Source of the DNA: Sulfitobacter undariae
GTDB taxonomy: Bacteria; Pseudomonadota; Alphaproteobacteria; Rhodobacterales; Rhodobacteraceae
Length of the DNA: 64,000 bases
Direction: 5' to 3'
Assembly: GCF_014196805.1 (NCBI RefSeq)
Contig: NZ_JACIEI010000010.1
Location: forward strand, 47,204 to 111,203
Positions 1 through 64,000 of the stretch are shown here, piece by piece; within the stretch, counting starts at the first letter, position 1; every line of letters begins with the position of its first letter. The translations under genes and the position numbers were made by a program. Below the pieces are notes generated by a model, which saw only the letters and a list, made by a program, of their open reading frames with translations, had not been told where the DNA came from and did not search any database.

Positions 1-53
1 CCTGTATCGGTGGCTCTGTGCTGCTGACACTGATCACAGTCATCGTGGTGTAA
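1..53 (+). CDS. sdhC: Succinate dehydrogenase cytochrome b556 subunit, C-terminal end (partial)
   Basis: Only the last 16 residues and the TAA stop are inside the window. The visible tail (frame beginning at base 3) is hydrophobic, ending in LLTLITVIVV, which fits the last membrane helix of SdhC. The identification rests mainly on position: it lies 10 bases upstream of sdhD and is followed by sdhA and sdhB on the same strand. A GGAGAG ribosome binding site for sdhD follows the stop directly. The start is outside the window. Confidence 0.8.
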   Translation, partial: CIGGSVLLTLITVIVV

Positions 54-63
54 GGAGAGCATT

Positions 64-435
64 ATGTCCTATTTGACAGACCGCAAACGCGCAACGGGCC
101 TCGGCTCGGCTAAATCTGGCGCTGCGCATCACTGGTCCATGACCATCAGTTCGGTTGCGTTGTTGGTGTTGATCCCGTTGTTTGTGTTTACTTTCGGGTC
201 CGCATTGGGTGGCACTTACGAAGAAATCCTTGCGTATTACTCTCGCCCGTTCCCTGCGATTGTGGCGGTATTGACCATCGCGGTGACCTTCAAACATTTT
301 AACGGCGGCGTGCAGACCCTCATTGAGGATTATGTGCACGGTATGGCGCAAAAAGTGTCGATGATTGTGATGACATGCATCAGCTACGGTGCAGCAGCGG
401 TTGGCATCTTTGCGATTGCCAAGCTGGCGCTGTAA
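64..435 (+). CDS. sdhD: Succinate dehydrogenase membrane anchor subunit
   Basis: Small integral membrane protein of 123 residues that, with SdhC, anchors the SdhAB catalytic dimer, binds haem b and forms the ubiquinone site of complex II. Three hydrophobic helices are visible (about residues 27-48, 62-78 and 96-120), which is the SdhD fold. The HHW near residue 22 and the FKHFNGGVQTLIEDYVH segment after the second helix are the conserved family signatures and supply the candidate haem-ligand histidine. The length is normal. The ATG is preceded by GGAGAG. It belongs to the sdhCDAB operon. Confidence 0.95.
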   Translation: MSYLTDRKRATGLGSAKSGAAHHWSMTISSVALLVLIPLFVFTFGSALGGTYEEILAYYSRPFPAIVAVLTIAVTFKHFNGGVQTLIEDYVHGMAQKVSMIVMTCISYGAAAVGIFAIAKLAL

Positions 436-574
436 GCGCAGCAACAAGCGGCATGGCAGGATGACGTGGTCTTGCCAGCCAATACAAACCGGATTTTCAG
501 GCGCTTGGCGCTGACTATAGACTGGGTCCAGTACGATTACACGGACAGACCCCAAGCTTTGAAGAGGGCACGAT

Positions 575-2380
575 ATGGCTGCTTATGAGTACGAGACCCA
601 CGAATATGACGTTGTTGTTGTAGGAGCAGGGGGCGCGGGTTTGCGCGCCACATTGGGCATGGCGGAGCAGGGGCTGCGCACAGCCTGTGTGACCAAGGTT
701 TTCCCGACACGTTCCCACACGGTTGCGGCGCAGGGCGGCATTGCGGCATCCCTGTCCAACATGGGTCCGGATAACTGGCAGTGGCACATGTATGACACTG
801 TAAAAGGCTCTGACTGGTTGGGCGATACGGATGCGATGGAATACCTCGCCCGTGAAGCCCCCAAAGCGGTTTACGAGCTGGAGCATTACGGTGTGCCATT
901 CTCGCGTACCGAAGAAGGCAAAATCTATCAGCGTCCCTTCGGTGGCCACACAACCGAATTCGGTGAAGGCCCCCCCGTGCAGCGTACCTGTGCGGCGGCG
1001 GACCGGACGGGCCACGCGATTTTGCACACGCTTTATGGTCAATCGCTCAAGCATAACGCAGAATTCTACATCGAATATTTCGCCATTGATCTGGTGATGT
1101 CCGATGATGGCGTCTGCCAAGGTGTTTTGTGCTGGAAACTGGATGACGGCACAATGCACCTGTTTAGCGCCAAAATGGTTGTGCTGGCGACAGGCGGCTA
1201 TGGCCGTGCGTATTTCAGCGCGACATCTGCCCACACCTGTACAGGTGATGGCGGCGGTATGGCGGCACGTGCAGGTCTTGCGTTGCAGGATATGGAATTT
1301 GTTCAGTTCCACCCCACGGGCATCTACGGTGCAGGCTGTCTGATCACCGAAGGTGCACGCGGTGAAGGTGGTTATCTGACCAACTCTGAAGGCGAGCGTT
1401 TCATGGAGCGTTATGCGCCGACCTATAAAGACCTTGCGTCTCGTGATGTTGTGTCGCGCTGTATGACAATGGAAATCCGCGAAGGCCGCGGCGTGGGCGA
1501 TAAAGGGGATCACATCCACCTGCACCTCAACCACCTGCCGCCAGAAACGCTGGACCTGCGCCTGCCGGGTATCTCTGAATCCGCACGTATCTTTGCGGGT
1601 GTTGACCTGACCAAAGAACCAATCCCCGTTATTCCAACGGTGCATTACAACATGGGCGGTATTCCAACCAACTATTGGGGTGAGGTGCTGGCACCAACTG
1701 CTGACAAACCCGATGCGGTTTCGCCGGGCCTTATGGCTGTGGGTGAAGCGGGCTGTGCGTCTGTACACGGCGCAAACCGCCTTGGCTCGAACTCTTTGAT
1801 TGACCTTGTTGTGTTTGGCCGTGCTGCTGCCATTCGCGCAGCCGAAATCGTGGACCCGAAAACTGCCGTGCCAACGCCAAACCAGAAATCCGTTGATGCG
1901 GCTTTCGCCCGGTTTGACGCGCTGCGGTATGCTAAAGGCCAGACAACCACTGCCGAGCTGCGCCTAGAGATGCAACAAACCATGCAAGCTGACGCTGCTG
2001 TTTTCCGTACGGATAAAACACTGGCCGAAGGCGAAGAGAAGATGAAGGCAGTTTCTGCGAAAATCGCTGATCTTAAAGTCACCGATACGTCGCTTGTCTG
2101 GAACTCGGACTTGATGGAAACGCTGGAGCTGACTAACCTGATGCCAAACGCGGTGGCCACCATTACCGCTGCGGCAGCTCGTAAGGAAAGCCGTGGCGCG
2201 CACGCCCATGAGGATTATCCTGATCGTGACGATGTGAACTGGCGCAAGCACAGCTTGATCCGTTTTGACGGTGATAAGGCTGCTCTTGATTTCCGTCCTG
2301 TGCATCTTGATCCGCTAACCAAGCTGGATGAAGGTGGGATTGATATGAAGAAAATCGCGCCAAAGGCACGGGTTTACTAA
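575..2380 (+). CDS. sdhA: Succinate dehydrogenase flavoprotein subunit
   Basis: Catalytic subunit (601 aa) that oxidises succinate to fumarate and passes electrons to covalently bound FAD. Visible signatures are the N-terminal dinucleotide-binding motif GAGGAGLRA (about residues 17-25), the SHTVAAQGG segment whose His48 is the expected FAD attachment site, the active-site block [21 protein letters not shown] (written across about residues 248-268), and the [11 protein letters not shown] motif near the end of the FAD domain. The C-terminal [18 protein letters not shown] stretch is typical of the family. The start is supported by GAGGG upstream. A 139-base gap separates it from sdhD. Confidence 0.98.
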
Positions 2381-2382
2381 GC

Positions 2383-3279
2383 ATGACTGTAGCGGTGCAG
2401 AGTCTGAGCAACTGGCAGCAGATGGGGTTTACCCCTGTCTGTGCGCTTCAGGTGTTTGGTATGCGCCGCTCGGGCAACCACGCGATCATTGACTGGCTAA
2501 TGCGCAACGCGCCCGAGGCCGCGACAGGTGGCGTGTTTTTCAACAACTGCAAGTTTGGCAAGAACCCCCAGCGTGCCTTTGGCTCGATGGATGTTTATGG
2601 TACCGATTATGCGGTGTTGCCGCACCAGAGCATGACAACGGGCGAGCGGGTTGCGCAAGCAGGCGGCACGCCTATGGCGATTGTATCTTACGAAGACCGT
2701 ATGCCGCAGCCCGATGGCCAGCCGCAAAAAGCCAGTGCAGACATGAGTGCCGCAGATTTCAACCATCAGGTGATCATCTATCGCAGTTTTCTAAACTGGT
2801 CTGCCTCGATGGTGGCCAAGCTGAAACGCAACGAAGGGTATGGTGCGACTGACCGTGTGCGCATTTTGTCTGTTGCTTTGGACACCTATAAACAAGGGCT
2901 GGACCGTGTGGCGAAAGCCAAAGGCGCGATTGCGATTTGTTATGACGATTGGATGACATCCGAGGTGTATCGCGGTGGCATCTTGCAGCAATTGGGTTTG
3001 CCGCAACGTGACCTGAGCCGTGGCAAGATGCAACGATATGGCGGCGGGTCTTCGTTTCAGAGCAAAGTAACCGAGGTTGATCAGCTAGATTCCGTTTCTC
3101 GTGATACCGCCATGGCGGATGATCCAGAATATCAATTCTTGCTATGGACTGCGGCCCATGATCTGGCATTCATGGAACGTATCCTCACACATTTCGAACA
3201 AGATGCAGAGCGTCTGGCCACGTTGGCTGAGACGGCGAAATTGCACATCAAACTACCGCCAAGAGAGGCTTCCACATGA
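2383..3279 (+). CDS. Sulfotransferase-like P-loop protein inside the sdh operon
   Basis: 298-residue protein of unproven function. Its N-terminus has GMRRSGNHAIIDWL (about residues 26-39), which resembles the 5'-phosphosulfate-binding P-loop of PAPS-dependent sulfotransferases. VIIYRSFLNWSASMV near residue 130 resembles the 3'-phosphate-binding RDP-S block. From these I infer a nucleotide-binding fold of the sulfotransferase superfamily; the substrate cannot be told. It starts two bases after the sdhA stop and overlaps the next gene by four bases (ATGA), so it is co-transcribed with succinate dehydrogenase, although no known role in complex II follows from that. No signal peptide or membrane segment is seen. 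The ribosome binding site is weak. Confidence 0.7.
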   Translation: MTVAVQSLSNWQQMGFTPVCALQVFGMRRSGNHAIIDWLMRNAPEAATGGVFFNNCKFGKNPQRAFGSMDVYGTDYAVLPHQSMTTGERVAQAGGTPMAIVSYEDRMPQPDGQPQKASADMSAADFNHQVIIYRSFLNWSASMVAKLKRNEGYGATDRVRILSVALDTYKQGLDRVAKAKGAIAICYDDWMTSEVYRGGILQQLGLPQRDLSRGKMQRYGGGSSFQSKVTEVDQLDSVSRDTAMADDPEYQFLLWTAAHDLAFMERILTHFEQDAERLATLAETAKLHIKLPPREAST

Positions 3280-3599
3280 TCCGAGCACTTCTATTGACCG
3301 GCGTTCTGGCGCTGACGGCTTGCACTGAAGTGCAAAACGCAGCGGATAGTACTGGCCGCAAAGCGGCGACTTCCGCCGTGACCGAAATCATCGCGATCCA
3401 CTTTCCGCAGGTGCCAAAGCCGCTGATCCAGACCTTTACGGGCTGTGTGGTGGATAACGCCCAAGCGGTTGAAGTTCGCGAATTGGCCAAAGCCTCCATT
3501 GTGGGTATCGACGATGACACTGTTGCTGTCGTCCGCAACGTGCTTTCGCGTCCTGCGACCCAGACCTGCCTGAAATCAGGCGCGACCCAACTTTTCTAG
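3276..3599 (+). CDS. Small putative lipoprotein between sdhA and sdhB
   Basis: 107-residue protein whose first 16 residues, MIRALLLTGVLALTAC, form a lipoprotein signal peptide with lipobox LTAC, so Cys16 would be lipidated and the protein exported to the periplasm. The mature part is short, mixed helical and has two further cysteines (in GCVVDN and TCLKSG) that could form a disulfide. The start ATG overlaps the previous stop (ATGA). I do not recognise a named family. Its fixed place in the sdh operon suggests co-expression, but a role in complex II assembly is only a guess. Confidence 0.75.
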   Translation: MIRALLLTGVLALTACTEVQNAADSTGRKAATSAVTEIIAIHFPQVPKPLIQTFTGCVVDNAQAVEVRELAKASIVGIDDDTVAVVRNVLSRPATQTCLKSGATQLF

Positions 3600-3644
3600 A
3601 TATTCCATGGCGCGTTGCGCCGTCTCACACAAAGGAACTGCATC

Positions 3645-4424
3645 ATGGTACAACTGACGCTCCCCAAGAACTCCCGTATGACCAGCGGCAAAACATGGCC
3701 CAAGCCTGCGAACGCGAAAAATCTCAAGGAATTCCACATCTATCGCTGGAACCCTGATGATGGCAAAAACCCTTCGGTGGATACATATTTCGTTGATCTG
3801 GACGATTGCGGCCCGATGATTTTGGACGCGATCATCAAGATCAAAAACGAGATCGACCCCACGTTGACCTTCCGCCGTTCGTGCCGCGAAGGCATCTGCG
3901 GTTCTTGCGCAATGAACATCGACGGTATCAACACGCTGGCCTGTACTTATGGCATGGCCGAAGTCAAAGGTGTGGTGAAGATCTATCCGCTGCCGCACAT
4001 GCCGGTGATCAAAGATTTGATCCCTGACCTGACGCATTTTTATGCCCAGCACGCCTCTATCAAGCCATGGCTTGAGACAGAGACACCTGCGCCAGTGAAA
4101 GAGTGGAAGCAATCGGTGGATGACCGTTCTAAACTGGATGGTCTTTATGAGTGCATCATGTGTGCCTGTTGCTCCACATCTTGCCCCAGCTACTGGTGGA
4201 ACGGCGATCGCTACCTCGGACCCGCAGCATTGTTGCACGCTTACCGCTGGATCATCGACAGCCGCGATGAAGGCACAGGCGAGCGTCTGGATGAGTTGGA
4301 AGATCCGTTTAAACTGTACCGCTGCCACACCATCATGAACTGCGCAAAAACATGCCCCAAGGGCCTGAACCCTGCGCTGGCGATCAGCCAGATCAAAAAG
4401 CTGATGGTTGAGCGGACTGTCTAA
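3645..4424 (+). CDS. sdhB: Succinate dehydrogenase iron-sulfur subunit
   Basis: 259-residue electron-transfer subunit that carries electrons from the SdhA flavin to ubiquinone through three clusters. The [2Fe-2S] ligands are in [15 protein letters not shown] plus a downstream Cys. The [4Fe-4S] and [3Fe-4S] ligands are in [16 protein letters not shown] and [14 protein letters not shown]. An upstream in-frame TTG at 3615 would add ten residues, but the ATG at 3645 has AAAGGAA at a good distance and gives the usual N-terminus, so it is preferred. It is the last gene of the sdh operon. Confidence 0.97.
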
Positions 4425-4433
4425 GTCAGCCCG

Positions 4434-5210
4434 ATGTTTGGTTGGCTAAAAAATATGATGGGCGGCGCGCGGTTATCCGGTGCGCCGCCCATTCCACGAG
4501 GGCCGTTGCCCGAACAAGCGTTGCGACAAGCGCTGGAGCGCCCCTGCGCGCCGATTGTGTTTGATCGGCCTGCCACAATTGATCCTTTTACATCCATGTT
4601 CGGCGCAATCCGTTTGTCGCGCAAGGATGAGGTATGGCCCGAATATGAAGGCACGCCACTCTGGCCTCTGTGCCAGATCAACCTGACCCAAGCGCCGATA
4701 CTGCCGCAATCCCTGAGCGACCTCGCGCTGCTGACGGTCTTTATCTCGCCTCAACATGCAATGGCGCCGACGCAGATCATCAATACAGCCAAACCTGATC
4801 CGAATGCGACATGGGCGCTGCGCAGCTATACCACGTTGGATCTTTTGACGATTCCAAAGCAGCCTGCACATGGCAGCACTCTGTCGCCACGTTTGGGTGA
4901 ATGGGCGGATATCACCGCCGATTATGCAAACCATGACGTTGCTGGGCAGGTTGTGGACACCACTGAGAATGATGTCTACGGCTATGAGTGGTGCAAGTCA
5001 GTACAGCAAACCAAACTGGGCGGATGGCCCCTCACCGCACAATCCGAGCCGTGGTGGGACTATCAAAAGTCGCGCGATACATGGGATTTTGTCATGCAGA
5101 TTGAAAACGAACCAAACGCGGGTTGGCACGGCTGGGGCGATGGCGTCGCCTTTATTGCCCGTTCGCGACAACGTCCGCATTTGTGGGCCATTGATGTGCA
5201 GTTTACCTGA
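4434..5210 (+). CDS. DUF1963 (YwqG-like) family protein
   Basis: 258-residue cytosolic protein. The tryptophan-rich C-terminal half with KLGGWP, and the ending GWGDGVAFIARSR, match the pattern of DUF1963/YwqG proteins, which are widespread, often found near toxin-immunity loci, and of unknown biochemical role. There is no signal peptide. It begins nine bases after sdhB, so it may be read through from the sdh operon, and its stop overlaps the start of the next small gene. Function unknown; the family call is from motif memory, not a search. Confidence 0.7.
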   Translation: MFGWLKNMMGGARLSGAPPIPRGPLPEQALRQALERPCAPIVFDRPATIDPFTSMFGAIRLSRKDEVWPEYEGTPLWPLCQINLTQAPILPQSLSDLALLTVFISPQHAMAPTQIINTAKPDPNATWALRSYTTLDLLTIPKQPAHGSTLSPRLGEWADITADYANHDVAGQVVDTTENDVYGYEWCKSVQQTKLGGWPLTAQSEPWWDYQKSRDTWDFVMQIENEPNAGWHGWGDGVAFIARSRQRPHLWAIDVQFT

Positions 5211-5425
5211 TGGTGATCCTTCTCCTCCCGCTGATATTCGCCGTTGTGGTGTATTTTACGTGGCGTGGCCGTGCAGTGCGCGAATGCCGTTGGCGCGCCG
5301 ATAGCAGCCGCGACAAAGGCAGTTTGCGCATGTATCACTGTGTGAGTTGCGGTGCCGAAGCCTATACCGCCACAAATGGGCCGCCTGAAACCTGCAAGAA
5401 AGGTGTTGGCGGAAAAGGTCTGTAA
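5210..5425 (+). CDS. Small membrane-anchored protein with one Cys-x2-Cys
   Basis: 71 residues. A hydrophobic segment (about residues 2-17) is followed by a basic region and a YHCVSCGAEAYT motif with a second Cys near the C-terminus (TCKKG), suggestive of a small metal-binding knuckle. The start ATG overlaps the previous stop as ATGA, which implies translational coupling to the DUF1963 gene. No family is recognised. The amphipathic, cysteine-containing sequence and the overlap argue that it is a real gene. Confidence 0.6.
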   Translation: MVILLLPLIFAVVVYFTWRGRAVRECRWRADSSRDKGSLRMYHCVSCGAEAYTATNGPPETCKKGVGGKGL

Positions 5426-5494
5426 ACCTTGCGTCACCCTCGACAGGGCAGCCCTGCCGCCGTAGCCTGAAACTGTAATGTCAGGGAGCGGGCA

Positions 5495-7138
5495 ATGGGC
5501 GAGTTTTCACCAGAAGTTATCATCATCGGGGCAGGGCTTGCGGGGATGACGGCAGCCCATGAGGCGATCCTGCGGGGCCGCCGCGTGCTGCTGCTGGACC
5601 AAGAAGGCCCACAGAGCCTTGGCGGTCAGGCGTTCTGGTCACTGGGGGGGTTGTTTCTGGTTGATAGCCCTGAACAGCGGCGTCTGGGGATCAAGGACAG
5701 TGCCGAACTCGCGTGGAGCGATTGGCAGGGTTCGGCGCAATTTGACCGCGATGAGGATGCGAACCCGCGCAAATGGGCCGAAAAATTTGTCGAATTCGCG
5801 GCGGGCGATATGCGCAGTTGGCTGCATGGGCTCGGCATGCGCTGGTTTCCCGTTGTGGGCTGGGCCGAGCGCGGCGGTGCGCTGGCGGGCGGGCATGGCA
5901 ATACGGTGCCGCGGTTTCACATCACTTGGGGGACGGGCACTGGCGTGGTTAAACCCTTTGCCGATCTAATGGTGAAATACGCGGCTGAGGGGCGGTTAAA
6001 GCTGGGCTTTCGCCACCGCGTAAATAACCTGATTGTAGAAAACGGTGTGGTCAAAGGGGTCAGTGGTGACGTGCTGGAAGCCACTACCGCCCCACGTGGG
6101 GTTTCGAGTTCACGCAAAGTGAGCAGCGGTTTTGAATATCGCGCCGAAGCCGTGATCACCACATCGGGCGGTATTGGTGGCAATCACACGATGGTACGCA
6201 AATACTGGCCCGAGAGGTTGGGCAAAGCGCCCAAAGTGATGGTGGCAGGTGTGCCCGACTATGTGGATGGCCGCATGCATGGCATCGCCGCCAAAGCGGG
6301 CGCAGGGCTGATCAATGGCGACCGCATGTGGCATTATTGCGAAGGTTTGCAAAACTGGGACCCGATCTGGCCCAATCACGGCATCCGCATCTTACCTGGC
6401 CCGTCCTCACTGTGGTTCGACGCCAAAGGTGATCGTATGGAGGCGCCGTTCTTGCCCGGGTTTGATACGCTTGGCACGTTGAAACGTATCCTGAGTGCGG
6501 GTGAACATAGCTGGTTTATCCTGACGCAAAAAATCATCGAAAAGGAATTTGCGCTCTCAGGGTCTGAGCAAAACGAAGATCTGACCAATGGCGGCTGGCG
6601 CGAGGTGTTGAGCGCACGTCTGGGCAAAGGCGCCACGCCTGCGGTTGAGGCATTTAAGGAGAAAGGTGCGGATTTCATCGTGGCTGATGATCTGGAAACA
6701 CTGGTGGGACGTATGAATGCGCTTACTCCAGACGCACCAGTGAAATTAGACCACATCCGCAGTCAAATCCGCGCACGTGACCTGCAATTGAACAATAGAT
6801 TCTGTAAGGATGCACAAATCACGGCAATACATGGCGCACGTAACTACAAGGGAGACAAGCTTATCCGTACCGCAAAACCTCATGAAATTCTGGACCCGTC
6901 CAACGGCCCGCTTATCGCGGTGCGCCTGAATGTGATTACGCGCAAATCATTGGGCGGCTTACACACAGATATCCAAGGGCGCGTGCTGACACCTTCAGGT
7001 GAGGTTCTGCAAGGGGCCTATGCTGCGGGCGAGGCCAGCGGCTTTGGGGGTGGTGGCTATCACGGATATAACGCGCTGGAGGGGACGTTCCTTGGTGGTT
7101 GTCTGTTCTCGGGCCGTATCGCAGGACAAAACGCATGA
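5495..7138 (+). CDS. FAD-binding dehydrogenase (COG3573, fumarate reductase/ketosteroid dehydrogenase-like)
   Basis: 547-residue flavoprotein. The N-terminal Rossmann motif is IIIGAGLAGMTAAHEA (about residues 9-24), with the ADP-binding acidic residue in LLLDQEG. The C-terminal GGYHGYNALEGTFLGG is the FAD-closing motif of the fumarate reductase/KSTD superfamily, and GGLHTDIQGRVL precedes it. Family members oxidise C-C single bonds next to a carbonyl; the substrate is not evident. A GGGAGCGG ribosome binding site precedes the ATG. The stop overlaps the start of the DUF1989 gene (ATGA), suggesting a shared pathway. Confidence 0.88.
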   Translation: MGEFSPEVIIIGAGLAGMTAAHEAILRGRRVLLLDQEGPQSLGGQAFWSLGGLFLVDSPEQRRLGIKDSAELAWSDWQGSAQFDRDEDANPRKWAEKFVEFAAGDMRSWLHGLGMRWFPVVGWAERGGALAGGHGNTVPRFHITWGTGTGVVKPFADLMVKYAAEGRLKLGFRHRVNNLIVENGVVKGVSGDVLEATTAPRGVSSSRKVSSGFEYRAEAVITTSGGIGGNHTMVRKYWPERLGKAPKVMVAGVPDYVDGRMHGIAAKAGAGLINGDRMWHYCEGLQNWDPIWPNHGIRILPGPSSLWFDAKGDRMEAPFLPGFDTLGTLKRILSAGEHSWFILTQKIIEKEFALSGSEQNEDLTNGGWREVLSARLGKGATPAVEAFKEKGADFIVADDLETLVGRMNALTPDAPVKLDHIRSQIRARDLQLNNRFCKDAQITAIHGARNYKGDKLIRTAKPHEILDPSNGPLIAVRLNVITRKSLGGLHTDIQGRVLTPSGEVLQGAYAAGEASGFGGGGYHGYNALEGTFLGGCLFSGRIAGQNA

Positions 7139-7977
7139 GCGCCCCGTCAGGCGCCGCTGCGCGCCGCGCTATTGCCCCTGTTATTTGCTATCCGGTTGAA
7201 ACTTTGCCTGCGCCCGATATGCCCATGCTGGACGCCGCACGCGCGACGCTTATCAAAACGGGTGAGGTCATTGTGCCGCCACGCGATGCGGCCACATTCA
7301 CTGTCCCCGCTGGCCATTTCTTTCGCATCACCAGTGTTGAGGGATCACAGGTCGGTGACCTGAATTTATGGAACGCCATCGACCTGTCAGAGCGGTTCTA
7401 TTCTGGCAAAACCCGTGCGCTGCACGGCACCCATATCACACGTGGCCAGCGGATGTGGTCCAGTTTCCCCGCGCTGCGCCCGATGGCGACCCTGACCTAT
7501 GATAGCCTTGAATGGTACGGCAAAGACGAATTTGGCGGTTCAGTGCATGATGTGATTGGCACCCGCTGCGACCCCTATACTCACAACCTGCTGTCAGGAG
7601 GGCAGTATCATTATTGCTGCCATTCTAACCTCACACGCGCATTGGCCGAACATCTGAACATTCCTCGCATAGAGGCTGAGACGCACATCCATGATGTTCT
7701 AAATGTCTTTATGTGTACTGGTTTCACCCGTGATACGGGGCAGTATTTTATGAAGGCCAGCCCTGTCCGCGTGGGCGACACGCTGGAATTCTTTGCTGAA
7801 ATTGACCTGCTCGGTGCGCTGAGCGCCTGTCCCGGTGGTGATTGCAGTACAGTCCATTCTTCGGATCATGCAAAATGTCACCCGCTGTTGGTAGAAATCT
7901 TTAAACCAGCCCCAGATACGCTAGCAAAATGGACCCCACCGCAGCCAAATGGATACAGCCGCCAACACGGCGACTGA
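7135..7977 (+). CDS. DUF1989 / urea carboxylase-associated family protein
   Basis: 280-residue protein with the DUF1989 pattern: a proximal beta-rich half containing FRITSVEGSQVGDLNLWNA, a central DVIGTRCDP and QYHYCCHSNL cysteine/histidine-rich block, and a distal NVFMCTGF and CPGGDCS region. Such proteins are often encoded beside urea or aminomethyl-transfer enzymes, but their reaction is unsettled. The ATG at 7135 overlaps the stop of the FAD dehydrogenase (ATGA) and is preferred over an upstream in-frame start at 7099, which would overlap that gene by 40 bases. Ends 29 bases from the convergent deoD gene. Confidence 0.85.
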   Translation: MSAPSGAAARRAIAPVICYPVETLPAPDMPMLDAARATLIKTGEVIVPPRDAATFTVPAGHFFRITSVEGSQVGDLNLWNAIDLSERFYSGKTRALHGTHITRGQRMWSSFPALRPMATLTYDSLEWYGKDEFGGSVHDVIGTRCDPYTHNLLSGGQYHYCCHSNLTRALAEHLNIPRIEAETHIHDVLNVFMCTGFTRDTGQYFMKASPVRVGDTLEFFAEIDLLGALSACPGGDCSTVHSSDHAKCHPLLVEIFKPAPDTLAKWTPPQPNGYSRQHGD

Positions 7978-8006
7978 TCCAATTTTTTGAGCTAAGCCGA
8001 GCGGCC

Positions 8007-8717
8007 TTATGCCTCGCTAAAGGCTGCTTCGAGTGCGATTTCAACCATCTCGCCAAAAGACCGCTCGCGTTCTTCTGCTGGCAGCGCTTCGCCAGTTTGC
8101 AGGTGGTCAGACACCGTCAAGACTGCCAGCGCACGGCGGCCATGGCGGGCGGCGAGTGTATACAGCTCGGCTGCTTCCATTTCTACTGCCAGAATACCGT
8201 GGCGCACCATCTGTTCATCCAGATCGGGACGTTCGGCGTAGAAAACATCGGATGAATAGATGCCGCCGACATGGGTTTTGGTCCCTTTTGCTTCGGCAGC
8301 GGCAACAGCCGCTCGCAAAAGTCCCCAATCTGCGCAGGGTGCGTAATTCATCTCGCGCAAAATGCCAGAGGAAGGTGAGGTGATTGTGCTGGCTGTCATC
8401 GCTACGATTACGTCACGAATACCGACATGTGGCTGCATGCCACCACACGATCCAATACGGATCAGGGTTTGGGCATCGTAATTTGTAATCAGCTCATTGG
8501 CGTAAATGGACAGGGACGGCATGCCCATGCCCGACCCTTGTATCGTCACGCGGTGCCCACGCCATGTGCCTGTAAAGCCCAACATGCCGCGGACTTCATT
8601 GACCAGCACTGCGTTATCGAGAAACGTTTCTGCGGCCCATTTGGCGCGATATGGATCGCCGGGCATCAAAACGGTTTGTGCAATTTGGTCAGGGGCCGCG
8701 CCGATGTGAATGGTCAT
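8007..8717 (-). CDS. deoD: Purine-nucleoside phosphorylase (DeoD type)
   Basis: Phosphorolysis of purine (deoxy)nucleosides to base plus pentose-1-phosphate in purine salvage. The 236-residue protein is the size of the hexameric bacterial enzyme. Visible motifs are [16 protein letters not shown] (phosphate/ribose site), RIGSCGG, the ribose-binding [13 protein letters not shown] and TVSDH, which holds the catalytic Asp. The ATG at 8717 (MTIHIG) is chosen because GGAGATT precedes it; an upstream start at 8744 would add nine atypical residues. Monocistronic, transcribed away from the H-NS-like gene. Confidence 0.95.
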
Positions 8718-8836
8718 CTGTGAATCTCCAATTGGGTTTATCACAAGATGCCCAGCCTGCGCCGCAGGAGCAAGGGCCAGTTGGTGACTGGACTCTAGTT
8801 CATCTGCAACCCATGCGTGTCGATCACATCTAGGTT

Positions 8837-8886
8837 ACCCTAGTGCGAGAGGTGGCCAAAAGGCTTGGTTCCTCTCGCACTAGGGT
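8837..8886. repeat. Perfect 16-bp inverted repeat downstream of the H-NS-like gene
   Basis: Left arm ACCCTAGTGCGAGAGG (8837-8852) is exactly complementary to the right arm (8871-8886), with an 18-base spacer that can form a small inner stem (GCC/GGC). It begins 9 bases past the H-NS-like stop. There is no T-run on either side, so it is not a classic Rho-independent terminator. It could be an mRNA 3' stability element, a Rho-assisted terminator or a protein-binding operator upstream of deoD. Confidence 0.85.
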
Positions 8887-8894
8887 CAGTAAAA

Positions 8895-9236
8895 TCAGAT
8901 TTCCAGTGTCGCTGGATCAATTCCATTTGCAATTGATTCGCGGTACCAATTGGGTTGGCGGCCTTTCCCTGTCCATGTTTTGCTTGGATCTGAGGGGTCA
9001 GCATATTTTGGTTTTGAAGGTTTCGCGGGCTTTTTAGGGGCCTTTACCTTTTTAACCTTGGTGGGTTCTTCGCTATTTAACTCATTGAGAGAAAAGCCAA
9101 ATTCGGCTGCTGCACGTTCGGCGGCCTTGCGTGCGTCGCGTCTGTCTCGGGCTTGTGCCGATAGCAGCGCTTTTTTGACATCAGCGAGTAGTTTTTCAAG
9201 CTCTTTGCGGCCGAGCGCTTTGAGGTCGTGGTTCAT
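8895..9236 (-). CDS. H-NS/HvrA-family nucleoid-associated DNA-binding protein
   Basis: 113-residue basic protein. The N-terminal half (about residues 5-50) is a charged coiled-coil-like oligomerisation helix. A Lys/Pro-rich linker follows (KVKKVKAPKKPAKPSKP). The C-terminus carries the H-NS DNA-binding motif YADPSDPSKTWTGKGRQPNWY (written as about residues 82-102). In alphaproteobacteria the family (HvrA, Spb) binds curved AT-rich DNA and regulates transcription. The start codon lies inside an inverted repeat and a second inverted repeat follows the stop, so special expression control is likely. Confidence 0.93.
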   Translation of the reverse strand: MNHDLKALGRKELEKLLADVKKALLSAQARDRRDARKAAERAAAEFGFSLNELNSEEPTKVKKVKAPKKPAKPSKPKYADPSDPSKTWTGKGRQPNWYRESIANGIDPATLEI

Positions 9237-9279
9237 GGACTAAGTATTCCTTCATAATCTTAGGTTCACTTAGTCCATG
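9234..9279 (-). promoter_or_regulatory. 12-bp inverted repeat that includes the start codon of the H-NS-like gene
   Basis: CATGGACTAAGT (9234-9245) and ACTTAGTCCATG (9268-9279) are perfect reverse complements separated by 22 bases. On the gene strand the downstream arm ends in the ATG initiation codon and the spacer contains the GAAGGAA Shine-Dalgarno-like stretch. As RNA it can fold so that the start codon is paired; as DNA it is a palindromic operator candidate overlapping the start. The region just upstream is strongly AT-rich, as expected for an H-NS target. Confidence 0.75.
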
Positions 9280-9318
9280 TTTTTAAATTTTCCACTACTA
9301 ATTGTATTTAGACGGGAA

Positions 9319-11289
9319 TTATTCGGCAGAAATTGGCGCAGGTTCAACCAAAGTAACGATATCTGCCATAATTGTATTCAGCTCGAAATCTTTTGGGGTA
9401 TAGACCCGCGACACACCCATTTTCAAAAGACGTTTCGCATCTTCGTCGGGAATAATACCGCCGACAATAACTGGAATATGACCAAGACCTGCGTCACGCA
9501 TTTGCGCCATTAAGTCTTCAACCAGAGGAATATGCGAGCCGGAAAGAATAGACAGCCCGACAACATGGGCTTGGTCCTCTAATGCGGCGGTAACAATTTC
9601 TGTTGGGGTCAGGCGGATGCCCTCATAGGCGATATCCATACCGCAATCGCGGGCGCGAACGGCGATTTGTTCTGCCCCGTTAGAGTGGCCATCAAGGCCG
9701 GGTTTACCGACAAGGAATTTCAGGCGGCGGCCCAGACGGTCACTGACAGCGTCCACAGCCATGCGCAGATCATCCAGACCTTCGGTTTTATTGGAACGGC
9801 CTTTGCCAACGCCGGTAGGGCCACGGTATTCGCCATGAACGGCGCGCATTTGTTCGGCCCATTCGCCTGTGGTCACACCCGCTTTGGCTGCAACAATAGA
9901 CGCAGGCATGATATTGCGGCCTGCTTGTGCGGCGGCACGTAGGTCTTTCAGGGCGGCTTGGACCTCGCCTTCGTTGCGTTGATCACGCCATGCATTCAGA
10001 CGTTCGATTTGTTCGGCCTCGGCTGCGGGGTCCACAACCATGATGCCACCATCGCCTGTCATCAGCGGTGAAGGTTCACCTTTTTGCCATTTGTTCACGC
10101 CAACAACGATGGTTTCGCCAGCTTCAATGCGTCCAAGGCGGTCGGCATTGCTGTCGACAAGGCGCGACTTCATATAGTCGATGCCTTCAATTGCGCCGCC
10201 CATACTATCAATATGCGCCAATTCGGCGCGTGCGCCTTCTTTCAGTGCTTCTACTTTGGCGTCCACTGCAGGGTTGCCATCAAATAGATCATCAAATTCC
10301 AATAGATCGGTTTCATAGGCCATGATTTGTTGCATCCGCATTGACCATTGCTGGTCCCACGGGCGTGGCAGGCCCAAGGCTTCGTTCCATGCAGGCAATT
10401 GCACCGCACGTGCACGGGCCTTTTTGCTCAGAGTAACGGCGAGCATTTCAATGAGAATGCGGTAGACGTTATTTTCGGGCTGCTGTTCGGTCAGGCCCAG
10501 CGAATTGACCTGAACGCCATAGCGAAAGCGGCGGTATTTCGGATCAGTGACGCCGTAACGTGTTTCGCAAATCTCGTCCCACAAATCGACAAAGGCGCGC
10601 ATTTTGCACATCTCGGTCACGAAACGAATACCGGCGTTTACGAAGAACGAAATACGGCCCACCAGTGCCGGGAAGTCTTCTTCTGCAACGCGGGGGCGCA
10701 ATTGGTCTAATACAGCGGTGGCGGTGGCCAGAGCAAATGACAGTTCTTGTTCCGGCGTCGCGCCTGCTTCTTGCAAATGGTAGGAACAAACGTTCATCGG
10801 GTTCCATTTGGGGACCGATGTATAGCAGTACTCGGCCACATCCGCGATCATCTTGAGCGAGGGCGCAGGTGGGCAGATATAGGTGCCGCGCGACAGATAT
10901 TCCTTGATCAAGTCGTTTTGTACGGTGCCTTGCAGTTTCGATACATCGGCGCCTTGTTCCTCGGCCACAGCAATATAAAGCGACAACAGCCAAGGCGCTG
11001 TTGCGTTGATCGTCATGGAGGTGTTCATTTGCTCCAGTGGGATGTCTTTGAACAGGGCACGCATGTCGCCCAAGTGGCCGACAGGCACGCCAACCTTGCC
11101 GACTTCGCCGCGCGACAGGATGTGATCGCTGTCATAGCCTGTTTGCGTGGGCAGATCGAAAGCAACCGATAGACCTGTTTGGCCTTTGGCAAGATTGCCG
11201 CGGTATAACTCGTTTGAGGCCTCTGCCGTCGAGTGGCCCGCATAGGTGCGGATCAACCAAGGGCGGTCTTTTTGCGGAACTTCGGTCAT
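9319..11289 (-). CDS. ecm: Ethylmalonyl-CoA mutase (MeaA type)
   Basis: B12-dependent isomerase converting (2R)-ethylmalonyl-CoA to (2S)-methylsuccinyl-CoA in the ethylmalonyl-CoA pathway. The 656-residue single chain has the TIM-barrel acyl-CoA mutase domain (TGLSVAFDLPTQTGYDSDH near residue 40) followed by a C-terminal cobalamin domain with the DxHxxG signature as DGHSNGAEQIA, then SGSH and GG motifs. Assignment to Ecm rather than methylmalonyl-CoA mutase rests on the single-chain MeaA-like sequence and the ccr gene 2.3 kb away. The start at 11289 (MTEVPQK) follows AAAGAGG; the longer frame to 11382 runs into the neighbouring gene. Confidence 0.93.
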   Translation of the reverse strand: MTEVPQKDRPWLIRTYAGHSTAEASNELYRGNLAKGQTGLSVAFDLPTQTGYDSDHILSRGEVGKVGVPVGHLGDMRALFKDIPLEQMNTSMTINATAPWLLSLYIAVAEEQGADVSKLQGTVQNDLIKEYLSRGTYICPPAPSLKMIADVAEYCYTSVPKWNPMNVCSYHLQEAGATPEQELSFALATATAVLDQLRPRVAEEDFPALVGRISFFVNAGIRFVTEMCKMRAFVDLWDEICETRYGVTDPKYRRFRYGVQVNSLGLTEQQPENNVYRILIEMLAVTLSKKARARAVQLPAWNEALGLPRPWDQQWSMRMQQIMAYETDLLEFDDLFDGNPAVDAKVEALKEGARAELAHIDSMGGAIEGIDYMKSRLVDSNADRLGRIEAGETIVVGVNKWQKGEPSPLMTGDGGIMVVDPAAEAEQIERLNAWRDQRNEGEVQAALKDLRAAAQAGRNIMPASIVAAKAGVTTGEWAEQMRAVHGEYRGPTGVGKGRSNKTEGLDDLRMAVDAVSDRLGRRLKFLVGKPGLDGHSNGAEQIAVRARDCGMDIAYEGIRLTPTEIVTAALEDQAHVVGLSILSGSHIPLVEDLMAQMRDAGLGHIPVIVGGIIPDEDAKRLLKMGVSRVYTPKDFELNTIMADIVTLVEPAPISAE

Positions 11290-11336
11290 GGCGGCCTCTT
11301 TGAATCGGGTTGGCAATAATCTTGCGTTAGTTGGAG

Positions 11337-11364
11337 GGTATAGGCAACTTTCGGCAAGTGTCAA
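11337..11364 (-). promoter_or_regulatory. Candidate sigma-70 promoter of ecm
   Basis: On the minus strand TTGACA (11359-11364) is followed after 16 bases by TATACC (11337-11342), about 48 bases upstream of the ecm start. The -35 box overlaps the last codon of the upstream GNAT gene, so ecm can be expressed independently of it. Found by eye. Confidence 0.5.
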
Positions 11365-11975
11365 TTCGCCGCAATGCGGCATGTGTGATCAACTGTCCAC
11401 GTCATCGGGGTTGATGTCGAAAAACCGAATAGCCATCGGAGGGGGCCGACATGTTGCGGGGCGGCTGCAATAAATCCTTCGCGCAGATACAAGGCACGGG
11501 CTCGTGGATTTATATCAATGACGTCGAGACGGACATGCGCAAGATTGCGCGATTGTGCATGAGCTTTGATCGCGTCTAACAATGCGGTGCCGACCCCAAG
11601 ACCGCGTGCCGCGGCATCCACGCAGATCCCGTCCATGAGTAAAGTGTTTTCGGCCAAATCACGCTCCAAAAGGTGAAGAAAGGGCGCCCGCCATGACGCA
11701 CCAAGCCAACCGTAATACTGTGAAAGCTCGCGCAGCCCACCACCCGTCAACGCGCCTTCGGCGGTCTTGAAACCGGCAACGCCGATCACTTTTCCCGCAG
11801 GGCTACGCGCAACCAGTGCGAAGTCGGGTGAAATGATATGCTCAAAAAAGGCAAGCGCACGTGGGGTAGGGCCCAATAGGCGCCCCAACTTTGCAGAGAA
11901 AGCCTGCCAATAGAGGCGTGCTATGTCTGGGCGCTCTTGTTCGGTAAAACCTGAGGATATTTTGAATTTTGACAC
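11361..11975 (-). CDS. GNAT-family N-acetyltransferase
   Basis: 204-residue acetyl-CoA-dependent transferase of unknown acceptor. The GNAT core is visible: beta-strand 4 MDGICVDAAARGLGVGTALL with the pyrophosphate-binding R/Q-x2-G-x-G/A signature as RGLGVG (about residues 128-133), then the helix LDAIKAHAQ and the NPRARALYLREGF block typical of motif B. It is divergent from the acyltransferase gene and immediately upstream of ecm, within the ccr-ecm neighbourhood, so it may share regulation, but a role in that pathway is not shown. Confidence 0.85.
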   Translation of the reverse strand: MSKFKISSGFTEQERPDIARLYWQAFSAKLGRLLGPTPRALAFFEHIISPDFALVARSPAGKVIGVAGFKTAEGALTGGGLRELSQYYGWLGASWRAPFLHLLERDLAENTLLMDGICVDAAARGLGVGTALLDAIKAHAQSRNLAHVRLDVIDINPRARALYLREGFIAAAPQHVGPLRWLFGFSTSTPMTWTVDHTCRIAAN

Positions 11976-12041
11976 CCGACACTCCTTAAAACTATGAGTT
12001 AGATATTGTCCTAAGTGTTACAGACTGCAAGTGTAGGGCAC

Positions 12042-13451
12042 ATGACACAAACAGTGCAGCTTCCTCTTTGGCTTTTTGTCCTGATCGTACTGTTCGCTGC
12101 GGTGACAGCGCTCAGCCACTTTCTATTGCCTTCTGTGCGCTGGTTCTTTCGCCGCCGTTTTGAAAAAGCAGTTGCGCGGCTGAATAGTCGGCTTAAACGC
12201 CCAATCCAGCCGTTTAAATTGGCGCGGCGTCACGATATGATTCAGCGGTTGATTTATGATCCCGAGGTCTCGCGTGAGATCGCTTTATATGCTGAGCATA
12301 ATAAGGTTCCCGAAGCGGTGGCCTTTCAAAAAGCTCATGAATACGCCCGCGACATTGTGCCCAGCTTTTCGGCATTCGCCTATTTCAGTTTCGCCATGCG
12401 GTTGGCCAAATGGCTGGCCGAAGCGGTCTACCGTATTCGCACTGCATCGCAAAATGATGTCATCATTGCCGCCATCCCCGAGGATGCAACGCCTGTGTTT
12501 GTTATGAACCACCGCAGCAATATGGATTATGTGCTGGTGACTTATCTGGCCTCCAAGACTTCCACGCTCAGCTATGCAGTCGGAGAATGGGCGCGGGTGT
12601 GGCCGTTGTCTTCTTTGATACGACTGTGGGGTGCGTATTTCATTCGGCGTCATGCGCGGGGCGCGCTTTATCGCAAGGTCCTGTCTCGCTATGTGCAAAT
12701 GGCAACCAACGGAGGCGATACACAGGCGTTTTATCCCGAAGGGGGGTTGAGCCTGACAGGTGCGTTGCAGCCGCCCAAAGTTGGACTTCTTAGCTATCTG
12801 GTAGAGGGGTTTGACCCCGAGGGCGCACGCGACATTGTGTTTGTGCCAGTTGCTATTAACTATGACCGTGTGTTGGAGGACCGCGTTTTGATGGCTGCTC
12901 ATGCGCGGGGGGATCGGCGCTTTGGCGCGCGCATTTCTGTGGCGGTTGCGTTCATTTTGCGCAAACTGTGGAATAGATTGCGCGGCAAAGACACGCGCTT
13001 TGGCACCGCCGCAGTGGCGTTTGGTGATCCGGTGAGCTTGCGAGCGTTGGGTAAAACCGAGGATATTGACGCGCTTTCCAAGACATTGATGAGCAGAATT
13101 GAAGCGGTGATGCCTGTCTTGGGGGTGCCATTGGTGGCGACGGCCTTGGGACGAAAAGGCCCGCTGAACGTGATGGAGCTGGAAGCAGAAGTCGCGCAGA
13201 TACTGGAACGCGTGCCAGAGCAGAGTGTCGCAGTGGACACGCAAAACATCACGGATGAGGTCGCGCGCGCATGTCGCCATATGGAGCAGCATGGTTTGAT
13301 CGCGATGCAAGACGGCGCGTGGGCAGTTTCTGAGGGTCAGCAGGTTGCCGTACAATTTTATGCAAATTCCATTGCGCATTACCTTCCTGAGGCGCATGAA
13401 TTGGATGATGCTGCGAGCGCGAGTGATTATTCTGCGATTGCAAAGTCATAA
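12042..13451 (+). CDS. Membrane-anchored PlsC/PlsB-like acyltransferase
   Basis: 469-residue glycerolipid acyltransferase. A membrane anchor lies at about residues 6-28. The catalytic HxxxxD box is NHRSNMDYV, and the glycerol-phosphate-binding box is YPEGGLSLTG. It probably acylates glycerol-3-phosphate or a lysophospholipid; the extended C-terminal part (about residues 290-469) makes it longer than ordinary PlsC and more like PlsB-type enzymes. The ATG at 12042 has AGGG upstream; an in-frame GTG at 12015 is an alternative start. It lies between ecm and ccr, 111 bases upstream of ccr. Confidence 0.85.
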   Translation: MTQTVQLPLWLFVLIVLFAAVTALSHFLLPSVRWFFRRRFEKAVARLNSRLKRPIQPFKLARRHDMIQRLIYDPEVSREIALYAEHNKVPEAVAFQKAHEYARDIVPSFSAFAYFSFAMRLAKWLAEAVYRIRTASQNDVIIAAIPEDATPVFVMNHRSNMDYVLVTYLASKTSTLSYAVGEWARVWPLSSLIRLWGAYFIRRHARGALYRKVLSRYVQMATNGGDTQAFYPEGGLSLTGALQPPKVGLLSYLVEGFDPEGARDIVFVPVAINYDRVLEDRVLMAAHARGDRRFGARISVAVAFILRKLWNRLRGKDTRFGTAAVAFGDPVSLRALGKTEDIDALSKTLMSRIEAVMPVLGVPLVATALGRKGPLNVMELEAEVAQILERVPEQSVAVDTQNITDEVARACRHMEQHGLIAMQDGAWAVSEGQQVAVQFYANSIAHYLPEAHELDDAASASDYSAIAKS

Positions 13452-13562
13452 AGTTACCAAAATGACGCCCTTGAGGTTGCAATGTTGCGCGACCATCTTT
13501 AGTCATTCGTCAAGAGCCGCGATTCTGCACTGCGGCACCCCTTATTTACGCAGGAGACCGAC

Positions 13563-14843
13563 ATGGCACTGGATACTACGATCGCGCAATACGAGGCCCC
13601 TGAAAAAGACCTCTATGAGTTGGGCGAAATGCCCCCCATGGGCTATGTGCCAAAGCAGATGTATTCGTGGGCGATCCGCCGCGAACGTCACGGCAATCCT
13701 AACACCGCGATGTTGGAAGAAGTTGTCGATGTCCCCGCGCTGGACAGCCAGGATGTTCTGGTCATGGTGATGGCGGCAGGCGTGAACTATAATGGCGTTT
13801 GGGCGGCTCTTGGCACTCCCATCAGCCCGTTTGACGGTCACAAGCAGCCATATCACATCGCGGGTTCTGATGCGGCTGGCATCGTCTGGGCCGTGGGTGA
13901 CAAGGTCAAGCGCTGGAAAGTGGGCGACGAAGTTGTTGTGCATTGCAACCAAGATGACGGCGACGATGAGGAATGCAACGGCGGCGATCCGATGTATTCC
14001 CCGACCCAGCGCATCTGGGGATATGAGACTCCTGATGGTTCCTTCAGCCAGTTCACACGTGTGCAAAGCCAGCAATTGATGCCACGCCCCAAGCACCTGA
14101 CATGGGAAGAAAGTGCCTGCTATACGCTGACGCTGGCCACAGCATACCGCATGTTGTTCGGTCATGAGCCCCATGATTTGAAGCCGGGTCAGAACGTTCT
14201 GGTTTGGGGTGCGTCTGGTGGTCTGGGATCTTATGCGATCCAGTTGATCAATACGGCAGGTGCCAATGCCATCGGCGTTATTTCCGATGAAAGCAAACGC
14301 GAGTTTGTGATGGATTTGGGTGCCAAAGGCGTGTTGAACCGCAAGGATTTCAACTGCTGGGGTCAATTGCCCAAAGTGGGCAGCGACGAATACGGCGTGT
14401 GGTTCAACGAGACACGCAAATTCGGCAAAGCGATCTGGGACATCACTGGCAAAGGCGTAAACGTCGACATGGTGTTCGAGCACCCCGGCGAGGCGACATT
14501 CCCTGTTTCCACATTTGTGGTGAAAAAGGGCGGCATGGTTGTGATCTGTGCGGGGACCAGTGGTTTCAACCTGACGTTCGACGTGCGTTATATGTGGATG
14601 CACCAGAAGCGTTTGCAGGGCTCGCACTTTGCGCATCTCAAGCAGGCTTCTGCCGCGAACAAACTGATGATGGAGCGCCGTCTGGACCCGTGCATGTCTG
14701 AAGTGTTTGCATGGAATGATCTGCCCGAAGCGCATATGAAAATGCTGCGTAACGAGCATAAGCCAGGCAACATGTCTGTACTGGTACAATCGCCTAAAAC
14801 GGGCCTGCGTACATTGGAAGACGCGCTGGACGCTGGCAAGTAA
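13563..14843 (+). CDS. ccr: Crotonyl-CoA carboxylase/reductase
   Basis: NADPH-dependent reductive carboxylation of crotonyl-CoA to (2S)-ethylmalonyl-CoA, the key step of the ethylmalonyl-CoA pathway for acetyl-CoA assimilation. 426 residues of the MDR superfamily: GroES-like N-terminus (VMAAGVNYNGVWAALG) and nucleotide-binding domain with WGASGGLGSYAIQ. The N-terminal extension MALDTTIAQYEAPEKDLYEL and the length are typical of Ccr. GGAG precedes the ATG and a strong terminator follows, so it is probably monocistronic or transcribed with the acyltransferase. Functional partner of Ecm and MeaB. Confidence 0.97.
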   Translation: MALDTTIAQYEAPEKDLYELGEMPPMGYVPKQMYSWAIRRERHGNPNTAMLEEVVDVPALDSQDVLVMVMAAGVNYNGVWAALGTPISPFDGHKQPYHIAGSDAAGIVWAVGDKVKRWKVGDEVVVHCNQDDGDDEECNGGDPMYSPTQRIWGYETPDGSFSQFTRVQSQQLMPRPKHLTWEESACYTLTLATAYRMLFGHEPHDLKPGQNVLVWGASGGLGSYAIQLINTAGANAIGVISDESKREFVMDLGAKGVLNRKDFNCWGQLPKVGSDEYGVWFNETRKFGKAIWDITGKGVNVDMVFEHPGEATFPVSTFVVKKGGMVVICAGTSGFNLTFDVRYMWMHQKRLQGSHFAHLKQASAANKLMMERRLDPCMSEVFAWNDLPEAHMKMLRNEHKPGNMSVLVQSPKTGLRTLEDALDAGK

Positions 14844-14870
14844 CGCCATTTCTCCAGTTTGACATTTTGA

Positions 14871-14903
14871 TGCCCCGCGTACAGGTTGTGCGCGGGGCAT
14901 TTT
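14871..14903 (+). terminator. Rho-independent terminator of ccr
   Basis: A 9-bp GC-rich stem, TGCCCCGCG (14871-14879) with CGCGGGGCA (14891-14899), has an 11-base loop and is followed by TTTTC. It lies 28 bases past the ccr stop. Confidence 0.8.
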
Positions 14904-14980
14904 CATATTCAGCGTTGTAAATTGGGGTGGGGGCCTTAACGGCACTTTCCCCCGTGCGGTCATACGCCTAAAGTCCGCGC

Positions 14981-16519
14981 ATGAGCCAAGACCTTATATA
15001 TTCCGACGACCAAGCCGCCGCCCATGATGCTGTCTGTGCGATGTTGAAATCCGCAGGCATCAGTCTGGAGGATGATCTGTTGATGCCACCAAAGGCGGAT
15101 AAATCGCAGGTGATGGCGGTGACAGGCAAGGCGGGTTCGGGCAAGACCCTGCTTCTGGCCGAGTTGTACCGCGCGCTGGAAGAGGCGGGGGTTGATATTG
15201 TCTCGGGGGAATATGAGAGTAAAAAGCGTAAAGACAAACGCTCGTTAGCGATCCTTGCACCCACCAACAAAGCGGCCAGCGTGTTGCGCTTGCGCGGGGT
15301 GCCTGCCACCACGATCCACCGCATTCTTTATACGCCCGTCTATGACCCAGAATATGAACGCATCGCCGAGTGGCTGGCGGGCAGTGGTGATCGGCCCGTG
15401 GATGTGGAGGGGTTGACCGATGTGGCATTAGACCGTGCGCAGGCCTTTTATGCCAAGAATAAGTCCATTCCGGGTGCATTGGCGGCTGCGGGCCTGCGGG
15501 GCAGTGATTTCATCACCGGATGGAAGCGCCGCGAAGAGCCGTTGGATATTGGCTTTGTTGATGAATCCTCGATGTTGGATGATAAACAATTCGCAGACCT
15601 GAAAGAGATTTTCCCGACTTTGCTGTTGTTCGGTGATCCGGCCCAGTTGGCCCCGGTTGGGCAATCTGGCACGATGGTGTTTGAGAAACTACCCGAAGAG
15701 CGGGTGATGAATCTGAACCGCATTTTCCGGCAAGAAGCTGACAACCCGATCCTTGATCTGGCCCATGCGCTGGCTGATCCTGACATTGGGTTCGAGCAAT
15801 TTGAACGCATGGTCGAAGAGGCCTCCAAACGCGATCCGCGTGTTGTGTGGGGACAGCGGGTTGAGGTGGACCTGATGGCGCGGTCGCCTGTTTTGGTCTG
15901 GCGCAATGCCACGCGCATCCGATTGATCAACGCCTACAGGAATGTGCATGGCGCGCCGGAGGATGCTTTGGTCGAGGGGGAACCTTTGATCTGTGACGGG
16001 ATTGAATTGCCGCTGAAACATCGCAAAAAGCGGTTGGACCTAGAGGCGCGTGGTCTGATCAAAGGTGCACAGGTGGTATATCTGGGGGCAGGGCGCAAAC
16101 CCGGCTTCTCGCGGTTGCATGTGATGGGGGCTGAAGACCCCCAAGTAAGTGCGGCAAGTATCGTAAAAATCGAAAAGCCCGATGAAGAAGAACCCTTTAT
16201 CCCCTTTGCTGCGCGTATGGGGGCCACGTTTTTGCACGGCGCTGCTGTGACGATCCACAAGGCGCAGGGCAGCCAGTGGGACACGGTGCAAGTGTTTGCG
16301 CCTGATCTCTATGCTGCGGCAAGGATGGGGCGGATGGAGGCAGGGCAACCGCTGTGGAAACGGCTGGCCTATGTGGCGATCACCCGTGCGCAAGACCGCC
16401 TGATCTGGGTGGTACGCAACCGTCTGTCGAAACCGACATATGCATTGAACGTCGATGATCTACGCGCCGCCCCTGTTGCGGCCTTGACGTTGGATGCCAC
16501 CGAGGAGGAATTTGGATGA
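14981..16519 (+). CDS. RecD/Dda-like ATP-dependent DNA helicase
   Basis: 512-residue superfamily 1B helicase. Walker A is GKAGSGKTLL (about residues 49-58), motif II is FVDESSML, motif III is LFGDPAQLAPVG, motif IV region is NRIFRQEADNPIL, and the C-terminal motifs are TIHKAQGSQWDTV and YVAITRAQDRLIWV (UvrD_C_2). It is shorter than RecD and has no RecB/RecC partners here, so it is a stand-alone RecD2/Dda-type protein that probably unwinds or remodels DNA during repair or replication. The stop overlaps the SDR start (ATGA). Confidence 0.88.
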   Translation: MSQDLIYSDDQAAAHDAVCAMLKSAGISLEDDLLMPPKADKSQVMAVTGKAGSGKTLLLAELYRALEEAGVDIVSGEYESKKRKDKRSLAILAPTNKAASVLRLRGVPATTIHRILYTPVYDPEYERIAEWLAGSGDRPVDVEGLTDVALDRAQAFYAKNKSIPGALAAAGLRGSDFITGWKRREEPLDIGFVDESSMLDDKQFADLKEIFPTLLLFGDPAQLAPVGQSGTMVFEKLPEERVMNLNRIFRQEADNPILDLAHALADPDIGFEQFERMVEEASKRDPRVVWGQRVEVDLMARSPVLVWRNATRIRLINAYRNVHGAPEDALVEGEPLICDGIELPLKHRKKRLDLEARGLIKGAQVVYLGAGRKPGFSRLHVMGAEDPQVSAASIVKIEKPDEEEPFIPFAARMGATFLHGAAVTIHKAQGSQWDTVQVFAPDLYAAARMGRMEAGQPLWKRLAYVAITRAQDRLIWVVRNRLSKPTYALNVDDLRAAPVAALTLDATEEEFG

Positions 16520-17214
16520 AATCTATCATAATCACGGGCGCCAGCTCTGGCATTGGACGGGCCACAGCCGAGATGTTTTTGCAAAATGGCTGGCGGGTGG
16601 GCTTGATTGCGCGCCGTGCTGACGTTTTGCAAGAAGTTGCGCAGGGTCATGACAATGCCATGGCGCTGACGGCGGATGTGACCGACCCAAGTGCGATGAC
16701 GGATGCGTTCACGCGTTTTGGCGAGGTGGATGTGCTGTTCAATAATGCGGGTATGTTCGGCCCATCCGCGCCAATTGATGAAGTTGCTTTGGACGATTGG
16801 GCGCAAGTGTTGGCCGTGAACCTGAACGGAATGTTCATCGCCGCCCGTCTGGCCTTTGGCGCGATGCGTAAGCAAGGACGCGGCGGGCGGATCATCAACA
16901 ACGGCTCTATCAGCGCGCATACCCCGCGCGAAAATTCGATCTGCTATACCACAACCAAACATGCGGTAACGGGGCTGACCAAATCGCTGGCGCTGGATGG
17001 GCGACCTTTTGACATTACAGCAGGCCAGATTGACATCGGCAATGCCGAAAGCGCAATTGTCACCGAGTTGAAGGCGGGTAACCCTGACATGCATACGATG
17101 GATGTGCGCCACGCCGCGTCATCGGTGCTGCACATGGCGCAATTGCCGCTGGGGGCCAACGTGCCGTTTATGACAGTGATGGCAACCAAAATGCCATATT
17201 TGGGGCGCGGTTAA
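16516..17214 (+). CDS. Short-chain dehydrogenase/reductase
   Basis: 232-residue classical SDR. The cofactor motif TGASSGIGRA is near the N-terminus, NNAG follows (about residue 75), the catalytic Ser is in NNGSIS and the catalytic Tyr-x3-Lys is in CYTTTKHA. It oxidises or reduces an alcohol/ketone with NAD(P); the substrate cannot be read from the sequence. Start overlaps the helicase stop by four bases; its stop overlaps the convergent TIGR02186 gene by four bases. Confidence 0.9.
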   Translation: MKSIIITGASSGIGRATAEMFLQNGWRVGLIARRADVLQEVAQGHDNAMALTADVTDPSAMTDAFTRFGEVDVLFNNAGMFGPSAPIDEVALDDWAQVLAVNLNGMFIAARLAFGAMRKQGRGGRIINNGSISAHTPRENSICYTTTKHAVTGLTKSLALDGRPFDITAGQIDIGNAESAIVTELKAGNPDMHTMDVRHAASSVLHMAQLPLGANVPFMTVMATKMPYLGRG

Positions 17215-17972
17215 CGGCGCAGCAGGTTAAACACAGCCGAGGCACCCCATCCTGCCGCAATAGCAATGGCAAGGGACATCAGCCCGTAAAGCAAGGATTG
17301 CTCGCGGCTGAGCACAAACAGCCAGCGTTCCAGTCCGACTTTGCGCACATAGATGCTGGTTTCATATTCAGCTACAACCGCGCCCGCACGAGTGAGCAGG
17401 ATACGCGTCAGGTATTCCCCTTCGGTCAGGGCGGCAGGCAGTGCAACCGAGGTGCGAAACAGCGTTTCTTCGTCTAGGCTGACCGTGCCTTCGTTCAACT
17501 GGTATTGGTTGGCTTTGGTTTTGATCCGGATCAAGGCTTCGGTAAAAGTGCTGGCGTTCTCGACACTGTCAGGCGCCCCAACCGAGCGGATGGCGAGAGG
17601 GATAGAGATGCGGTGGCGCAGGTCTTCTGTAGCGCTGAGTGCTACGCTCAAGGGCGCGCTGGTAGACACTGCATAGAAGCTGGGCGCGCTGTCAATTTCG
17701 ACAGCGTCGGTGTTGATCCAGATGCCATACCGTTTTTCTTTTCGCCAAACGGTTTTCTCTTCCGAGGGGCCAGCGACGGTCACGATCACCTCAAGCGGGG
17801 GATCAGCAGGGATGGGTGCGTCGCGTTTGACAGCGCCAAAAATCAGGATCTCCGAGCCGTCGAAATTGGTATTGATCGAAACAGTGTCACTGCTGAGACC
17901 CAGCACAATTTCCTCGGCGGCGGCGGGTAGGCTGGCAAGCCAGAACAGGCAGGCGGCAAGAAACTTGTGCAT
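17211..17972 (-). CDS. TIGR02186 family membrane-anchored protein
   Basis: 253-residue exported protein: cleavable signal peptide MHKFLAACLFWLASLPAAAEE, a beta-rich periplasmic domain, and a single C-terminal membrane helix (about residues 226-248) ending in a basic tail. This layout is that of the alphaproteobacterial TIGR02186 proteins, which are commonly encoded next to a TauE/SafE permease, as here. The ATG at 17972 overlaps the permease stop (ATGA), so the two are translationally coupled; an upstream start at 18044 is rejected because it would bury the signal peptide. Probably an accessory of the permease; biochemical role unknown. Confidence 0.85.
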   Translation of the reverse strand: MHKFLAACLFWLASLPAAAEEIVLGLSSDTVSINTNFDGSEILIFGAVKRDAPIPADPPLEVIVTVAGPSEEKTVWRKEKRYGIWINTDAVEIDSAPSFYAVSTSAPLSVALSATEDLRHRISIPLAIRSVGAPDSVENASTFTEALIRIKTKANQYQLNEGTVSLDEETLFRTSVALPAALTEGEYLTRILLTRAGAVVAEYETSIYVRKVGLERWLFVLSREQSLLYGLMSLAIAIAAGWGASAVFNLLRR

Positions 17973-18883
17973 CAGTGGCCACCCGTCGCAATTGAGTAAA
18001 CTTCGGAAGGTTGCAGGAGCAGCTCCAGCGCCAGTTTTCCGCAAACGATCAGCACCAGTAGCGCCAGCAAGACGCGCAGTTGTTCTGCCTTCATCTTGAC
18101 CCCGATGCGTGCGCCAACCTGTGCGCCGATAACCCCGCCAATCAGCAGCAGCAATGCCAGCACAATATCAACGGTGAAGTTGGTTGTGGCGTGCAGCATG
18201 GTGGTAAAGCCTGTCACAAAAATGATCTGGAACAGCGATGTGCCCACCACAACTTTGGTAGGCATGCCCAGCAGATAAATCATGGCAGGCACCATGATAA
18301 AGCCGCCGCCAACGCCCATGATTGCAGTTAGGATACCGACAAAAAGACCAATGATCACGGGCGGGATAACCGAGATATAAAGACCCGATACACGAAACCG
18401 CATTTTAAGCGGTAAGCCATGGATAGGGCTGTGTTTTTTGCGCGGTGGCTTTTTGCCTTTTTTGAGGTTTCGAATTGCATTCAAGCTCTCAACAAACATC
18501 AGTCCGCCGATGATGCCAAGGAAGATGACGTAGAACAGCTTCACCAGCAAATCGACTTGGCCAAGGGACTCGAGGTAGTTGAAAATCATCACGCCCAGCG
18601 TCGCACCGACCAAACCGCCTGCCAGCAACACGCCGCCCATCCTGAGGTCCACCGTCTTGCGCTTGAAATGGGCAAGCACACCAGAGAAGGAAGAAGCAAC
18701 GATTTGGGTCGCGCCAGTGGCCACGGCAACTGAAGGCGGGATGCCGATAAAGAACAGCAGGGGCGTCATGAGAAAGCCGCCGCCTACGCCGAACATTCCA
18801 GATAAAATGCCAACGATTCCGCCCAGTCCAAAAAGAAGGAAAGCGTTAACCGAAACTTCGGCAATGGGCAGGTATATTTGCAT
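17972..18883 (-). CDS. TauE/SafE-family sulfite/organosulfur exporter permease
   Basis: 303-residue polytopic membrane protein with about eight hydrophobic helices in two homologous halves. Each half starts with the family glycine-rich signature (GILSGMFGVGGGFLMTPLL and GILTAIMGVGGGFIMVPAM). TauE/SafE proteins move sulfite, sulfonate breakdown products or related anions. The substrate here is inferred only from family membership. AAGGA precedes the ATG. Overlaps and precedes the TIGR02186 gene, forming a two-gene operon. Confidence 0.9.
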   Translation of the reverse strand: MQIYLPIAEVSVNAFLLFGLGGIVGILSGMFGVGGGFLMTPLLFFIGIPPSVAVATGATQIVASSFSGVLAHFKRKTVDLRMGGVLLAGGLVGATLGVMIFNYLESLGQVDLLVKLFYVIFLGIIGGLMFVESLNAIRNLKKGKKPPRKKHSPIHGLPLKMRFRVSGLYISVIPPVIIGLFVGILTAIMGVGGGFIMVPAMIYLLGMPTKVVVGTSLFQIIFVTGFTTMLHATTNFTVDIVLALLLLIGGVIGAQVGARIGVKMKAEQLRVLLALLVLIVCGKLALELLLQPSEVYSIATGGH

Positions 18884-18971
18884 GGCTTGTCCTTAGGCCA
18901 AGCGGCCCTCAAAATCAATCTCTCAAGCCTTCGCAGATGCGACAGGACTTAACAATCCGTGTAATCTGGCC

Positions 18972-19943
18972 TTAACGCTCTTTCACATATGGTTCGCCAC
19001 CCGCGCGGGGCGGAATGGCTTTGCCGACAAAACCTGCAAGGATGATCACCGTCATGATGTAGGGAAGTGCCGACAGCAGTTGGCCTTGTACTTTCATGCC
19101 AATCACGGCCTCGATTACGTCGGGGCGGGTTTCCAAGGCACCGAACAGGCCAAACAGCAGCGTCGCATAAAGCGCGTGCCATGGTCGCCATTTGGCAAAG
19201 ATCAACGCAGCCAAGGCGATAAATCCGCGCCCCGCAGACATGTCTTTGACAAACCCCGCCTGCAAAGCAGTGCTGAGGTAGGCACCCGCAATACCACAAA
19301 GCACGCCGCAGATTCCCACAGCCGCAAAGCGCAGGCCGACGACAGACACACCAGCCGTATCCACAGCCGCAGGGTTTTCACCCACAGCCCGCAGGCGCAG
19401 GCCGAAACGGGTGCGAAACAGTAGCCACCATGTGAAAGGCACAGCGGCAAAGGCAAGATAAACAAGGATTGAGTGGCCCGAGATCAGCTCATAATAAAGC
19501 GGGCCAATGATCGGAACGCTTTGCAGGCTTTCGGCAAAGGGCAGGGTGATCGGTTCAAACCGGCCTTTACCAAAGAGCGATGGCGTGCGTCCGCCTTGCC
19601 TGAACCATGCTTGTGCCACCAAAACCGTCAGGCCAGCCGCAAGAAAATTGATCGCAACCCCAGAGATAAGCTGGTTGCCGCGAAAGGTGATAGAGGCGAT
19701 GCCGTGAATAGCGCTGAGCACAAGCGAGGCCGCGATACCCGCGAGCAGCCCGACCCAGACAGACCCTGTAACAGCCGCAACTGCCGCCGAGAAAAAGGCC
19801 GCCGCCAGCATTTTGCCCTCTAGCCCGATGTCAAAAATGCCCGCGCGTTCAGAGTAAAGCCCTGCAAGACAGGCCAACAGCAAGGGAGTGGCAAGGCGGA
19901 CAGTTGAATCGAGAAGCTGAAGAATGGTGAGATAGGCATCCAT
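18972..19943 (-). CDS. ABC transporter permease (BMP/nucleoside-type), subunit 2
   Basis: 323-residue inner-membrane permease of the branched-chain amino-acid/ribose permease family (BPD_transp_2), with about 8-10 hydrophobic helices and the motif SERAGIFDIGLEGKMLAAAF near the N-terminus that typifies the NupQ-like partner. GENPAAVDTAGVSV is the cytoplasmic coupling loop. It lies three bases downstream of its partner permease with an AAGGAGG site. Together with the ATPase and BMP binding protein it forms a nucleoside/purine-type importer. Confidence 0.92.
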   Translation of the reverse strand: MDAYLTILQLLDSTVRLATPLLLACLAGLYSERAGIFDIGLEGKMLAAAFFSAAVAAVTGSVWVGLLAGIAASLVLSAIHGIASITFRGNQLISGVAINFLAAGLTVLVAQAWFRQGGRTPSLFGKGRFEPITLPFAESLQSVPIIGPLYYELISGHSILVYLAFAAVPFTWWLLFRTRFGLRLRAVGENPAAVDTAGVSVVGLRFAAVGICGVLCGIAGAYLSTALQAGFVKDMSAGRGFIALAALIFAKWRPWHALYATLLFGLFGALETRPDVIEAVIGMKVQGQLLSALPYIMTVIILAGFVGKAIPPRAGGEPYVKER

Positions 19944-19946
19944 GAT

Positions 19947-21044
19947 TTAGCCCTCCTTCCGGTTGCGAAGGCTTAGGAAAATACGCTCCAGCGGCATGCG
20001 GACCATGTTGTCCAGCGCGCCGGTGAACAAAATCACCAAGGCTTGGATCACAACAATCAATTCACGCGGAATCGATGTCCACAAGGCCAGTTCCGCACCG
20101 CCCTGATAGAGAAAGCCAAAGAGAATTGCCGCGATAAAGACGCCAAAGGGGTGTGAACGGCCCATCAAAGCAACCGCGATTCCGATAAATCCAGCCCCTT
20201 CAACCGAGTTCATGACAAGGCGTTCCGCTTCGCCCATAACATTGTTGATCGCCATCATGCCTGCCAGCGCCCCCGAGATCATCATAGAGACCATGATGAT
20301 TTTGAAGGGGCGGATGCCCGCATACCGAGCCGCAGATTCCGAATTGCCGAAAGAACGAATTTCATAGCCAAGCCGCGTGCGCCAGATCAGGAACCAGACA
20401 AATACGCAGGCCGCGATGGCGATCAGCAGCGATACGTTTGCAGGGCCGGATTTGGAGAAGTTGATGCCAATAGGGGCAAGCATGTCATGTAGCGTCGGAA
20501 GGTTGACAGTATCCACAAAACGGGCCGAAGCGGGGTCTTGGGACCCTTTGGGGCGCAGGAGGTTGACCAGAACATAGTTCAGCAGTGAGGCCGCGATGAA
20601 GTTGAACATGATGGTGGTGATGACGATGTGGCTGCCGCGTCTGGCCTGTAACCACGCAGGGATCGCAGCCCATGCCGCGCCAAACAAACCGCCGGCAACC
20701 GCCGCACCCACCAGCGCCAATGACCAATGCGGCCAAGGGATATAGAGGCAGGCCAGTGCCACGCCCAGACCGCCCAACGCCGCCTGACCCTCGCCGCCGA
20801 TGTTAAACATGCGTGCGTGGAAAGCCACGGAAACGGCCAGACCTGTGAACATGAAATTGGTCGCGTAATAGAGTGTATAGCCCCAGCCATAAGTGGAGCC
20901 GAGCGCGCCTGTGACCATCATTTTAACAGCGGCAATGGGGTCTTCGCCGATGGCGAGGATCACAAGGGCTGACAGGATCGCAGCAAGCAGCAGGGAGATG
21001 AGCGGCACAAGGATTACCTCGGCCCATTTTGGCATGACTTCCAT
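19947..21044 (-). CDS. ABC transporter permease (BMP/nucleoside-type), subunit 1
   Basis: 365-residue permease with about ten hydrophobic helices. FHARMFNIGGEGQAALGGLG is the NupP-like counterpart of the motif in the second permease, and SESAARYAGIRPFKI is the cytoplasmic ATPase-contact loop. Its ATG directly abuts the stop of the ATP-binding gene. It forms the heterodimeric channel with the product of 18972-19943. Confidence 0.92.
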   Translation of the reverse strand: MEVMPKWAEVILVPLISLLLAAILSALVILAIGEDPIAAVKMMVTGALGSTYGWGYTLYYATNFMFTGLAVSVAFHARMFNIGGEGQAALGGLGVALACLYIPWPHWSLALVGAAVAGGLFGAAWAAIPAWLQARRGSHIVITTIMFNFIAASLLNYVLVNLLRPKGSQDPASARFVDTVNLPTLHDMLAPIGINFSKSGPANVSLLIAIAACVFVWFLIWRTRLGYEIRSFGNSESAARYAGIRPFKIIMVSMMISGALAGMMAINNVMGEAERLVMNSVEGAGFIGIAVALMGRSHPFGVFIAAILFGFLYQGGAELALWTSIPRELIVVIQALVILFTGALDNMVRMPLERIFLSLRNRKEG

Positions 21045-22634
21045 CTATTTGGCCCCTTCACCAGCATGGGCAAGATTTGCTTGCACCTCTTCCACGCTAT
21101 GCGGCGTGTCGGTATCCGTAATGCCCGCCATCAGCAGGCCCAGCTCTTTTTCATCCGTCTCGGACGGTAGGCGTTCGCCCATGATATGACCGTCAAACAT
21201 CACCGCAATGCGGTCACTCAGCGCGATGATCTCTTCCAGTTCAACCGAGACGAGAAGCACGGCTTTGCCTTGGTCGCGCAGGGCGATGATTTGTTGGTGG
21301 ATGAATTCAATAGCGCCAATATCCACACCGCGTGTGGGCTGACCGATCAGCAGCAGGTCTGGGTTGCGCTCGATTTCGCGGGCGAGGACGATCTTTTGCT
21401 GGTTGCCGCCTGAAAAATTCTTCGCGGCCAGCTTGGGGTCAGGGGGGCGCACATCAAAACGCTCCATCTTGCCCTCGGTATCTTCACGAATGGCAGCGTT
21501 GTTCATCAAAACGCCTGAACGATATGCGGGATCATGGTGATAGCCAAATGCGGCGTTTTCCCATGCGGTGAAATCCATGATCAGACCTTCACGCTGGCGG
21601 TCTTCTGGGACATGCGCAATGCCACGCGCGCGCCGCGATTGCCCGTCTGACAGTTTGCCCGTCAGGTCCAGTGGTTGACCGTTGACAGTGATGCTGCCCG
21701 TGCCATCGGCATAGCCGCCCAAAATCTCAAGCAATTCGGACTGGCCGTTACCAGCCACCCCAGCAATGCCCAGCACTTCACCCGCCCTGACCTGTAAATC
21801 AATGCCTTTCAGACGTTCGACACCCTTTTCGTCGCGTACGCGCAGGCCTTTGACATCCAATACCACGTCACCGAGTTTTGCGGGGGATTTATCTACGCGC
21901 AGCAAGACCTTGCGGCCCACCATCAACTCGGCCAGTTCGGCGGGGGTTGTTTCGGATGTTTTGACGGTTGCTGTCATCTCGCCACGGCGCATGACGCTGA
22001 CAGTATCAGTGATTTCCATGATTTCGCGCAGTTTATGCGTGATCAGGATGATGGTTTTGCCCTCACTGCGCAGCCTGTCCAGAATGCGGAACAGTTGATC
22101 GGCCTCGGAGGGGGTCAGCACGCCTGTCGGTTCGTCAAGGATCAGAATATCGGCCTGTCGGTACAGTGCCTTGAGGATTTCAACACGCTGCTGCATGCCA
22201 ACACCGATGTCTTGGATCAATGCGTCAGGTTTAACGTTTAGCCCGTAATCCGCGGCCAGTTCCACCAATGTCCGCCGTGCCTTCGCAATTGAGGGTTTCA
22301 GCCAGCGGCCGTCTTCGGCGCCGAGAATGATGTTTTCGAGGACCGTGAAATTTTCAACCAGTTTAAAGTGCTGGAACACCATGCCGATGCCCGCAGCGAT
22401 GGCCGCCTGACTGTCGGTGATATTTGCCTTCTTGCCACTGATGAAGACCTCGCCCTTATCGGCTTTGTAAAAGCCGTAGAGGATGGACATTAACGTGGAT
22501 TTACCCGCTCCATTTTCCCCGATGATCCCGTGGATTGTGCCGGGCATCACGCGGATCGAGATATCCTTGTTTGCTTGCACAGGGCCAAAGGCTTTGGATA
22601 TGCCTTTGAGTTCAATCGCAGGGGCAGTTGTCAT
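21045..22634 (-). CDS. ABC transporter ATP-binding protein with two nucleotide-binding domains (BMP-type importer)
   Basis: 529 residues containing two fused ABC domains, as in the sugar/nucleoside (RbsA/NupO) class. The first has Walker A GENGAGKSTL, Walker B ILILDEPTGVLTP and a degenerate signature IGVGMQQRVE. The second has a degenerate P-loop GVAGNGQSELLE, signature FSGGNQQKIVLAREI and Walker B LLLIGQPTRGVD. So site 1 lacks a canonical signature and domain 2 has altered Walker B residues, as usual for this class. It energises import by the two permeases. A hairpin with an embedded promoter-like sequence lies upstream. Confidence 0.95.
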   Translation of the reverse strand: MTTAPAIELKGISKAFGPVQANKDISIRVMPGTIHGIIGENGAGKSTLMSILYGFYKADKGEVFISGKKANITDSQAAIAAGIGMVFQHFKLVENFTVLENIILGAEDGRWLKPSIAKARRTLVELAADYGLNVKPDALIQDIGVGMQQRVEILKALYRQADILILDEPTGVLTPSEADQLFRILDRLRSEGKTIILITHKLREIMEITDTVSVMRRGEMTATVKTSETTPAELAELMVGRKVLLRVDKSPAKLGDVVLDVKGLRVRDEKGVERLKGIDLQVRAGEVLGIAGVAGNGQSELLEILGGYADGTGSITVNGQPLDLTGKLSDGQSRRARGIAHVPEDRQREGLIMDFTAWENAAFGYHHDPAYRSGVLMNNAAIREDTEGKMERFDVRPPDPKLAAKNFSGGNQQKIVLAREIERNPDLLLIGQPTRGVDIGAIEFIHQQIIALRDQGKAVLLVSVELEEIIALSDRIAVMFDGHIMGERLPSETDEKELGLLMAGITDTDTPHSVEEVQANLAHAGEGAK

Positions 22635-22693
22635 GCGGGTTGTCCTTCACACCAATGTGTCGCGAGGCCGAAAAGCGGTTAACATAATAGAGT

Positions 22694-22723
22694 GGGGCCG
22701 CGCTGAAATGTCAACGCGGCCCC
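22694..22723 (-). promoter_or_regulatory. Intercistronic hairpin with promoter-like loop between BMP protein and ATPase genes
   Basis: GGGGCCGCG (22694-22702) pairs perfectly with CGCGGCCCC (22715-22723) around a 12-base loop. In the direction of transcription the loop contains TTGACA (22709-22714), a consensus -35 box, followed 17 bases later by TCTATT. No T-run follows. Likely roles are attenuation or mRNA protection after the highly expressed binding-protein gene, and possibly an internal promoter for the downstream transporter genes. Confidence 0.6.
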
Positions 22724-22744
22724 GATGTTCAGGCCAAATCGGAT

Positions 22745-23746
22745 TTAAAAATCAATCGCAGGGCAGCTGTCGTTCTCATAGTAGGAAACGACTTTTGTGT
22801 CGCCGCTGATGATGCTGTCGCGTGCGGCATCTACGGTGGCTTTCATCTCGGCTGTGATCAAGGATGCGTTGTTTTCATCCAGCGCATAGCCCACGCCATC
22901 TTCGGCAAGGCCAAAGGTGAACACACCTGTTTCAACATTTTCGCCCGCTTTCAGCGCGTCATAGACAGCGTTGTCCACACGTTTGAGCATGGATGTCAGA
23001 ACTTTGCCCGGGTGCAGGTGGTTTTGGTTGCTGTCGACGCCGATGGACAAGATGCCGCTATCTGCTGCAGTTTGCAGAACGCCAACGCCTGTCCCGCCAG
23101 CTGCGGCGAACACAACGTCAGACCCTTGCGAAATTTGCGCTTTGGTCAATTCGGAGCCTTTAACCGGATCGTTCCATGCATCGGGTGTGGTGCCTGTCAT
23201 GTTGGCGATGATTTTTACATCAGGGTTTGCCGCTTTGGCACCCTGTGCAAAACCACACCCAAAGTGACGGATCAGAGGAATGTCCATGCCGCCGATAAAG
23301 CTGACTGTGCCGGTTTTGGAGGCAAGCGCCGCCAGCATGCCAACAAGATACGAGCCTTCATGCTCGGCAAAGCCGATCTGGCGCACGTTGTCCAAACCCT
23401 CAAGCCACGTCACGTCAACCACGACAAACTTTGTGTCGGGGAAGTCTGGTGCAACGCTGGACAGTGGGTCAGCCATGCCGAAGCCCATTGTGATGATCGG
23501 GTTTGCACCTGCATCGGCAAAGCGGCGCAGAGCCTGCTCGCGCTGTGCTTCGGATTGCATTTCGATCTCGCGGTAAGTGCCGCCCGTTTCTTCGACCCAA
23601 CGCTGGGCGCCGTTAAAAGCGGCTTCGTTAAAGGATTTGTCGAATTTACCGCCAAGGTCATAGATCAGAGCAGGTTCGGCGAATGCCGCACCAGCCATAA
23701 GTGCAGTTGCGGCGGAAGCGCCGAGGAATTTGGTCATGAGGGTCAT
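22745..23746 (-). CDS. BMP-family ABC transporter substrate-binding protein
   Basis: 333-residue periplasmic binding protein. A Sec signal peptide is visible (cleavage after AGAAFA near residue 23) without a lipobox Cys, so it is soluble in the periplasm. DLGGKFDKSFNEAAFNGAQRW is the BMP/Med family opening (written across residues about 30-50), and FIGGMDIPLIRHFGCGFAQG is the family core. The family binds purine nucleosides in characterised members, but other ligands exist. GGGAGAG precedes the ATG. First gene of the four-gene importer operon. Confidence 0.93.
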   Translation of the reverse strand: MTLMTKFLGASAATALMAGAAFAEPALIYDLGGKFDKSFNEAAFNGAQRWVEETGGTYREIEMQSEAQREQALRRFADAGANPIITMGFGMADPLSSVAPDFPDTKFVVVDVTWLEGLDNVRQIGFAEHEGSYLVGMLAALASKTGTVSFIGGMDIPLIRHFGCGFAQGAKAANPDVKIIANMTGTTPDAWNDPVKGSELTKAQISQGSDVVFAAAGGTGVGVLQTAADSGILSIGVDSNQNHLHPGKVLTSMLKRVDNAVYDALKAGENVETGVFTFGLAEDGVGYALDENNASLITAEMKATVDAARDSIISGDTKVVSYYENDSCPAIDF

Positions 23747-23896
23747 TTGTCTCTCCCAGAGTTAGTTTTGGGGCGCAGGCCGCAGCGAGGCGGTTTAGCC
23801 CAGTATCGCGCGCTTGCGCGACGCTGGACCAAATAGTCGGTGCGGATTGTGTTGGGGTCAACCTGATTCTGGAAAGAGTAAGGGTAAGAGTGGCTC

Positions 23897-24313
23897 TTAA
23901 CCTCGCGTTAAGGCGTGAGACATAAGCACCGCGTCCACTGCGGTGGCGTCGTTGCGTGCATAATAGGCTTTGCGCAGGCCGCTGCGGGTGAATCCTGCGC
24001 TTTGATACAGCGCAATTGCTGCATGATTGTCTGCCGCGACCTCTAAAAATGCGACATCGGCCTCTGACCTGACGGCGGCCAGCCATGTGGCAAGCAAGCT
24101 ACGAGCGATTCCGTGGCGCTGGAAAAGGGGGCTGACGGCAAGGGTCAACAACTCGGATTCGCCTGCTAATGTGCGGGTCAGGGCAAAGCCACCTTCGGTT
24201 GTGAAGGGGTGAACAAACTTTTGGCCGAGCAGCTGGGTGAATTCATCTGCAGTCCATCCGCGCTCCTGAACAAAAGCGGCGGCATGGATGTGTGCCATCT
24301 GGTCGGCGGTCAC
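23897..24313 (-). CDS. rimI: Ribosomal-protein-alanine N-acetyltransferase RimI-like
   Basis: 138-residue GNAT protein. The acetyl-CoA site is FQRHGIARSLLATWL with R/Q-x2-G-x-A as QRHGIA, and VAADNHAAIALYQSAGF is the typical RimI C-terminal motif. It presumably acetylates the N-terminus of ribosomal protein S18, but GNAT substrate calls by similarity are loose. The GTG start overlaps the tsaB stop (GTGA), the common tsaB-rimI arrangement. Confidence 0.85.
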   Translation of the reverse strand: MTADQMAHIHAAAFVQERGWTADEFTQLLGQKFVHPFTTEGGFALTRTLAGESELLTLAVSPLFQRHGIARSLLATWLAAVRSEADVAFLEVAADNHAAIALYQSAGFTRSGLRKAYYARNDATAVDAVLMSHALTRG

Positions 24314-24915
24314 GGCACGATCTGTGGCGGTGCATCGCGTGCAGGTGCCGCGTCTGCGGGGCGCAAATAGAGAGGTGCAGGCGGCGCGGTTTCTGTCTGA
24401 AAACGCGCGGCAGTGATATGTGCGATAGCTTCCGCTACAGGGTGCAGTGGCGGTGTGCCAAAGGCGCCGATAACAGGGGTGCTTGTTGGTAATTCGCTTT
24501 GGTTAATCAGCGCAGGATCGGTGAGGGTTGTCGTGTCATAGCCTTGTGCAAAAACCATGTCGCGCCGCGCATCCACTGTGCAAAAACAAGGGTGGTTAGT
24601 GCCAAGGCGTAGCGCATCAAAGGCACTTACCCCGACCGCAGGGATATCCAGCGCCAAGGCCAGACCGCGTGCTGCGGAAACGGAAATGCGGATGCCGGTA
24701 AAATTACCGGGCCCGATGCCCACGCCAATCGCGTCAAGCTGTGACATCTGTAGGCCAAGACCATCCAACATGTCTTGGCATAGGGTAAGCAAGCGTTCTG
24801 CCTGACCTTTTGCCATAGGTTCTTCTATGCTGGCCAGTACAGTTTCGCCACGTACAACCGCCGCCGCGCAATGCGGGGCGGTTGTGTCAAAGGCAAGGAT
24901 CAGGGGGGCTGTCAC
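24310..24915 (-). CDS. tsaB: tRNA threonylcarbamoyladenosine biosynthesis protein TsaB
   Basis: 201-residue ASKHA-fold protein that supports TsaD in making t6A37 of ANN-decoding tRNAs. The N-terminal ILAFDTTAPHCAAAVVRG and the central GIGPGNFTGIRISVSAARG (about residues 67-85) are the family signatures. The start is GTG (MTAPLIL), ten bases after the Nfu gene stop. Lies between the Nfu-like gene and rimI in a three-gene operon. Confidence 0.93.
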   Translation of the reverse strand: MTAPLILAFDTTAPHCAAAVVRGETVLASIEEPMAKGQAERLLTLCQDMLDGLGLQMSQLDAIGVGIGPGNFTGIRISVSAARGLALALDIPAVGVSAFDALRLGTNHPCFCTVDARRDMVFAQGYDTTTLTDPALINQSELPTSTPVIGAFGTPPLHPVAEAIAHITAARFQTETAPPAPLYLRPADAAPARDAPPQIVP

Positions 24916-24925
24916 GGTCTGCGGA

Positions 24926-25486
24926 TCAGGCGACAGGGCGGACTTCGGTCACTTCTGGGATGTAGTGGCGCAGCAGGTTTTCGATGCCCATTTTCAAGGT
25001 CAATGTGGATGAAGGACATCCCGCGCAAGCGCCTTGCATGTGCAGATAGACAACACCGCGTTCAAAGCCGTGGAAGGTGATATCGCCGCCATCTTGGGCA
25101 ACGGCAGGGCGCACACGGCTGTCCAGCAACTCTTTGATCTGGCTGACAATAGCACCATCTTCGCCGTCATGCTCTGCATGGCCTGACGTGGCAGTATGAT
25201 CTGCGCCCATCACGGGCTGACCGGATTGGAAGTGTTCCATGATCGCGCCCAGAAGGGAAGGCTTGATATGGTCCCACTCGATTTCTTCGGCTTTGGTGAT
25301 GGTCACAAAATCTGTACCAAAGAACACGCCTGTGACGCCGTCAACGGCAAACAACCGTGTCGCAAGCGGCGATGCTGACGCAGTGTCAGGTGTCGGGAAA
25401 TCTGCTGTGCCCATTTCCAGCACGGTTTGACCCGGCAGAAACTTGAGCGTTGCGGGGTTTGGTGTGGATTCGGTTTGGATAAACAT
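24926..25486 (-). CDS. NfuA/Nfu-type iron-sulfur cluster carrier
   Basis: 186-residue Fe-S scaffold/carrier. An N-terminal Nfu_N domain (MFIQTESTPNPATLKFLPG) is followed by a C-terminal NifU-like domain with the cluster-binding CxxC as GACAGCPSST (about residues 153-162). It delivers [4Fe-4S] clusters to apo-proteins; SdhB and RimO in this window are plausible clients of such machinery, though that is inference. Well-formed promoter upstream. First gene of the operon with tsaB and rimI. Confidence 0.94.
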   Translation of the reverse strand: MFIQTESTPNPATLKFLPGQTVLEMGTADFPTPDTASASPLATRLFAVDGVTGVFFGTDFVTITKAEEIEWDHIKPSLLGAIMEHFQSGQPVMGADHTATSGHAEHDGEDGAIVSQIKELLDSRVRPAVAQDGGDITFHGFERGVVYLHMQGACAGCPSSTLTLKMGIENLLRHYIPEVTEVRPVA

Positions 25487-25515
25487 AGCGCGAGGCCTCC
25501 GTCAGGGTTGTTTCA

Positions 25516-25544
25516 AATATGCGGACAAAGGGCTGAAATGTCAA
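25516..25544 (-). promoter_or_regulatory. Candidate sigma-70 promoter of the Nfu-tsaB-rimI operon
   Basis: On the minus strand TTGACA (25539-25544) and CATATT (25516-25521) are separated by exactly 17 bases, placing a start site about 25 bases before the Nfu ATG at 25486. The best consensus promoter I saw in the window. Confidence 0.65.
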
Positions 25545-25574
25545 GATGCTTGGAATCATTCTAAACTGTTAAGC

Positions 25575-26030
25575 TTATGTGATGGCTTCCAGTTTTTCTT
25601 TGCTCATATCCCCCGGCACGATGGTGACAGGCACAGGCAAGCTGCCCGCATTCCTGCTCATCTGGGTGACAAGTGGCCCGGGTCCTTTGCCATCTGTGCC
25701 GGCGCCCAGCACAAGCACCCCGATTTGCGGGTCTGCCTGAATTTGCGCGATGATCTCATCGACGGGCTGTCCCTCGCGGATCACCAGTTCGGGGTTGATG
25801 CCCTGACGGTCCCGCATCCATTTGGCAAATACCTCAAAATGCACTTCGATCCGCTCACGCGCTTCTTCGCGCATGATGTCGCCGACGCCGATCCAGTGAT
25901 TGAACTCTTCCGGCTCAATCACTGCCAATACCTCAACACCAGCATTGGTTTTAGAGGCGCGCATGGCGGCAAAGCGCATGGCATTCAGGCATTCGCGGCT
26001 GTCATCAAGAACCACAAGAAACTTGCGCAT
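25575..26030 (-). CDS. Universal stress protein (UspA family)
   Basis: 151-residue single-domain Usp. The N-terminal strand MRKFLVVLDDS carries the nucleotide-contact Asp. The C-terminal ATP-binding pattern G-x2-G-x9-G-S is recognisable in LGAGTDGKGPGPLV through RNAGSLPVPVTIVPG. Such proteins accumulate under starvation and stress; the partner is unknown. GGGAG precedes the ATG. Lies alone between the Nfu operon and the aminotransferase. Confidence 0.88.
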   Translation of the reverse strand: MRKFLVVLDDSRECLNAMRFAAMRASKTNAGVEVLAVIEPEEFNHWIGVGDIMREEARERIEVHFEVFAKWMRDRQGINPELVIREGQPVDEIIAQIQADPQIGVLVLGAGTDGKGPGPLVTQMSRNAGSLPVPVTIVPGDMSKEKLEAIT

Positions 26031-26129
26031 GGTATTCTCCCTACTACCGCGTGATCATGACGTGCGAACAGGCCGCTGGCAATTGGCTTTTGTAAAAGCG
26101 CGGCTGCGACAGTTTCGCACGCAGGCTCT

Positions 26130-27008
26130 TTACGCCTTTTGCGATGCCGCCCAATCCCAGTACATCTCGCGCACGCGCTGCGTGACGGGATTGTTTTTGC
26201 CGCCCACGTCATAGGTGGTGTCGTCAAATGCTTTGATCGGGGTGACCTTCATCATGTTACCCGACAGGAATACCTCGTCAGCGGCGTGGAAATCTTCGAA
26301 GCTGAGCACGCTTTCATGTACGGTTATGCCCTCGGCGCGCATGTTCGATATGTGACGGGCCCGGGTGATACCTGCAAGGAAAGTCCCGTTTGGAACAGGG
26401 GTGAACACCTCACCGTCCTTGACCATAAACACGTTAGCGGATGCCGTTTCGGCCACATTGCCAATTGCATCTGCAACCAGCGCATTGCCAAAACCCTTGC
26501 TGCGGGCCTCGGCCATCATGCGGGCGTTGTTTGGGTATAGGCAGCCTGCCTTGGCGTTCACTACGTTGTTTTCCAGCACGGGGCGGCGGAAGCGTGTGCG
26601 CGTCAGGGTTGAGGCAGCTTCTGGCGGGGCCATTGGGATTTGTTCTAATGAAATCGCAAAGCCTGTGGCGTCTTTGAGCGGCACAATCCCCAGCTCATCC
26701 CCCGCCAGTGCCCAATACATGGGGCGGATGTAGACGGCGGCATCGCGGGGATAATCGGCAATCCCTTCGCGGACCATCTCGATCATATCAGCAGTTTCAA
26801 CCGTGGGCGTGATCATCAGCGCCTCGGCCGAGCGGTTGATCCGTGCGCAATGCGCTTCCAGATCGGGGGTCAGCCCGTCAAACAGACGCGCACCGTCAAA
26901 AACGGTTGTCCCCAGCCATGCACCATGGTCGGCGGCCTTGATGACGCTGATGTCGCCATTGTGCCATGTGCCTTCAAAATATGTGCGGATGTTGGTGCCA
27001 GTGGCCAT
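26130..27008 (-). CDS. Class IV (branched-chain-type) aminotransferase
   Basis: 292-residue fold-type IV PLP enzyme. The PLP lysine is in NVVNAKAGCLYP (about residue 153-155) and NVAETASANVFMVKDG is the cofactor-binding block. It is annotated as branched-chain aminotransferase-like from overall similarity. The usual BCAT (T-G-T-A) loop is replaced by FLSGNMMKVTPI near residue 255, so specificity for Leu/Ile/Val is not assured; a D-amino-acid or amine transaminase is possible. ACAGGA precedes the ATG; a small conserved-looking gene lies 24 bases upstream. Confidence 0.82.
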   Translation of the reverse strand: MATGTNIRTYFEGTWHNGDISVIKAADHGAWLGTTVFDGARLFDGLTPDLEAHCARINRSAEALMITPTVETADMIEMVREGIADYPRDAAVYIRPMYWALAGDELGIVPLKDATGFAISLEQIPMAPPEAASTLTRTRFRRPVLENNVVNAKAGCLYPNNARMMAEARSKGFGNALVADAIGNVAETASANVFMVKDGEVFTPVPNGTFLAGITRARHISNMRAEGITVHESVLSFEDFHAADEVFLSGNMMKVTPIKAFDDTTYDVGGKNNPVTQRVREMYWDWAASQKA

Positions 27009-27032
27009 GATACTGTCCTGTCATTGGGGCGC

Positions 27033-27263
27033 TTAGGGTGCGCTGTGGTAGATGCCTTCGGGCAAATTAAGCGCCGCAGCTAGGTCGCGTAGCTGGTTGG
27101 GAGACAGCGTAAGCTTGCTGATGCTGTCGGTCCGCGGGTCCCATTGCTCAATCGTGATGGTCTCTGCAAAGGCGTTTATAGTGACGTCTTCTTGCAAAGG
27201 CGTAGCACCCTCGTCAACGAGGGTGATCACAGAGGCGTCAAATTCGTGTTCAATTGTAAACAT
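27033..27263 (-). CDS. Small hypothetical protein upstream of the aminotransferase
   Basis: 76 residues, acidic, with alternating hydrophobic strands (IEHEFDASVITLVDEG, EDVTINAFAETITIEQWD) and a C-terminal helix (PNQLRDLAAALNLPEG). I do not recognise the family. The even amino-acid composition, AGG site upstream, and 24-base spacing to the aminotransferase on the same strand support a real gene in an operon. Confidence 0.55.
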   Translation of the reverse strand: MFTIEHEFDASVITLVDEGATPLQEDVTINAFAETITIEQWDPRTDSISKLTLSPNQLRDLAAALNLPEGIYHSAP

Positions 27264-27436
27264 ACGCGCATAATTAACCTTTCGGCGGCCACGTGCAAGC
27301 GGCGCGGCCGTGTATGCCCCAAGTCAGATCACTACGCAGAGGGGGCTTGCCTCATGATGATGCTGGTCCCTTGGCGATATCGTGCTAAACTAGGGGCGAT
27401 TAGGGGGTATACACCCTATGAGCAGATAAGGATTTC

Positions 27437-28153
27437 GTGTTGATAGTCATGCGCGCATTTGTGGTTCTAGGATTCGTTGCGGCGCTTGCCGCTTGTGAGC
27501 CTGTGCCGAACAGCCCTGTTGCCACAACGCCCACGGCAGCGGCACCCGCATCACAACCCAGCAGCCGCGCAATGGCGCGCAGCTTTGTGCAGGTGGTCAA
27601 AACCCTAGAGCCTGTGGCCGAACGAGAGTGCCGCAACCGCACCAAGAACACCAATTGCGATTTTAACATCGTGGTAGATGACCGCCTCGATCAGCCGGCA
27701 AACGCTTATCAAACGCTGGACCGTGATGGGCGTCCGGTGATTGCCTTTACGCTGGCGCTGATCGCGGATGCCCGCAACGAGGACGAGCTGGCCTTTGTCC
27801 TTGGTCATGAAGCCGCGCACCACATCTCAGGGCATATCGCCCGCCAGCAGCAAAACGCTGTGGCAGGGGCGGTGATCTTTGCGGGGCTTGCGACGCTCAG
27901 CGGGGGCGATGCGGGTACGATCCGTTCGGCGCAGGAATTGGGCGCGCAAGTGGGCGCGCGCAGTTACTCCAAGAATTTTGAGCTAGAAGCGGATGCATTA
28001 GGCACAATCATCACAAAGCGGGCAGGCTATGATCCGCTGCGCGGGGCGGCGTTCTTTACGCGAATCCCTGATCCGGGTGATAAATTTCTGGGCACCCATC
28101 CGCCCAATGCCTCGCGTTTGGACACCGTGCGTCGGACCGTGGCGGGGATGTAA
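27437..28153 (+). CDS. M48-family zinc metallopeptidase, lipoprotein
   Basis: 238-residue exported protease. The N-terminus (VVLGFVAALAACEP) is a lipoprotein signal with lipobox LAAC. The zinc site HExxH is HEAAHHISGH (about residue 118) and the third ligand is in ELEADALGT. It resembles the LoiP/YcaL group of periplasmic M48 peptidases involved in outer-membrane quality control. The GTG at 27437 has AAGGA upstream; ATG at 27449 is an alternative that keeps the signal peptide intact. A near-palindrome AGGGGGTATACACCCT sits about 35 bases upstream of the start. Confidence 0.9.
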   Translation: MLIVMRAFVVLGFVAALAACEPVPNSPVATTPTAAAPASQPSSRAMARSFVQVVKTLEPVAERECRNRTKNTNCDFNIVVDDRLDQPANAYQTLDRDGRPVIAFTLALIADARNEDELAFVLGHEAAHHISGHIARQQQNAVAGAVIFAGLATLSGGDAGTIRSAQELGAQVGARSYSKNFELEADALGTIITKRAGYDPLRGAAFFTRIPDPGDKFLGTHPPNASRLDTVRRTVAGM

Positions 28154-28182
28154 CCCTGCCGCATACCCGTGACATAAAGAAA

Positions 28183-28530
28183 TTGGGCATTATCCTGACA
28201 GATAAAGGCAGCAAATATGCTGTGTCTGGTTGTCCTGTGAACAGTCGCGCCGGAATTGATGCCGCGATCAAAGCGTTGAAACGCGATAAAGCCTACGCAA
28301 AAGCCACCCATAATACATGGGGTGCGCTGCTGCCTGACGATGGACCGATCAAGGCGGATGACGGCGAAAGCGGTGCGGGTATGGTGATCTTGCGGATGCT
28401 AGAGCGCGAAGACCTAACGGGCCATCTGGTGGTAGTTACGCGCTGGTATGGCGGTAAACACCTGGGCGGAGACCGCTTTCGCCACGTGCAAACCTGCGTG
28501 CGCGCCTATCTGGACGCGCTCGCAGGGTAG
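28183..28530 (+). CDS. YigZ/IMPACT N-terminal domain (UPF0029) protein, short form
   Basis: 115 residues matching only the UPF0029 domain: DDGESGAGM and VVVTRWYGGKHLGGDRFRHV are its two hallmark motifs. The C-terminal DUF1949 domain of full YigZ (about 200 residues) is absent. Function in bacteria is unclear. No ATG is available at the N-terminus; TTG at 28183 is a guess and the frame stays open upstream, so the true start may be another rare codon. Follows the M48 gene by 29 bases. Confidence 0.75.
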   Translation: MGIILTDKGSKYAVSGCPVNSRAGIDAAIKALKRDKAYAKATHNTWGALLPDDGPIKADDGESGAGMVILRMLEREDLTGHLVVVTRWYGGKHLGGDRFRHVQTCVRAYLDALAG

Positions 28531-28534
28531 GGTG

Positions 28535-28891
28535 CTAGCGCGGTTTGTTGCTATCAATCCACCGCGACATCAATGTGCGATCCCGAAAACACTCAGGCGG
28601 AACAGCCGTGCGTTTCAACCGCGCAATCCGTTCAGCGAAACCCACCTGTTTGGAGGAGGGGTATTCGTTAAACGCCGAGGGTGCGGGTTTGTGGGCATCA
28701 ATCCATTTGGACAGCCGCGCACGGTCTTGAGTGATACCCTTGGGCAAGCGCGAATGGGTCTTTTCCGCCAAAGAGGTCGCATAATCGATTTGCTTTTGCG
28801 TCGCAGGTACGGGCGTTGGAAGCCCGAGTTCTTCCTGCACGGCAGGCTGCGCCGCGGTGAGAAGGTCGGGGAACGTGGTCTGGTATGACAT
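28535..28891 (-). CDS. Hypothetical protein with an internal duplication
   Basis: 118 residues built from two copies of one motif of about 40 residues. The first copy opens TQKQIDYATSLAEK and ends LSKWIDAHKP; the second opens SSKQVGFAERIARL and ends MSRWIDSNKP. Each has a basic helix, a short loop with Pro and Asp-Arg, and a terminal W-I-D-x-x-K-P. I cannot name the family; the repeat suggests a small nucleic-acid- or protein-binding module. GGGAG precedes the ATG. Convergent with the UPF0029 gene. Confidence 0.7.
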   Translation of the reverse strand: MSYQTTFPDLLTAAQPAVQEELGLPTPVPATQKQIDYATSLAEKTHSRLPKGITQDRARLSKWIDAHKPAPSAFNEYPSSKQVGFAERIARLKRTAVPPECFRDRTLMSRWIDSNKPR

Positions 28892-29156
28892 GGTACTCTC
28901 CCTGTGTTGCTTACAAGGATAATATAGAACGTATGGGGAACACTTTCAAGGGGGATGCTTGTGCGTTTCTGGAGTGGCGCTAAATATTGTATGCTATTCC
29001 ATTTGCGTTCCATATGTTGTGTTGGGTACTTGATTGTAGGCTTGACTTCGTTGGGGGTAAAAACTGAAGTATTCTACGGTTTTAGAGCAAATTTTATTCT
29101 AGAATTGAATCATAGCCTCAAAGCAACTGCCGGACTGTTGAAAAGGAATGTTTGAC

Positions 29157-29572
29157 ATGATCGCTTATGTCACCGTCGGGCCGACGACTTGGGTCTCGCT
29201 AAACAATTTTATTCCGCTTTCCTTCCAAGCCTTGGCTATGGACTGAAAGAAGGTGCTGAAGGTTTGAGTTATGCATTGCCCGTTGAAGAGGGGCAGTTTC
29301 CAGCCTTGCCAGATTTTTACGTTAAACCAACTTTTGATGGCCTTCCTGCTTCGGCTGGGAACGGGGCGATGATCGCATTTCAGGCGCGTAACCAAAGGCA
29401 AGTTCGAGCGTTGCATTCCGCAGCTCTCGCGGCAGGCGGCTTGGACGAAGGGGCGCCTGACTTTCGCGCGTCATACGGGCCGCATTTTTATGTCGGTTAC
29501 CTTCGCGATCCACAAGGCAACAAAATTGCATTATTTTCCAGCGACCCGACTGAGTTAAAACGAGGTGATTAG
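29157..29572 (+). pseudogene. VOC (glyoxalase-fold) family gene broken by a one-base deletion
   Basis: The ATG at 29157 (AAGGAA upstream) encodes MIAYVTVG and then runs out of frame at 29178-29182. A second frame from about 29183 encodes DDLGLAKQFYSAFLPSLGY and continues to 29572 with ASYGPHFYVGYLRDPQGNKI, a typical VOC C-terminus. Adding one G to the GGGCC at 29178-29182 would join them as VTVGADDLGLAKQFYS, the standard VOC opening. The gene is therefore either a recent pseudogene or hit by a base error in a G-run. An internal TTG at 29189 could only make a protein lacking its first beta strand. Confidence 0.75.
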
Positions 29573-29633
29573 CGCGGCCTACTGCTGCCACTTTACTGTC
29601 GGTGTGAATGGGCGTTCAGGCGAGGTATCCTGA

Positions 29634-31004
29634 TCAAACAACCCGACCCCACAAATCATACTCGCCTGCTTCCTCAACCTCTACCGTGACGATATCTCCC
29701 ACGGTCAAGTTCTCGAAACCCTCGTCAATAAACAAGTTCCCGTCGATTTCGGGGGCGTCTGCCTTGGTACGGCAGGTGGCGGCGTCTTCATCAATCTCAT
29801 CAATGATCACATCCATGCGTTTGCCCACTTTGGCTTCCAGCTTGGCTTCGGAAATTGCCTGTGCCTTCTCCATAAAGCGGTTCCAGCGGTCTTGCTTGAC
29901 TTCATCCGCCACATGGTCGGGCAAGGCGTTAGAGCGTGCGCCCTCGACGTTTTCGTACTGAAAACATCCGACACGGTCCAGTTGCGCCTCGTCCAACCAG
30001 TCCAGCAGGGTTTGGAACTCGGCTTCTGTTTCGCCCGGATAACCGACGATGAAGGTCGAGCGCAGGGTGATGTCGGGGCAGGTGTCGCGCCATGCGGCGA
30101 TTTCATCCAGCGTGCGTGATGCAGCGGCAGGGCGGGCCATGCGTTTGAGCACATCAGGGTGTGCGTGTTGGAACGGAATATCCAGATAGGGCAGGACCAG
30201 CCCGTCGGCCATCAGCGGGATTAACTGGCGCACATGCGGATAGGGATAAACGTAATGCAGGCGCACCCACGCGCCAAGTGACCCCAGATCACGGGCCAGA
30301 TCGGTGATATGCGCACGGTGGCCGCGATCTTCGGCGTGTTTGATATCAACGCCATAAGCAGAGGTATCTTGCGAGATGACCAGCAGTTCCTTTACGCCGT
30401 TATCGACCAGCTTTTCCGCTTCGCGCATAATGGCATGGGCAGGGCGCGATTGCAGGCGGCCGCGCATGTCGGGAATAATGCAGAATTTACACTTGTGGTT
30501 ACAACCTTCCGAGATTTTCAGATAGCTGTAGTGGCGTGGGGTCAGTGACACGCCAGAGGCGGGCAGCAGATCAATAAACGGATCAGGAGAGGGCGGCACA
30601 GCAAGGTGCACCGCGTCCAGCACTTGTTCGTATTGGTGCGGGCCTGTCACGGCAAGGATTTTGGGGTGGTGTTCGCGGATGTAGTCAGGCTCGGCGCCCA
30701 AACATCCTGTCACAATCACACGTCCATTTTCGTTCAACGCTTCGCCAATGGCATCAAGGCTTTCTGCTTTGGCGCTATCAAGGAACCCGCAGGTGTTCAC
30801 AATCACCGCATCTGCACCCGAATAATCAGGGGAAATCGCATAGCCTTCGGCCCGCAGGCGGGTCAGGATGCGTTCACTGTCCACCAGCGCTTTGGGACAG
30901 CCAAGGCTGACCATACCGATTGTTGGCTGGCCTGCGCGGGCTAGCTCTTGAATTTTGGCTTTGGGGGCCAGATCAGGGCGGAGATTTGGTGGGTTTGTGC
31001 TCAT
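29634..31004 (-). CDS. rimO: Ribosomal protein S12 methylthiotransferase RimO
   Basis: Radical SAM enzyme that methylthiolates Asp88 of ribosomal protein S12. 456 residues with the three expected domains: N-terminal UPF0004 domain with cluster cysteines in [21 protein letters not shown] and TGCLGAE; the radical-SAM motif [11 protein letters not shown]; and a C-terminal TRAM domain ending EYDLWGRVV. The ATG at 31004 (MSTNPP) is preferred to one six residues upstream because the latter adds only a non-conserved tail. Needs Fe-S clusters. Confidence 0.96.
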
Positions 31005-31043
31005 GCAATGCCTATACGCCAACGCGCAGGCGTGAGCAATTGG

Positions 31044-31511
31044 TCACACACGCGTAAGCGGCAGACCCGCAGCCAGCCAACCGCCCCCCGCACCAGAGCC
31101 GAGCATCCCTTCGGGAACGTCGATGATATGGGTGAAACCCGACTGTTCCAATCGTTTGGCCAGCCCGCGTGATCGCACGCCGCGGGCGCAAATCAGGGCG
31201 ATGGGGGCGGATTTATCAGGGACATGTGTCAGGAGTATTGTGATGAAGTCCGGTCTGCGCATGTCCAGCGGTATCGCGCCTTGGCCGATGCCTGTCTGTG
31301 CCCATTCATCCGGGCGGCGAATGTCGATCAGGATGATCTTGCCTTGCAGTGTAGCGGCATAGGCGTCTTGTACGCTCAGCGCGGTACCGGTGATGCCGCT
31401 GCCCAGATTGAACCAACGCGCCGCAACAACGCCGCCCAGCCCCAATGCGCCCAGCAAAATCCCCCGCCGCGCATAGGCACGGCGAGGGGGACGTGGGTTT
31501 GATTTACTCAA
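31044..31511 (-). CDS. Membrane-anchored rhodanese-domain protein
   Basis: 155 residues: a basic N-terminus and membrane segment (about residues 18-35, GILLGALGLGGVVAARWF), then one rhodanese domain with the active-site Cys in ICARGVRSRGLAKRL. Likely a periplasm-facing sulfurtransferase or persulfide carrier. No ATG lies near the N-terminus; the TTG at 31511 overlaps the YHS gene by eight bases and is the only start that keeps the anchor. Co-transcribed with the YHS gene. Confidence 0.8.
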   Translation of the reverse strand: MSKSNPRPPRRAYARRGILLGALGLGGVVAARWFNLGSGITGTALSVQDAYAATLQGKIILIDIRRPDEWAQTGIGQGAIPLDMRRPDFITILLTHVPDKSAPIALICARGVRSRGLAKRLEQSGFTHIIDVPEGMLGSGAGGGWLAAGLPLTRV

Positions 31512-32028
31512 GAGGTGCCGCAGAGGACCACTGTGGAATGGTCGCTTCTGACGCGGGTTTTGGATCTAAATCGCCCCAGTTGGCGGTGGAGAGTTCAAGA
31601 TTTCCCGGAATGTCTTCCTCCCAGAAGCCGACGACGTTTTTGGTAATGTTGAGGTACAGCTTACCATCCAGAATACGCCACAGGGTCGGGTTGCCGGGAA
31701 CCTTACCGCCTTTGGCGACACCGTAAGCGCAGTGGCCGTCATATTGGGGAGCATATTTTGCGGGATCGGCTGTGAACAGATCGCGGTTGGCCTCGGAGGA
31801 GAATGCGAAGGTGGAGCCGTTATAGTCGGCGGTGATGGATTTATTACCTTGGGTCGGGGCAGGTTGCGCTTCACCCACTGGGTTTTGATCAAGAGAGAAG
31901 TAAGAAACCACATCATAGCCTGACACAGCAAAGCCGGTTTCGTCGATGTATTGTTCGCCTGCGAAAGCGGCGCTGGTAAAGCTGAGAGCCGTTGCGGCAG
32001 CGGCAAGTGTGAGGGTGAAACGGTTCAT
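31504..32028 (-). CDS. Exported YHS-domain protein
   Basis: 174-residue protein with a clear Sec signal peptide (MNRFTLTLAAAATALSFTSAAFA). The YHS-like core has VSGYDVVSYF, FAFSSEANRDLFTADPAKYAPQ and DGHCAYGVAKG. Periplasmic YHS proteins of this type are small and of unknown function, often with metal links. The start at 32028 is chosen for the signal peptide; the open frame to 32097 adds nothing recognisable. Overlaps the rhodanese gene. Confidence 0.88.
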   Translation of the reverse strand: MNRFTLTLAAAATALSFTSAAFAGEQYIDETGFAVSGYDVVSYFSLDQNPVGEAQPAPTQGNKSITADYNGSTFAFSSEANRDLFTADPAKYAPQYDGHCAYGVAKGGKVPGNPTLWRILDGKLYLNITKNVVGFWEEDIPGNLELSTANWGDLDPKPASEATIPQWSSAAPLE

Positions 32029-32117
32029 TATAGTCTCCTGATTGGGGCGCTGTTGGCCAGCTATCGTGAAACTATGCCGCAGTGGTGGCGATTGCATCTC
32101 GCAACTGCGTGAACTCG

Positions 32118-32136
32118 CGGGGCCGTTACAGCCCCG
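32118..32136 (-). terminator. Weak hairpin after the SseB-like gene
   Basis: CGGGGC (32118-32123) pairs with GCCCCG (32131-32136) around a 7-base loop, 17 bases past the stop of the SseB-like gene and about 90 bases upstream of the YHS gene. No U-run follows, so termination is uncertain. Confidence 0.35.
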
Positions 32137-32152
32137 TGAATAATAGGTGTGA

Positions 32153-32938
32153 TTATTTCAGAATAGGGGGCGCGTCGGGGTCGCTTCCGGGCATACGGGG
32201 GGTATTTTGTAACGTTTCCATCTGTGGCAGGTCAAAACGCAGCCCTATGCGCATCAGCTTTGTTACAGTTGGATCACTGTGATTAAAGAATCCCACATCC
32301 ATCGCGCCTGCCTCAATCCCTGAGAAGGTCAGCGCCTCGGAAGCGGCCCGCACCAGCGCATCTTGGGCGCGCGGGATTGAGTCGATGAAGGCCAGCAAAT
32401 GCCCACGTCCGCCGCCAGAATACTCTACACCCACCAGCCATGCATTTGCGGCCATGCCTGTGGCGGTGGCCAGCTTGGCGTCAATGGCTTCAATCAGCGA
32501 CTCGGGCAAACCTTTGGGGGGCAGGACCGATTCAATCTTGGCTTCTACCTGTGCGGCCTCATGGGTCAGCGTTTCACGCAGCCACGCCACGGCAGTATCG
32601 GGGAGCAGGATCGCCGACGGGGCGACATCCATGTTGAGCGCGATGCCGAGGTTTTGCCCTTCTAACATCGCGGCAACATTGCGGCCCGACAAGGCCACGT
32701 AGGACGCTGCATCCCCTGCGTATCCCGCAAGGCGCTGGGCGCGGTCAAAGGCCAACAGATATTGTGCGCCTTCAGCCTCCAGAACTTTAGGGTTGATTTG
32801 ATCATCAACAGGTTCTGCTTCTAGCAGTAAATAGAGCTCGGCATCGGCCATCCGTTCATAAAACCGCAGGCGGGCGGTGTCGTTTTCAGGGGCAGCCATC
32901 ATGGCGGCGTGGGCTGTGTCCAGTGTGGTTTCGTCCAT
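32153..32938 (-). CDS. SseB-family protein
   Basis: 261-residue soluble protein. The N-terminal half (RFYERMADAELYLLLEAEP, then YLLAFDRAQRLAGYAG, and residues about 75-115) fits the SseB N-terminal domain, and the rest matches the SseB C-terminal region, including LLAFIDSIPRAQDALVRAASE. SseB-like proteins have no settled activity. Its ATG directly follows the stop of the UDG gene, so the two are coupled. Family call by pattern only. Confidence 0.65.
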   Translation of the reverse strand: MDETTLDTAHAAMMAAPENDTARLRFYERMADAELYLLLEAEPVDDQINPKVLEAEGAQYLLAFDRAQRLAGYAGDAASYVALSGRNVAAMLEGQNLGIALNMDVAPSAILLPDTAVAWLRETLTHEAAQVEAKIESVLPPKGLPESLIEAIDAKLATATGMAANAWLVGVEYSGGGRGHLLAFIDSIPRAQDALVRAASEALTFSGIEAGAMDVGFFNHSDPTVTKLMRIGLRFDLPQMETLQNTPRMPGSDPDAPPILK

Positions 32939-33520
32939 TTACATCACCTCGGCAACGGCAGTTTGAAGGCGAGGGATGACCTCGGCCTCGAACCACGGGT
33001 TTTTCTTGAGCCAACCCGTATTGCGCCAAGACGGGTGTGGCAAGGCAAAGACGCCTTTGGGATGGTCATGCCAATCGCTTACGGCCTGAGCAACGGTTGT
33101 GAAATTGGGCAGATGATAACGCATCGCATGGCCGCCGATCAGAAGGGTCAGTCGAATGTCAGGTAACATGGCCAAAGCCTGCGCACGCCATGTTTTGGCA
33201 CAGATCGGCGGCGGTGGCAGATCGCTGCCTTTGGCATTATATCCGGGAAAGCAAAAAGCCATCGGCACAATCGCGACGCGGGTGCGGTCATAGAATGCAA
33301 GCTCATCCAAACCCAGCCAGCCGCGCAGTCGGTCCCCTGAAGGGTCTTTGAAGGGAATGTTGGTTTTGTGAACCCGCATGCCAGGTGCCTGTCCTGCAAT
33401 TAATATCCGTGCCTCGGGTTGGAACCAGACAATGGGATTTGGCTGATGTGCCGTCGCAGTTGCGGTGAAGCGTTGGGCGCAAAGCGTGCAACTGCGCAAA
33501 TCAGGGCGAATATCTGTCAT
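32939..33520 (-). CDS. Uracil-DNA glycosylase family protein
   Basis: 193 residues of the UDG superfamily. SCTLCAQRF and the region after it give a Cys-x2-Cys; GQAPGMRVHKTNIPF is the uracil-activation motif 1 region, with FKDPSGDRLRGWLGL following as in the single-domain YpsA-neighbour/UDG-like group; PHPSWRN is motif 3. It probably acts on damaged or mismatched bases, but catalytic residues differ between UDG families, so activity is not certain. Confidence 0.82.
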   Translation of the reverse strand: MTDIRPDLRSCTLCAQRFTATATAHQPNPIVWFQPEARILIAGQAPGMRVHKTNIPFKDPSGDRLRGWLGLDELAFYDRTRVAIVPMAFCFPGYNAKGSDLPPPPICAKTWRAQALAMLPDIRLTLLIGGHAMRYHLPNFTTVAQAVSDWHDHPKGVFALPHPSWRNTGWLKKNPWFEAEVIPRLQTAVAEVM

Positions 33521-33637
33521 CGGGATAGTTTAGGTGCACGAGCGGGTGATCAAAAGTGTAATTTACCCAGTCCTAGCAGACAGGAAAATTGGGACGTCTT
33601 TGAAATCGATGACAAGTTTTATTGTCTTATAACTACA

Positions 33638-33667
33638 TTGTACATTTGTTTCCTATTCGGACATAAT
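33638..33667 (+). promoter_or_regulatory. Candidate promoter of the kpsT-kpsE pair
   Basis: TTGTAC (33638-33643) and CATAAT (33662-33667) are 18 bases apart in an AT-rich 236-base intergenic region, about 90 bases upstream of kpsT. The rest of this divergent region shows no other clear element. Confidence 0.45.
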
Positions 33668-33756
33668 GTGGTCAATATTGAAAGATATTAACAACCATAC
33701 CCTCCGCAAAGAGAGGTTTCATATCAACCCGCAAGTCGAACCGGAGCAGGCGCGCA

Positions 33757-34416
33757 ATGCTGGAATTTCGTAACGTATCCAAGTCGTTCTGGACAGGAAC
33801 GCAACATAAGGTCATTCTTGATCAGGTGTCGTTTCGTGTCGAGTTAGGGCATTCGTTGGGAATCCTTGCACCAAACGGCACGGGTAAAACCACTCTCATC
33901 AACATGATGGCGGGGCTGGAAAAGCCTGATGACGGCGAAATTGTTCGCGGGTGTAAGATTTCCTTCCCTCTTGGATTTATGGGTGGGGTTGTCAGTAAAG
34001 TATCCGCTATGGAAAACGCGCGCTATATTGCGCGGCTTTACGGATTGGACCCCGACTATGTAGAGAGCTTTTGCCGCTGGTTGTGCGGCTTGGGAGAGTA
34101 TTTTGACCAGCCGCTTGGCACTTATTCATCGGGGATGCGAGCGCGGTTTTCGTTTTCGCTGATGTTGGCGCTGGATTTCGATATGTACCTGATTGATGAA
34201 GGCATGCCGTCCACAACCGATGTAGAATTTAACCGAAAAGCAGGAGAAATCCTGCAAGAACGCCTGCGTACCACGACCATTGTGATCGTGTCGCATCAGG
34301 CGGAAACGCTAGAAAAATTCGCGCGTAGTGCCGCAGTTCTTATGAACGGGCAACTCAACGTATTTGACAGCTTGGAAGAAGCGAAACAGTTGTATGATTA
34401 CCAAACCCAAGGCTAG
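33757..34416 (+). CDS. kpsT: Capsule polysaccharide-type ABC exporter ATP-binding protein
   Basis: 219-residue ABC ATPase of the KpsT/ABC-2 polysaccharide class. Walker A is APNGTGKTTLINMM, signature is YSSGMRARFSF, Walker B is DMYLIDEGM with the D-E pair, and the switch His is in IVSHQAE. The atypical Walker B ending and short length are those of KpsT/Wzt-like proteins. It would power export of a surface polysaccharide together with a KpsM-type permease, which is not encoded nearby. Overlaps the kpsE-like gene by 23 bases. Confidence 0.9.
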   Translation: MLEFRNVSKSFWTGTQHKVILDQVSFRVELGHSLGILAPNGTGKTTLINMMAGLEKPDDGEIVRGCKISFPLGFMGGVVSKVSAMENARYIARLYGLDPDYVESFCRWLCGLGEYFDQPLGTYSSGMRARFSFSLMLALDFDMYLIDEGMPSTTDVEFNRKAGEILQERLRTTTIVIVSHQAETLEKFARSAAVLMNGQLNVFDSLEEAKQLYDYQTQG

Positions 34417-36175
34417 AAAATTCCGCGTGAAGCGTAGCCCTGCCACTCCCGCAGACGAGGTGTCTCCGTCAGTTGAGGCCGCAAAAGCCGCGACGCCGGA
34501 AGCGCCACCTCAGGCGCCTGCGCCCGAAGCAAAGCGACCTGTACAAGCGCCGCAAACGTCACAGGCGCCGCAACAAGCACCGCAGCAAAAAGCGGCAGCC
34601 AAGCCCGCTCCGGCAGCGAAGCCCACGCCGGAAGCGCCTGTCGCTCCGGCTGCGAAGGCTGGTGACGTTTCGTCCGCCGCCCAAGTGACCGGCGAGCAAG
34701 ATATGGATGCGATCCGTAAAGAAGGTCTGACCGGACGTCAGTTGCGCATGGCGCGGCGGGTTGCGCAAAAGCACAACCTACCAGCAACCTCCGACTTTGA
34801 TGCTGTGCGGTTGTTGCGTGCGAAAGGAATTGATCCGTTCCAGCGGTCCAACATGTTGGAGCTTGTTGTGCCACAAGCAGGGGGGGCGCAACACGAAGGC
34901 GGCCCGGGCAACGCATTGGCAGCATTGGCAGCACAGGAAGGTGGCGCAGGCTCGGGCAAAATACAACTGCCGCAAACGCTGGCCGCTGGCCGTGCCACAT
35001 TGCCTTCGACCGAGGTGAGCCCGATGGAGCGCCGTACGCGCGAAATCTCGGATATTCAGCTAGACATTACACGCCGTCGTCGGAAAAAGATGGGCTTGCT
35101 CATTGTGCGCTTGGCGTTCTTTGTCCTGATCCCTACATTTTTTGCGGGCTACTATTTCTACAAAATGGCAACGCCGATGTATGCCACAGATAGCCAGTTT
35201 CTGATCATTCAGAACGAAGGTGGCGGCGGATCCAGCCCGTTTGCCAGTATGTTGCCAACGCAATTTGCCAACTCTGCGGACAGTATTGCAACGCAGGCTT
35301 ATCTACAGTCCAAAGATGCTATGTTGCGGCTGGATGAAGATGCCGGTTTTAAGCAACATTTTGCCGAGGGTGACATTGACGCTATCCAGCGTTTGAATTC
35401 CGATCCGACCAACGAAGAAGCCTATAAGCTATACAAGAAAAACATCAAAATCGGATATGATCCTACCGAAGGTGTGATCCGTATGGAAGTGATTGCCGCT
35501 GATCCAAATGTGGCAACCCGCTTCTCTGAAAAGTTGTTGAGCTATGCGGAAGAGCGCGTGAATAACCTAAGTCAGGCAAAACGCGAAGACGGGATGCGCG
35601 ATGCGCAGATCGGATACGACAAAGCTGTAGAATCGCGCCGCGAGGCGCAACAAAGGCTGATCGAGCTTCAGGTTGCTGATGGAGTTGATCCAGAGGCTGT
35701 GATTGCCGCGATCCGTGCACAGATTACCAATTATGAAACTTTGTTGATTGAAAAGCAGCTTGAGCTTGCTGCATTGATGGATAACGCACGCCCCAACAGC
35801 GCCAAGGTAGACGGTGCTCAAGGTGATGTGCGTCGTTTGCAGAATGCGCTGGCGCAGTTAAATGACCGGATGAACAACGCAACGGAAGGGCATAACTCAC
35901 TTGCCAAGCAGGCGGTCACGCTTCAGTTGGCGCAGGCTGATCTGGTGAATGCAGATACCAACCTGCAACTGGCCCAAACCGGTTTGGAACAGGCGCGGAC
36001 CAACGCAGGCCGTCAGGTACGTTATCTCACGGTTGCGGTACGGCCTGTTCCAAGTGAAGAGCCAAGCTATCCGCGCAAGTTTGAGAATACGATCCTCGCG
36101 TTCCTGATTTTTTCGGGTATCTATTTGATGATGTCGCTGACGGCTTCCATTCTAAGAGAGCAGGTTACCTCGTAA
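34394..36175 (+). CDS. kpsE: KpsE-like polysaccharide export inner-membrane protein
   Basis: 593-residue membrane-periplasmic adaptor of the PCP-3 group. An Ala/Pro/Gln-rich low-complexity cytoplasmic region (about residues 15-105) is followed by a second cytoplasmic part with the RQLRMARRVAQKH helix, membrane helix 1 (about 232-255), a long periplasmic domain with coiled-coil (about 390-545), and a C-terminal helix (about 562-585). The usual KpsE is about 380-450 residues, so the N-terminal 230-residue extension is notable. Start ATG lies inside kpsT. Confidence 0.85.
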   Translation: MITKPKARKFRVKRSPATPADEVSPSVEAAKAATPEAPPQAPAPEAKRPVQAPQTSQAPQQAPQQKAAAKPAPAAKPTPEAPVAPAAKAGDVSSAAQVTGEQDMDAIRKEGLTGRQLRMARRVAQKHNLPATSDFDAVRLLRAKGIDPFQRSNMLELVVPQAGGAQHEGGPGNALAALAAQEGGAGSGKIQLPQTLAAGRATLPSTEVSPMERRTREISDIQLDITRRRRKKMGLLIVRLAFFVLIPTFFAGYYFYKMATPMYATDSQFLIIQNEGGGGSSPFASMLPTQFANSADSIATQAYLQSKDAMLRLDEDAGFKQHFAEGDIDAIQRLNSDPTNEEAYKLYKKNIKIGYDPTEGVIRMEVIAADPNVATRFSEKLLSYAEERVNNLSQAKREDGMRDAQIGYDKAVESRREAQQRLIELQVADGVDPEAVIAAIRAQITNYETLLIEKQLELAALMDNARPNSAKVDGAQGDVRRLQNALAQLNDRMNNATEGHNSLAKQAVTLQLAQADLVNADTNLQLAQTGLEQARTNAGRQVRYLTVAVRPVPSEEPSYPRKFENTILAFLIFSGIYLMMSLTASILREQVTS

Positions 36176-36198
36176 CGCAAACGTAGCTGCTACAATTC

Positions 36199-36232
36199 AA
36201 AACGCCCGCCGGATTTCTCCGGCGGGCGTTTT
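36199..36232. terminator. Bidirectional Rho-independent terminator
   Basis: A perfect 15-bp stem (36199-36213 with 36218-36232) around a TTTC loop has an A-run on one side and a T-run on the other: core CGCCCGCCGGA. It can stop the kpsE transcript on the plus strand and the opgH transcript on the minus strand. Confidence 0.93.
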
Positions 36233-36250
36233 GTGTTCAGACAATGCCGA

Positions 36251-38128
36251 TTACAATTTTAGCTTTGACGGCGTCAGTGCAAGCGACAGTCTTGCACGTT
36301 CTTGTTGGGCACTTTGCATGATTGCGGGTTCGCGTAGGGTGTAGGGGCTATCCAAACGAAAGGACGCGGGTACACGGGACGATATCCGAACACCGGACAG
36401 GGCGGAAAGTGGCACGGCTAGCACCAAACTCACGACAATCGGCAACAGCCAGACCGAGATCAATCCGGCAAGGAACCCGCTGAGCAGCAGCAGCCCCAAG
36501 GCGACTTCAACCCAATGAAACTTGATCAGCGTACCCCAGCTGTGGCGGCGGGCTTCGCGTGATTGTGGTGCCCATGCTTCTGAATCGGTGGTCAGGGCGC
36601 GCAGTACCGCTTTGCACTGTTGGATCATCATGATCGGTGCATAGGCGATCGAAAGTGCGACCTCTATTGCGAAGCTGCCCAAAAAGGGACCAACGCCACC
36701 GAACACGCGTGCGGCACGCGGGGTGGCCGCGATGATGCCTGCCCCTGCGATTTTGGGTGTCAGCAGCATGGCGTACATGATCACCAGAAACACAGCGCTG
36801 TCGATGTGGCTCATGGCGGGGGGCCAGTCGGGGAACAACGGGTTTGCTTCGTTGAAGTAGCGGATCACGTTTGTCTCGGCGTCTTTGCCCAGTAGGGCCC
36901 AGATCACCAGCAGAAAGAACCAAGCAGGGCTCATCAGATAGGCAACTGCGCCGTGGAACAGGTGAAACCGTGAAACAGGGTGCAAGCCTTTGGTCCGCAG
37001 CAAGCGCAAGTGTTGAAGGTTGCCACGGCACCAGCGACGGTCACGGATCACGTAATCAATCAGTGTCGCGGGTGTTTCTTCAAAGCTGCCCGTGACACGT
37101 GGTAAAAACCGCACGCCCCAACCAGCGCGCCGCAAAAGGCCCGCCTCGACAAAGTCGTGGCTCAGGATTAGTTCGGAGCGCCCGCCACGGCCTTTGATGT
37201 GCGGCAACATTGCGCTGGTCGCAAAAGCACGGGTGCGGATGATGGCGTTATGCCCCCAATAGTTGCCTTCGGAGCGGGCCCAAGTGGCGAGTCCCTCTGC
37301 CAACAGCCAACCGTAAGCGACGTTAGAGAATTGCTGGAGCCGTGCGAACACGGTTTGCGCGCCGATCAGCATGGGAAAACTCTGGATCAAACCGGCTTGC
37401 GGATCGGTGGAGAGTTCTGAGGCCAGCCGTTCGATTGCGCGGCCTGTCATCAGGCTATCGGCGTCCAGCACAACCATACCTTCAAAGGCGGCACCCCAAC
37501 CGCGAGTCCACTCTGCGATGTTCCCGACCTTTTTATCAGTATTGGTGTCGCGGCGGCGGTAATGCACGGCAAATCCTGCGGGTGCACGTTTGGCAAGGTC
37601 TTCAAATGCCTGCCACTCTTGGGCTGCGATGGCGTCATCGCGGGTGTCAGACAGAACAAACAATGTATAGGTATGTGGCCCTGCACGGTTGGCCAGATCA
37701 CGCAGCATTGCGGCTGCATTGCCAAATACGTTCACGGGTTCTTCGTTATAGATGGGTACCAAAAGCGCGACGTCGATGCAGGGCACATCCCGCCATGAGC
37801 GCGCATCGGCACGGTCGCGCGCCAGAATGCCTGCAATCGCCACGCCCACCGTACTGACCGAAAGCGCGACCCAGACGAAGGTCGCGCCGATCATGGACAG
37901 CAGCGCCCACTCCATTCCGCTCATCCCGTTGACCGCCATCCAGCGATAAAGCCCGTAAGTCAGCAGCGCTGTGCCAATAAACGCGGGCACAAACGTTGCT
38001 ATCCGCCAGCCGTTGTGGCGTGGGGTTTGCACGTGGGCTACATGCTGCGGCTGTTTGCCTAGCGTCTGCTCTTGTGCTGCCAATGGGGCCATTGGGGGCA
38101 TGTGAGAGGGGAAAGTGGGTTCATTCAT
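36251..38128 (-). CDS. opgH: Glucans biosynthesis glucosyltransferase OpgH
   Basis: Inner-membrane family-2 glycosyltransferase that builds the linear beta-1,2-glucan backbone of osmoregulated periplasmic glucans from UDP-glucose. 625 residues with paired N-terminal membrane helices, GT2 motifs VLDADSLMTG and the processive RDRRWCRGN box, and several C-terminal helices. The ATG at 38128 overlaps the opgG stop (ATGA); an upstream start at 38155 would overlap further. It is the last gene of the TTC38-opgC-opgG-opgH operon. Confidence 0.94.
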   Translation of the reverse strand: MNEPTFPSHMPPMAPLAAQEQTLGKQPQHVAHVQTPRHNGWRIATFVPAFIGTALLTYGLYRWMAVNGMSGMEWALLSMIGATFVWVALSVSTVGVAIAGILARDRADARSWRDVPCIDVALLVPIYNEEPVNVFGNAAAMLRDLANRAGPHTYTLFVLSDTRDDAIAAQEWQAFEDLAKRAPAGFAVHYRRRDTNTDKKVGNIAEWTRGWGAAFEGMVVLDADSLMTGRAIERLASELSTDPQAGLIQSFPMLIGAQTVFARLQQFSNVAYGWLLAEGLATWARSEGNYWGHNAIIRTRAFATSAMLPHIKGRGGRSELILSHDFVEAGLLRRAGWGVRFLPRVTGSFEETPATLIDYVIRDRRWCRGNLQHLRLLRTKGLHPVSRFHLFHGAVAYLMSPAWFFLLVIWALLGKDAETNVIRYFNEANPLFPDWPPAMSHIDSAVFLVIMYAMLLTPKIAGAGIIAATPRAARVFGGVGPFLGSFAIEVALSIAYAPIMMIQQCKAVLRALTTDSEAWAPQSREARRHSWGTLIKFHWVEVALGLLLLSGFLAGLISVWLLPIVVSLVLAVPLSALSGVRISSRVPASFRLDSPYTLREPAIMQSAQQERARLSLALTPSKLKL

Positions 38129-39651
38129 TTGGTCAGGGTCCAACGATACAGCCATATTTCACTCAGTGCGGTGTCGTTGGTGCGCAATTGCACACGGAAT
38201 TCCGACACCTTCGCGTCTTGGGGGTCATAGGTGAACGCCAGACGGGGGCCATTGGTTTCAGGATTTCTTTGCAAAATTCCCGGCGTGGTGGTTCCGGCGC
38301 TTGTTCGCACAACCACTTCGACTGTTTCCAGATCATCAGGCACCAGATGCCCGTTTTCAAAATCGATCACCATTACCAGCCCGCCTTCGGGCCGCCCGCC
38401 CATGGCGGTGCCAATGACACGTAATAGATCGGGGGTTTGCGGTGCAGGATCGGCGCCCCATTGCAGGCGGTAAGCCATCTTGTGTTCCGCGCCCGCAGGG
38501 ATCGGCGCGGCAGGACGCCAGTAGGAGACAATATTATCGTAAATCTCTAGATCAGCAGGGATTTCTACCAGCGTCACTGCGCCAGCTCCCCAATCGCCAC
38601 GAGGAGTCACCCAGACAGAGGGGCGTTTGTGGTAATGGGCTTCCAGATCGTTGAAATCGCCAAATTCACGTTTGCGCTGCATCAGGCCAAACCCTTTGGG
38701 GTTTTCATCGCGGAATGAGCTGATTTGCAATTCGCTGGGGTTTGCCAATGCGCGCCAAATGACTTCGCCCGCACCATTGTGGAGCAGCAACCCATCACTG
38801 TCATGGACGTTGGGGCGGAAATCTGAAAACCGCGTGCGGTCCGTGGCGTCAAACAAAAACATCGACGTCAGCGGTGCGATCCCGACATGTGACATCTCTG
38901 TGCGTGCAAAAAGGATTGCCTCCACCTCCATATCCAGTATCGCGCCGTGGGTGATCACAAACTTGAACGCGCCTGTACAGCTGGGGCTGTCCATCAATGC
39001 GTGCAGCGTCACGGATTTATTTGAGGGTTCAGGTGTCTCGATCCAGAAGGCAATAAAATCGGGGAACTCTTCACCAGCCGGATCACCTGTATTAAGCGCA
39101 AGACCGCGCGCCGACAGGCCATAGTTTTCGCCTGTGCCGATGCCACGGAAATAGCTGGCACCTTGGAAGACGGCGTATTCGGTATAGAGGCCCGAATTCA
39201 ACAAATCAGCACGCAGGCGCACACCCGCATAGCCCATGTATTCGTTCAACGGCAGATCAGGGAATTGATCGGTGGTTTCAAACACATTCATGTCAAAAAT
39301 CAACGGGCTGGCCGTGCCGTTTTCAACAACGTTTACTTCCACTGCTTGCGGAAAATAAAGGCCAGGGGGAAAGACGTCCAACCGTTGCGGGCGGTTGGTT
39401 TTTTCCCACAGCCCGTTGCGCGGATCAAACCAGATCTTGCGATACTGATCATAGCTGAGCTTTTGCCATTCTTCGGGGATTTTGGGGCGCGGGGCATAGT
39501 CTTGGGCGGCCAGCGCACCTGCGCGGTTGATTACTGTTTGTGCATCAAATGGGCTAGCGGCCCCCGTGCGCAGTGGCGCATCTTCGGCCCATGCGGCGGC
39601 GGGGACCGCAGCCAGTGCGGCAATTGCTTTTAGGACATCACGGCGAAGCAT
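38125..39651 (-). CDS. opgG: Glucans biosynthesis protein OpgG/OpgD type
   Basis: 508-residue periplasmic protein required for OPG synthesis, thought to shape or branch the glucan. The body has YDQYRKIWFDPRNGLW, the conserved FQGASYFRGIG-ENYGLSARG region, and the C-terminal beta-sandwich. The N-terminus MLRRDVLKAIAALAAVP has a twin-arginine-like signal (RRDVLK), as in E. coli OpgD rather than Sec-exported OpgG. The ATG at 39651 overlaps the opgC stop (ATGA) and has AGAGGG upstream; an alternative start at 39669 adds six residues. Confidence 0.92.
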   Translation of the reverse strand: MLRRDVLKAIAALAAVPAAAWAEDAPLRTGAASPFDAQTVINRAGALAAQDYAPRPKIPEEWQKLSYDQYRKIWFDPRNGLWEKTNRPQRLDVFPPGLYFPQAVEVNVVENGTASPLIFDMNVFETTDQFPDLPLNEYMGYAGVRLRADLLNSGLYTEYAVFQGASYFRGIGTGENYGLSARGLALNTGDPAGEEFPDFIAFWIETPEPSNKSVTLHALMDSPSCTGAFKFVITHGAILDMEVEAILFARTEMSHVGIAPLTSMFLFDATDRTRFSDFRPNVHDSDGLLLHNGAGEVIWRALANPSELQISSFRDENPKGFGLMQRKREFGDFNDLEAHYHKRPSVWVTPRGDWGAGAVTLVEIPADLEIYDNIVSYWRPAAPIPAGAEHKMAYRLQWGADPAPQTPDLLRVIGTAMGGRPEGGLVMVIDFENGHLVPDDLETVEVVVRTSAGTTTPGILQRNPETNGPRLAFTYDPQDAKVSEFRVQLRTNDTALSEIWLYRWTLTK

Positions 39652-40907
39652 CAGTTTACCCTCTTCCATGGTTGCGTTTTAAACCAGCCAGCACCGTAGG
39701 CTGTGCCGACAAGAACAATGGCGCCAATCAAATTGACCAGCAGCGTGTTGGCGGTGCTGCGGCTGGTCAAATCCATGGCAAGCCCCATGACCTGTGCCAA
39801 AAACATAGACATGATGAAAACGGCCAGTGATTGCTGACCGACTTTCAAAATGATTGCCAAAACCTTACCCCAGACACGTGCAATGATGCCTGTGCCACGG
39901 GCCAGAAGGTTGTCACCTTTGTCGCCTGCAATCACCCATGCCAGATAGGCAAGCGCGAGAAACTGCGCAAAACGGAATAGGCCAAAGTCGGTTTTGTTGA
40001 TCAGGGGGGCAATGAATTTACGTGCATCCGAAACTGGGTTGCCTGCTTCGGTCACAAAGAACCAGTTCAGGCGGATCGCGCGTACGGCAACGTCGCTGAA
40101 GGCGATGTTGACCAGAACAATAGCTGCGGCCAGCACGATCAATCCGATATGCACAGGGGGCTTTGGAATCCATCCTCGCATAAACGCGAAGCCCGTGAAG
40201 AAGATAAGCTGCCAAGCAAACGGGTTAAAAAACCACCTGCGCTCTGACCAAGGCTCGGCCGGAAAAGCCAGTTGGGATGAACCCCAGAGCCACTTTTGGG
40301 CGCTGAGCCAGACCACGATCATAAAGACAAAGACCAGCCCTGTGTGAATACGTTGCAGGGCAATCACGATCGGCATCATCGCCAGTACCACGATGTACAT
40401 GGGCAGAATGTCGAAATAATTGGGCACGTAGGTCAGCGTTACGAGGCCGATAAGAGGCACAGCTGGGTCGTCAAAGAACTTCCACAGGTTCAATGAGCCG
40501 ATATAATGTTTGTCATAACCGCCATAGAAATCAACACCCGCCAGAAACGCTGCAAGGGCGATGAACAGGCCAATATGGGCCCAATAGACCTGCCATACAC
40601 GAAACGCGACACGGGCAGTTCCGAGCAGCCAGCCTGCGCGTATAAAGGTTGACCCAAAAGCGATGGCCGAGGCCATGCCCGAGCAAAACACAAACATCTC
40701 GGTGGCATCCGAAAATCCCCAACGCGCAGGTATCCACGAGGATAGAAAATTTCCCGGTGTGTGTGCGATTAGGATGATGAACATCGCAATGCCGCGAAAG
40801 AAATCCAGCCGCAGGTCGCGCACACGGGGTGCGGCAACAGCGGCTGCGGCATCCGTCAATTGCGCAGGGGGAGACAGGGAGGAGGCATCGGAGGTCGTGT
40901 TAGTCAT
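39651..40907 (-). CDS. opgC: OpgC membrane acyltransferase (glucan succinyl transferase)
   Basis: 418-residue membrane protein with about ten hydrophobic helices, of the OpgC family that transfers succinyl groups onto periplasmic glucans. The N-terminal RDLRLDFFRGIAMFIILIAHT is the family signature with the conserved His. GMASAIAFGSTFI follows. Lies between the TTC38-like gene (17 bases away) and opgG (4-base overlap), giving the order opgC-opgG-opgH, unlike the E. coli opgGH plus separate opgC arrangement. Confidence 0.93.
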   Translation of the reverse strand: MTNTTSDASSLSPPAQLTDAAAAVAAPRVRDLRLDFFRGIAMFIILIAHTPGNFLSSWIPARWGFSDATEMFVFCSGMASAIAFGSTFIRAGWLLGTARVAFRVWQVYWAHIGLFIALAAFLAGVDFYGGYDKHYIGSLNLWKFFDDPAVPLIGLVTLTYVPNYFDILPMYIVVLAMMPIVIALQRIHTGLVFVFMIVVWLSAQKWLWGSSQLAFPAEPWSERRWFFNPFAWQLIFFTGFAFMRGWIPKPPVHIGLIVLAAAIVLVNIAFSDVAVRAIRLNWFFVTEAGNPVSDARKFIAPLINKTDFGLFRFAQFLALAYLAWVIAGDKGDNLLARGTGIIARVWGKVLAIILKVGQQSLAVFIMSMFLAQVMGLAMDLTSRSTANTLLVNLIGAIVLVGTAYGAGWFKTQPWKRVN

Positions 40908-40924
40908 AAGTGTAGGGAATCCGG

Positions 40925-42277
40925 TTATTGCGCGGCGATACCGCGTGCAGTGTTAAGCTTTTCGAATCGGGAAGCAGCGAAGCGATCCATGTGACCGTCG
41001 CGTTGCTTTAATCTGTCTTTTAGAATTGCGGAAGTGGCATCGTAACGGCCGGCCCGCAGACCAGCATCGATTGTCATCCGGTCAAAAACATCCCGTTGGG
41101 CATGGCTACCGCCAATTGTCGTTAGCACAGCGCGTGCGGCGGCAAGATTTGAGAAGGCTGTATCATACCGCCCTTCGGAAAATGCGTTCAATCCGGCCAG
41201 TGCTTCTGTCCCCGGTGTTGCGACGCGGGCGGGCATTTCGCCAGATTTGCTAGCATCACGGGCGAAGCGTGCGGTCATCTGTGCACGCGCGCCGCCACGG
41301 TCCGCCCCTGACAAGGCCAGCATGTAGTGCAGATCCGCAAAGACCAGACAGCCATCTTCAACACGGTTTTCAGAAAAGTCGGCCAGTTCTTGCCAGCGAT
41401 TGCCTACATCCATGCCTTCCAGCTCTAGCCGCATCAGCAAGGATGTTGCATTTGCGATGTCGCGGTAATCATCTGTTTTTTCAGCGCGAATTTGTGCGTC
41501 ATAAAGGCCAAGCGCATAATCTATTTCGCCGCGTTCCATATGCAGCAGGGCTTTGTGCCACCAGACGTGATAGCGAAAGTTGTTGGACCCTTCCCAAGCG
41601 GCTGTATTTTGCTCAATCAATGTCAGGCCTGCATCAGGTTGCGCTGTCATGTCATAAACATGTGCCACGGCATGCAGCCCCCACGCATCATCTGCCGTCA
41701 GTTCCAACCCCGCACGGCCAGCCTTTTCAGCGGCAGCGTAATGACCGTTTTCTTCTAGCGCAAAGGCATGACAGCCCAGAAGGTAGCCACGGCATGAATG
41801 GTTTTCCGTATGGGCGGGCAACAAACGCTCCACCGAAGCAAGCATGCCAGCGCCGTCACCCAGCAAGAACCGGATGCCATGGCTTAGCTTTGCGGAAAGA
41901 GTGTCTTGGGGGAGGGCGGTAAGAACCTGTTCGATTGTGGCGATAGCTTGGGTTGGCTTGCCCTCCAACCACAGACCCAATGCGGTAATCCATCCGGTTT
42001 CGCGTGGGGTGATCGGGGTTTGCTCTGCCATGGCACGTGCGGTGCCATAGGCATCGCGGGCCACTGGTATCATTTCCGCGCGGCCTGTCATCATGCAGAA
42101 CATGCCACGGGCGGCATGACCCATCGCAAAATCTGGCGCGGCATCAAGGACGCGGCCCAAGTGCACAGGGGTTTGACGGCCATGCGATAACAAACCTAGA
42201 ATAACGCCGTTCCAGTCCTCCAGCGCGGCGGGTGTGGATAGGGTAACGGGGCAAAAGCAGATATCTGTCAGAGTCAT
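40925..42277 (-). CDS. Tetratricopeptide-repeat protein, TTC38-like
   Basis: 450-residue helical protein without signal peptide, made of successive TPR-like helix pairs. The pattern (HGRQTPVHLGRVLDAAPDF, CRGYLLGCHAFALEENGHY, WGLHAVAHVYDMTAQPD, HVWWHKALLHMERGEIDYAL) matches the TTC38 family of unknown function. Located 17 bases upstream of opgC on the same strand, which suggests it is co-transcribed with the glucan genes. Whether it acts in glucan synthesis is unknown. Confidence 0.78.
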   Translation of the reverse strand: MTLTDICFCPVTLSTPAALEDWNGVILGLLSHGRQTPVHLGRVLDAAPDFAMGHAARGMFCMMTGRAEMIPVARDAYGTARAMAEQTPITPRETGWITALGLWLEGKPTQAIATIEQVLTALPQDTLSAKLSHGIRFLLGDGAGMLASVERLLPAHTENHSCRGYLLGCHAFALEENGHYAAAEKAGRAGLELTADDAWGLHAVAHVYDMTAQPDAGLTLIEQNTAAWEGSNNFRYHVWWHKALLHMERGEIDYALGLYDAQIRAEKTDDYRDIANATSLLMRLELEGMDVGNRWQELADFSENRVEDGCLVFADLHYMLALSGADRGGARAQMTARFARDASKSGEMPARVATPGTEALAGLNAFSEGRYDTAFSNLAAARAVLTTIGGSHAQRDVFDRMTIDAGLRAGRYDATSAILKDRLKQRDGHMDRFAASRFEKLNTARGIAAQ

Positions 42278-42486
42278 GGAACAACACCTTCGGGTTTATG
42301 TCGCACGCAGTTGATGTGCGCGCTCCCTGTGAGTGTAGCGGTGGACAGTGGTCCAAGGCAGGGTCGGAGGTGATGTCACACGCTAACGTGACCCTGTCCA
42401 GATATTTTGTGAAGCAGGTGTAACCCTTGCCTTTTTCAGTATTGTTTTTGAGCGCGTTCTTGCCGCTAAGTTGCGGAATAGGCGTG

Positions 42487-43704
42487 TTATTGCTTGGGTT
42501 CGTCGCCCAGCAATGTTTCAAGAACTTCCGCTGTGTCCTGCCCGAAACGCGGTGGTGGGCGTCGGTATTTCACAGGTGTTAACGAAAACTTGAGCGGATT
42601 TCCCAAAAGCGGCACGTGGCCCCCTTTGACTCCGGCGGCAGGCACGTGCTGCACTGTGCCTCGGGCTTTGGCCTGATCCGATGTCAACGCCTGATCTATG
42701 GTGTTGATCGGCCCTGCGGGAACTTTGACAGCACTTAAAGCCTGCAAAATCCCTTCTTTGGTCCATTTTTTTAAAGCGGGTACAATGAAGCCCATCAGGG
42801 CAGTGCGGTTATCAATACGCCCCTGATTGGTGGCATAGTCTGGATCAGCGGCAATATGGGCAAGGTCAAGCACATCACAGAACCGCGCAAATTGCGCATC
42901 ATTGCCGACAGCCAGCAGAAAATGACCATCCGAGACTTCAAACGCGTCGTAAGGCACAATGTTGGGATGCGCATTACCACGTCTTTGTGGCAGTTCACCT
43001 GAATTGAGATAGTTTAGACCCTCATTCACCAGCCACGCCATTTGTGCGTCGATCAGGGCCAGTTCCACGTGCTGGCCTTGGCCCGTTTTATCGCGGTGGC
43101 GCAGGGCGGTGAGAATGCCAATGGTCGCGTACATGCCGCACATCACATCTGCGATGCCCACGCCCACTTTGGTGGGGACGCCGTCAGGGTCACCTGTGAT
43201 AGACATGATCCCGCCAAAGCCTTGGGCCATAAGATCATAGCCGGGTTTCTCGCGGTTCGGCCCCGTTTGACCGTATCCCGAGATAGAGCAATAGACCAAT
43301 GAGGGGTGTGCGGCGCAAAGTGTGGCGTGATCCAACCCGTATTTGACCAAGCCGTCAGGTTTGAAATTCTCCACAACGATATCAGCACGCGCGGCAAGGC
43401 GGCGGATGATATCTTGGCCTTCAGGTGTGGCAATATCCACCGCGATGGATTGTTTGTTGCGGTTGGCAGCCATGAAATAGGCCGATAGGTCAGATTTACT
43501 GCCGTCTTCGTTATGGGCGTAATGTGGGCCCCAACCGCGTGTATCATCGCCGCCTGTTTTCGGGTTTTCGATTTTGATCACGGTTGCGCCCATGTCACCC
43601 AGCATTTGTGTGGCGGTGGGGCCAGCCAGAATGCGCGTGAGGTCCAGCACAACCAGACCGTCCAATGCGCCAGCGGTTTCGGGGGTGTTAGATGCGTCCG
43701 TCAT
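42487..43704 (-). CDS. CaiB/BaiF (class III) CoA-transferase
   Basis: 405-residue family III CoA-transferase. LVVLDLTRILAGPTATQMLGD and VENFKPDGLVKYGLD are family signatures, and the catalytic Asp is in KPGYDLMAQGFGG (about residue 165). It moves CoA between carboxylic acids; formyl-CoA, succinyl-CoA or mesaconyl-CoA members look alike, so the acid is not assigned. AAGAGG precedes the ATG. Overlaps the downstream end of a ThDP-dependent enzyme gene by 17 bases, so the two probably serve one pathway. Confidence 0.88.
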   Translation of the reverse strand: MTDASNTPETAGALDGLVVLDLTRILAGPTATQMLGDMGATVIKIENPKTGGDDTRGWGPHYAHNEDGSKSDLSAYFMAANRNKQSIAVDIATPEGQDIIRRLAARADIVVENFKPDGLVKYGLDHATLCAAHPSLVYCSISGYGQTGPNREKPGYDLMAQGFGGIMSITGDPDGVPTKVGVGIADVMCGMYATIGILTALRHRDKTGQGQHVELALIDAQMAWLVNEGLNYLNSGELPQRRGNAHPNIVPYDAFEVSDGHFLLAVGNDAQFARFCDVLDLAHIAADPDYATNQGRIDNRTALMGFIVPALKKWTKEGILQALSAVKVPAGPINTIDQALTSDQAKARGTVQHVPAAGVKGGHVPLLGNPLKFSLTPVKYRRPPPRFGQDTAEVLETLLGDEPKQ

Positions 43705-45313
43705 AAGAACCTCTTGGAATAGGGCAGGCGATTACCGTGAAAGTGTCTGCGTTTCGGGCTGTTTGCAACGCGGTCGCCAGCTCGGCACGGGTGGTGGCAG
43801 TATGACCCGCGCCACCAAAAGCGCGGCCCATGGCTGCGAAATCATGTTCACCGATATCAACTGCGGCGTTGCGCAATTGGCGCTGGCGTTGCTTTAGTTC
43901 GATCAGCGCTAAAGAGGCGTCAACAAATACGATGAATATGGGTTTTAACCCCAACTCTTGCGCAGTCGTCAATTCCCCAGCAACCATAAGGAAGCCCGCA
44001 TCACCGGAGAAAGAAACCACAGTACGGTCAGGGGCGCAGAGTGCTGTGCCCATCGCAAGTGGCAAGGCGCAGCCCATGGTGCATAGTGCTGAAGATTGCA
44101 GCAAGCCACGCGGCTGTGTGCAAGTCCACATTTGGCTCAGCAAAATACGGTGCGCCCCGCTGTCTGCCGTTGCGATAGTGTCGTCGGGTAGGGTTTGGCG
44201 GCAGGTGTCTATGATTGCGGCTGGGCCCCATGTCTCGTCTGTCGGGAACGCATTGGCCAACGCTTGTTTGACATCTGCAATCTGGCCTTGCGCCCATGAT
44301 GTCGTTGCGCGCGCCGTTGCGGCACCAAGTGCCGTTAGGGTTGCGGGGCAGTCGGCGATGATGCTCAGGCTGGCTTGGTGCATGTAATGATGGTTTGGCG
44401 CGGCGGTGATCTCAATAACACGTTTACTGCTCGGGTCCCAAATGTCGCGCCAGCCCGTGCGCATTTCAATGGGATCATAGCCCACACAGATCACCAAATC
44501 CGATTGGTCAATAAAGGGCAGCAGACTCTTGTCTGCCAAAGGTGACAGACCCGCAGCGCCCAATGCCAGTGGATGCCGTTCGTCTAGCAACCCCTTGGCT
44601 TTGTATGTGGTGATGACGGGGATGCTAAAGCGCTCTGCAAAGGCGGTCACGGCAGGACCTGCATTTGTGTTCATGGCATCCACGCCGACAATCATCACGG
44701 GCCGCTGGGCGGCCTCTAGCCAGTCGCGCGCAGTATTCATTGCGTCGCCTGCGGGAATGGTTGGCGCAAGGGGTGCACGGCGCGGCGGGGCCTTGGGTGA
44801 AATACGGGCATCGGCGATGGAAATCGGAACGTCGATATGCACAGGGCCCGGTTGCCCCTCAAGTGCAATGGCAACGGCTTTATCTGCAACCACATGGGCG
44901 GCATCCGCGCTCAGGCGGAAGCTGGCTTTGGTGATGGGGCGCAACACCGCTTGCTGGTCAAGAACCTGATGGGTGTATGTCTCTGCCTCGGCCATATCAA
45001 CGCAACCTGATATCACAATTAACGGCACTCGGTCCTGCAACGCATTGGCGATTGAATTTACGCCGTTCAGAATGCCCGGCCCGATGGTGGCAACCATGAT
45101 GCCGGGCGCGCCCGTTTGTTGCCATGCGGCTTCGGCCATAAAGCCAGCGGCATTTTCGTGTTTGCACAGAACAAACCTGATTCCTGCTTTTTCTAGCGCA
45201 TCCACAAGGGTCAGGACCTCGCCGCCGGGCATGCCAAAGGCATGGCGGCAACCTGCATCATAGAGGCGGCGGGCAATTGCATCTGCTGCACGGATCGTAT
45301 CGGAGTTTGGCAT
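43688..45313 (-). CDS. Thiamine-diphosphate-dependent enzyme of the acetolactate synthase/decarboxylase family
   Basis: 541-residue ThDP enzyme with the three POX-family domains. The cofactor-activating Glu is in CKHENAAGFMAEAA (about residue 53) and ATIGPGILNGVNSIANAL is the PYR-domain motif. The Mg/ThDP motif starts SGDAGFLMVAGEL but ends VFVDASLAL, where the usual second Asn pair is replaced by Asp-Ala. It resembles acetolactate synthase in general but is not clearly ALS, oxalyl-CoA decarboxylase or sulfoacetaldehyde acetyltransferase. Coupled to the CoA-transferase gene. Confidence 0.8.
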   Translation of the reverse strand: MPNSDTIRAADAIARRLYDAGCRHAFGMPGGEVLTLVDALEKAGIRFVLCKHENAAGFMAEAAWQQTGAPGIMVATIGPGILNGVNSIANALQDRVPLIVISGCVDMAEAETYTHQVLDQQAVLRPITKASFRLSADAAHVVADKAVAIALEGQPGPVHIDVPISIADARISPKAPPRRAPLAPTIPAGDAMNTARDWLEAAQRPVMIVGVDAMNTNAGPAVTAFAERFSIPVITTYKAKGLLDERHPLALGAAGLSPLADKSLLPFIDQSDLVICVGYDPIEMRTGWRDIWDPSSKRVIEITAAPNHHYMHQASLSIIADCPATLTALGAATARATTSWAQGQIADVKQALANAFPTDETWGPAAIIDTCRQTLPDDTIATADSGAHRILLSQMWTCTQPRGLLQSSALCTMGCALPLAMGTALCAPDRTVVSFSGDAGFLMVAGELTTAQELGLKPIFIVFVDASLALIELKQRQRQLRNAAVDIGEHDFAAMGRAFGGAGHTATTRAELATALQTARNADTFTVIACPIPRGSYDGRI

Positions 45314-45412
45314 GGGCGACCTTCTTAAACATCACCCGTTGCACAGACCACGCCTGCCTTGCCCTCGCAATACAAGACTACGTGGTAAATGTTTCAGGTC
45401 TGGGTTGACGAT

Positions 45413-46018
45413 TTAGCGGCGGCGGTCGCGCCGTGCGCTCATCGGTTGGAATGCAACGCCCACATGCGCCTCGCAATAGGGTTTACCCTGTTTGACAGGC
45501 AAGCCGCAGAACCAGAAATCTTCTGTTGCGGGATCACCCACGGGCCATTTGCATGTGCGTTCGGTCAATTCCATCAAGCTCAGCTTTTTGGCCTTCTTCT
45601 CGATCTCGTTGACCTTGGCCAAAGCTTCGGGGCTGATTTCATTGGCAGACGGCTGCGGGGGCAGCGGCTGACCTGCGGGAATGATCTGGTTGCGCGGGGG
45701 GCGCGGTGTGTTGGGGGCGATCGCAGGCTCTGTTTTCAAATCAGGCTTGGTGGAGACGGGCTCAGGCTCGGGCTCAACCGCGACAGGCTTCGCCTTGGGC
45801 GGCGCTTTGGGTACTGGCTTGGCCTTTGGCTCGGCTTTGGGTGTATCGGTTTTGGCTGCTGCGCCTGCTGTGGTCCGGTTGGACAGGCCCAAACGGTGTA
45901 CCTTGCCAATCACGGCATTGCGGGTCACGCCGCCCAGTTCTTTGGCGATCTGACTTGCGGACTGGCCTTCGCCCCACATTTTCTTCAGTATTTCAACGCG
46001 GTCATCGGTCCAGGACAT
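45413..46018 (-). CDS. gcrA: GcrA cell-cycle regulator
   Basis: 201-residue alphaproteobacterial transcription regulator that binds sigma-70 and methylated GANTC promoters. The N-terminal helix-turn-helix MSWTDDRVEILKKMWGEGQ plus SASQIAKELGGVTRNAVIGK is diagnostic. A Lys/Pro/Ala/Glu-rich linker follows (about residues 55-120), longer than in some relatives. The C-terminal sigma-interacting domain has CKWPVGDP and CGLPVKQGKPYCEAHV. The leader has a 7-bp inverted repeat AAAGCGG/CCGCTTT (46038-46063). Confidence 0.95.
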   Translation of the reverse strand: MSWTDDRVEILKKMWGEGQSASQIAKELGGVTRNAVIGKVHRLGLSNRTTAGAAAKTDTPKAEPKAKPVPKAPPKAKPVAVEPEPEPVSTKPDLKTEPAIAPNTPRPPRNQIIPAGQPLPPQPSANEISPEALAKVNEIEKKAKKLSLMELTERTCKWPVGDPATEDFWFCGLPVKQGKPYCEAHVGVAFQPMSARRDRRR

Positions 46019-46308
46019 GGAAGCTTCCCCAGTGTAAAAAGCGGCCCCAAGCTGGACCGCTTTGTCAAATTCAGTCCCCTATAGTAAGGGTTGTGACGGC
46101 AGGTGCAAGGGACCACACGGTGCTAAGTCTGTGGTGGTGCGGCTTTTTCATTAGGTTTGCACCGATTTGCAGCCATTATTTTGCGGTCTTGATGCAAACG
46201 ATAGCGTTGTTGCGTGGTGATGTGGCGGGCTTTTCGCAACCGCCCCGCCGCCCAAATCGCAATAACAAGACTGTTGCATAGTTATTCAATCTGGGTATGG
46301 ATGTCCCT

Positions 46309-46353
46309 ATGAAAACGCAAAAGACCACTCAATCACGACGACGCCGCAGCTAA
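46309..46353 (+). CDS. Predicted arginine-rich leader peptide upstream of argD
   Basis: A 14-codon frame, MKTQKTTQSRRRRS, with four consecutive arginine codons (CGA CGA CGC CGC) just before its Ser-TAA end, lies 156 bases upstream of argD-argF. GGA about seven bases before the ATG can serve as ribosome site; an in-frame ATG at 46297 would give MDVPMKTQ as the start. The position and the amino-acid run match a leader peptide that senses charged tRNA-Arg for attenuation of arginine biosynthesis. A stem CCTGCA/TGCAGG (46366-46382) follows. No U-run terminator is clear, so the mechanism is open. Confidence 0.6.
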   Translation: MKTQKTTQSRRRRS

Positions 46354-46509
46354 CTGCCGCCTGCGCCTGCATTCTGTGCAGGTTCGTTTCTGAGTATATT
46401 CCGCGTATTCTTTTCCCCAAATTAACTTGACCCGCCGCTTTTCGCATGGCTCTTTGTGCTTTTCGCGGCTTCTTCATTTACCAACAGTTCTCCTGAAAGG
46501 ATGACTTCG
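46354..46509 (+). promoter_or_regulatory. argD leader region with small hairpins
   Basis: Together with the upstream part (46019-46308) this is a 491-base interval without a conventional gene between divergent gcrA and argD. It holds CGCAG (46345-46349) pairing with CTGCG (46361-46365), the CCTGCA/TGCAGG stem (46366-46371, 46377-46382), and two copies of TTTTCGC (around 46439 and 46461). The pairing could alternate with ribosome position on the leader frame, but a strong terminator is not visible. Confidence 0.4.
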
Positions 46510-47685
46510 ATGATCGCTTCTATCCTGCCGACCTATTCCCGCGCCCCTATGACCTTTGTAAAAGGCGAAGGCTCATGGCTGATTGAGGCCGATGGTCGAC
46601 GTTTTCTGGATTTTGGCGCAGGCATTGCGGTGAACGCATTGGGCCATGCCAATCCGGCGTTGGTCGCCGCGCTGACCGAACAGGCAGGTGCATTGTGGCA
46701 CACGTCGAACCTTTATCACATCCCGCAACAGCAAGCGCTGGCGGATAAGCTGGTTGAGCATACTTTCGCAGACACTGTGTTTTTCACCAACTCTGGCACA
46801 GAGGCCTGTGAGTTGGCTGTGAAAATGGCCCGCAAATATTTCTACGATAAAGAGCAACCAGAGCGCGTTGAAATCATCACTTTCTCAGGGTCGTTTCATG
46901 GCCGTTCCGCCGCAGGTATCGCTGCTGCAGGGACCGAGAAGATGACAAAAGGCTTCGGCCCGCTGCTGCCTGGATTTGTGCACGTGGAATTTGGAGATTC
47001 TGAGGCGCTGAGCGCTGCCATCACCGATAAAACCTGCGCTATCATGATTGAGCCGATCCAAGGTGAAGGTGGTATTCGCCCTGTGCCAGACGCGGATTTG
47101 AAAGCCCTGCGCGCGCTATGCGACGAACACGGTATCTTGCTGATTTTCGACGAGGTGCAATGTGGTGTTGGCCGTACAGGTAAACTTTTTGCGCATGAAT
47201 GGGTGGGTGTTACACCTGATGTCATGATGGTCGCCAAAGGCATTGGTGGTGGTTTCCCGCTCGGTGCGGTCCTTGCCACTGAAAACGCTGCCAGCGGTAT
47301 GACAGCAGGTACGCACGGCTCCACCTATGGGGGTAACCCGTTGGGTTGTGCTGTTGGCTGTGCTGTGATGGATGTTGTGACCGATCCTGACTTTCTCGCG
47401 GATGTGAATCGCAAGGCGGGCCTGCTGCGCCAAAAGCTAGAAGGACTTGTCGCGGCGCACCCTAATGTCTTTGAGGCCGTGCGCGGCCAAGGGTTGATGT
47501 TGGGTCTGAAATGCAAAATTGCGCCAATCGATTTCGTCAACGCAGGCTACGCAGCAGAAATTGTTACTGTTCCTGCTGCGGATAACGTTGTGCGTTTGCT
47601 TCCGCCCCTGACCATCACAGACGAAGAAATCTCCGAGGCCGTAACCCGCATGGACCGTGCCGCCACCACTTTGGGCACCGCCTGA
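46510..47685 (+). CDS. argD: Acetylornithine aminotransferase
   Basis: PLP enzyme converting N-acetylglutamate semialdehyde to N2-acetylornithine in arginine synthesis. 391 residues of the class III family. LWHTSNLYHIPQQQALADK, FFTNSGTEACELAVKMARKY, FDEVQCGVGRTGKLFAHE and the PLP lysine block MMVAKGIGGGFPLGA are visible. The ATG at 46510 (MIASILPTYS) has AAAGG at a suitable distance; ATG at 46501 and a start at 46456 are less likely. First gene of argD-argF and preceded by an arginine-rich leader frame. Confidence 0.95.
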   Translation: MIASILPTYSRAPMTFVKGEGSWLIEADGRRFLDFGAGIAVNALGHANPALVAALTEQAGALWHTSNLYHIPQQQALADKLVEHTFADTVFFTNSGTEACELAVKMARKYFYDKEQPERVEIITFSGSFHGRSAAGIAAAGTEKMTKGFGPLLPGFVHVEFGDSEALSAAITDKTCAIMIEPIQGEGGIRPVPDADLKALRALCDEHGILLIFDEVQCGVGRTGKLFAHEWVGVTPDVMMVAKGIGGGFPLGAVLATENAASGMTAGTHGSTYGGNPLGCAVGCAVMDVVTDPDFLADVNRKAGLLRQKLEGLVAAHPNVFEAVRGQGLMLGLKCKIAPIDFVNAGYAAEIVTVPAADNVVRLLPPLTITDEEISEAVTRMDRAATTLGTA

Positions 47686-47709
47686 TTTTCATTTCGCTAT
47701 AAACTCATA

Positions 47710-47729
47710 ATCGGGGGCTTGCCCCCGAT
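47710..47729 (+). repeat. Intercistronic hairpin between argD and argF
   Basis: ATCGGGGG (47710-47717) pairs with CCCCCGAT (47722-47729) around CTTG; the arms extend to nine complementary bases. It starts 25 bases after argD and ends 28 bases before argF. No T-run, so it is a processing or stability element or a REP-like hairpin rather than a terminator. Confidence 0.6.
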
Positions 47730-47757
47730 CTACGACCTATCCAGCAAAGAATTACCA

Positions 47758-48663
47758 ATGAAAAATTTTCTCGACATTCACCAAACAGCGCAATCCGATT
47801 TGCGCGGCATCATCGATTCTGCCACCGCAATGAAAGACGCGCGCAAAGGCCGGTCTCGCGGGGCGCTTGATGATGATCTGCCGCTCAAAGACCAGATGGT
47901 CGCGTTGATCTTTGAAAAACCCTCGACCCGTACCCGTGTGTCTTTTGATGTTGGTGTGCGCCAGATGGGCGGGCAGACTTTGGTGTTGTCGGGTGCCGAT
48001 ATGCAGCTGGGTCATGGTGAAACCATCGCCGACACGGCCCGCGTTTTGTCACGTTACGTTGATCTGATCATGATCCGCACGTTTGAAGAGCAAACGCTGC
48101 ATGAGATGGCAGAATATGCCACTGTACCAGTGATCAACGGGCTGACAAACCGCACGCACCCGTGTCAGATTATGGCAGACATCATGACGTTTGAGGAACA
48201 CAACGGCCCCATCAAAGGCAAACGCGTGGTTTGGTCAGGTGACGGTAACAACGTTTTTGCCAGCTTCGCCCATGCGGCCAAGCAATTTGATTTTGAACTG
48301 GTGTTCACAGGCCCTGAAACACTTGACCCTGAACAGGCGCTCAATGGCCTCTATACAACCGTGCGTGACCCAAGCGAGGCTGTTAAAGGCGCTGATCTGG
48401 TAGTCACGGATACTTGGGTGTCTATGCATGATCCGCAGTCCGCACGCGAACGTCGCCACAACCAGTTGCGCGGCTATCAGGTGAATGATGCCTTGATGGC
48501 CAAGGCCAAGCCGGATGCGTTGTTCATGCATTGTCTGCCTGCGCACCGCGATGACGAAGTCACAAGCGCTGTGATGGACGGCGCCAATTCTGTCATCTTT
48601 GACGAAGCCGAGAACCGCTTGCATGCCCAAAAGGCAATCATGCGCTGGTGTCTTGAGAAGTAA
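47758..48663 (+). CDS. argF: Ornithine carbamoyltransferase
   Basis: Transfers carbamoyl from carbamoyl phosphate to ornithine, giving citrulline. 301 residues with the carbamoyl-phosphate motif [11 protein letters not shown], the conserved [18 protein letters not shown], and the ornithine-binding [11 protein letters not shown]. The ATG at 47758 (MKNFLDIHQ) has AAAGAA upstream; an open frame to 47719 would precede any conserved sequence. Second gene of the argD operon. Confidence 0.97.
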
Positions 48664-49660
48664 TACAGCGCCTTGCCCTCGCATTGTGATTGCGGGGGCA
48701 GGCGCGATTGGTTGTTTTGTGGGCGGTGTATTGGCCCATGCAGGCCACTCGGTCAGTTTTTTGGGTCGCCCCCGTATTCTGGACCGTTTGCGCAGTGAGG
48801 GTCTGCGCATCAGCGATTATGCAGGCCTGGACGTCACGCTTGCCGCTCATACTCTTGATCTACACGAAACGCCTGAGGTGCTTGCCCATGCCGATGTCAT
48901 TCTTGTCTGTGTGAAATCGAAGGCTACAGCCGACATCGCAGTGCAGATTGCGGCACATGCGCGGCCTGACGCCATTGTGGTTAGTTTGCAAAACGGGATG
49001 GGACATGCAGATACGCTGCGGCGGTCTCTTCCGACATATGACATCCGGCCTGCCATGGTTCCCTTTAACGTAGTGCCGATGGAGAACGGGCGATTCCACC
49101 GCTCTACCAGCGGGGATATCGTGATTGGATCGGGGCCTCACGCACTGGGCCAAACTTTGAGCGTCGCAGGCCTGCGCGTCACGCAAAGCAATGAGATCGA
49201 AGCGATCCAATGGGGTAAATTTCTGCTCAACCTCAACAACGCGCCAAATGCACTGTCTGGTCTCACGCTTCATGCGCAGCTTTTAGACCGTGCTTGGCGC
49301 CGGGTTATGGCAGATCAGATGACCGAGGCTTTGCGCGTGTTGCGTGCACATGGGTGTCAGATCAAACCCACCACTGACGTTCCTGTTGGGTTGGTGCCTT
49401 TTATTTTGCGCCTGCCCACCCCTATTTTCATTCGCGTTGCGGCAAAAATGTTGACCATTGATCCGCAGGCGAAAACTTCGATGGCGCATGATCTATGGGC
49501 GGGGCGCAAGACGGAAATAGATGCGTTTCAGGGCCGTATCATTGCGATGGGGCGTGAGAAATCGATTCCCACGCCATGGGCAGATGCCTTGATGAGCGCC
49601 GTGAAAGCCGCCGAGCAGAACGGTGCCAGCGTGCACAGCCCAGAGATTTTGCGCCGTTAA
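48623..49660 (+). CDS. 2-dehydropantoate 2-reductase-like protein (PanE/ApbA family)
   Basis: 345-residue NADPH-dependent oxidoreductase. The Rossmann motif [18 protein letters not shown] is near the N-terminus; [18 protein letters not shown], and [13 protein letters not shown] are family motifs, and [12 protein letters not shown] closes the C-terminal domain. It would reduce ketopantoate for pantothenate, though paralogs act on other 2-oxo acids. The start is uncertain: ATG 48623 overlaps argF by 41 bases, while TTG 48653 or GTG 48686 are later options. Confidence 0.8.
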
Positions 49661-49743
49661 GTCGGAACGCAAGCTGCATTGGCTTGCACCCTGTGCCCAA
49701 AACGGCGAACCTTATGCGATAATCAACCGATCAGGAGCACCCC

Positions 49744-51159
49744 ATGAAACAGGCCAAAGCCGATATCGGCGTTTACGGATTGGGTACAATGGGCAGTGCC
49801 TTGGCGCTGAACCTTGCGGACAATGGGTTTCGGGTGGCTGTGACCAACCGCGAGGTTGAGTGGATTGCGCCATTTCTGACAGAGGCTGGCCCTTTGGCAG
49901 AGAGCCTGCTGCCTGCTTCGACGTTGGAAGAATTCGTTGCCGCGCTGAATGCGCCGCGCACGATCCTGTTTATGATTCCCTCTGGTGCGCCGATGGATGC
50001 GATGATCGACATGGTGCTGCCGTTGCTGGAAGACGGCGATACGATCATTGATGGCGGCAACGCTGATTTTAACGACACCCGCCGCCGTTTTGCACGTCTG
50101 GCAGGCACGGGCGCGCATTTTGTTGGCATGGGCGTGTCGGGTGGCGAGGATGGCGCACGCCATGGCCCCTCCATGATGGTGGGTGGCAGTGACCACAGTT
50201 GGCAGCAGCTTAAACCCATGGCCGAGGCGATTGCCGCCAAGTTTGAGGGCAGCCCTTGTGTGGCGCATTTGGGGCCGGACGGGGCAGGGCATTTTGTGAA
50301 AACAGTGCATAACGGCATCGAATATGCGGATATGCAGATGATTGCCGAGGTCTACGGCATTCTGCGCGATGGTGCTGGTTGGGAGGCCCCGCGCATCGGG
50401 GCGCTGTTTGAGGGCTGGCAGGCTGGCAAGCTTAGCTCGTATTTAATCGAAGTGACTGCTGCAGCGCTGCAAACTACTGATCCGGATACAGGCCTGCCGA
50501 TGGTCGATGTGATTCTTGACCAAGCAGGGCAAAAGGGCACAGGCCGATGGACGGTTATTGAAGCCTTGAAGATGGGCCAATCAGCAAATGCAATTGAGGC
50601 GGCAGTGGGCGCACGGGGCTGGTCCTCGGAAAAGGCGGCGCGCGAACTGGCGCAACCAATACTGAGCGCTGGCACGCTGGAGGCGACGGTGCCTGTGCCA
50701 GAAGATTTGGAAGCCGCGTTGCTGGCTGCTCGTATTCTGGCCCATGCGCAGGGCTTTAGATTGCTGGCTGCGGCGTCGGATGAATTCGACTGGTCGCTTG
50801 ATCTGGCGCGGATATCCGAAATTTGGCGTGCAGGGTGTATTATACGTTCGGCATTGCTGGATGATTTTGCGCAGGCTTTGCGCGGAGAGATGCCAGCGGG
50901 TCATTTGATTCTGTCGCCTGTGATCGCTGCGATGCTGGCGGATGCGATCCCTGCCTTGCGGCGTGTGGTTGTGGCAGGTGTGTCGCTGGGTGTGCCTCTG
51001 CCAGCCTTGTCTGCATCACTGGCGTGGTATGACACAATGCGGCACGCACGCGGCACCGCGAATGTTATTCAGGCGCAGCGCGATTTCTTCGGCGCACACG
51101 GGTTTGAGCGGGTGGATAAGCAAGGCAAATTCCACGCGAATTGGCCTGATCTGGCCTAG
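49744..51159 (+). CDS. gnd: 6-phosphogluconate dehydrogenase, decarboxylating
   Basis: Oxidative pentose-phosphate enzyme converting 6-phosphogluconate to ribulose-5-phosphate, CO2 and NADPH. 471 residues, the usual length. GLGTMGSALALNLADNGF is the NADP motif, GGNADFNDTRRRF and VGMGVSGGEDGARHGPSMM are substrate motifs, and KTVHNGIEYADMQMIAE contains the catalytic Lys. GGAG precedes the ATG. Convergent with hrpB, one base between the stops. Confidence 0.96.
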   Translation: MKQAKADIGVYGLGTMGSALALNLADNGFRVAVTNREVEWIAPFLTEAGPLAESLLPASTLEEFVAALNAPRTILFMIPSGAPMDAMIDMVLPLLEDGDTIIDGGNADFNDTRRRFARLAGTGAHFVGMGVSGGEDGARHGPSMMVGGSDHSWQQLKPMAEAIAAKFEGSPCVAHLGPDGAGHFVKTVHNGIEYADMQMIAEVYGILRDGAGWEAPRIGALFEGWQAGKLSSYLIEVTAAALQTTDPDTGLPMVDVILDQAGQKGTGRWTVIEALKMGQSANAIEAAVGARGWSSEKAARELAQPILSAGTLEATVPVPEDLEAALLAARILAHAQGFRLLAAASDEFDWSLDLARISEIWRAGCIIRSALLDDFAQALRGEMPAGHLILSPVIAAMLADAIPALRRVVVAGVSLGVPLPALSASLAWYDTMRHARGTANVIQAQRDFFGAHGFERVDKQGKFHANWPDLA

Positions 51160-51160
51160 G

Positions 51161-53584
51161 TCACGTGCCGCGCGGTTTGGCCCGCAATGTCGGGTCTGCG
51201 GCGCGGGGATCATCGGGCCATGGGTGGCGCGGATATTGGCTGCGCATGTCCTTGCGCACATCCGCATAAGAGCCATCCCAGAAACCAGGTAAATCCATGG
51301 TGACTTGCACAGGGCGCTGGGCGGGTGACAAAAGCGTAACTTGCAATGGCTGGCCTGCGACGCTGGGGTGGCGGGTGACGCCGAACATTTCTTGCAAACG
51401 CACCGCGATTTGTGGCGTCTCGCCATCGTAGTCAATTGCAATGCGGCGGCCTAGCGGTGTCTCGAAGTGAGCGGGTGCGGTGCGGTCCATCTGTTGTTGC
51501 TGGTCCCAATCCAGCCGCCCGCGCAGGGCGGGCAGCATGTCAAATCGTTTCCAATCCGCAGTGCTGCGGGTGGTGCCCAGATGGGGCAGCAACCAGTTTT
51601 CCAGTGTTTCCAGCAGATGCGTCTCGGAAAAGTCGGGGAAATCCGGTTGATCCGCCATGAGCGCGGCACGGCGCAAGAACCGTGCGGCCTGTTTGTCAGG
51701 GCGCAGGCCCAGCTGCGCAATCCCTTCCAACATAGCACGGGCGACGGCCTCTTGTGGCGCATCGCTCCACGTGCGGTCATCTAGCACCAAAGTGCCAAAG
51801 CGTTCTTGGCGGCGGGTTTCAACGCGGCCTTCGCGGCGTGACCATGCGCAGTGGTCATGCCATGCGATTTGATCGCCAAAGGCGTCACGCAGCGCGGTCT
51901 CGGACAGGGGCGTGCCTTGGCGGACGCGGGCTTCGCGGGGATCGCCGTCCAAATCGGTGGCGACAATTAGGCGCTCTCCGGCCAGCGGATCGCCGTCAGG
52001 CACCACAGCGCCTTTGCCTCCAGATAGGACAAACCGCGCGGCATCGCCCTTGCGGCGCAGGCCGATGCGGTCAGGATAAGCGAGCGCGGCAAGCGTGCCG
52101 ATGTCTTCTGGCCCATTGCTGAGTGTGGCGCGGGCTAGTCGTTTGGCCTCCTGCTTGATCCGGGCCAGCGTGGCGTGATGTACTTCGCCTGCCACACGTT
52201 CGCCCGCGACAGCGCGGATGCGGTGGCTGAGGTCCAGTGGCGCGCCGCGCAGCGGGTCGCGTTCGGCCAGAATAGCGGCCAAAGTGGCAGCGGTGCGGCC
52301 GCCCTTTGCGACCATATGGGCCAGACGCGGGTGCAGCGGCAGTTTGGCCAGCTTGCGGCCATGCGGGGTAATACGCCCCTGTGCGTCCAGCGCATCTAGC
52401 ATGTTCAGCAACGCCTTGGCTTCTTGTAGGCGGCCCGCGTGGGGGGGCGTGACAAAGGCCAGTTCTTCGGCCTGTGCACCCCAGAGGGCCAACTCCAGCG
52501 CGAAGGCACTCAGATCGCCGCTTTCGATTTCTGCGGGAGGGTAGGCGGCCAGCGCGCCATCTTCGCCGCGTGTCCAGAGTTTGTAGGCGTCGCCTTCGCT
52601 CATCCTGCCTGCACGGCCTGCTCGCTGGGTCGCCTCGGCCTGTGTAACGCGAGCGGTCACAAGGCGCGACATGCCCGATGATGCGTTGAACTCGGCCCGC
52701 CGAGAGCGGCCGCCATCGACCACAATGCGAATGCCTTCAATGGTTAGGGATGTTTCGGCGATAGAGGTGGCAAGCACGATTTTGCGGCCTGTTGAAGCAG
52801 GGTTGATTGCGGCGCGTTGTGCTTTGAAATCCATCGCACCAAACAGCGGCGCTATGCTTACATCTGCGGGGACCTGCCGTGCCAGCAATCCTTCTACACG
52901 CCTGATTTCTCCCTCTCCGGGTAAGAAGACCAAGGCGGAGCCTTCGGATTGGCCCATCGCGTGTAGCACCAGATCAGCGACAGCTTGTTCAAAACGTTGG
53001 GTTTTGGGAAGTGGCTTGTCGAGCCAATGGGAAGTCACGGGAAAGCTGCGGCCCTGTGATGTGACAATGGGCGATTCCATCAACGCGGCAACAGGGGCGG
53101 CGTCCAGTGTGGCTGACATTGCGATCAGCATCAGGTCATCGCGCAACGCCCCCGCGACCTCTAGGCACAGGGCCAGCCCCAGATCGGCATTGAGCGAGCG
53201 TTCGTGGAATTCGTCAAAGATCACCGCGCCAATGCCCGGCAGTTCGGGATCATCCTGCATCATGCGGGTCAGGATGCCTTCGGTCACCACTTCGATCCGT
53301 GTGGCCTTGGAGATGGCAGAGGCACCCCGCACGCGGTAGCCGACAGTCTGACCTACGTCTTGGCCCAGCGTTTGCGCCATACGTTCAGCGGCAGCGCGTG
53401 CGGCAAGGCGGCGGGGTTCCAGCATCACGATGCGGCCTTTTGTCAGGCCGGCCTCTAGCATTGCCAGTGGTACGCGGGTTGTTTTGCCTGCGCCCGGAGG
53501 GGCTTGCAGCACGAGGCGGCCATGGGTGCGCAGGGCATCCAGAACGGCGGGCATGACTTCATCAATGGGTAGTTTGCTTTGCAT
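51161..53584 (-). CDS. hrpB: ATP-dependent RNA helicase HrpB
   Basis: 807-residue DEAH/DExH helicase. Motif I is QAPPGAGKTTRVPLAML, motif II is IFDEFHERSLNADLGLAL (DEFH), motif III is SATLD, and motif VI is QRAGRAGRM. The C-terminal half has the HrpB-specific domain. Cellular role is poorly defined. The ATG at 53584 (MQSKLPIDEV) is chosen as it leads straight into the helicase N-terminus; in-frame starts at 53629 and 53662 cannot be excluded. Divergent from meaB. Confidence 0.9.
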   Translation of the reverse strand: MQSKLPIDEVMPAVLDALRTHGRLVLQAPPGAGKTTRVPLAMLEAGLTKGRIVMLEPRRLAARAAAERMAQTLGQDVGQTVGYRVRGASAISKATRIEVVTEGILTRMMQDDPELPGIGAVIFDEFHERSLNADLGLALCLEVAGALRDDLMLIAMSATLDAAPVAALMESPIVTSQGRSFPVTSHWLDKPLPKTQRFEQAVADLVLHAMGQSEGSALVFLPGEGEIRRVEGLLARQVPADVSIAPLFGAMDFKAQRAAINPASTGRKIVLATSIAETSLTIEGIRIVVDGGRSRRAEFNASSGMSRLVTARVTQAEATQRAGRAGRMSEGDAYKLWTRGEDGALAAYPPAEIESGDLSAFALELALWGAQAEELAFVTPPHAGRLQEAKALLNMLDALDAQGRITPHGRKLAKLPLHPRLAHMVAKGGRTAATLAAILAERDPLRGAPLDLSHRIRAVAGERVAGEVHHATLARIKQEAKRLARATLSNGPEDIGTLAALAYPDRIGLRRKGDAARFVLSGGKGAVVPDGDPLAGERLIVATDLDGDPREARVRQGTPLSETALRDAFGDQIAWHDHCAWSRREGRVETRRQERFGTLVLDDRTWSDAPQEAVARAMLEGIAQLGLRPDKQAARFLRRAALMADQPDFPDFSETHLLETLENWLLPHLGTTRSTADWKRFDMLPALRGRLDWDQQQQMDRTAPAHFETPLGRRIAIDYDGETPQIAVRLQEMFGVTRHPSVAGQPLQVTLLSPAQRPVQVTMDLPGFWDGSYADVRKDMRSQYPRHPWPDDPRAADPTLRAKPRGT

Positions 53585-53677
53585 GGCGTCGTTATCTGCG
53601 TTGCGGCGGGGCAGGGCAAGGCTGGACATTCGCGGCACAGGGCGTGAAAAACAGCTAAGCATTTACGGGAGACACCC

Positions 53678-54649
53678 ATGGACATTACCGACATGGCACA
53701 GCGCATCATCGCAGGCGAGCGGCGCGCATTGGCGCGGGCGATTACGCTGGTTGAAAGCGCACGCGCAGATCACCGCGCACAAGCGACCGAATTGCTGGCG
53801 GCGCTGGGACAAGACAAGCAAGCTTTGCGCATTGGCCTGTCCGGCACGCCCGGTGTGGGGAAGTCCACGTTCATTGAAAGCTTTGGCTTGATGCTGACAG
53901 GGCAGGGCCTGCGCGTGGCGGTTTTGGCTGTTGATCCCAGCTCTTCGCGTTCGGGCGGGTCTATCTTGGGGGATAAAACCCGTATGGATGTGCTGAGCCG
54001 TGATCCGAATGCATTTATCCGACCCAGCCCCAGTCAGACCCATTTGGGTGGCGTAGCGCGGCGTACACGAGAAGCGATTGCCCTGTGCGAAGCGGCGGGC
54101 TTCGACGTGGTGTTGATCGAAACTGTGGGGGTGGGCCAATCGGAAACCGTGGTGGCGCAGATGTCTGATCTGTTTTTGCTGCTGCTGGCCCCCGCGGGTG
54201 GTGATGAGCTGCAAGGCGTCAAACGGGGAATCATGGAGATGGCGGATGTGATTGTGGTGAACAAGGCAGATGGCGATTTGAAAGCCACAGCTTTGCGGAC
54301 CCAAGCTGACTATTCCGGAGCGTTGCGATTGTTGCGCAAACGTCCCCAAGATCCTGAAGGATACCCGCGTGCCATGAGCGTTTCCGCGCTGGAAGAACGC
54401 GGCTTGCCCGAGGTTTGGGAAGCATTGCAAACCTTGTCGGACTGGCGTCGTGAAAACGGTTTTTGGGATCAAACCCGTGCGCAGCAGGCGCGCTATTGGT
54501 TTGAGGAAGGAGTGAAGTCTGTGCTGTTGGCGCAGTTGGAAACACCCGCAGCACGTCAGGCCCTTGCTGCGCTGAGCGATGCGGTGGCCGCGGGTGAACA
54601 GGAGCCTGCCGCAGCTGCGGTGGCTTTTGTGCGCGATTTACGTGCGTAA
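53678..54649 (+). CDS. meaB: MeaB-type GTPase chaperone of acyl-CoA mutases
   Basis: 323-residue G3E GTPase that loads and protects B12-dependent acyl-CoA mutases. P-loop [15 protein letters not shown], switch region [19 protein letters not shown], and [12 protein letters not shown] (NKxD) are visible. With ecm and ccr in the same window, its client is probably Ecm and any methylmalonyl-CoA mutase elsewhere. GGGAG precedes the ATG. It stands alone, 39 kb from ccr, so it is unlinked to the other pathway genes here. Confidence 0.95.
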
Positions 54650-54673
54650 ACGCGAGAAAGCAGCGCTGGCGGG

Positions 54674-54701
54674 TTGACCTGAGTTCCGATTCCCCTTAAA
54701 G
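54674..54701 (+). promoter_or_regulatory. Candidate rpmB promoter
   Basis: TTGACC (54674-54679) and TTAAAG (54696-54701) are separated by 16 bases, about 93 bases upstream of the rpmB ATG. Typical alphaproteobacterial housekeeping promoter form; visual call. Confidence 0.5.
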
Positions 54702-54794
54702 CCTGCGAACCAATTTAGGGGTCGGCGGATGTCCGGCCTGCTTAGCTGTGTTGCCGCAATAACAGGCGCCACGTCGAATCAAGAGGATGAACCC

Positions 54795-55094
54795 ATGTCG
54801 CGCCGTTGCGAATTGACCGGAAAAGGCCCGATGTCGGGCAACAACGTATCTCACGCCAAGAACCGTACACGTCGTCGGTTCCTGCCAAACCTGAATGACA
54901 CAACGCTTCAGTCCGAAAGCCTGGGTCGCGGTTTTAAACTGCGCATCTCCGCTGCTGCTCTGCGCAGTGTTGACCACCGTGGCGGTCTGGACAAGTTTCT
55001 GGCGAAAGCCAAAGACATTGAACTGTCAGACAACGCGCTGAAGATCAAAAAAGCGATTTCGAAGTCCAGCACAACTGCTGACGCGCTTTCCTAA
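54795..55094 (+). CDS. rpmB: 50S ribosomal protein L28
   Basis: 99-residue large-subunit protein. [20 protein letters not shown] and [13 protein letters not shown] are the L28 signature. The C-terminal helix is typical of alphaproteobacteria. The ATG at 54795 follows AGAGGA; the longer frame to 54729 lacks homology. The stop sits inside a perfect small hairpin CTAAACC-TCG-GGTTTAG (55091-55107) and a T-run terminator follows. Confidence 0.97.
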
Positions 55095-55122
55095 ACCTCG
55101 GGTTTAGAAAATAGATAGATTG

Positions 55123-55157
55123 ACCCCGTTCTGGTTTCAGATCGGGGTTTTTTTTTG
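55123..55157 (+). terminator. Rho-independent terminator of rpmB
   Basis: ACCCCG (55123-55128) pairs with CGGGGT (55143-55148) and is followed directly by an uninterrupted T-run. A small hairpin CTAAACC/GGTTTAG (55091-55107) lies just upstream. Confidence 0.88.
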
Positions 55158-55222
55158 TTTTCGGGTCTGTGAATTCTAGGTATCAATACGCAAATTGATG
55201 CGAAGATCAAAAGGGGCTGTGC

Positions 55223-55699
55223 GTGAAAAATCCTAAACCGATGATGGGCGTTGTTGTTCTGATTGCCTTGGCTGCCGTGGTCATGGCGGTTGTGACTGTA
55301 AAGATTTCGCCCTTGGATCAAAATAACGCTGCATTTTCGGTTGAGCAGCCCTATCTGCGAAATGATCAGGCAGATGCCACCTTGGCGCGGGCGTTTTTTG
55401 TGCTGGGCAACCAGACCGGAAAAGAGGACCGCCTGATTGGCGCGGAATCGGATGTGGCTGAGATGGTAGAGTTGCATAGCGAAACGAAAGTTGCAGACGG
55501 CGGGGTTGAAATGGGCGAGATCGAAGGAGGTGTTGCCCTTGCGGATGGCGAGAGCCACGTTTTTGGCCCCAGCGGTGACCACCTGATGTTTTTTGGCCTG
55601 ACAGGGCCGTTGGTGCAGGGGCAGCTTGTGCCTGTGACGCTGAAGTTTGAGGTGGCGGGCGACGTCGAGATTGTCGTGCCTGTGGATCAGACCCGCTAG
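55223..55699 (+). CDS. PCu(A)C-family copper chaperone-like protein
   Basis: 158 residues with an N-terminal membrane anchor or uncleaved signal (about residues 8-27). The DUF461/PCuAC copper-site pattern is visible: His in MVELHSET, Met in GGVEMGEIEGG and the HLM in GDHLMFFGL. Such periplasmic proteins deliver Cu(I) to the CuA or CuB site of cytochrome oxidase. The start is GTG with AAAAGGGG upstream. Convergent with cobB. Confidence 0.82.
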   Translation: MKNPKPMMGVVVLIALAAVVMAVVTVKISPLDQNNAAFSVEQPYLRNDQADATLARAFFVLGNQTGKEDRLIGAESDVAEMVELHSETKVADGGVEMGEIEGGVALADGESHVFGPSGDHLMFFGLTGPLVQGQLVPVTLKFEVAGDVEIVVPVDQTR

Positions 55700-55710
55700 A
55701 CCCGCGCTGG

Positions 55711-56406
55711 TTACGTGCGCTTCAGGATGCTGTCGACCCATGCTGGCACTGTTTGGGTTGCTGGCCCAAGCAGCGCATCATCAAACTGCGACCCGACGGA
55801 CGATGGTTCCAGATTGATCTCTAGAGTTTCAGCACCTGCGCGTGCGGCCTCGGCCACAAAACCCGCTGCCGGATAGACATTGCCCGACGTTCCAATCGCC
55901 ACGAAAATATCTGCACGGCTCAGGGTCTCGAATATTTGATCCATGTGGTAGGGCATTTCGCCGAACCAGACGATATCAGGACGTGCCGTCGGGGCGCCAC
56001 AGCTGGGGCAAGGGGCGTTTGCTGCCATAACTGCAGGGGCAGGCCAGCGGTGATCGCACGCGCCGCAGAGCGCGGAATTAAGCGCGCCGTGCATGTGGAT
56101 CAGATTTTTGGTTCCGCTGCGCTCGTGCAGATCATCGACGTTCTGCGTGACGATCAGCACGTCGCCACTGTGTTCTGCTTCGAGCCGTGCAAGTGCGTAA
56201 TGAGCCGCATTGGGGAGGGCGGCAGCAGCCTGACTGCGGCGTTTGTTGTAAAACGCGACAACGAGAGCAGGATCACGGGCGAAACCCTCAGGTGTTGCAA
56301 CATCTTCGACGCGGTGCTGCGCCCAAAGGCCGGTTTCAGCGCGAAAGGTCTCTAATCCGCTTTCGGCTGAGATGCCTGCACCAGTCAAGATGACGATTGT
56401 GCTCAC
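55711..56406 (-). CDS. cobB: NAD-dependent protein deacylase (sirtuin, CobB)
   Basis: 231-residue sirtuin. GAGISAESGLETFR is the NAD motif, TQNVDDLHERSGT holds the catalytic region and HMHG the catalytic His; zinc Cys pairs are in CGACDHRW and CPSCGAPTARPD. FYNKRR contains the Tyr and Arg (Y-x2-R) of class III sirtuins, so desuccinylase activity is likely beside deacetylation. The GTG start overlaps the LysR stop (GTGA), so the two form an operon. Confidence 0.93.
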   Translation of the reverse strand: MSTIVILTGAGISAESGLETFRAETGLWAQHRVEDVATPEGFARDPALVVAFYNKRRSQAAAALPNAAHYALARLEAEHSGDVLIVTQNVDDLHERSGTKNLIHMHGALNSALCGACDHRWPAPAVMAANAPCPSCGAPTARPDIVWFGEMPYHMDQIFETLSRADIFVAIGTSGNVYPAAGFVAEAARAGAETLEINLEPSSVGSQFDDALLGPATQTVPAWVDSILKRT

Positions 56407-57380
56407 TTTTCAGCCTCATGATCGAGGAGTTCCAGATGGTTTTCCAGCCACGGCATTTGCGTGTGCGCGGGGGTGATGATGTGGCGCTCGATCAGATTTC
56501 TGACGGCGTTCGCAATGTCTTGGGGGACGTCAGCGCCCCAATCGCTGCGGATATAGAGTGATATCTGTCTGCTTGCGCCAGTTCCAGGCAACGGGTGTAT
56601 CGTGATCTTATCGTGCAGGTCTTTTGCGCGCATTAACCCTGCCGCTGATGTGACCGTCCATCCTATGCCTTGGGCGACCATCGATATTAATGTCATATGG
56701 CTACGGATTTCAAACAGCTTGGAATGTGATTGTTTTTGTGTCGCGAGATGCAGTTCGATTTGCCGCGCAATCAGCTGCTCATCGGTGTAGCGCAGCAATG
56801 GGACGTCACTGACGCCCTGAAGCAGGTCGTGGGGTGTGCTGGCTACGTCTCGGGGTTTGACAAGAACCAAAGGGTCCCGCACCAACGGGAACTCTAGTAA
56901 GTTGTCAAAGGTTTCGCTGGTGCTGGCGCAAATTGCCATATGTAAGCGGCCATCTGCGACCATGGGCACCAAGTCGTGGCTGTGGGATGAAATGAGATGG
57001 AAGCTGCAATCGGCAACGTTTTCATTCAAAATTCGCACAAGGTGGGGCGTGAGATTGTCGTCAAAATCGGTGATCAAGCCAATGTTGAGCTGGGAAAGAT
57101 GCCCCAGATCAATTCTTGAAGCGCCTGCTGTAGCCAGCCGTAGCTCGGCCAGAGCGGCGACAGTGTGACGCAAAAAATTGCGTCCGGCTGGGGTCAACTG
57201 CATCGGGCGGCAGGAGTGATCAATCAATGAGGTCGCTAGCGCGGCCTCCAGATTACGTAACTGTTGGCTGACGGCGGGTTGGCTTAGGCCAGTGTCTTGT
57301 GAGGTCTTCACCACAGAACCACTGCGCGCAAGCGCTTCGAATACTTCCAGTCCGCGAAGGCTGATGCCTTTGATATCCAT
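56403..57380 (-). CDS. LysR-family transcriptional regulator
   Basis: 325 residues: N-terminal winged helix (LRGLEVFEALARSGSVVKTS, SQPAVSQQLRNLEAALATSL), C-terminal periplasmic-binding-like effector domain (about residues 95-295). Divergently placed from the nitrilase gene with a 137-base gap, and co-transcribed with the sirtuin. By LysR custom the nitrilase gene is the first target to test. Effector unknown. Confidence 0.9.
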   Translation of the reverse strand: MDIKGISLRGLEVFEALARSGSVVKTSQDTGLSQPAVSQQLRNLEAALATSLIDHSCRPMQLTPAGRNFLRHTVAALAELRLATAGASRIDLGHLSQLNIGLITDFDDNLTPHLVRILNENVADCSFHLISSHSHDLVPMVADGRLHMAICASTSETFDNLLEFPLVRDPLVLVKPRDVASTPHDLLQGVSDVPLLRYTDEQLIARQIELHLATQKQSHSKLFEIRSHMTLISMVAQGIGWTVTSAAGLMRAKDLHDKITIHPLPGTGASRQISLYIRSDWGADVPQDIANAVRNLIERHIITPAHTQMPWLENHLELLDHEAEK

Positions 57381-57517
57381 TTTGTCTCACTAAGTGTTGC
57401 CCATACACCTCATGCCGATCAGCCAACCTGCCGTCAAGGTGGTGTGGATCGCTCTTGTGGCTCGGAGGCAAGGGAGGCAAACTGGCTTCCTATGCAGTTA
57501 TTATCGGAACACACCAC

Positions 57518-58405
57518 ATGAGAATCGCCACAGCGTCCTACCCGTTGGACATTTTAACCTCTTGGGCCCAGTACGAGGAGAAGTTGACCCGTTGGGTTGC
57601 CGAGGCCGCGCAGAATGGGGCGGAGTTGTTGGTGTTTCCCGAATATGGCGCAATGGAACTGGCAACGTTGGACGGGCTAGACGTGGCTGGTGATTTGGAG
57701 AAATCACTGTTTGCGGTGTCGGACAAGCTCCCTGAGGCGGATGCTTTGCATCTGCGCCTGGCTGCGCAATACGGTGTGCATATTGTCGCGGCCTCTGCGC
57801 CTGCTGCGACAGAAACGCGCCCCGTCAATCGTGCGCGTCTGATCACCCCCTGTGGTAAGATCGGCGTGCAGGACAAGCAGATCATGACACGATTCGAGGG
57901 TGAAGTCTGGGATGTGATTGGCGGCTGTCCTTTGCAGGTTTTTGAAACGGCTTTGGGACGTATTGGCATATTGATTTGTTATGACAGTGAATTCCCGCTG
58001 TTGGGCCGCGCTTTGGAAAGCTGTGACATCATTGTCATTCCAAGCGTCACCGAGGCGCTGGCAGGCTATTGGCGTGTGCGCACTGGAGCCATGGCGCGGG
58101 CGCTAGAGAATCAGTGCGTTACCGTCATGTCATCGGTGGTCGGTGAGGCGGATTGGTCCGAGGCATTGGGCACCAGCGTGGGTGCTGGTGGTGTTTTCTG
58201 CCCGCCGGACACTGGTTTTCCCTCTACCGGCGTGATGGCCGTGGGCGAGCTTTGTGTGCCGGGTTGGGTCTATGCTGATATAGACATTGAATTAATTGCC
58301 GCAGTGCGCGCAGATGGCGTTGTTTTGAACCGTAAACACTGGGTTGAGCAGATTGGCCGTGATCAGCCAGCGGTAAATATGCCTCTTGGGCGTATCTCCT
58401 CTTGA
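57518..58405 (+). CDS. Carbon-nitrogen hydrolase (nitrilase superfamily)
   Basis: 295-residue amidase-type hydrolase. The Glu-Lys-Cys triad is in FPEYGAMEL, GVQDKQIMTRFE and ICYDSEFPLLGRAL. The active-site Cys is followed by Tyr-Asp, as in the amidase and deaminated-glutathione-amidase groups; substrate not assigned. The ATG at 57518 (MRIATASYPL) is chosen because upstream residues to 57455 have no homology. Divergent from the LysR gene. Confidence 0.9.
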   Translation: MRIATASYPLDILTSWAQYEEKLTRWVAEAAQNGAELLVFPEYGAMELATLDGLDVAGDLEKSLFAVSDKLPEADALHLRLAAQYGVHIVAASAPAATETRPVNRARLITPCGKIGVQDKQIMTRFEGEVWDVIGGCPLQVFETALGRIGILICYDSEFPLLGRALESCDIIVIPSVTEALAGYWRVRTGAMARALENQCVTVMSSVVGEADWSEALGTSVGAGGVFCPPDTGFPSTGVMAVGELCVPGWVYADIDIELIAAVRADGVVLNRKHWVEQIGRDQPAVNMPLGRISS

Positions 58406-58473
58406 AAATTCGCTCGGAAGCGCTCATTTAGGCGCGTGTCCCCGCAACTGGGGACGTTTTTACAGGAGAGACC

Positions 58474-58692
58474 ATGGCTAAGGAAGATACGCTCGAATTT
58501 CCCGGTGTCGTTAAAGAACTCCTGCCTAATGCGACGTTCCGGGTCGAGCTTGAAAACGGCCATGAGATCATCGCACATACGGCAGGCAAAATGCGTAAGA
58601 ACCGCATTCGTGTTCTGGCTGGTGATAAGGTACAGGTCGAAATGACCCCCTATGATCTGACCAAAGGCCGGATTAACTACCGTTTCAAATAA
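58474..58692 (+). CDS. infA: Translation initiation factor IF-1
   Basis: 72-residue S1-fold protein occupying the ribosomal A site during initiation. [38 protein letters not shown] and [18 protein letters not shown] are diagnostic. AGGAGAG precedes the ATG. A CGCCCC/GGGGCG hairpin (58706-58723) lies between infA and the ribosome site of maf. Confidence 0.97.
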
Positions 58693-58734
58693 CATTTTCC
58701 CCGCCCGCCCCGAAGGTGGGGCGAGGAGCTGCTC

Positions 58735-59313
58735 ATGAAATTCATCCTCGGATCAGGATCACCGCGTCGCAAGGAATTGCTGGCGCAGATCGGCGTTGTA
58801 GCGGATGATATCCGCGCACCTGATATTGATGAAACCCCGCAAAAGGCAGAACTGCCGCGCCCCTATTGTGCGCGTATGGCCCGTGAAAAGGTTGCAGCAG
58901 TACCCGCCGACGCAGATGATATCGTGCTCTGTGCCGATACGACAGTTGCACTTGGCCGCCGGATATTGGGGAAACCCGATGACCGTGCGGAGGCCGAAAA
59001 ATTTCTGCGCGCCATGTCTGGTCGCCGTCACAAAGTGATCACAGCCGTTGCCGTTAAGCGCGGCGGCAAGCTGTGGCAGCGCGATGTGATGAGCACGGTG
59101 CGCATGAAAAACATCGCTGAAGATGAACTGCGTGCCTATCTGGATACAGGTGACTGGCAAGGCAAAGCAGGCGGCTACGGTATTCAAGGACCTGCAAGTG
59201 TGCTGATTCCTTGGATTTCTGGATCATTTACAGCTATCGTTGGTCTGCCATTGGCCGAGACAGCAAACCTGCTGCGCGCAGCGGGATACCCGATATATGG
59301 AGAAAGCTCATGA
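58735..59313 (+). CDS. maf: Maf-family nucleotide pyrophosphatase
   Basis: 192-residue house-cleaning enzyme that hydrolyses non-canonical or excess NTPs (dTTP/UTP in the YhdE group). [16 protein letters not shown] (about residues 6-21) and [18 protein letters not shown] are the conserved motifs, and [15 protein letters not shown] the C-terminal one. GAGGAG precedes the ATG. Its stop overlaps the RNase gene start (ATGA). Confidence 0.94.
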
Positions 59314-60335
59314 AGGGCCGTACGATTATTCTCGATCACCTTGGTGACATCGAAGCCGCCGCCTTGATGGTGGATGGAAAGTTGGACGATCTGCTGGTGG
59401 ATACGCCCGAGGCAGCCCGCGTCGGCACCATCTACCGTGCCATTGCCGACCGTCCCGTAAAGGGGCAGGGGGGCATGTTTCTTAAGACGCCTGATGGTTC
59501 AGCTTTCTTGCGCCAGATCAAAGGTCTTTCTCCGGGGCAACCTTTGCTGGTGCAGGTCACCGGATTTGCCGAGGACGGCAAAGCGATTCCCGTAACCAAC
59601 AAGCTGCTGTTCAAAAGCCGCTATGCGATCATCACTCCCGATGCGCCCGGTTTGAATATCTCCCGTTCGATTCGCGATGAGCCAGAACGTGACCGCCTTT
59701 TGGAAATCGCACATGATGCGATGGACGGTGCCGCATACGGGCTGATTCTTCGATCATGCTGTGAGGGTGCCGAAAGTGAGGCCATCGCAGAGGATATCGA
59801 AGCGATGCTGGATTTAGCTAATGCCGTTTTGAACGATGAGAGCGCAGAGATGGAAACCCTGTCTGAAGGCGATGGCCCGCATGTGCTGGCCTGGCGCGAT
59901 TGGGTCGAAAAGGCCGAGATCGTGACCGAAGACGGTGGGTTTGAAGAGCACGGCGTTCTGGACGCATTGGATGCACTAGCACAAGATCTGGTCCCACTCT
60001 CTGGCGGGGCTTCGATGTATGTTGAACCCACACGCGCATTGGTGGCCGTAGACGTCAACACGGGCGCTGATGTGTCACTTGCCGCAGGTATCAAGGCTAA
60101 CATGGCCTGTGCCCGTGCCTTGCCCCGTGCGCTGCGCCTGCGTGGCCTTGGGGGGCAGATTACGCTTGATCTAGCCCCAATGCCGAAAAAGGACCGCCGT
60201 CCGTTTGAGACGGCTCTGCGGGCCGCGTTCCGTGCCGATGATGTGGAAACAACGTTGATTGGCTGGACCCCACTTGGTCACTATGAGCTGCAGCGCAAAC
60301 GCGCCCGCGCACCTTTGGCGGAAGTGTTGGCGTGA
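59310..60335 (+). CDS. RNase E/G family endoribonuclease, short form
   Basis: 341-residue member of the RNase E/G family. The S1-like N-terminus is about residues 1-100. The catalytic metal residues correspond to E. coli RNase E D303-N305-D346: DVNTGAD gives D and N, and [11 protein letters not shown] gives the other D. The chain ends shortly after [10 protein letters not shown], the point where RNase E and G carry the CPxC zinc-link, which is absent here. Compared with about 490 residues for RNase G it is compact. The GTG of yacG overlaps its stop (GTGA). Confidence 0.88.
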
Positions 60336-60508
60336 CTTGTCCGATCTGCGCCGATGAAACCCACGAAAAGTACCGCCCCTTCTGTTCGGGACGGTGCGCT
60401 GACATTGATTTGTCCAAATGGTTTTCAGGCACATATGCAGTGCCATCGCAGGACCCGGAAGACATCGAAAAGGCGATAGAAGCATTGGAAAATGCGCCCC
60501 CGCAGTGA
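60332..60508 (+). CDS. yacG: DNA gyrase inhibitor YacG (zinc ribbon)
   Basis: 58 residues. A zinc finger of the YacG type is formed by CPIC (residues 3-6) and CSGRC (18-22), followed by DIDLSKWFSGTYAVP and an acidic C-terminal helix. YacG binds gyrase GyrB and blocks DNA binding. The GTG overlaps the RNase stop (GTGA). It ends before a short hairpin CTAGAT/ATCTAG (60519-60534). Confidence 0.95.
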   Translation: MTCPICADETHEKYRPFCSGRCADIDLSKWFSGTYAVPSQDPEDIEKAIEALENAPPQ

Positions 60509-60518
60509 TCGCATTAAG

Positions 60519-60534
60519 CTAGATTCCCATCTAG
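60519..60534 (+). terminator. Short hairpin after yacG
   Basis: CTAGAT (60519-60524) and ATCTAG (60529-60534) form a 6-bp AT-rich stem with a TCCC loop, followed by TTT. Weak terminator candidate for the infA-yacG cluster, upstream of tRNA-Phe. Confidence 0.45.
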
Positions 60535-60597
60535 TTTGAATAATGGGTAAAATGGGGCTGGACACCCGCCGCTATTGCTCCTAGAACCCGCTCACCC

Positions 60598-60613
60598 GAC
60601 CAGTTAACTGGTC
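60598..60613. repeat. Perfect 16-bp palindrome just upstream of tRNA-Phe
   Basis: GACCAGTTAACTGGTC is fully self-complementary with no spacer and ends five bases before the tRNA. In a 64-kb random sequence about one such palindrome is expected by chance, so only its location makes it notable. Confidence 0.8.
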
Positions 60614-60618
60614 CCGGT

Positions 60619-60693
60619 GCCCGGGTAGCTCAGGGGTAGAGCAGTGGATTGAAAATCCTCGTGTCGGTGGTTCGATTCCGCCCCTGGGCACCA
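60619..60693 (+). tRNA. tRNA-Phe (anticodon GAA)
   Basis: 75 bases including encoded CCA. Acceptor stem GCCCGGG pairs with CCTGGGC (one G-U), D-arm GTAGCTCAGGGGTAGAGC, anticodon loop TTGAAAA giving GAA, T-arm GGTGG-TTCGATT-CCGCC. The anticodon stem (GTGGA/TCCTC) has a U-U mismatch at its second pair. Accessory genes (alpA and an integrase) lie directly downstream, so its 3' end is the likely attachment site of the element. Confidence 0.97.
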
Positions 60694-60758
60694 TTTAAGT
60701 ATCAGTAAAATATGGCTTTTTTCATTTGTCATATCCTGAACTTTAACTTTTCCGGCTT

Positions 60759-60780
60759 CGGGACGACAGCGGGACAACAG
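60759..60780. repeat. Tandem 11-bp direct repeat near tRNA-Phe
   Basis: CGGGACGACAG (60759-60769) is followed directly by CGGGACAACAG (60770-60780), identical at 10 of 11 positions, 66 bases after the tRNA. Such tandem repeats beside an attachment site are candidate integrase arm or excisionase binding sites. Confidence 0.55.
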
Positions 60781-60890
60781 ACTTCCCTCCCTCGATTGAT
60801 TGCATCAAGCACGATTATTGACACATAGTCGTTTCCGGCGAAACCCGATCGACATCATTTCTTCTACAGTTCACCAATTGGAGAAGAAGA

Positions 60891-61085
60891 ATGAACCACG
60901 AAAACTCCCCCCAGGACATCCTATTGCCTATCAAAGAAGTCTGCGAAATCGTGGCCCGCTCTCGGGCGAGCATCTACCGCGACATTAAACGTGGCACATT
61001 TCCCCCAGCGCAAAAGCAAGGAGGTTCGAGCCGCTGGCGCCGCTCATTGATCATGAAAGTGGTTGAAGGCAAATACCTGTCTTGA
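60891..61085 (+). CDS. AlpA-family phage/island regulatory protein
   Basis: 64-residue winged-helix DNA-binding protein. LLPIKEVCEIVARSRASIYRDIKRG is the AlpA/MerR-like helix-turn-helix (written as about residues 11-35) followed by FPPAQKQGGSSRWRRSLI, the usual AlpA wing. AlpA-type proteins act as excisionase or activator of integrase genes in islands. A GGAGAAG site precedes the ATG. It is the first gene after tRNA-Phe and is transcribed away from it. Confidence 0.88.
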   Translation: MNHENSPQDILLPIKEVCEIVARSRASIYRDIKRGTFPPAQKQGGSSRWRRSLIMKVVEGKYLS

Positions 61086-61188
61086 GGGCGACGGAGATCG
61101 TGCACAGCGCTGGCTCAATATTGCGCGGGTCGTGAGCTATGGCGGTTGTGCATGGAGGTCACAGCAAAGCTCATGATAGATCTAAGGT

Positions 61189-61213
61189 GGGGGGGCAAGC
61201 TTTTTGCCCCCCC
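61189..61213. repeat. Perfect G-rich hairpin in a gene-free stretch of the island
   Basis: GGGGGGGCAA (61189-61198) pairs with TTGCCCCCCC (61204-61213) around GCTTT. The stretch from 61086 to 61457 (372 bases) carries no credible gene; this hairpin is its only clear structure. A terminator for alpA without a proper T-run, or an element signal, are possible. Confidence 0.65.
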
Positions 61214-61457
61214 TAAACATCGTCGAGTTCACTCGTCCCCCCGTTGTTCGAAGTTCGGTAAAATAGGATTTGATTGATCCCGATCCAAGCAATAACGACG
61301 ATAGTTCAAGCTCAAGCCAAGAATGAAGTAGCAGTTCCCCAAATGCGAAAGGTTCCCGCATTCGGACCTGGCATAGGATCCACCTCGCCGTTGGCGAGGC
61401 GAATTCGAGGCCAAAGTCAATGGAGGCGGCCGACGTCCCTGTCAGCGCCCCATGATA

Positions 61458-61898
61458 TCAGGTTCCGAAGCGCCGGTTGACGATACGCTCAGCGGCAAAG
61501 CGATGCCCCAAAACCAGTAGCATCTCGCGAAGAACACGCAAATTTCTGAGACAATCGGCGACTTGTTCACCGCGCGAGGTCAGAACCCGCTCATGGATGA
61601 CGGTGCCGATCGCCCCCTCATCGGGATCATTGCGGCCATGAAAAATTGGCACGAAATCTCGTGTCTCCCGATCGAGTTCTTCGGCGAGGATCGAAATGAC
61701 ACGATCAAGGTCTTCGTAAGCATCGTGACGAAGAAATTTGCCTTCGGAAAGGGTGTTCATCGATTTGCGGATCGCGTTCTGATTGTGCGCCGTCCCCGCA
61801 ACTTCCGTCGATGTTGCCGCGTCGGTGACATGCTTGATTTTTTCGAGGCTGCGTGCGCAGAGTTCCTCAAGGGGCTGTGTGTGGAAAAAGTTCGTCAT
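61458..61898 (-). CDS. Island hypothetical protein (helical, 146 aa)
   Basis: 146 residues, largely helical and acidic/basic mixed, without signal peptide or recognised domain. LDRVISILAEELDRETRD and VADCLRNLRVLREMLLVLGH are amphipathic helices. AGGAG precedes the ATG. It is 71 bases downstream of the other unknown gene on the same strand, forming an operon. No function can be suggested. Confidence 0.6.
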   Translation of the reverse strand: MTNFFHTQPLEELCARSLEKIKHVTDAATSTEVAGTAHNQNAIRKSMNTLSEGKFLRHDAYEDLDRVISILAEELDRETRDFVPIFHGRNDPDEGAIGTVIHERVLTSRGEQVADCLRNLRVLREMLLVLGHRFAAERIVNRRFGT

Positions 61899-61969
61899 GA
61901 CCTACTCCTGGCCTGGCCCTGGCTGAATGCGAGGGCTTCAAGACGCCGGCCCAATGGCCGACGGAAGGG

Positions 61970-62386
61970 TCATGCAGCAGAGAGATCAAATATCTCGCGT
62001 TGAACGACGTCGCAGGTCGGGTGCTCATCGGCAATTGCGACGAGGAGATCGAAGAGCCGGTCTGCCCCGAGACAAACCTCTTCGACACGTGGGTCCTGAA
62101 GATCAAGCGCCACGAAACGCGCAGTTTCCTCACGCTCTGGATCCCCGACAAAATCCAGCATGAGCAGCCGATGTAGCCAGACAAGTTCATGCTTGAGTGT
62201 TTTTGAAAGGACTGCGCTTTCGACGATATTCGCATAGAGCCGCAAACAGCGGCGATGCGCGGCCGGTCCGCCGAGCATTGCAGCGGCGTTCAACACCGCT
62301 TCTCCGAATTCATGGAAAAAATCTTTGGTTAGTTCGAGCGCGTAGTCATCGCTCGCAGTGCGTGACAGAACTGATTGAATAGACAT
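61970..62386 (-). CDS. Island hypothetical protein (helical, 138 aa)
   Basis: 138 residues, all-alpha pattern, rich in hydrophobic heptads (ALELTKDFFHEFGEAVLNAA, RRCLRLYANIVESAVLS). No family is recognised. The ATG at 62386 (MSIQSVLSR) has a strong GGAGG seven bases upstream, which decides against an upstream start at 62425. First gene of a two-gene operon. Confidence 0.62.
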   Translation of the reverse strand: MSIQSVLSRTASDDYALELTKDFFHEFGEAVLNAAAMLGGPAAHRRCLRLYANIVESAVLSKTLKHELVWLHRLLMLDFVGDPEREETARFVALDLQDPRVEEVCLGADRLFDLLVAIADEHPTCDVVQREIFDLSAA

Positions 62387-62538
62387 TGGATACCTCCAAG
62401 TTGTGCCGCCCATCATGGCGATCAAGAGCCCCGGGGGAGCCTCCTTTTGATTTCCGGGGTGGTTTTGCCGACTTTCAGGTAGCAGCAGGGGGTTTCACGG
62501 CCGGCGGGTTTCTTTATCTCTTCTGAGGCACTGCATTT

Positions 62539-62578
62539 TTGTCTGCCGCGCTCTCGCAAGAAGGGGCGCGGCAGACAA
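62539..62578. repeat. Long hairpin between the island operon and the integrase gene
   Basis: TTGTCTGCCGCGC (62539-62551) pairs with GCGCGGCAGACAA (62566-62578), 13 bp, and G-U pairs extend it inward. It lies in the 443-base gap 62387-62829, where I see no gene. A promoter or operator for the divergent or convergent island genes is possible. No T-run follows either arm. Confidence 0.65.
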
Positions 62579-62829
62579 GAATGCTGTCCGATCACACTTT
62601 TCATTTCCTTTGCAAGATTTTCCGTGCCCCGTTCTCTACGTCCCTCGCCATTTTGCATCATTTTAGACCCGCAGCGATAGCCAGGCTGGGATGGCGAGGT
62701 GGTTGAGAGAAATTGAAACAACAGCGGGGATTGTTAAGGACAATGCCATTTTACCCTGCAGACATATCATCGACATCTTTTGTCTTGGCAGTCAGGCATA
62801 TTAAGGATCGAGGACGATCGTTCTTGTTG

Positions 62830-63918
62830 CTATACTGCCTGTGCGATCTTCTGCCGGTCATTTTGCCAAGCGCGGACTGCGGCCTCGCTCTTACACTCAG
62901 TCGAGTATTCTTCGCCGGCTTCGAGTGTCCCGTGGCCGAGATGTGTCGCGATGACCCGCGCGGCGATCTCCGGATCGTGCCGTCGCATATAGTCGGCCGC
63001 GAGGGTCCGCAGGTCGTGCGACGGCACCCCGATTGCAGTCTTGATCCGTTCACTCGGCCATTTTGCAGGCCTGGCCACATCGGACAGTGTCAGCCAGTTT
63101 TTGCCGACAAGCTCCCGGTAGCGAATGTGGATCAATCTGCTTGGCCGACCGCACAGAATGAGTTCATCGAGAACTTCACCAATCTCCGGCCAGAGTTCCC
63201 CAGCTTCTGTTTTCCGGCCAGTTTTTCTCTGGTTCCACGCGAGATGCCACGATCCATCCGTCTCACGCCGTAGATCGCTGCCGATGATCCAATTTGACAT
63301 GTCACCGGTCCTTGCAGGCTTGTTCATGTCAACAGCACAGCACGCCGCAGTCTGCAGCAGTAGCGCCTTGCGCGCTGAATGATCTGGCAACAGATCGGCA
63401 TCTACAAGCAGATCACCGATGACTTCGGCGATGCACTCAAATCCGCCCTTTCTTATCAGATCGTTAATGCGAGCGACCTTCAACTTCTCGCCCAATTTTG
63501 CCTCATCTCGGAATGCGTCGCGCATGTAACGCATGCCATCGAGAGCCTCCGCATTGACGCCGCCAAACTTGCCAAGAGCAATGAGGCCCTCAAGGTAATT
63601 TGCGATCGTAATCGGCCTGATGTCCGTCTCACTGGCCTTGAATGCCTCCCCGAGACAATATGCGGTATAGAAAGTCAGGCAGTCATTCGCTCCGCCAGCA
63701 TTGACGATCTGGGCGCAGCGGGAGATGGAAGCGACATATCGGTCTTTGGAAGAGGCCTTGATCCGGGCCTGGCGCAGAAATGGGTACATGGTCTGCCAAG
63801 ATGTCGGCCATGATCCGATGAGCGCGTCTTCGCGGTGCACGTGTTGTGTGTGGGCGAGTGCCTTGCCTGGACGCCGGCCATACCATTCCGCCCGCACTTG
63901 ACGGGCTGGACCTGTCAC
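62830..63918 (-). CDS. Tyrosine recombinase / site-specific integrase
   Basis: 362-residue integrase. The catalytic domain shows NKPARTGDMSNW (first Arg region), QRKTGRKTEAG (beta-hairpin Lys), HDLRTLAADYM (HxLR), HLGHGTLEAG (His) and EEYSTECKSE with the Tyr nucleophile. Probably catalyses integration into tRNA-Phe. The GTG start (63918) lies six bases after an in-frame TAA within the region where an IS3-family element ends, so the natural N-terminus may have been lost or altered by the insertion. Confidence 0.85.
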   Translation of the reverse strand: MTGPARQVRAEWYGRRPGKALAHTQHVHREDALIGSWPTSWQTMYPFLRQARIKASSKDRYVASISRCAQIVNAGGANDCLTFYTAYCLGEAFKASETDIRPITIANYLEGLIALGKFGGVNAEALDGMRYMRDAFRDEAKLGEKLKVARINDLIRKGGFECIAEVIGDLLVDADLLPDHSARKALLLQTAACCAVDMNKPARTGDMSNWIIGSDLRRETDGSWHLAWNQRKTGRKTEAGELWPEIGEVLDELILCGRPSRLIHIRYRELVGKNWLTLSDVARPAKWPSERIKTAIGVPSHDLRTLAADYMRRHDPEIAARVIATHLGHGTLEAGEEYSTECKSEAAVRAWQNDRQKIAQAV

Positions 63919-63944
63919 GCTTTAGTGCCGCCCCAAGTGCTCGT

Positions 63945-64000
63945 TTAAGCCACCTTTCGTTCGAAGGCGACAGGGCTTTTCCAGCCCAGTGCTGAGTGGC
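63945..64000 (-). CDS. C-terminal end of an IS3-family transposase (partial, cut by window edge)
   Basis: The minus-strand frame ending at 63945 reads HSALGWKSPVAFERKVA and stop, the typical C-terminus of IS3-family OrfB transposases. Only 17 codons are in the window. The element edge may be at the TG of 63926, where TGCCGCCCCAAGTG could be the terminal repeat; this is inferred. It sits directly upstream of the integrase gene. Confidence 0.75.
   Translation of the reverse strand, partial: HSALGWKSPVAFERKVA

Follow-up and report, generated by a model that had tools for sequence, protein, structure and literature searches.

Does the short reading frame ahead of argD and argF in Sulfitobacter undariae act as an arginine-sensing leader, and by what mechanism would it do so? 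We followed up a sequence-only reading that had proposed such a leader peptide in the stretch of S. undariae DNA analyzed here (64,000 nucleotides, hereafter the window), using the corresponding regions of relatives.

The leader ORF upstream of argD

The frame of four Arg codons with a stop 156 nt upstream of argD, described in the sequence-only reading, is present. Its codons (46309–46353) are ATG AAA ACG CAA AAG ACC ACT CAA TCA CGA CGA CGC CGC AGC TAA, with one Ser codon between the Arg run (46336–46347) and the TAA at 46351–46353; the argD ATG lies at 46510 (Table 1). The gene upstream of the leader, divergent to argD, has GcrA as its best NCBIfam match, below that family's cut-off. An Rfam search of the window returned only a tRNA at gathering score and nothing credible near the leader. 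This tRNA gene lies at 60619–60690, and ARAGORN run on the same stretch (L274) gives tRNA-Phe (gaa).

Table 1. Features of the argD–argF locus in window coordinates.
Feature	Coordinates	Strand	Basis
Promoter-like element: -35-like TTGCAT 46274–46279, 16 nt, -10-like TATGGA 46296–46301, 7 nt, ATG 46309	46274..46301	+	Fits 147-relative profile
Leader ORF, MKTQKTTQSRRRRS then stop, predicted leaderless	46309..46353	+	Conserved mini-ORF upstream of argD in relatives
Control codons CGA CGA CGC CGC	46336..46347	+	CGA leads 94/104 runs picked by amino acid only
Hairpin A, across end of Arg run and stop	46345..46365	+	Predicted; small excess over controls
Hairpin B, terminator-like, CCTGCA-TTCTG-TGCAGG, tail TTCGTTTCTGAG	46366..46382	+	Terminator-like consensus scan
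TTGAC, perhaps the -35 of another promoter close to argD	46427..46431	+	128/147 relatives vs 19.5 in shuffles
argD, acetylornithine transaminase	46510..47685	+	NCBIfam NF002325 and TIGR00707 above cut-off
argF, ornithine carbamoyltransferase	47758..48663	+	NCBIfam TIGR00658 above cut-off

We searched upstream of argD in relatives for mini-ORFs that begin with ATG, span 6–45 codons, carry at least three consecutive Arg among the last 12 residues, and end 30–260 nt upstream of argD, with dinucleotide shuffles and the reverse strand as controls. The genome-contig set contains 74 loci (79 minus L061, which has no upstream sequence, and L074, L075, L076, and L078, which are distant). The family set contains 91: from 190 family genomes with argD, 159 of them listed, 90 were read (30 with loci and 60 picked down the ranking), and the class draw contributed one more family genome. 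Mini-ORFs of this kind precede argD in 62 of the 91 family loci, compared with 1.9 in shuffles and 0 on the reverse strand, and in 44 of the 74 genome-contig loci, compared with 1.5 and 1. When four Arg are demanded, the counts are 30/74 and 52/91 (0.2 in the shuffles of each set); when two suffice, they are 68/74 and 85/91 (shuffles 12.3 and 17.8).

The N-terminal part of the leader peptide is free to vary while the Arg codons are kept, as in MIKRAHITQTRRRR, MTQIAAFAAARRRR, MITRTALFARPRRRALRA, and MTKGHPIRRA, each followed by the stop. Under the Arg run the third bases change, and the remaining peptide changes as well. Loss of the run or of its frame in relatives, which the sequence-only reading had named as evidence against its proposal, was absent: relatives retain the run, its frame, the start, and the stop, supporting the leader-peptide attenuation architecture that it had recognized. 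In a curated set of 152 leaders (147 of them non-identical), argD starts a median of 117 nt past the leader stop. In all 152, in a search confined to the last 10 codons, the run lies 0–6 codons from the stop, with 0 codons in 53. Directly 5' of this biosynthetic operon stands a short ORF rich in codons for the end product, as in attenuation-type leaders. From these comparisons it is nearly certain that the arginine-codon leader before argD is a selected, conserved feature.

The leader start had been placed at ATG 46297. This codon is in frame, but it overlaps the -10-like TATGGA, whereas ATG 46309 fits the conserved promoter-to-ATG spacing and is most likely the start. Among the 147 non-identical relatives, T precedes the leader ATG at -36 in 59% and at -35 in 86%, position -12 is A or T in 94%, position -11 is A in 61%, and position -1 is C in 76%. 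The spacing in these relatives is that expected for transcription starting at the A of the ATG, which suggests that the leader mRNA begins at the AUG itself, i.e., that it is leaderless; because the same promoter profile also helped to decide between in-frame ATGs, this fit is partly self-consistent. A strict sigma-70 promoter scan of the window's leader region gave no match.

Codon choice in the Arg run

Because the scoring of the curated leaders favored CGA, we base claims about codons on 104 distinct leaders chosen by amino acid alone. Their 401 run codons are CGA 189, CGC 184, CGT 21, AGG 4, and CGG 3, and the first codon of the run is CGA in 94 of the 104. Arg codons outside the run in the same leaders (n = 107) include CGA 9 times and CGG 18 times, and the argD coding regions of 63 loci use CGA for 73 and CGG for 283 of 1127 Arg codons. 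Comparison of run with argD codons gives Fisher p-values of 5e-68 (CGA) and 2e-37 (CGG), which are overstated, the sequences being related. At the second run codon, the 152 curated leaders have CGC 74, CGA 51, CGT 26, and CGG 1.

The S. undariae genome yielded 38 tRNA matches, of which 32 were typed; the six untyped matches span 81–88 nt. The tRNA-Arg anticodons among the 32 are ACG, CCG, CCT, and TCT, and a TCG anticodon was not found among these typed matches. Inosine-modified ACG tRNA reads CGU, CGC, and CGA, and CCG tRNA reads CGG; the leader therefore seems adjusted to a single tRNA and to one of its slow codons. We infer from these gene and codon counts that a single tRNA, tRNA-Arg(ACG) carrying I34, reads almost every control codon. 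In the Salmonella his leader, the accessible text of PMC4046918 links Arg-Arg pairs with CGA to high de-attenuation. The case for CGA being needed is weakened because, in the accessible text of PMC6386406, rare and frequent Arg codons of speF orf34 sensed arginine alike.

CGA pairs before argC and in the murI tail

We scanned arginine genes for CGA-CGN pairs no more than 14 codons away from a stop that itself lies at most 220 nt upstream of the gene. Such a pair precedes argD in 84 of 91 loci, compared with 7.8 in shuffles and 11 on the reverse strand. Counts were at background for argG (2/24; shuffles 2.6, reverse strand 0), argB (2/24; shuffles 2.0, reverse strand 6), argH (1/24; shuffles 0.8, reverse strand 1), argS (1/23; shuffles 2.6), and carA (0/24; shuffles 1.2), and marginal for argJ (8/24; shuffles 3.4, reverse strand 4). 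Outside the family, we read 67 of the 96 class genomes with a match. An RRR leader occurred in 2 of the 67 (shuffles 1.5) and a CGA pair in 9 (shuffles 4.0, reverse strand 9), both near background.

Three MAGs labelled Rhodospirillales (L070–L072, within the 74-locus set) have a frame ending in RRR and a stop, with CGACGACGATAG, before argD. Separately, L185, a class genome outside the family, has a possible arginine leader at this place.

Upstream of argC, the pair was found before a stop in 14 of 23 loci (shuffles 2.6, reverse strand 1; L229, below cut-off, was left out), mostly within the C-terminal FLRR of murI, encoding glutamate racemase (TIGR00067 is the best NCBIfam match, slightly below cut-off). 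Other murI tails in this set read CGA-CGT (L211) and CGA-CGC (L222), and outside the last 15 residues only 7 of 248 murI Arg codons are CGA. We then scored murI loci (L396–L445; own-genome locus G000:C3:249014-250897). Of 75 matching genomes we took the best 30 and added 20 selected by hand, some of these for an argC already known to be located away from murI; at the time of selection, the tail codons of most were not yet known. The 36 script-scored loci in which murI adjoins argC have CGA-CGA in 24, CGG-CGC in 3, CGC-CGC in 2, and no Arg-Arg found in 7, whereas the 13 in which the genes lie apart have CGA-CGA in 0, another Arg-Arg in 10, and none in 3. Among script-scored Arg-Arg tails, CGA-CGA thus accounts for 24/29 adjoining argC and 0/10 apart (Fisher 4.7e-6). 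Two adjoining loci were read by hand: L406, which the script had left unscored, has CGA-CGA, and L424, where it had overlooked the Arg-Arg, has CGC-AGA. With these the counts are 25/31 and 0/10. A tree of 29 murI proteins requires five changes to place the five murI that do not adjoin argC, three of them forced by well-supported branches.

A free mini-ORF with CGA CGA stands before argC in 4 of the 17 loci whose murI tail is without CGA-CGA. Checked by eye, these encode MIRAPRR (L402), MTQRPARSLRRHS (L410), MTAPRLRR (L413), and MAPAPFQVLRRQ (L426), each up to its stop. The other 13 of the 17 have no such mini-ORF, and the putative argC sensor would for this reason be common, not universal. Six loci with the murI tail pair have no separate mini-ORF before argC. 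Most surprising among these observations is the murI tail as a candidate sensor for argC. We lean, by a little, toward a regulator-free arginine regulon in Rhodobacteraceae that would depend on a single codon and a single tRNA, CGA read by tRNA-Arg(ICG); argD–argF would have the sensor in a leaderless mini-ORF, and argC would have it in the murI tail, lost when murI and argC separate and replaceable by a mini-ORF.

From the leader stop to argD

The two small stems that had been placed 3' of the Arg run are both predicted. Hairpin A was considered as a conserved pairing of the Arg codons and rejected: at least four pairs across the stop occur in 117 of 147 relatives and in 538 of 735 shuffles, with a mean z of -0.70. 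Native sequences fold 1.4 kcal/mol better than swapped ones (p 1.8e-4), and best-stem scores (p 0.005–0.05 vs swapped, 0.02–0.36 vs shuffled) show a small effect. Farther downstream, 109 of 147 relatives have a strong hairpin (score at least 14) in the interval from leader stop to TTGAC, compared with 33.8 in shuffles. The hairpin downstream of the leader starts a median of 14 nt past the stop and its arms are variable. The eight positions that follow are G-poor across the 147 relatives, each 65–83% pyrimidine with T at 26–37%. An intrinsic terminator with a U-run was not found across these relatives, in which the tail is C/U-rich, and the window's own hairpin is borderline: a terminator-like consensus scan accepts hairpin B, whose T-rich tail is interrupted (1 hit vs 0.6 in shuffles). 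The earlier statement that there is no clear U-run terminator is accordingly reasonable, if slightly understated for this genome.

Pairing of the post-stop segment with the 5' arm and loop of hairpin B was no better than in shuffled (p 0.58) or swapped (p 0.64) sequences at the 95 of 147 usable loci, and a textbook antiterminator switch is for this reason unsupported. The doubt that the sequence-only reading had expressed about the textbook mechanism was well placed, since the hairpin recurs without a U-rich tail and antiterminator pairing was not detected.

Control of argD–argF by arginine is likely. We consider it probable, with some confidence, that the mini-ORF at 46309–46353 is an arginine-sensing leader on which ribosomes slowed at CGA would relieve premature termination. 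When charged tRNA-Arg is short, ribosomes would slow at the CGA codons of the leader; a slowed ribosome would relieve termination before argD, and expression of argD–argF would rise. The termination step would probably be assisted by Rho, which we prefer among several mechanisms given a C-rich tail that lacks a U-run and the failure to detect an antiterminator.

The same reasoning does not extend readily to argC. Its CGA pair lies 60–195 nt upstream of the start codon (24 loci), a distance in which, by our reckoning, a terminator would often hardly fit, and one mechanism for argD and argC is therefore unsupported. Control of translation, in which a ribosome on the leader would alter access to the ribosome-binding site of argD (or argC) as in S. 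aureus rbfL, would suit argC, as little as 60 nt from the pair, and the leaderless-looking start and stop-side control codons resemble mycobacterial polycysteine ORFs as the accessible text of PMC9031893 presents them. Yet argD starts a median of 117 nt past the leader stop in the curated set, and pairing of the murI CGA region with the argC start gave no signal (p 0.33 and 0.73), leaving this explanation unlikely, if still to be reckoned with. The argC start often falls in a short predicted hairpin, GGTC...ATGACC, beside the ribosome-binding site (L404, L408, L409, L421, and others).

Classical attenuation, in which hairpin B would terminate intrinsically and ribosome stalling would shift the RNA to an antiterminator fold, is doubtful to a slightly greater degree. 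It accounts for a hairpin with variable arms at a recurring place and for the window's tail passing the terminator scan, but the low T content of the relatives' tails and the undetected antiterminator complementarity argue against it, as does the Rhodobacterales cysS leader, reported in the accessible text of PMC8632094 to end in a U-run. It is very improbable that CGACG is a nucleotide motif (a protein or sRNA site) rather than a codon signal, as the near-constant first codon and the mostly exact CGACGA of murI tails might suggest, because CGACG keeps to the reading frame set by ATG and stop, the sixth base differs among leaders (second codon CGC, CGA, CGT, or CGG), the flanks change, and CGA-CGT and CGA-CGC murI tails exist. 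Action in trans of the terminated leader RNA or Arg-rich peptide, of the kind described for S. meliloti rnTrpL and peTrpL, has an alphaproteobacterial precedent in a leaderless attenuator whose RNA and peptide have additional functions (PMC10117765, accessible text) but seems just as improbable, given a peptide highly variable outside the Arg run and an argC pair that can lie in the murI tail instead.

The TTGAC element, usually 54–70 nt upstream of argD in relatives and 83 nt in the window, counts against the leader explanation in that it could drive argD independently of the leader. It may mark a second promoter, perhaps combined with an operator. In relatives, GGCACC lies 16 nt after TTGAC, and GGGCTT then stands directly 5' of argD. 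Together, TTGAC and GGCACC could also represent a sigma-54 site or an operator.

Vitreschak 2004 reportedly treats attenuation in proteobacteria, and Canestrari 2020 is said to cover the leaderless polycysteine ORFs of mycobacteria. The published systems below are compared as the accessible portions of their papers describe them. The cysS leader uORFC-8-2 comes from the same bacterial order, Rhodobacterales, and likewise places a short ORF with tandem control codons ahead of a gene that matches their amino acid; it differs in its Cys codons, tRNA synthetase gene, and reported U-run terminator (PMC8632094), the tandem codons here being Arg upstream of argD rather than Cys upstream of cysS. The name argD is absent from the accessible main text of that study. 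Polycysteine leaders of cys operons, with control codons near the stop, were predicted in 2005 (PMC1262725). Mycobacterial polycysteine ORFs are leaderless, as is predicted for the argD leader, and share with it clustered control codons, no clear terminator, and pyrimidine motifs in the spacer; PMC9031893 reports that they control the translation of genes downstream. They differ in sensing cysteine and in belonging to Actinobacteria. Salmonella speF orf34 resembles our proposal in sensing arginine through tandem Arg codons of an upstream ORF with involvement of Rho, but it controls ornithine decarboxylase, and its sensing codons are 12–13 of 34, not beside the stop (PMC6386406). In S. aureus rbfL, rare Arg codons of an upstream ORF likewise sense arginine via one tRNA; these are AGA/AGG, and a paused ribosome prevents translation of a biofilm regulator, a response opposite in sign (PMC13009471). 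S. meliloti trpL, also from Alphaproteobacteria, is a leaderless ORF with a 14-aa leader peptide, but it concerns tryptophan and an established attenuator RNA (PMC10117765). No arginine-codon leader for argD, argF, or argC was found in the literature searched, in which most subscription papers were outside reach. Arginine-codon upstream ORFs are known already (speF, rbfL), in that literature not for arginine biosynthesis.

According to the accessible text of PMC5343134, many groups of Gammaproteobacteria have a conserved ArgR, which other classes lack. With Alphaproteobacteria reported there to be without ArgR, the leader is a concrete, recurrent candidate for the tuning of arginine synthesis. 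If the argC proposal is true, the tail of the murI protein doubles as the argC leader, and synonymous codons at a gene's end that track the identity of the next gene would represent codon choice selected to regulate a neighbor. Such a sensor would also warn that leaders hidden in gene tails escape searches for small ORFs.
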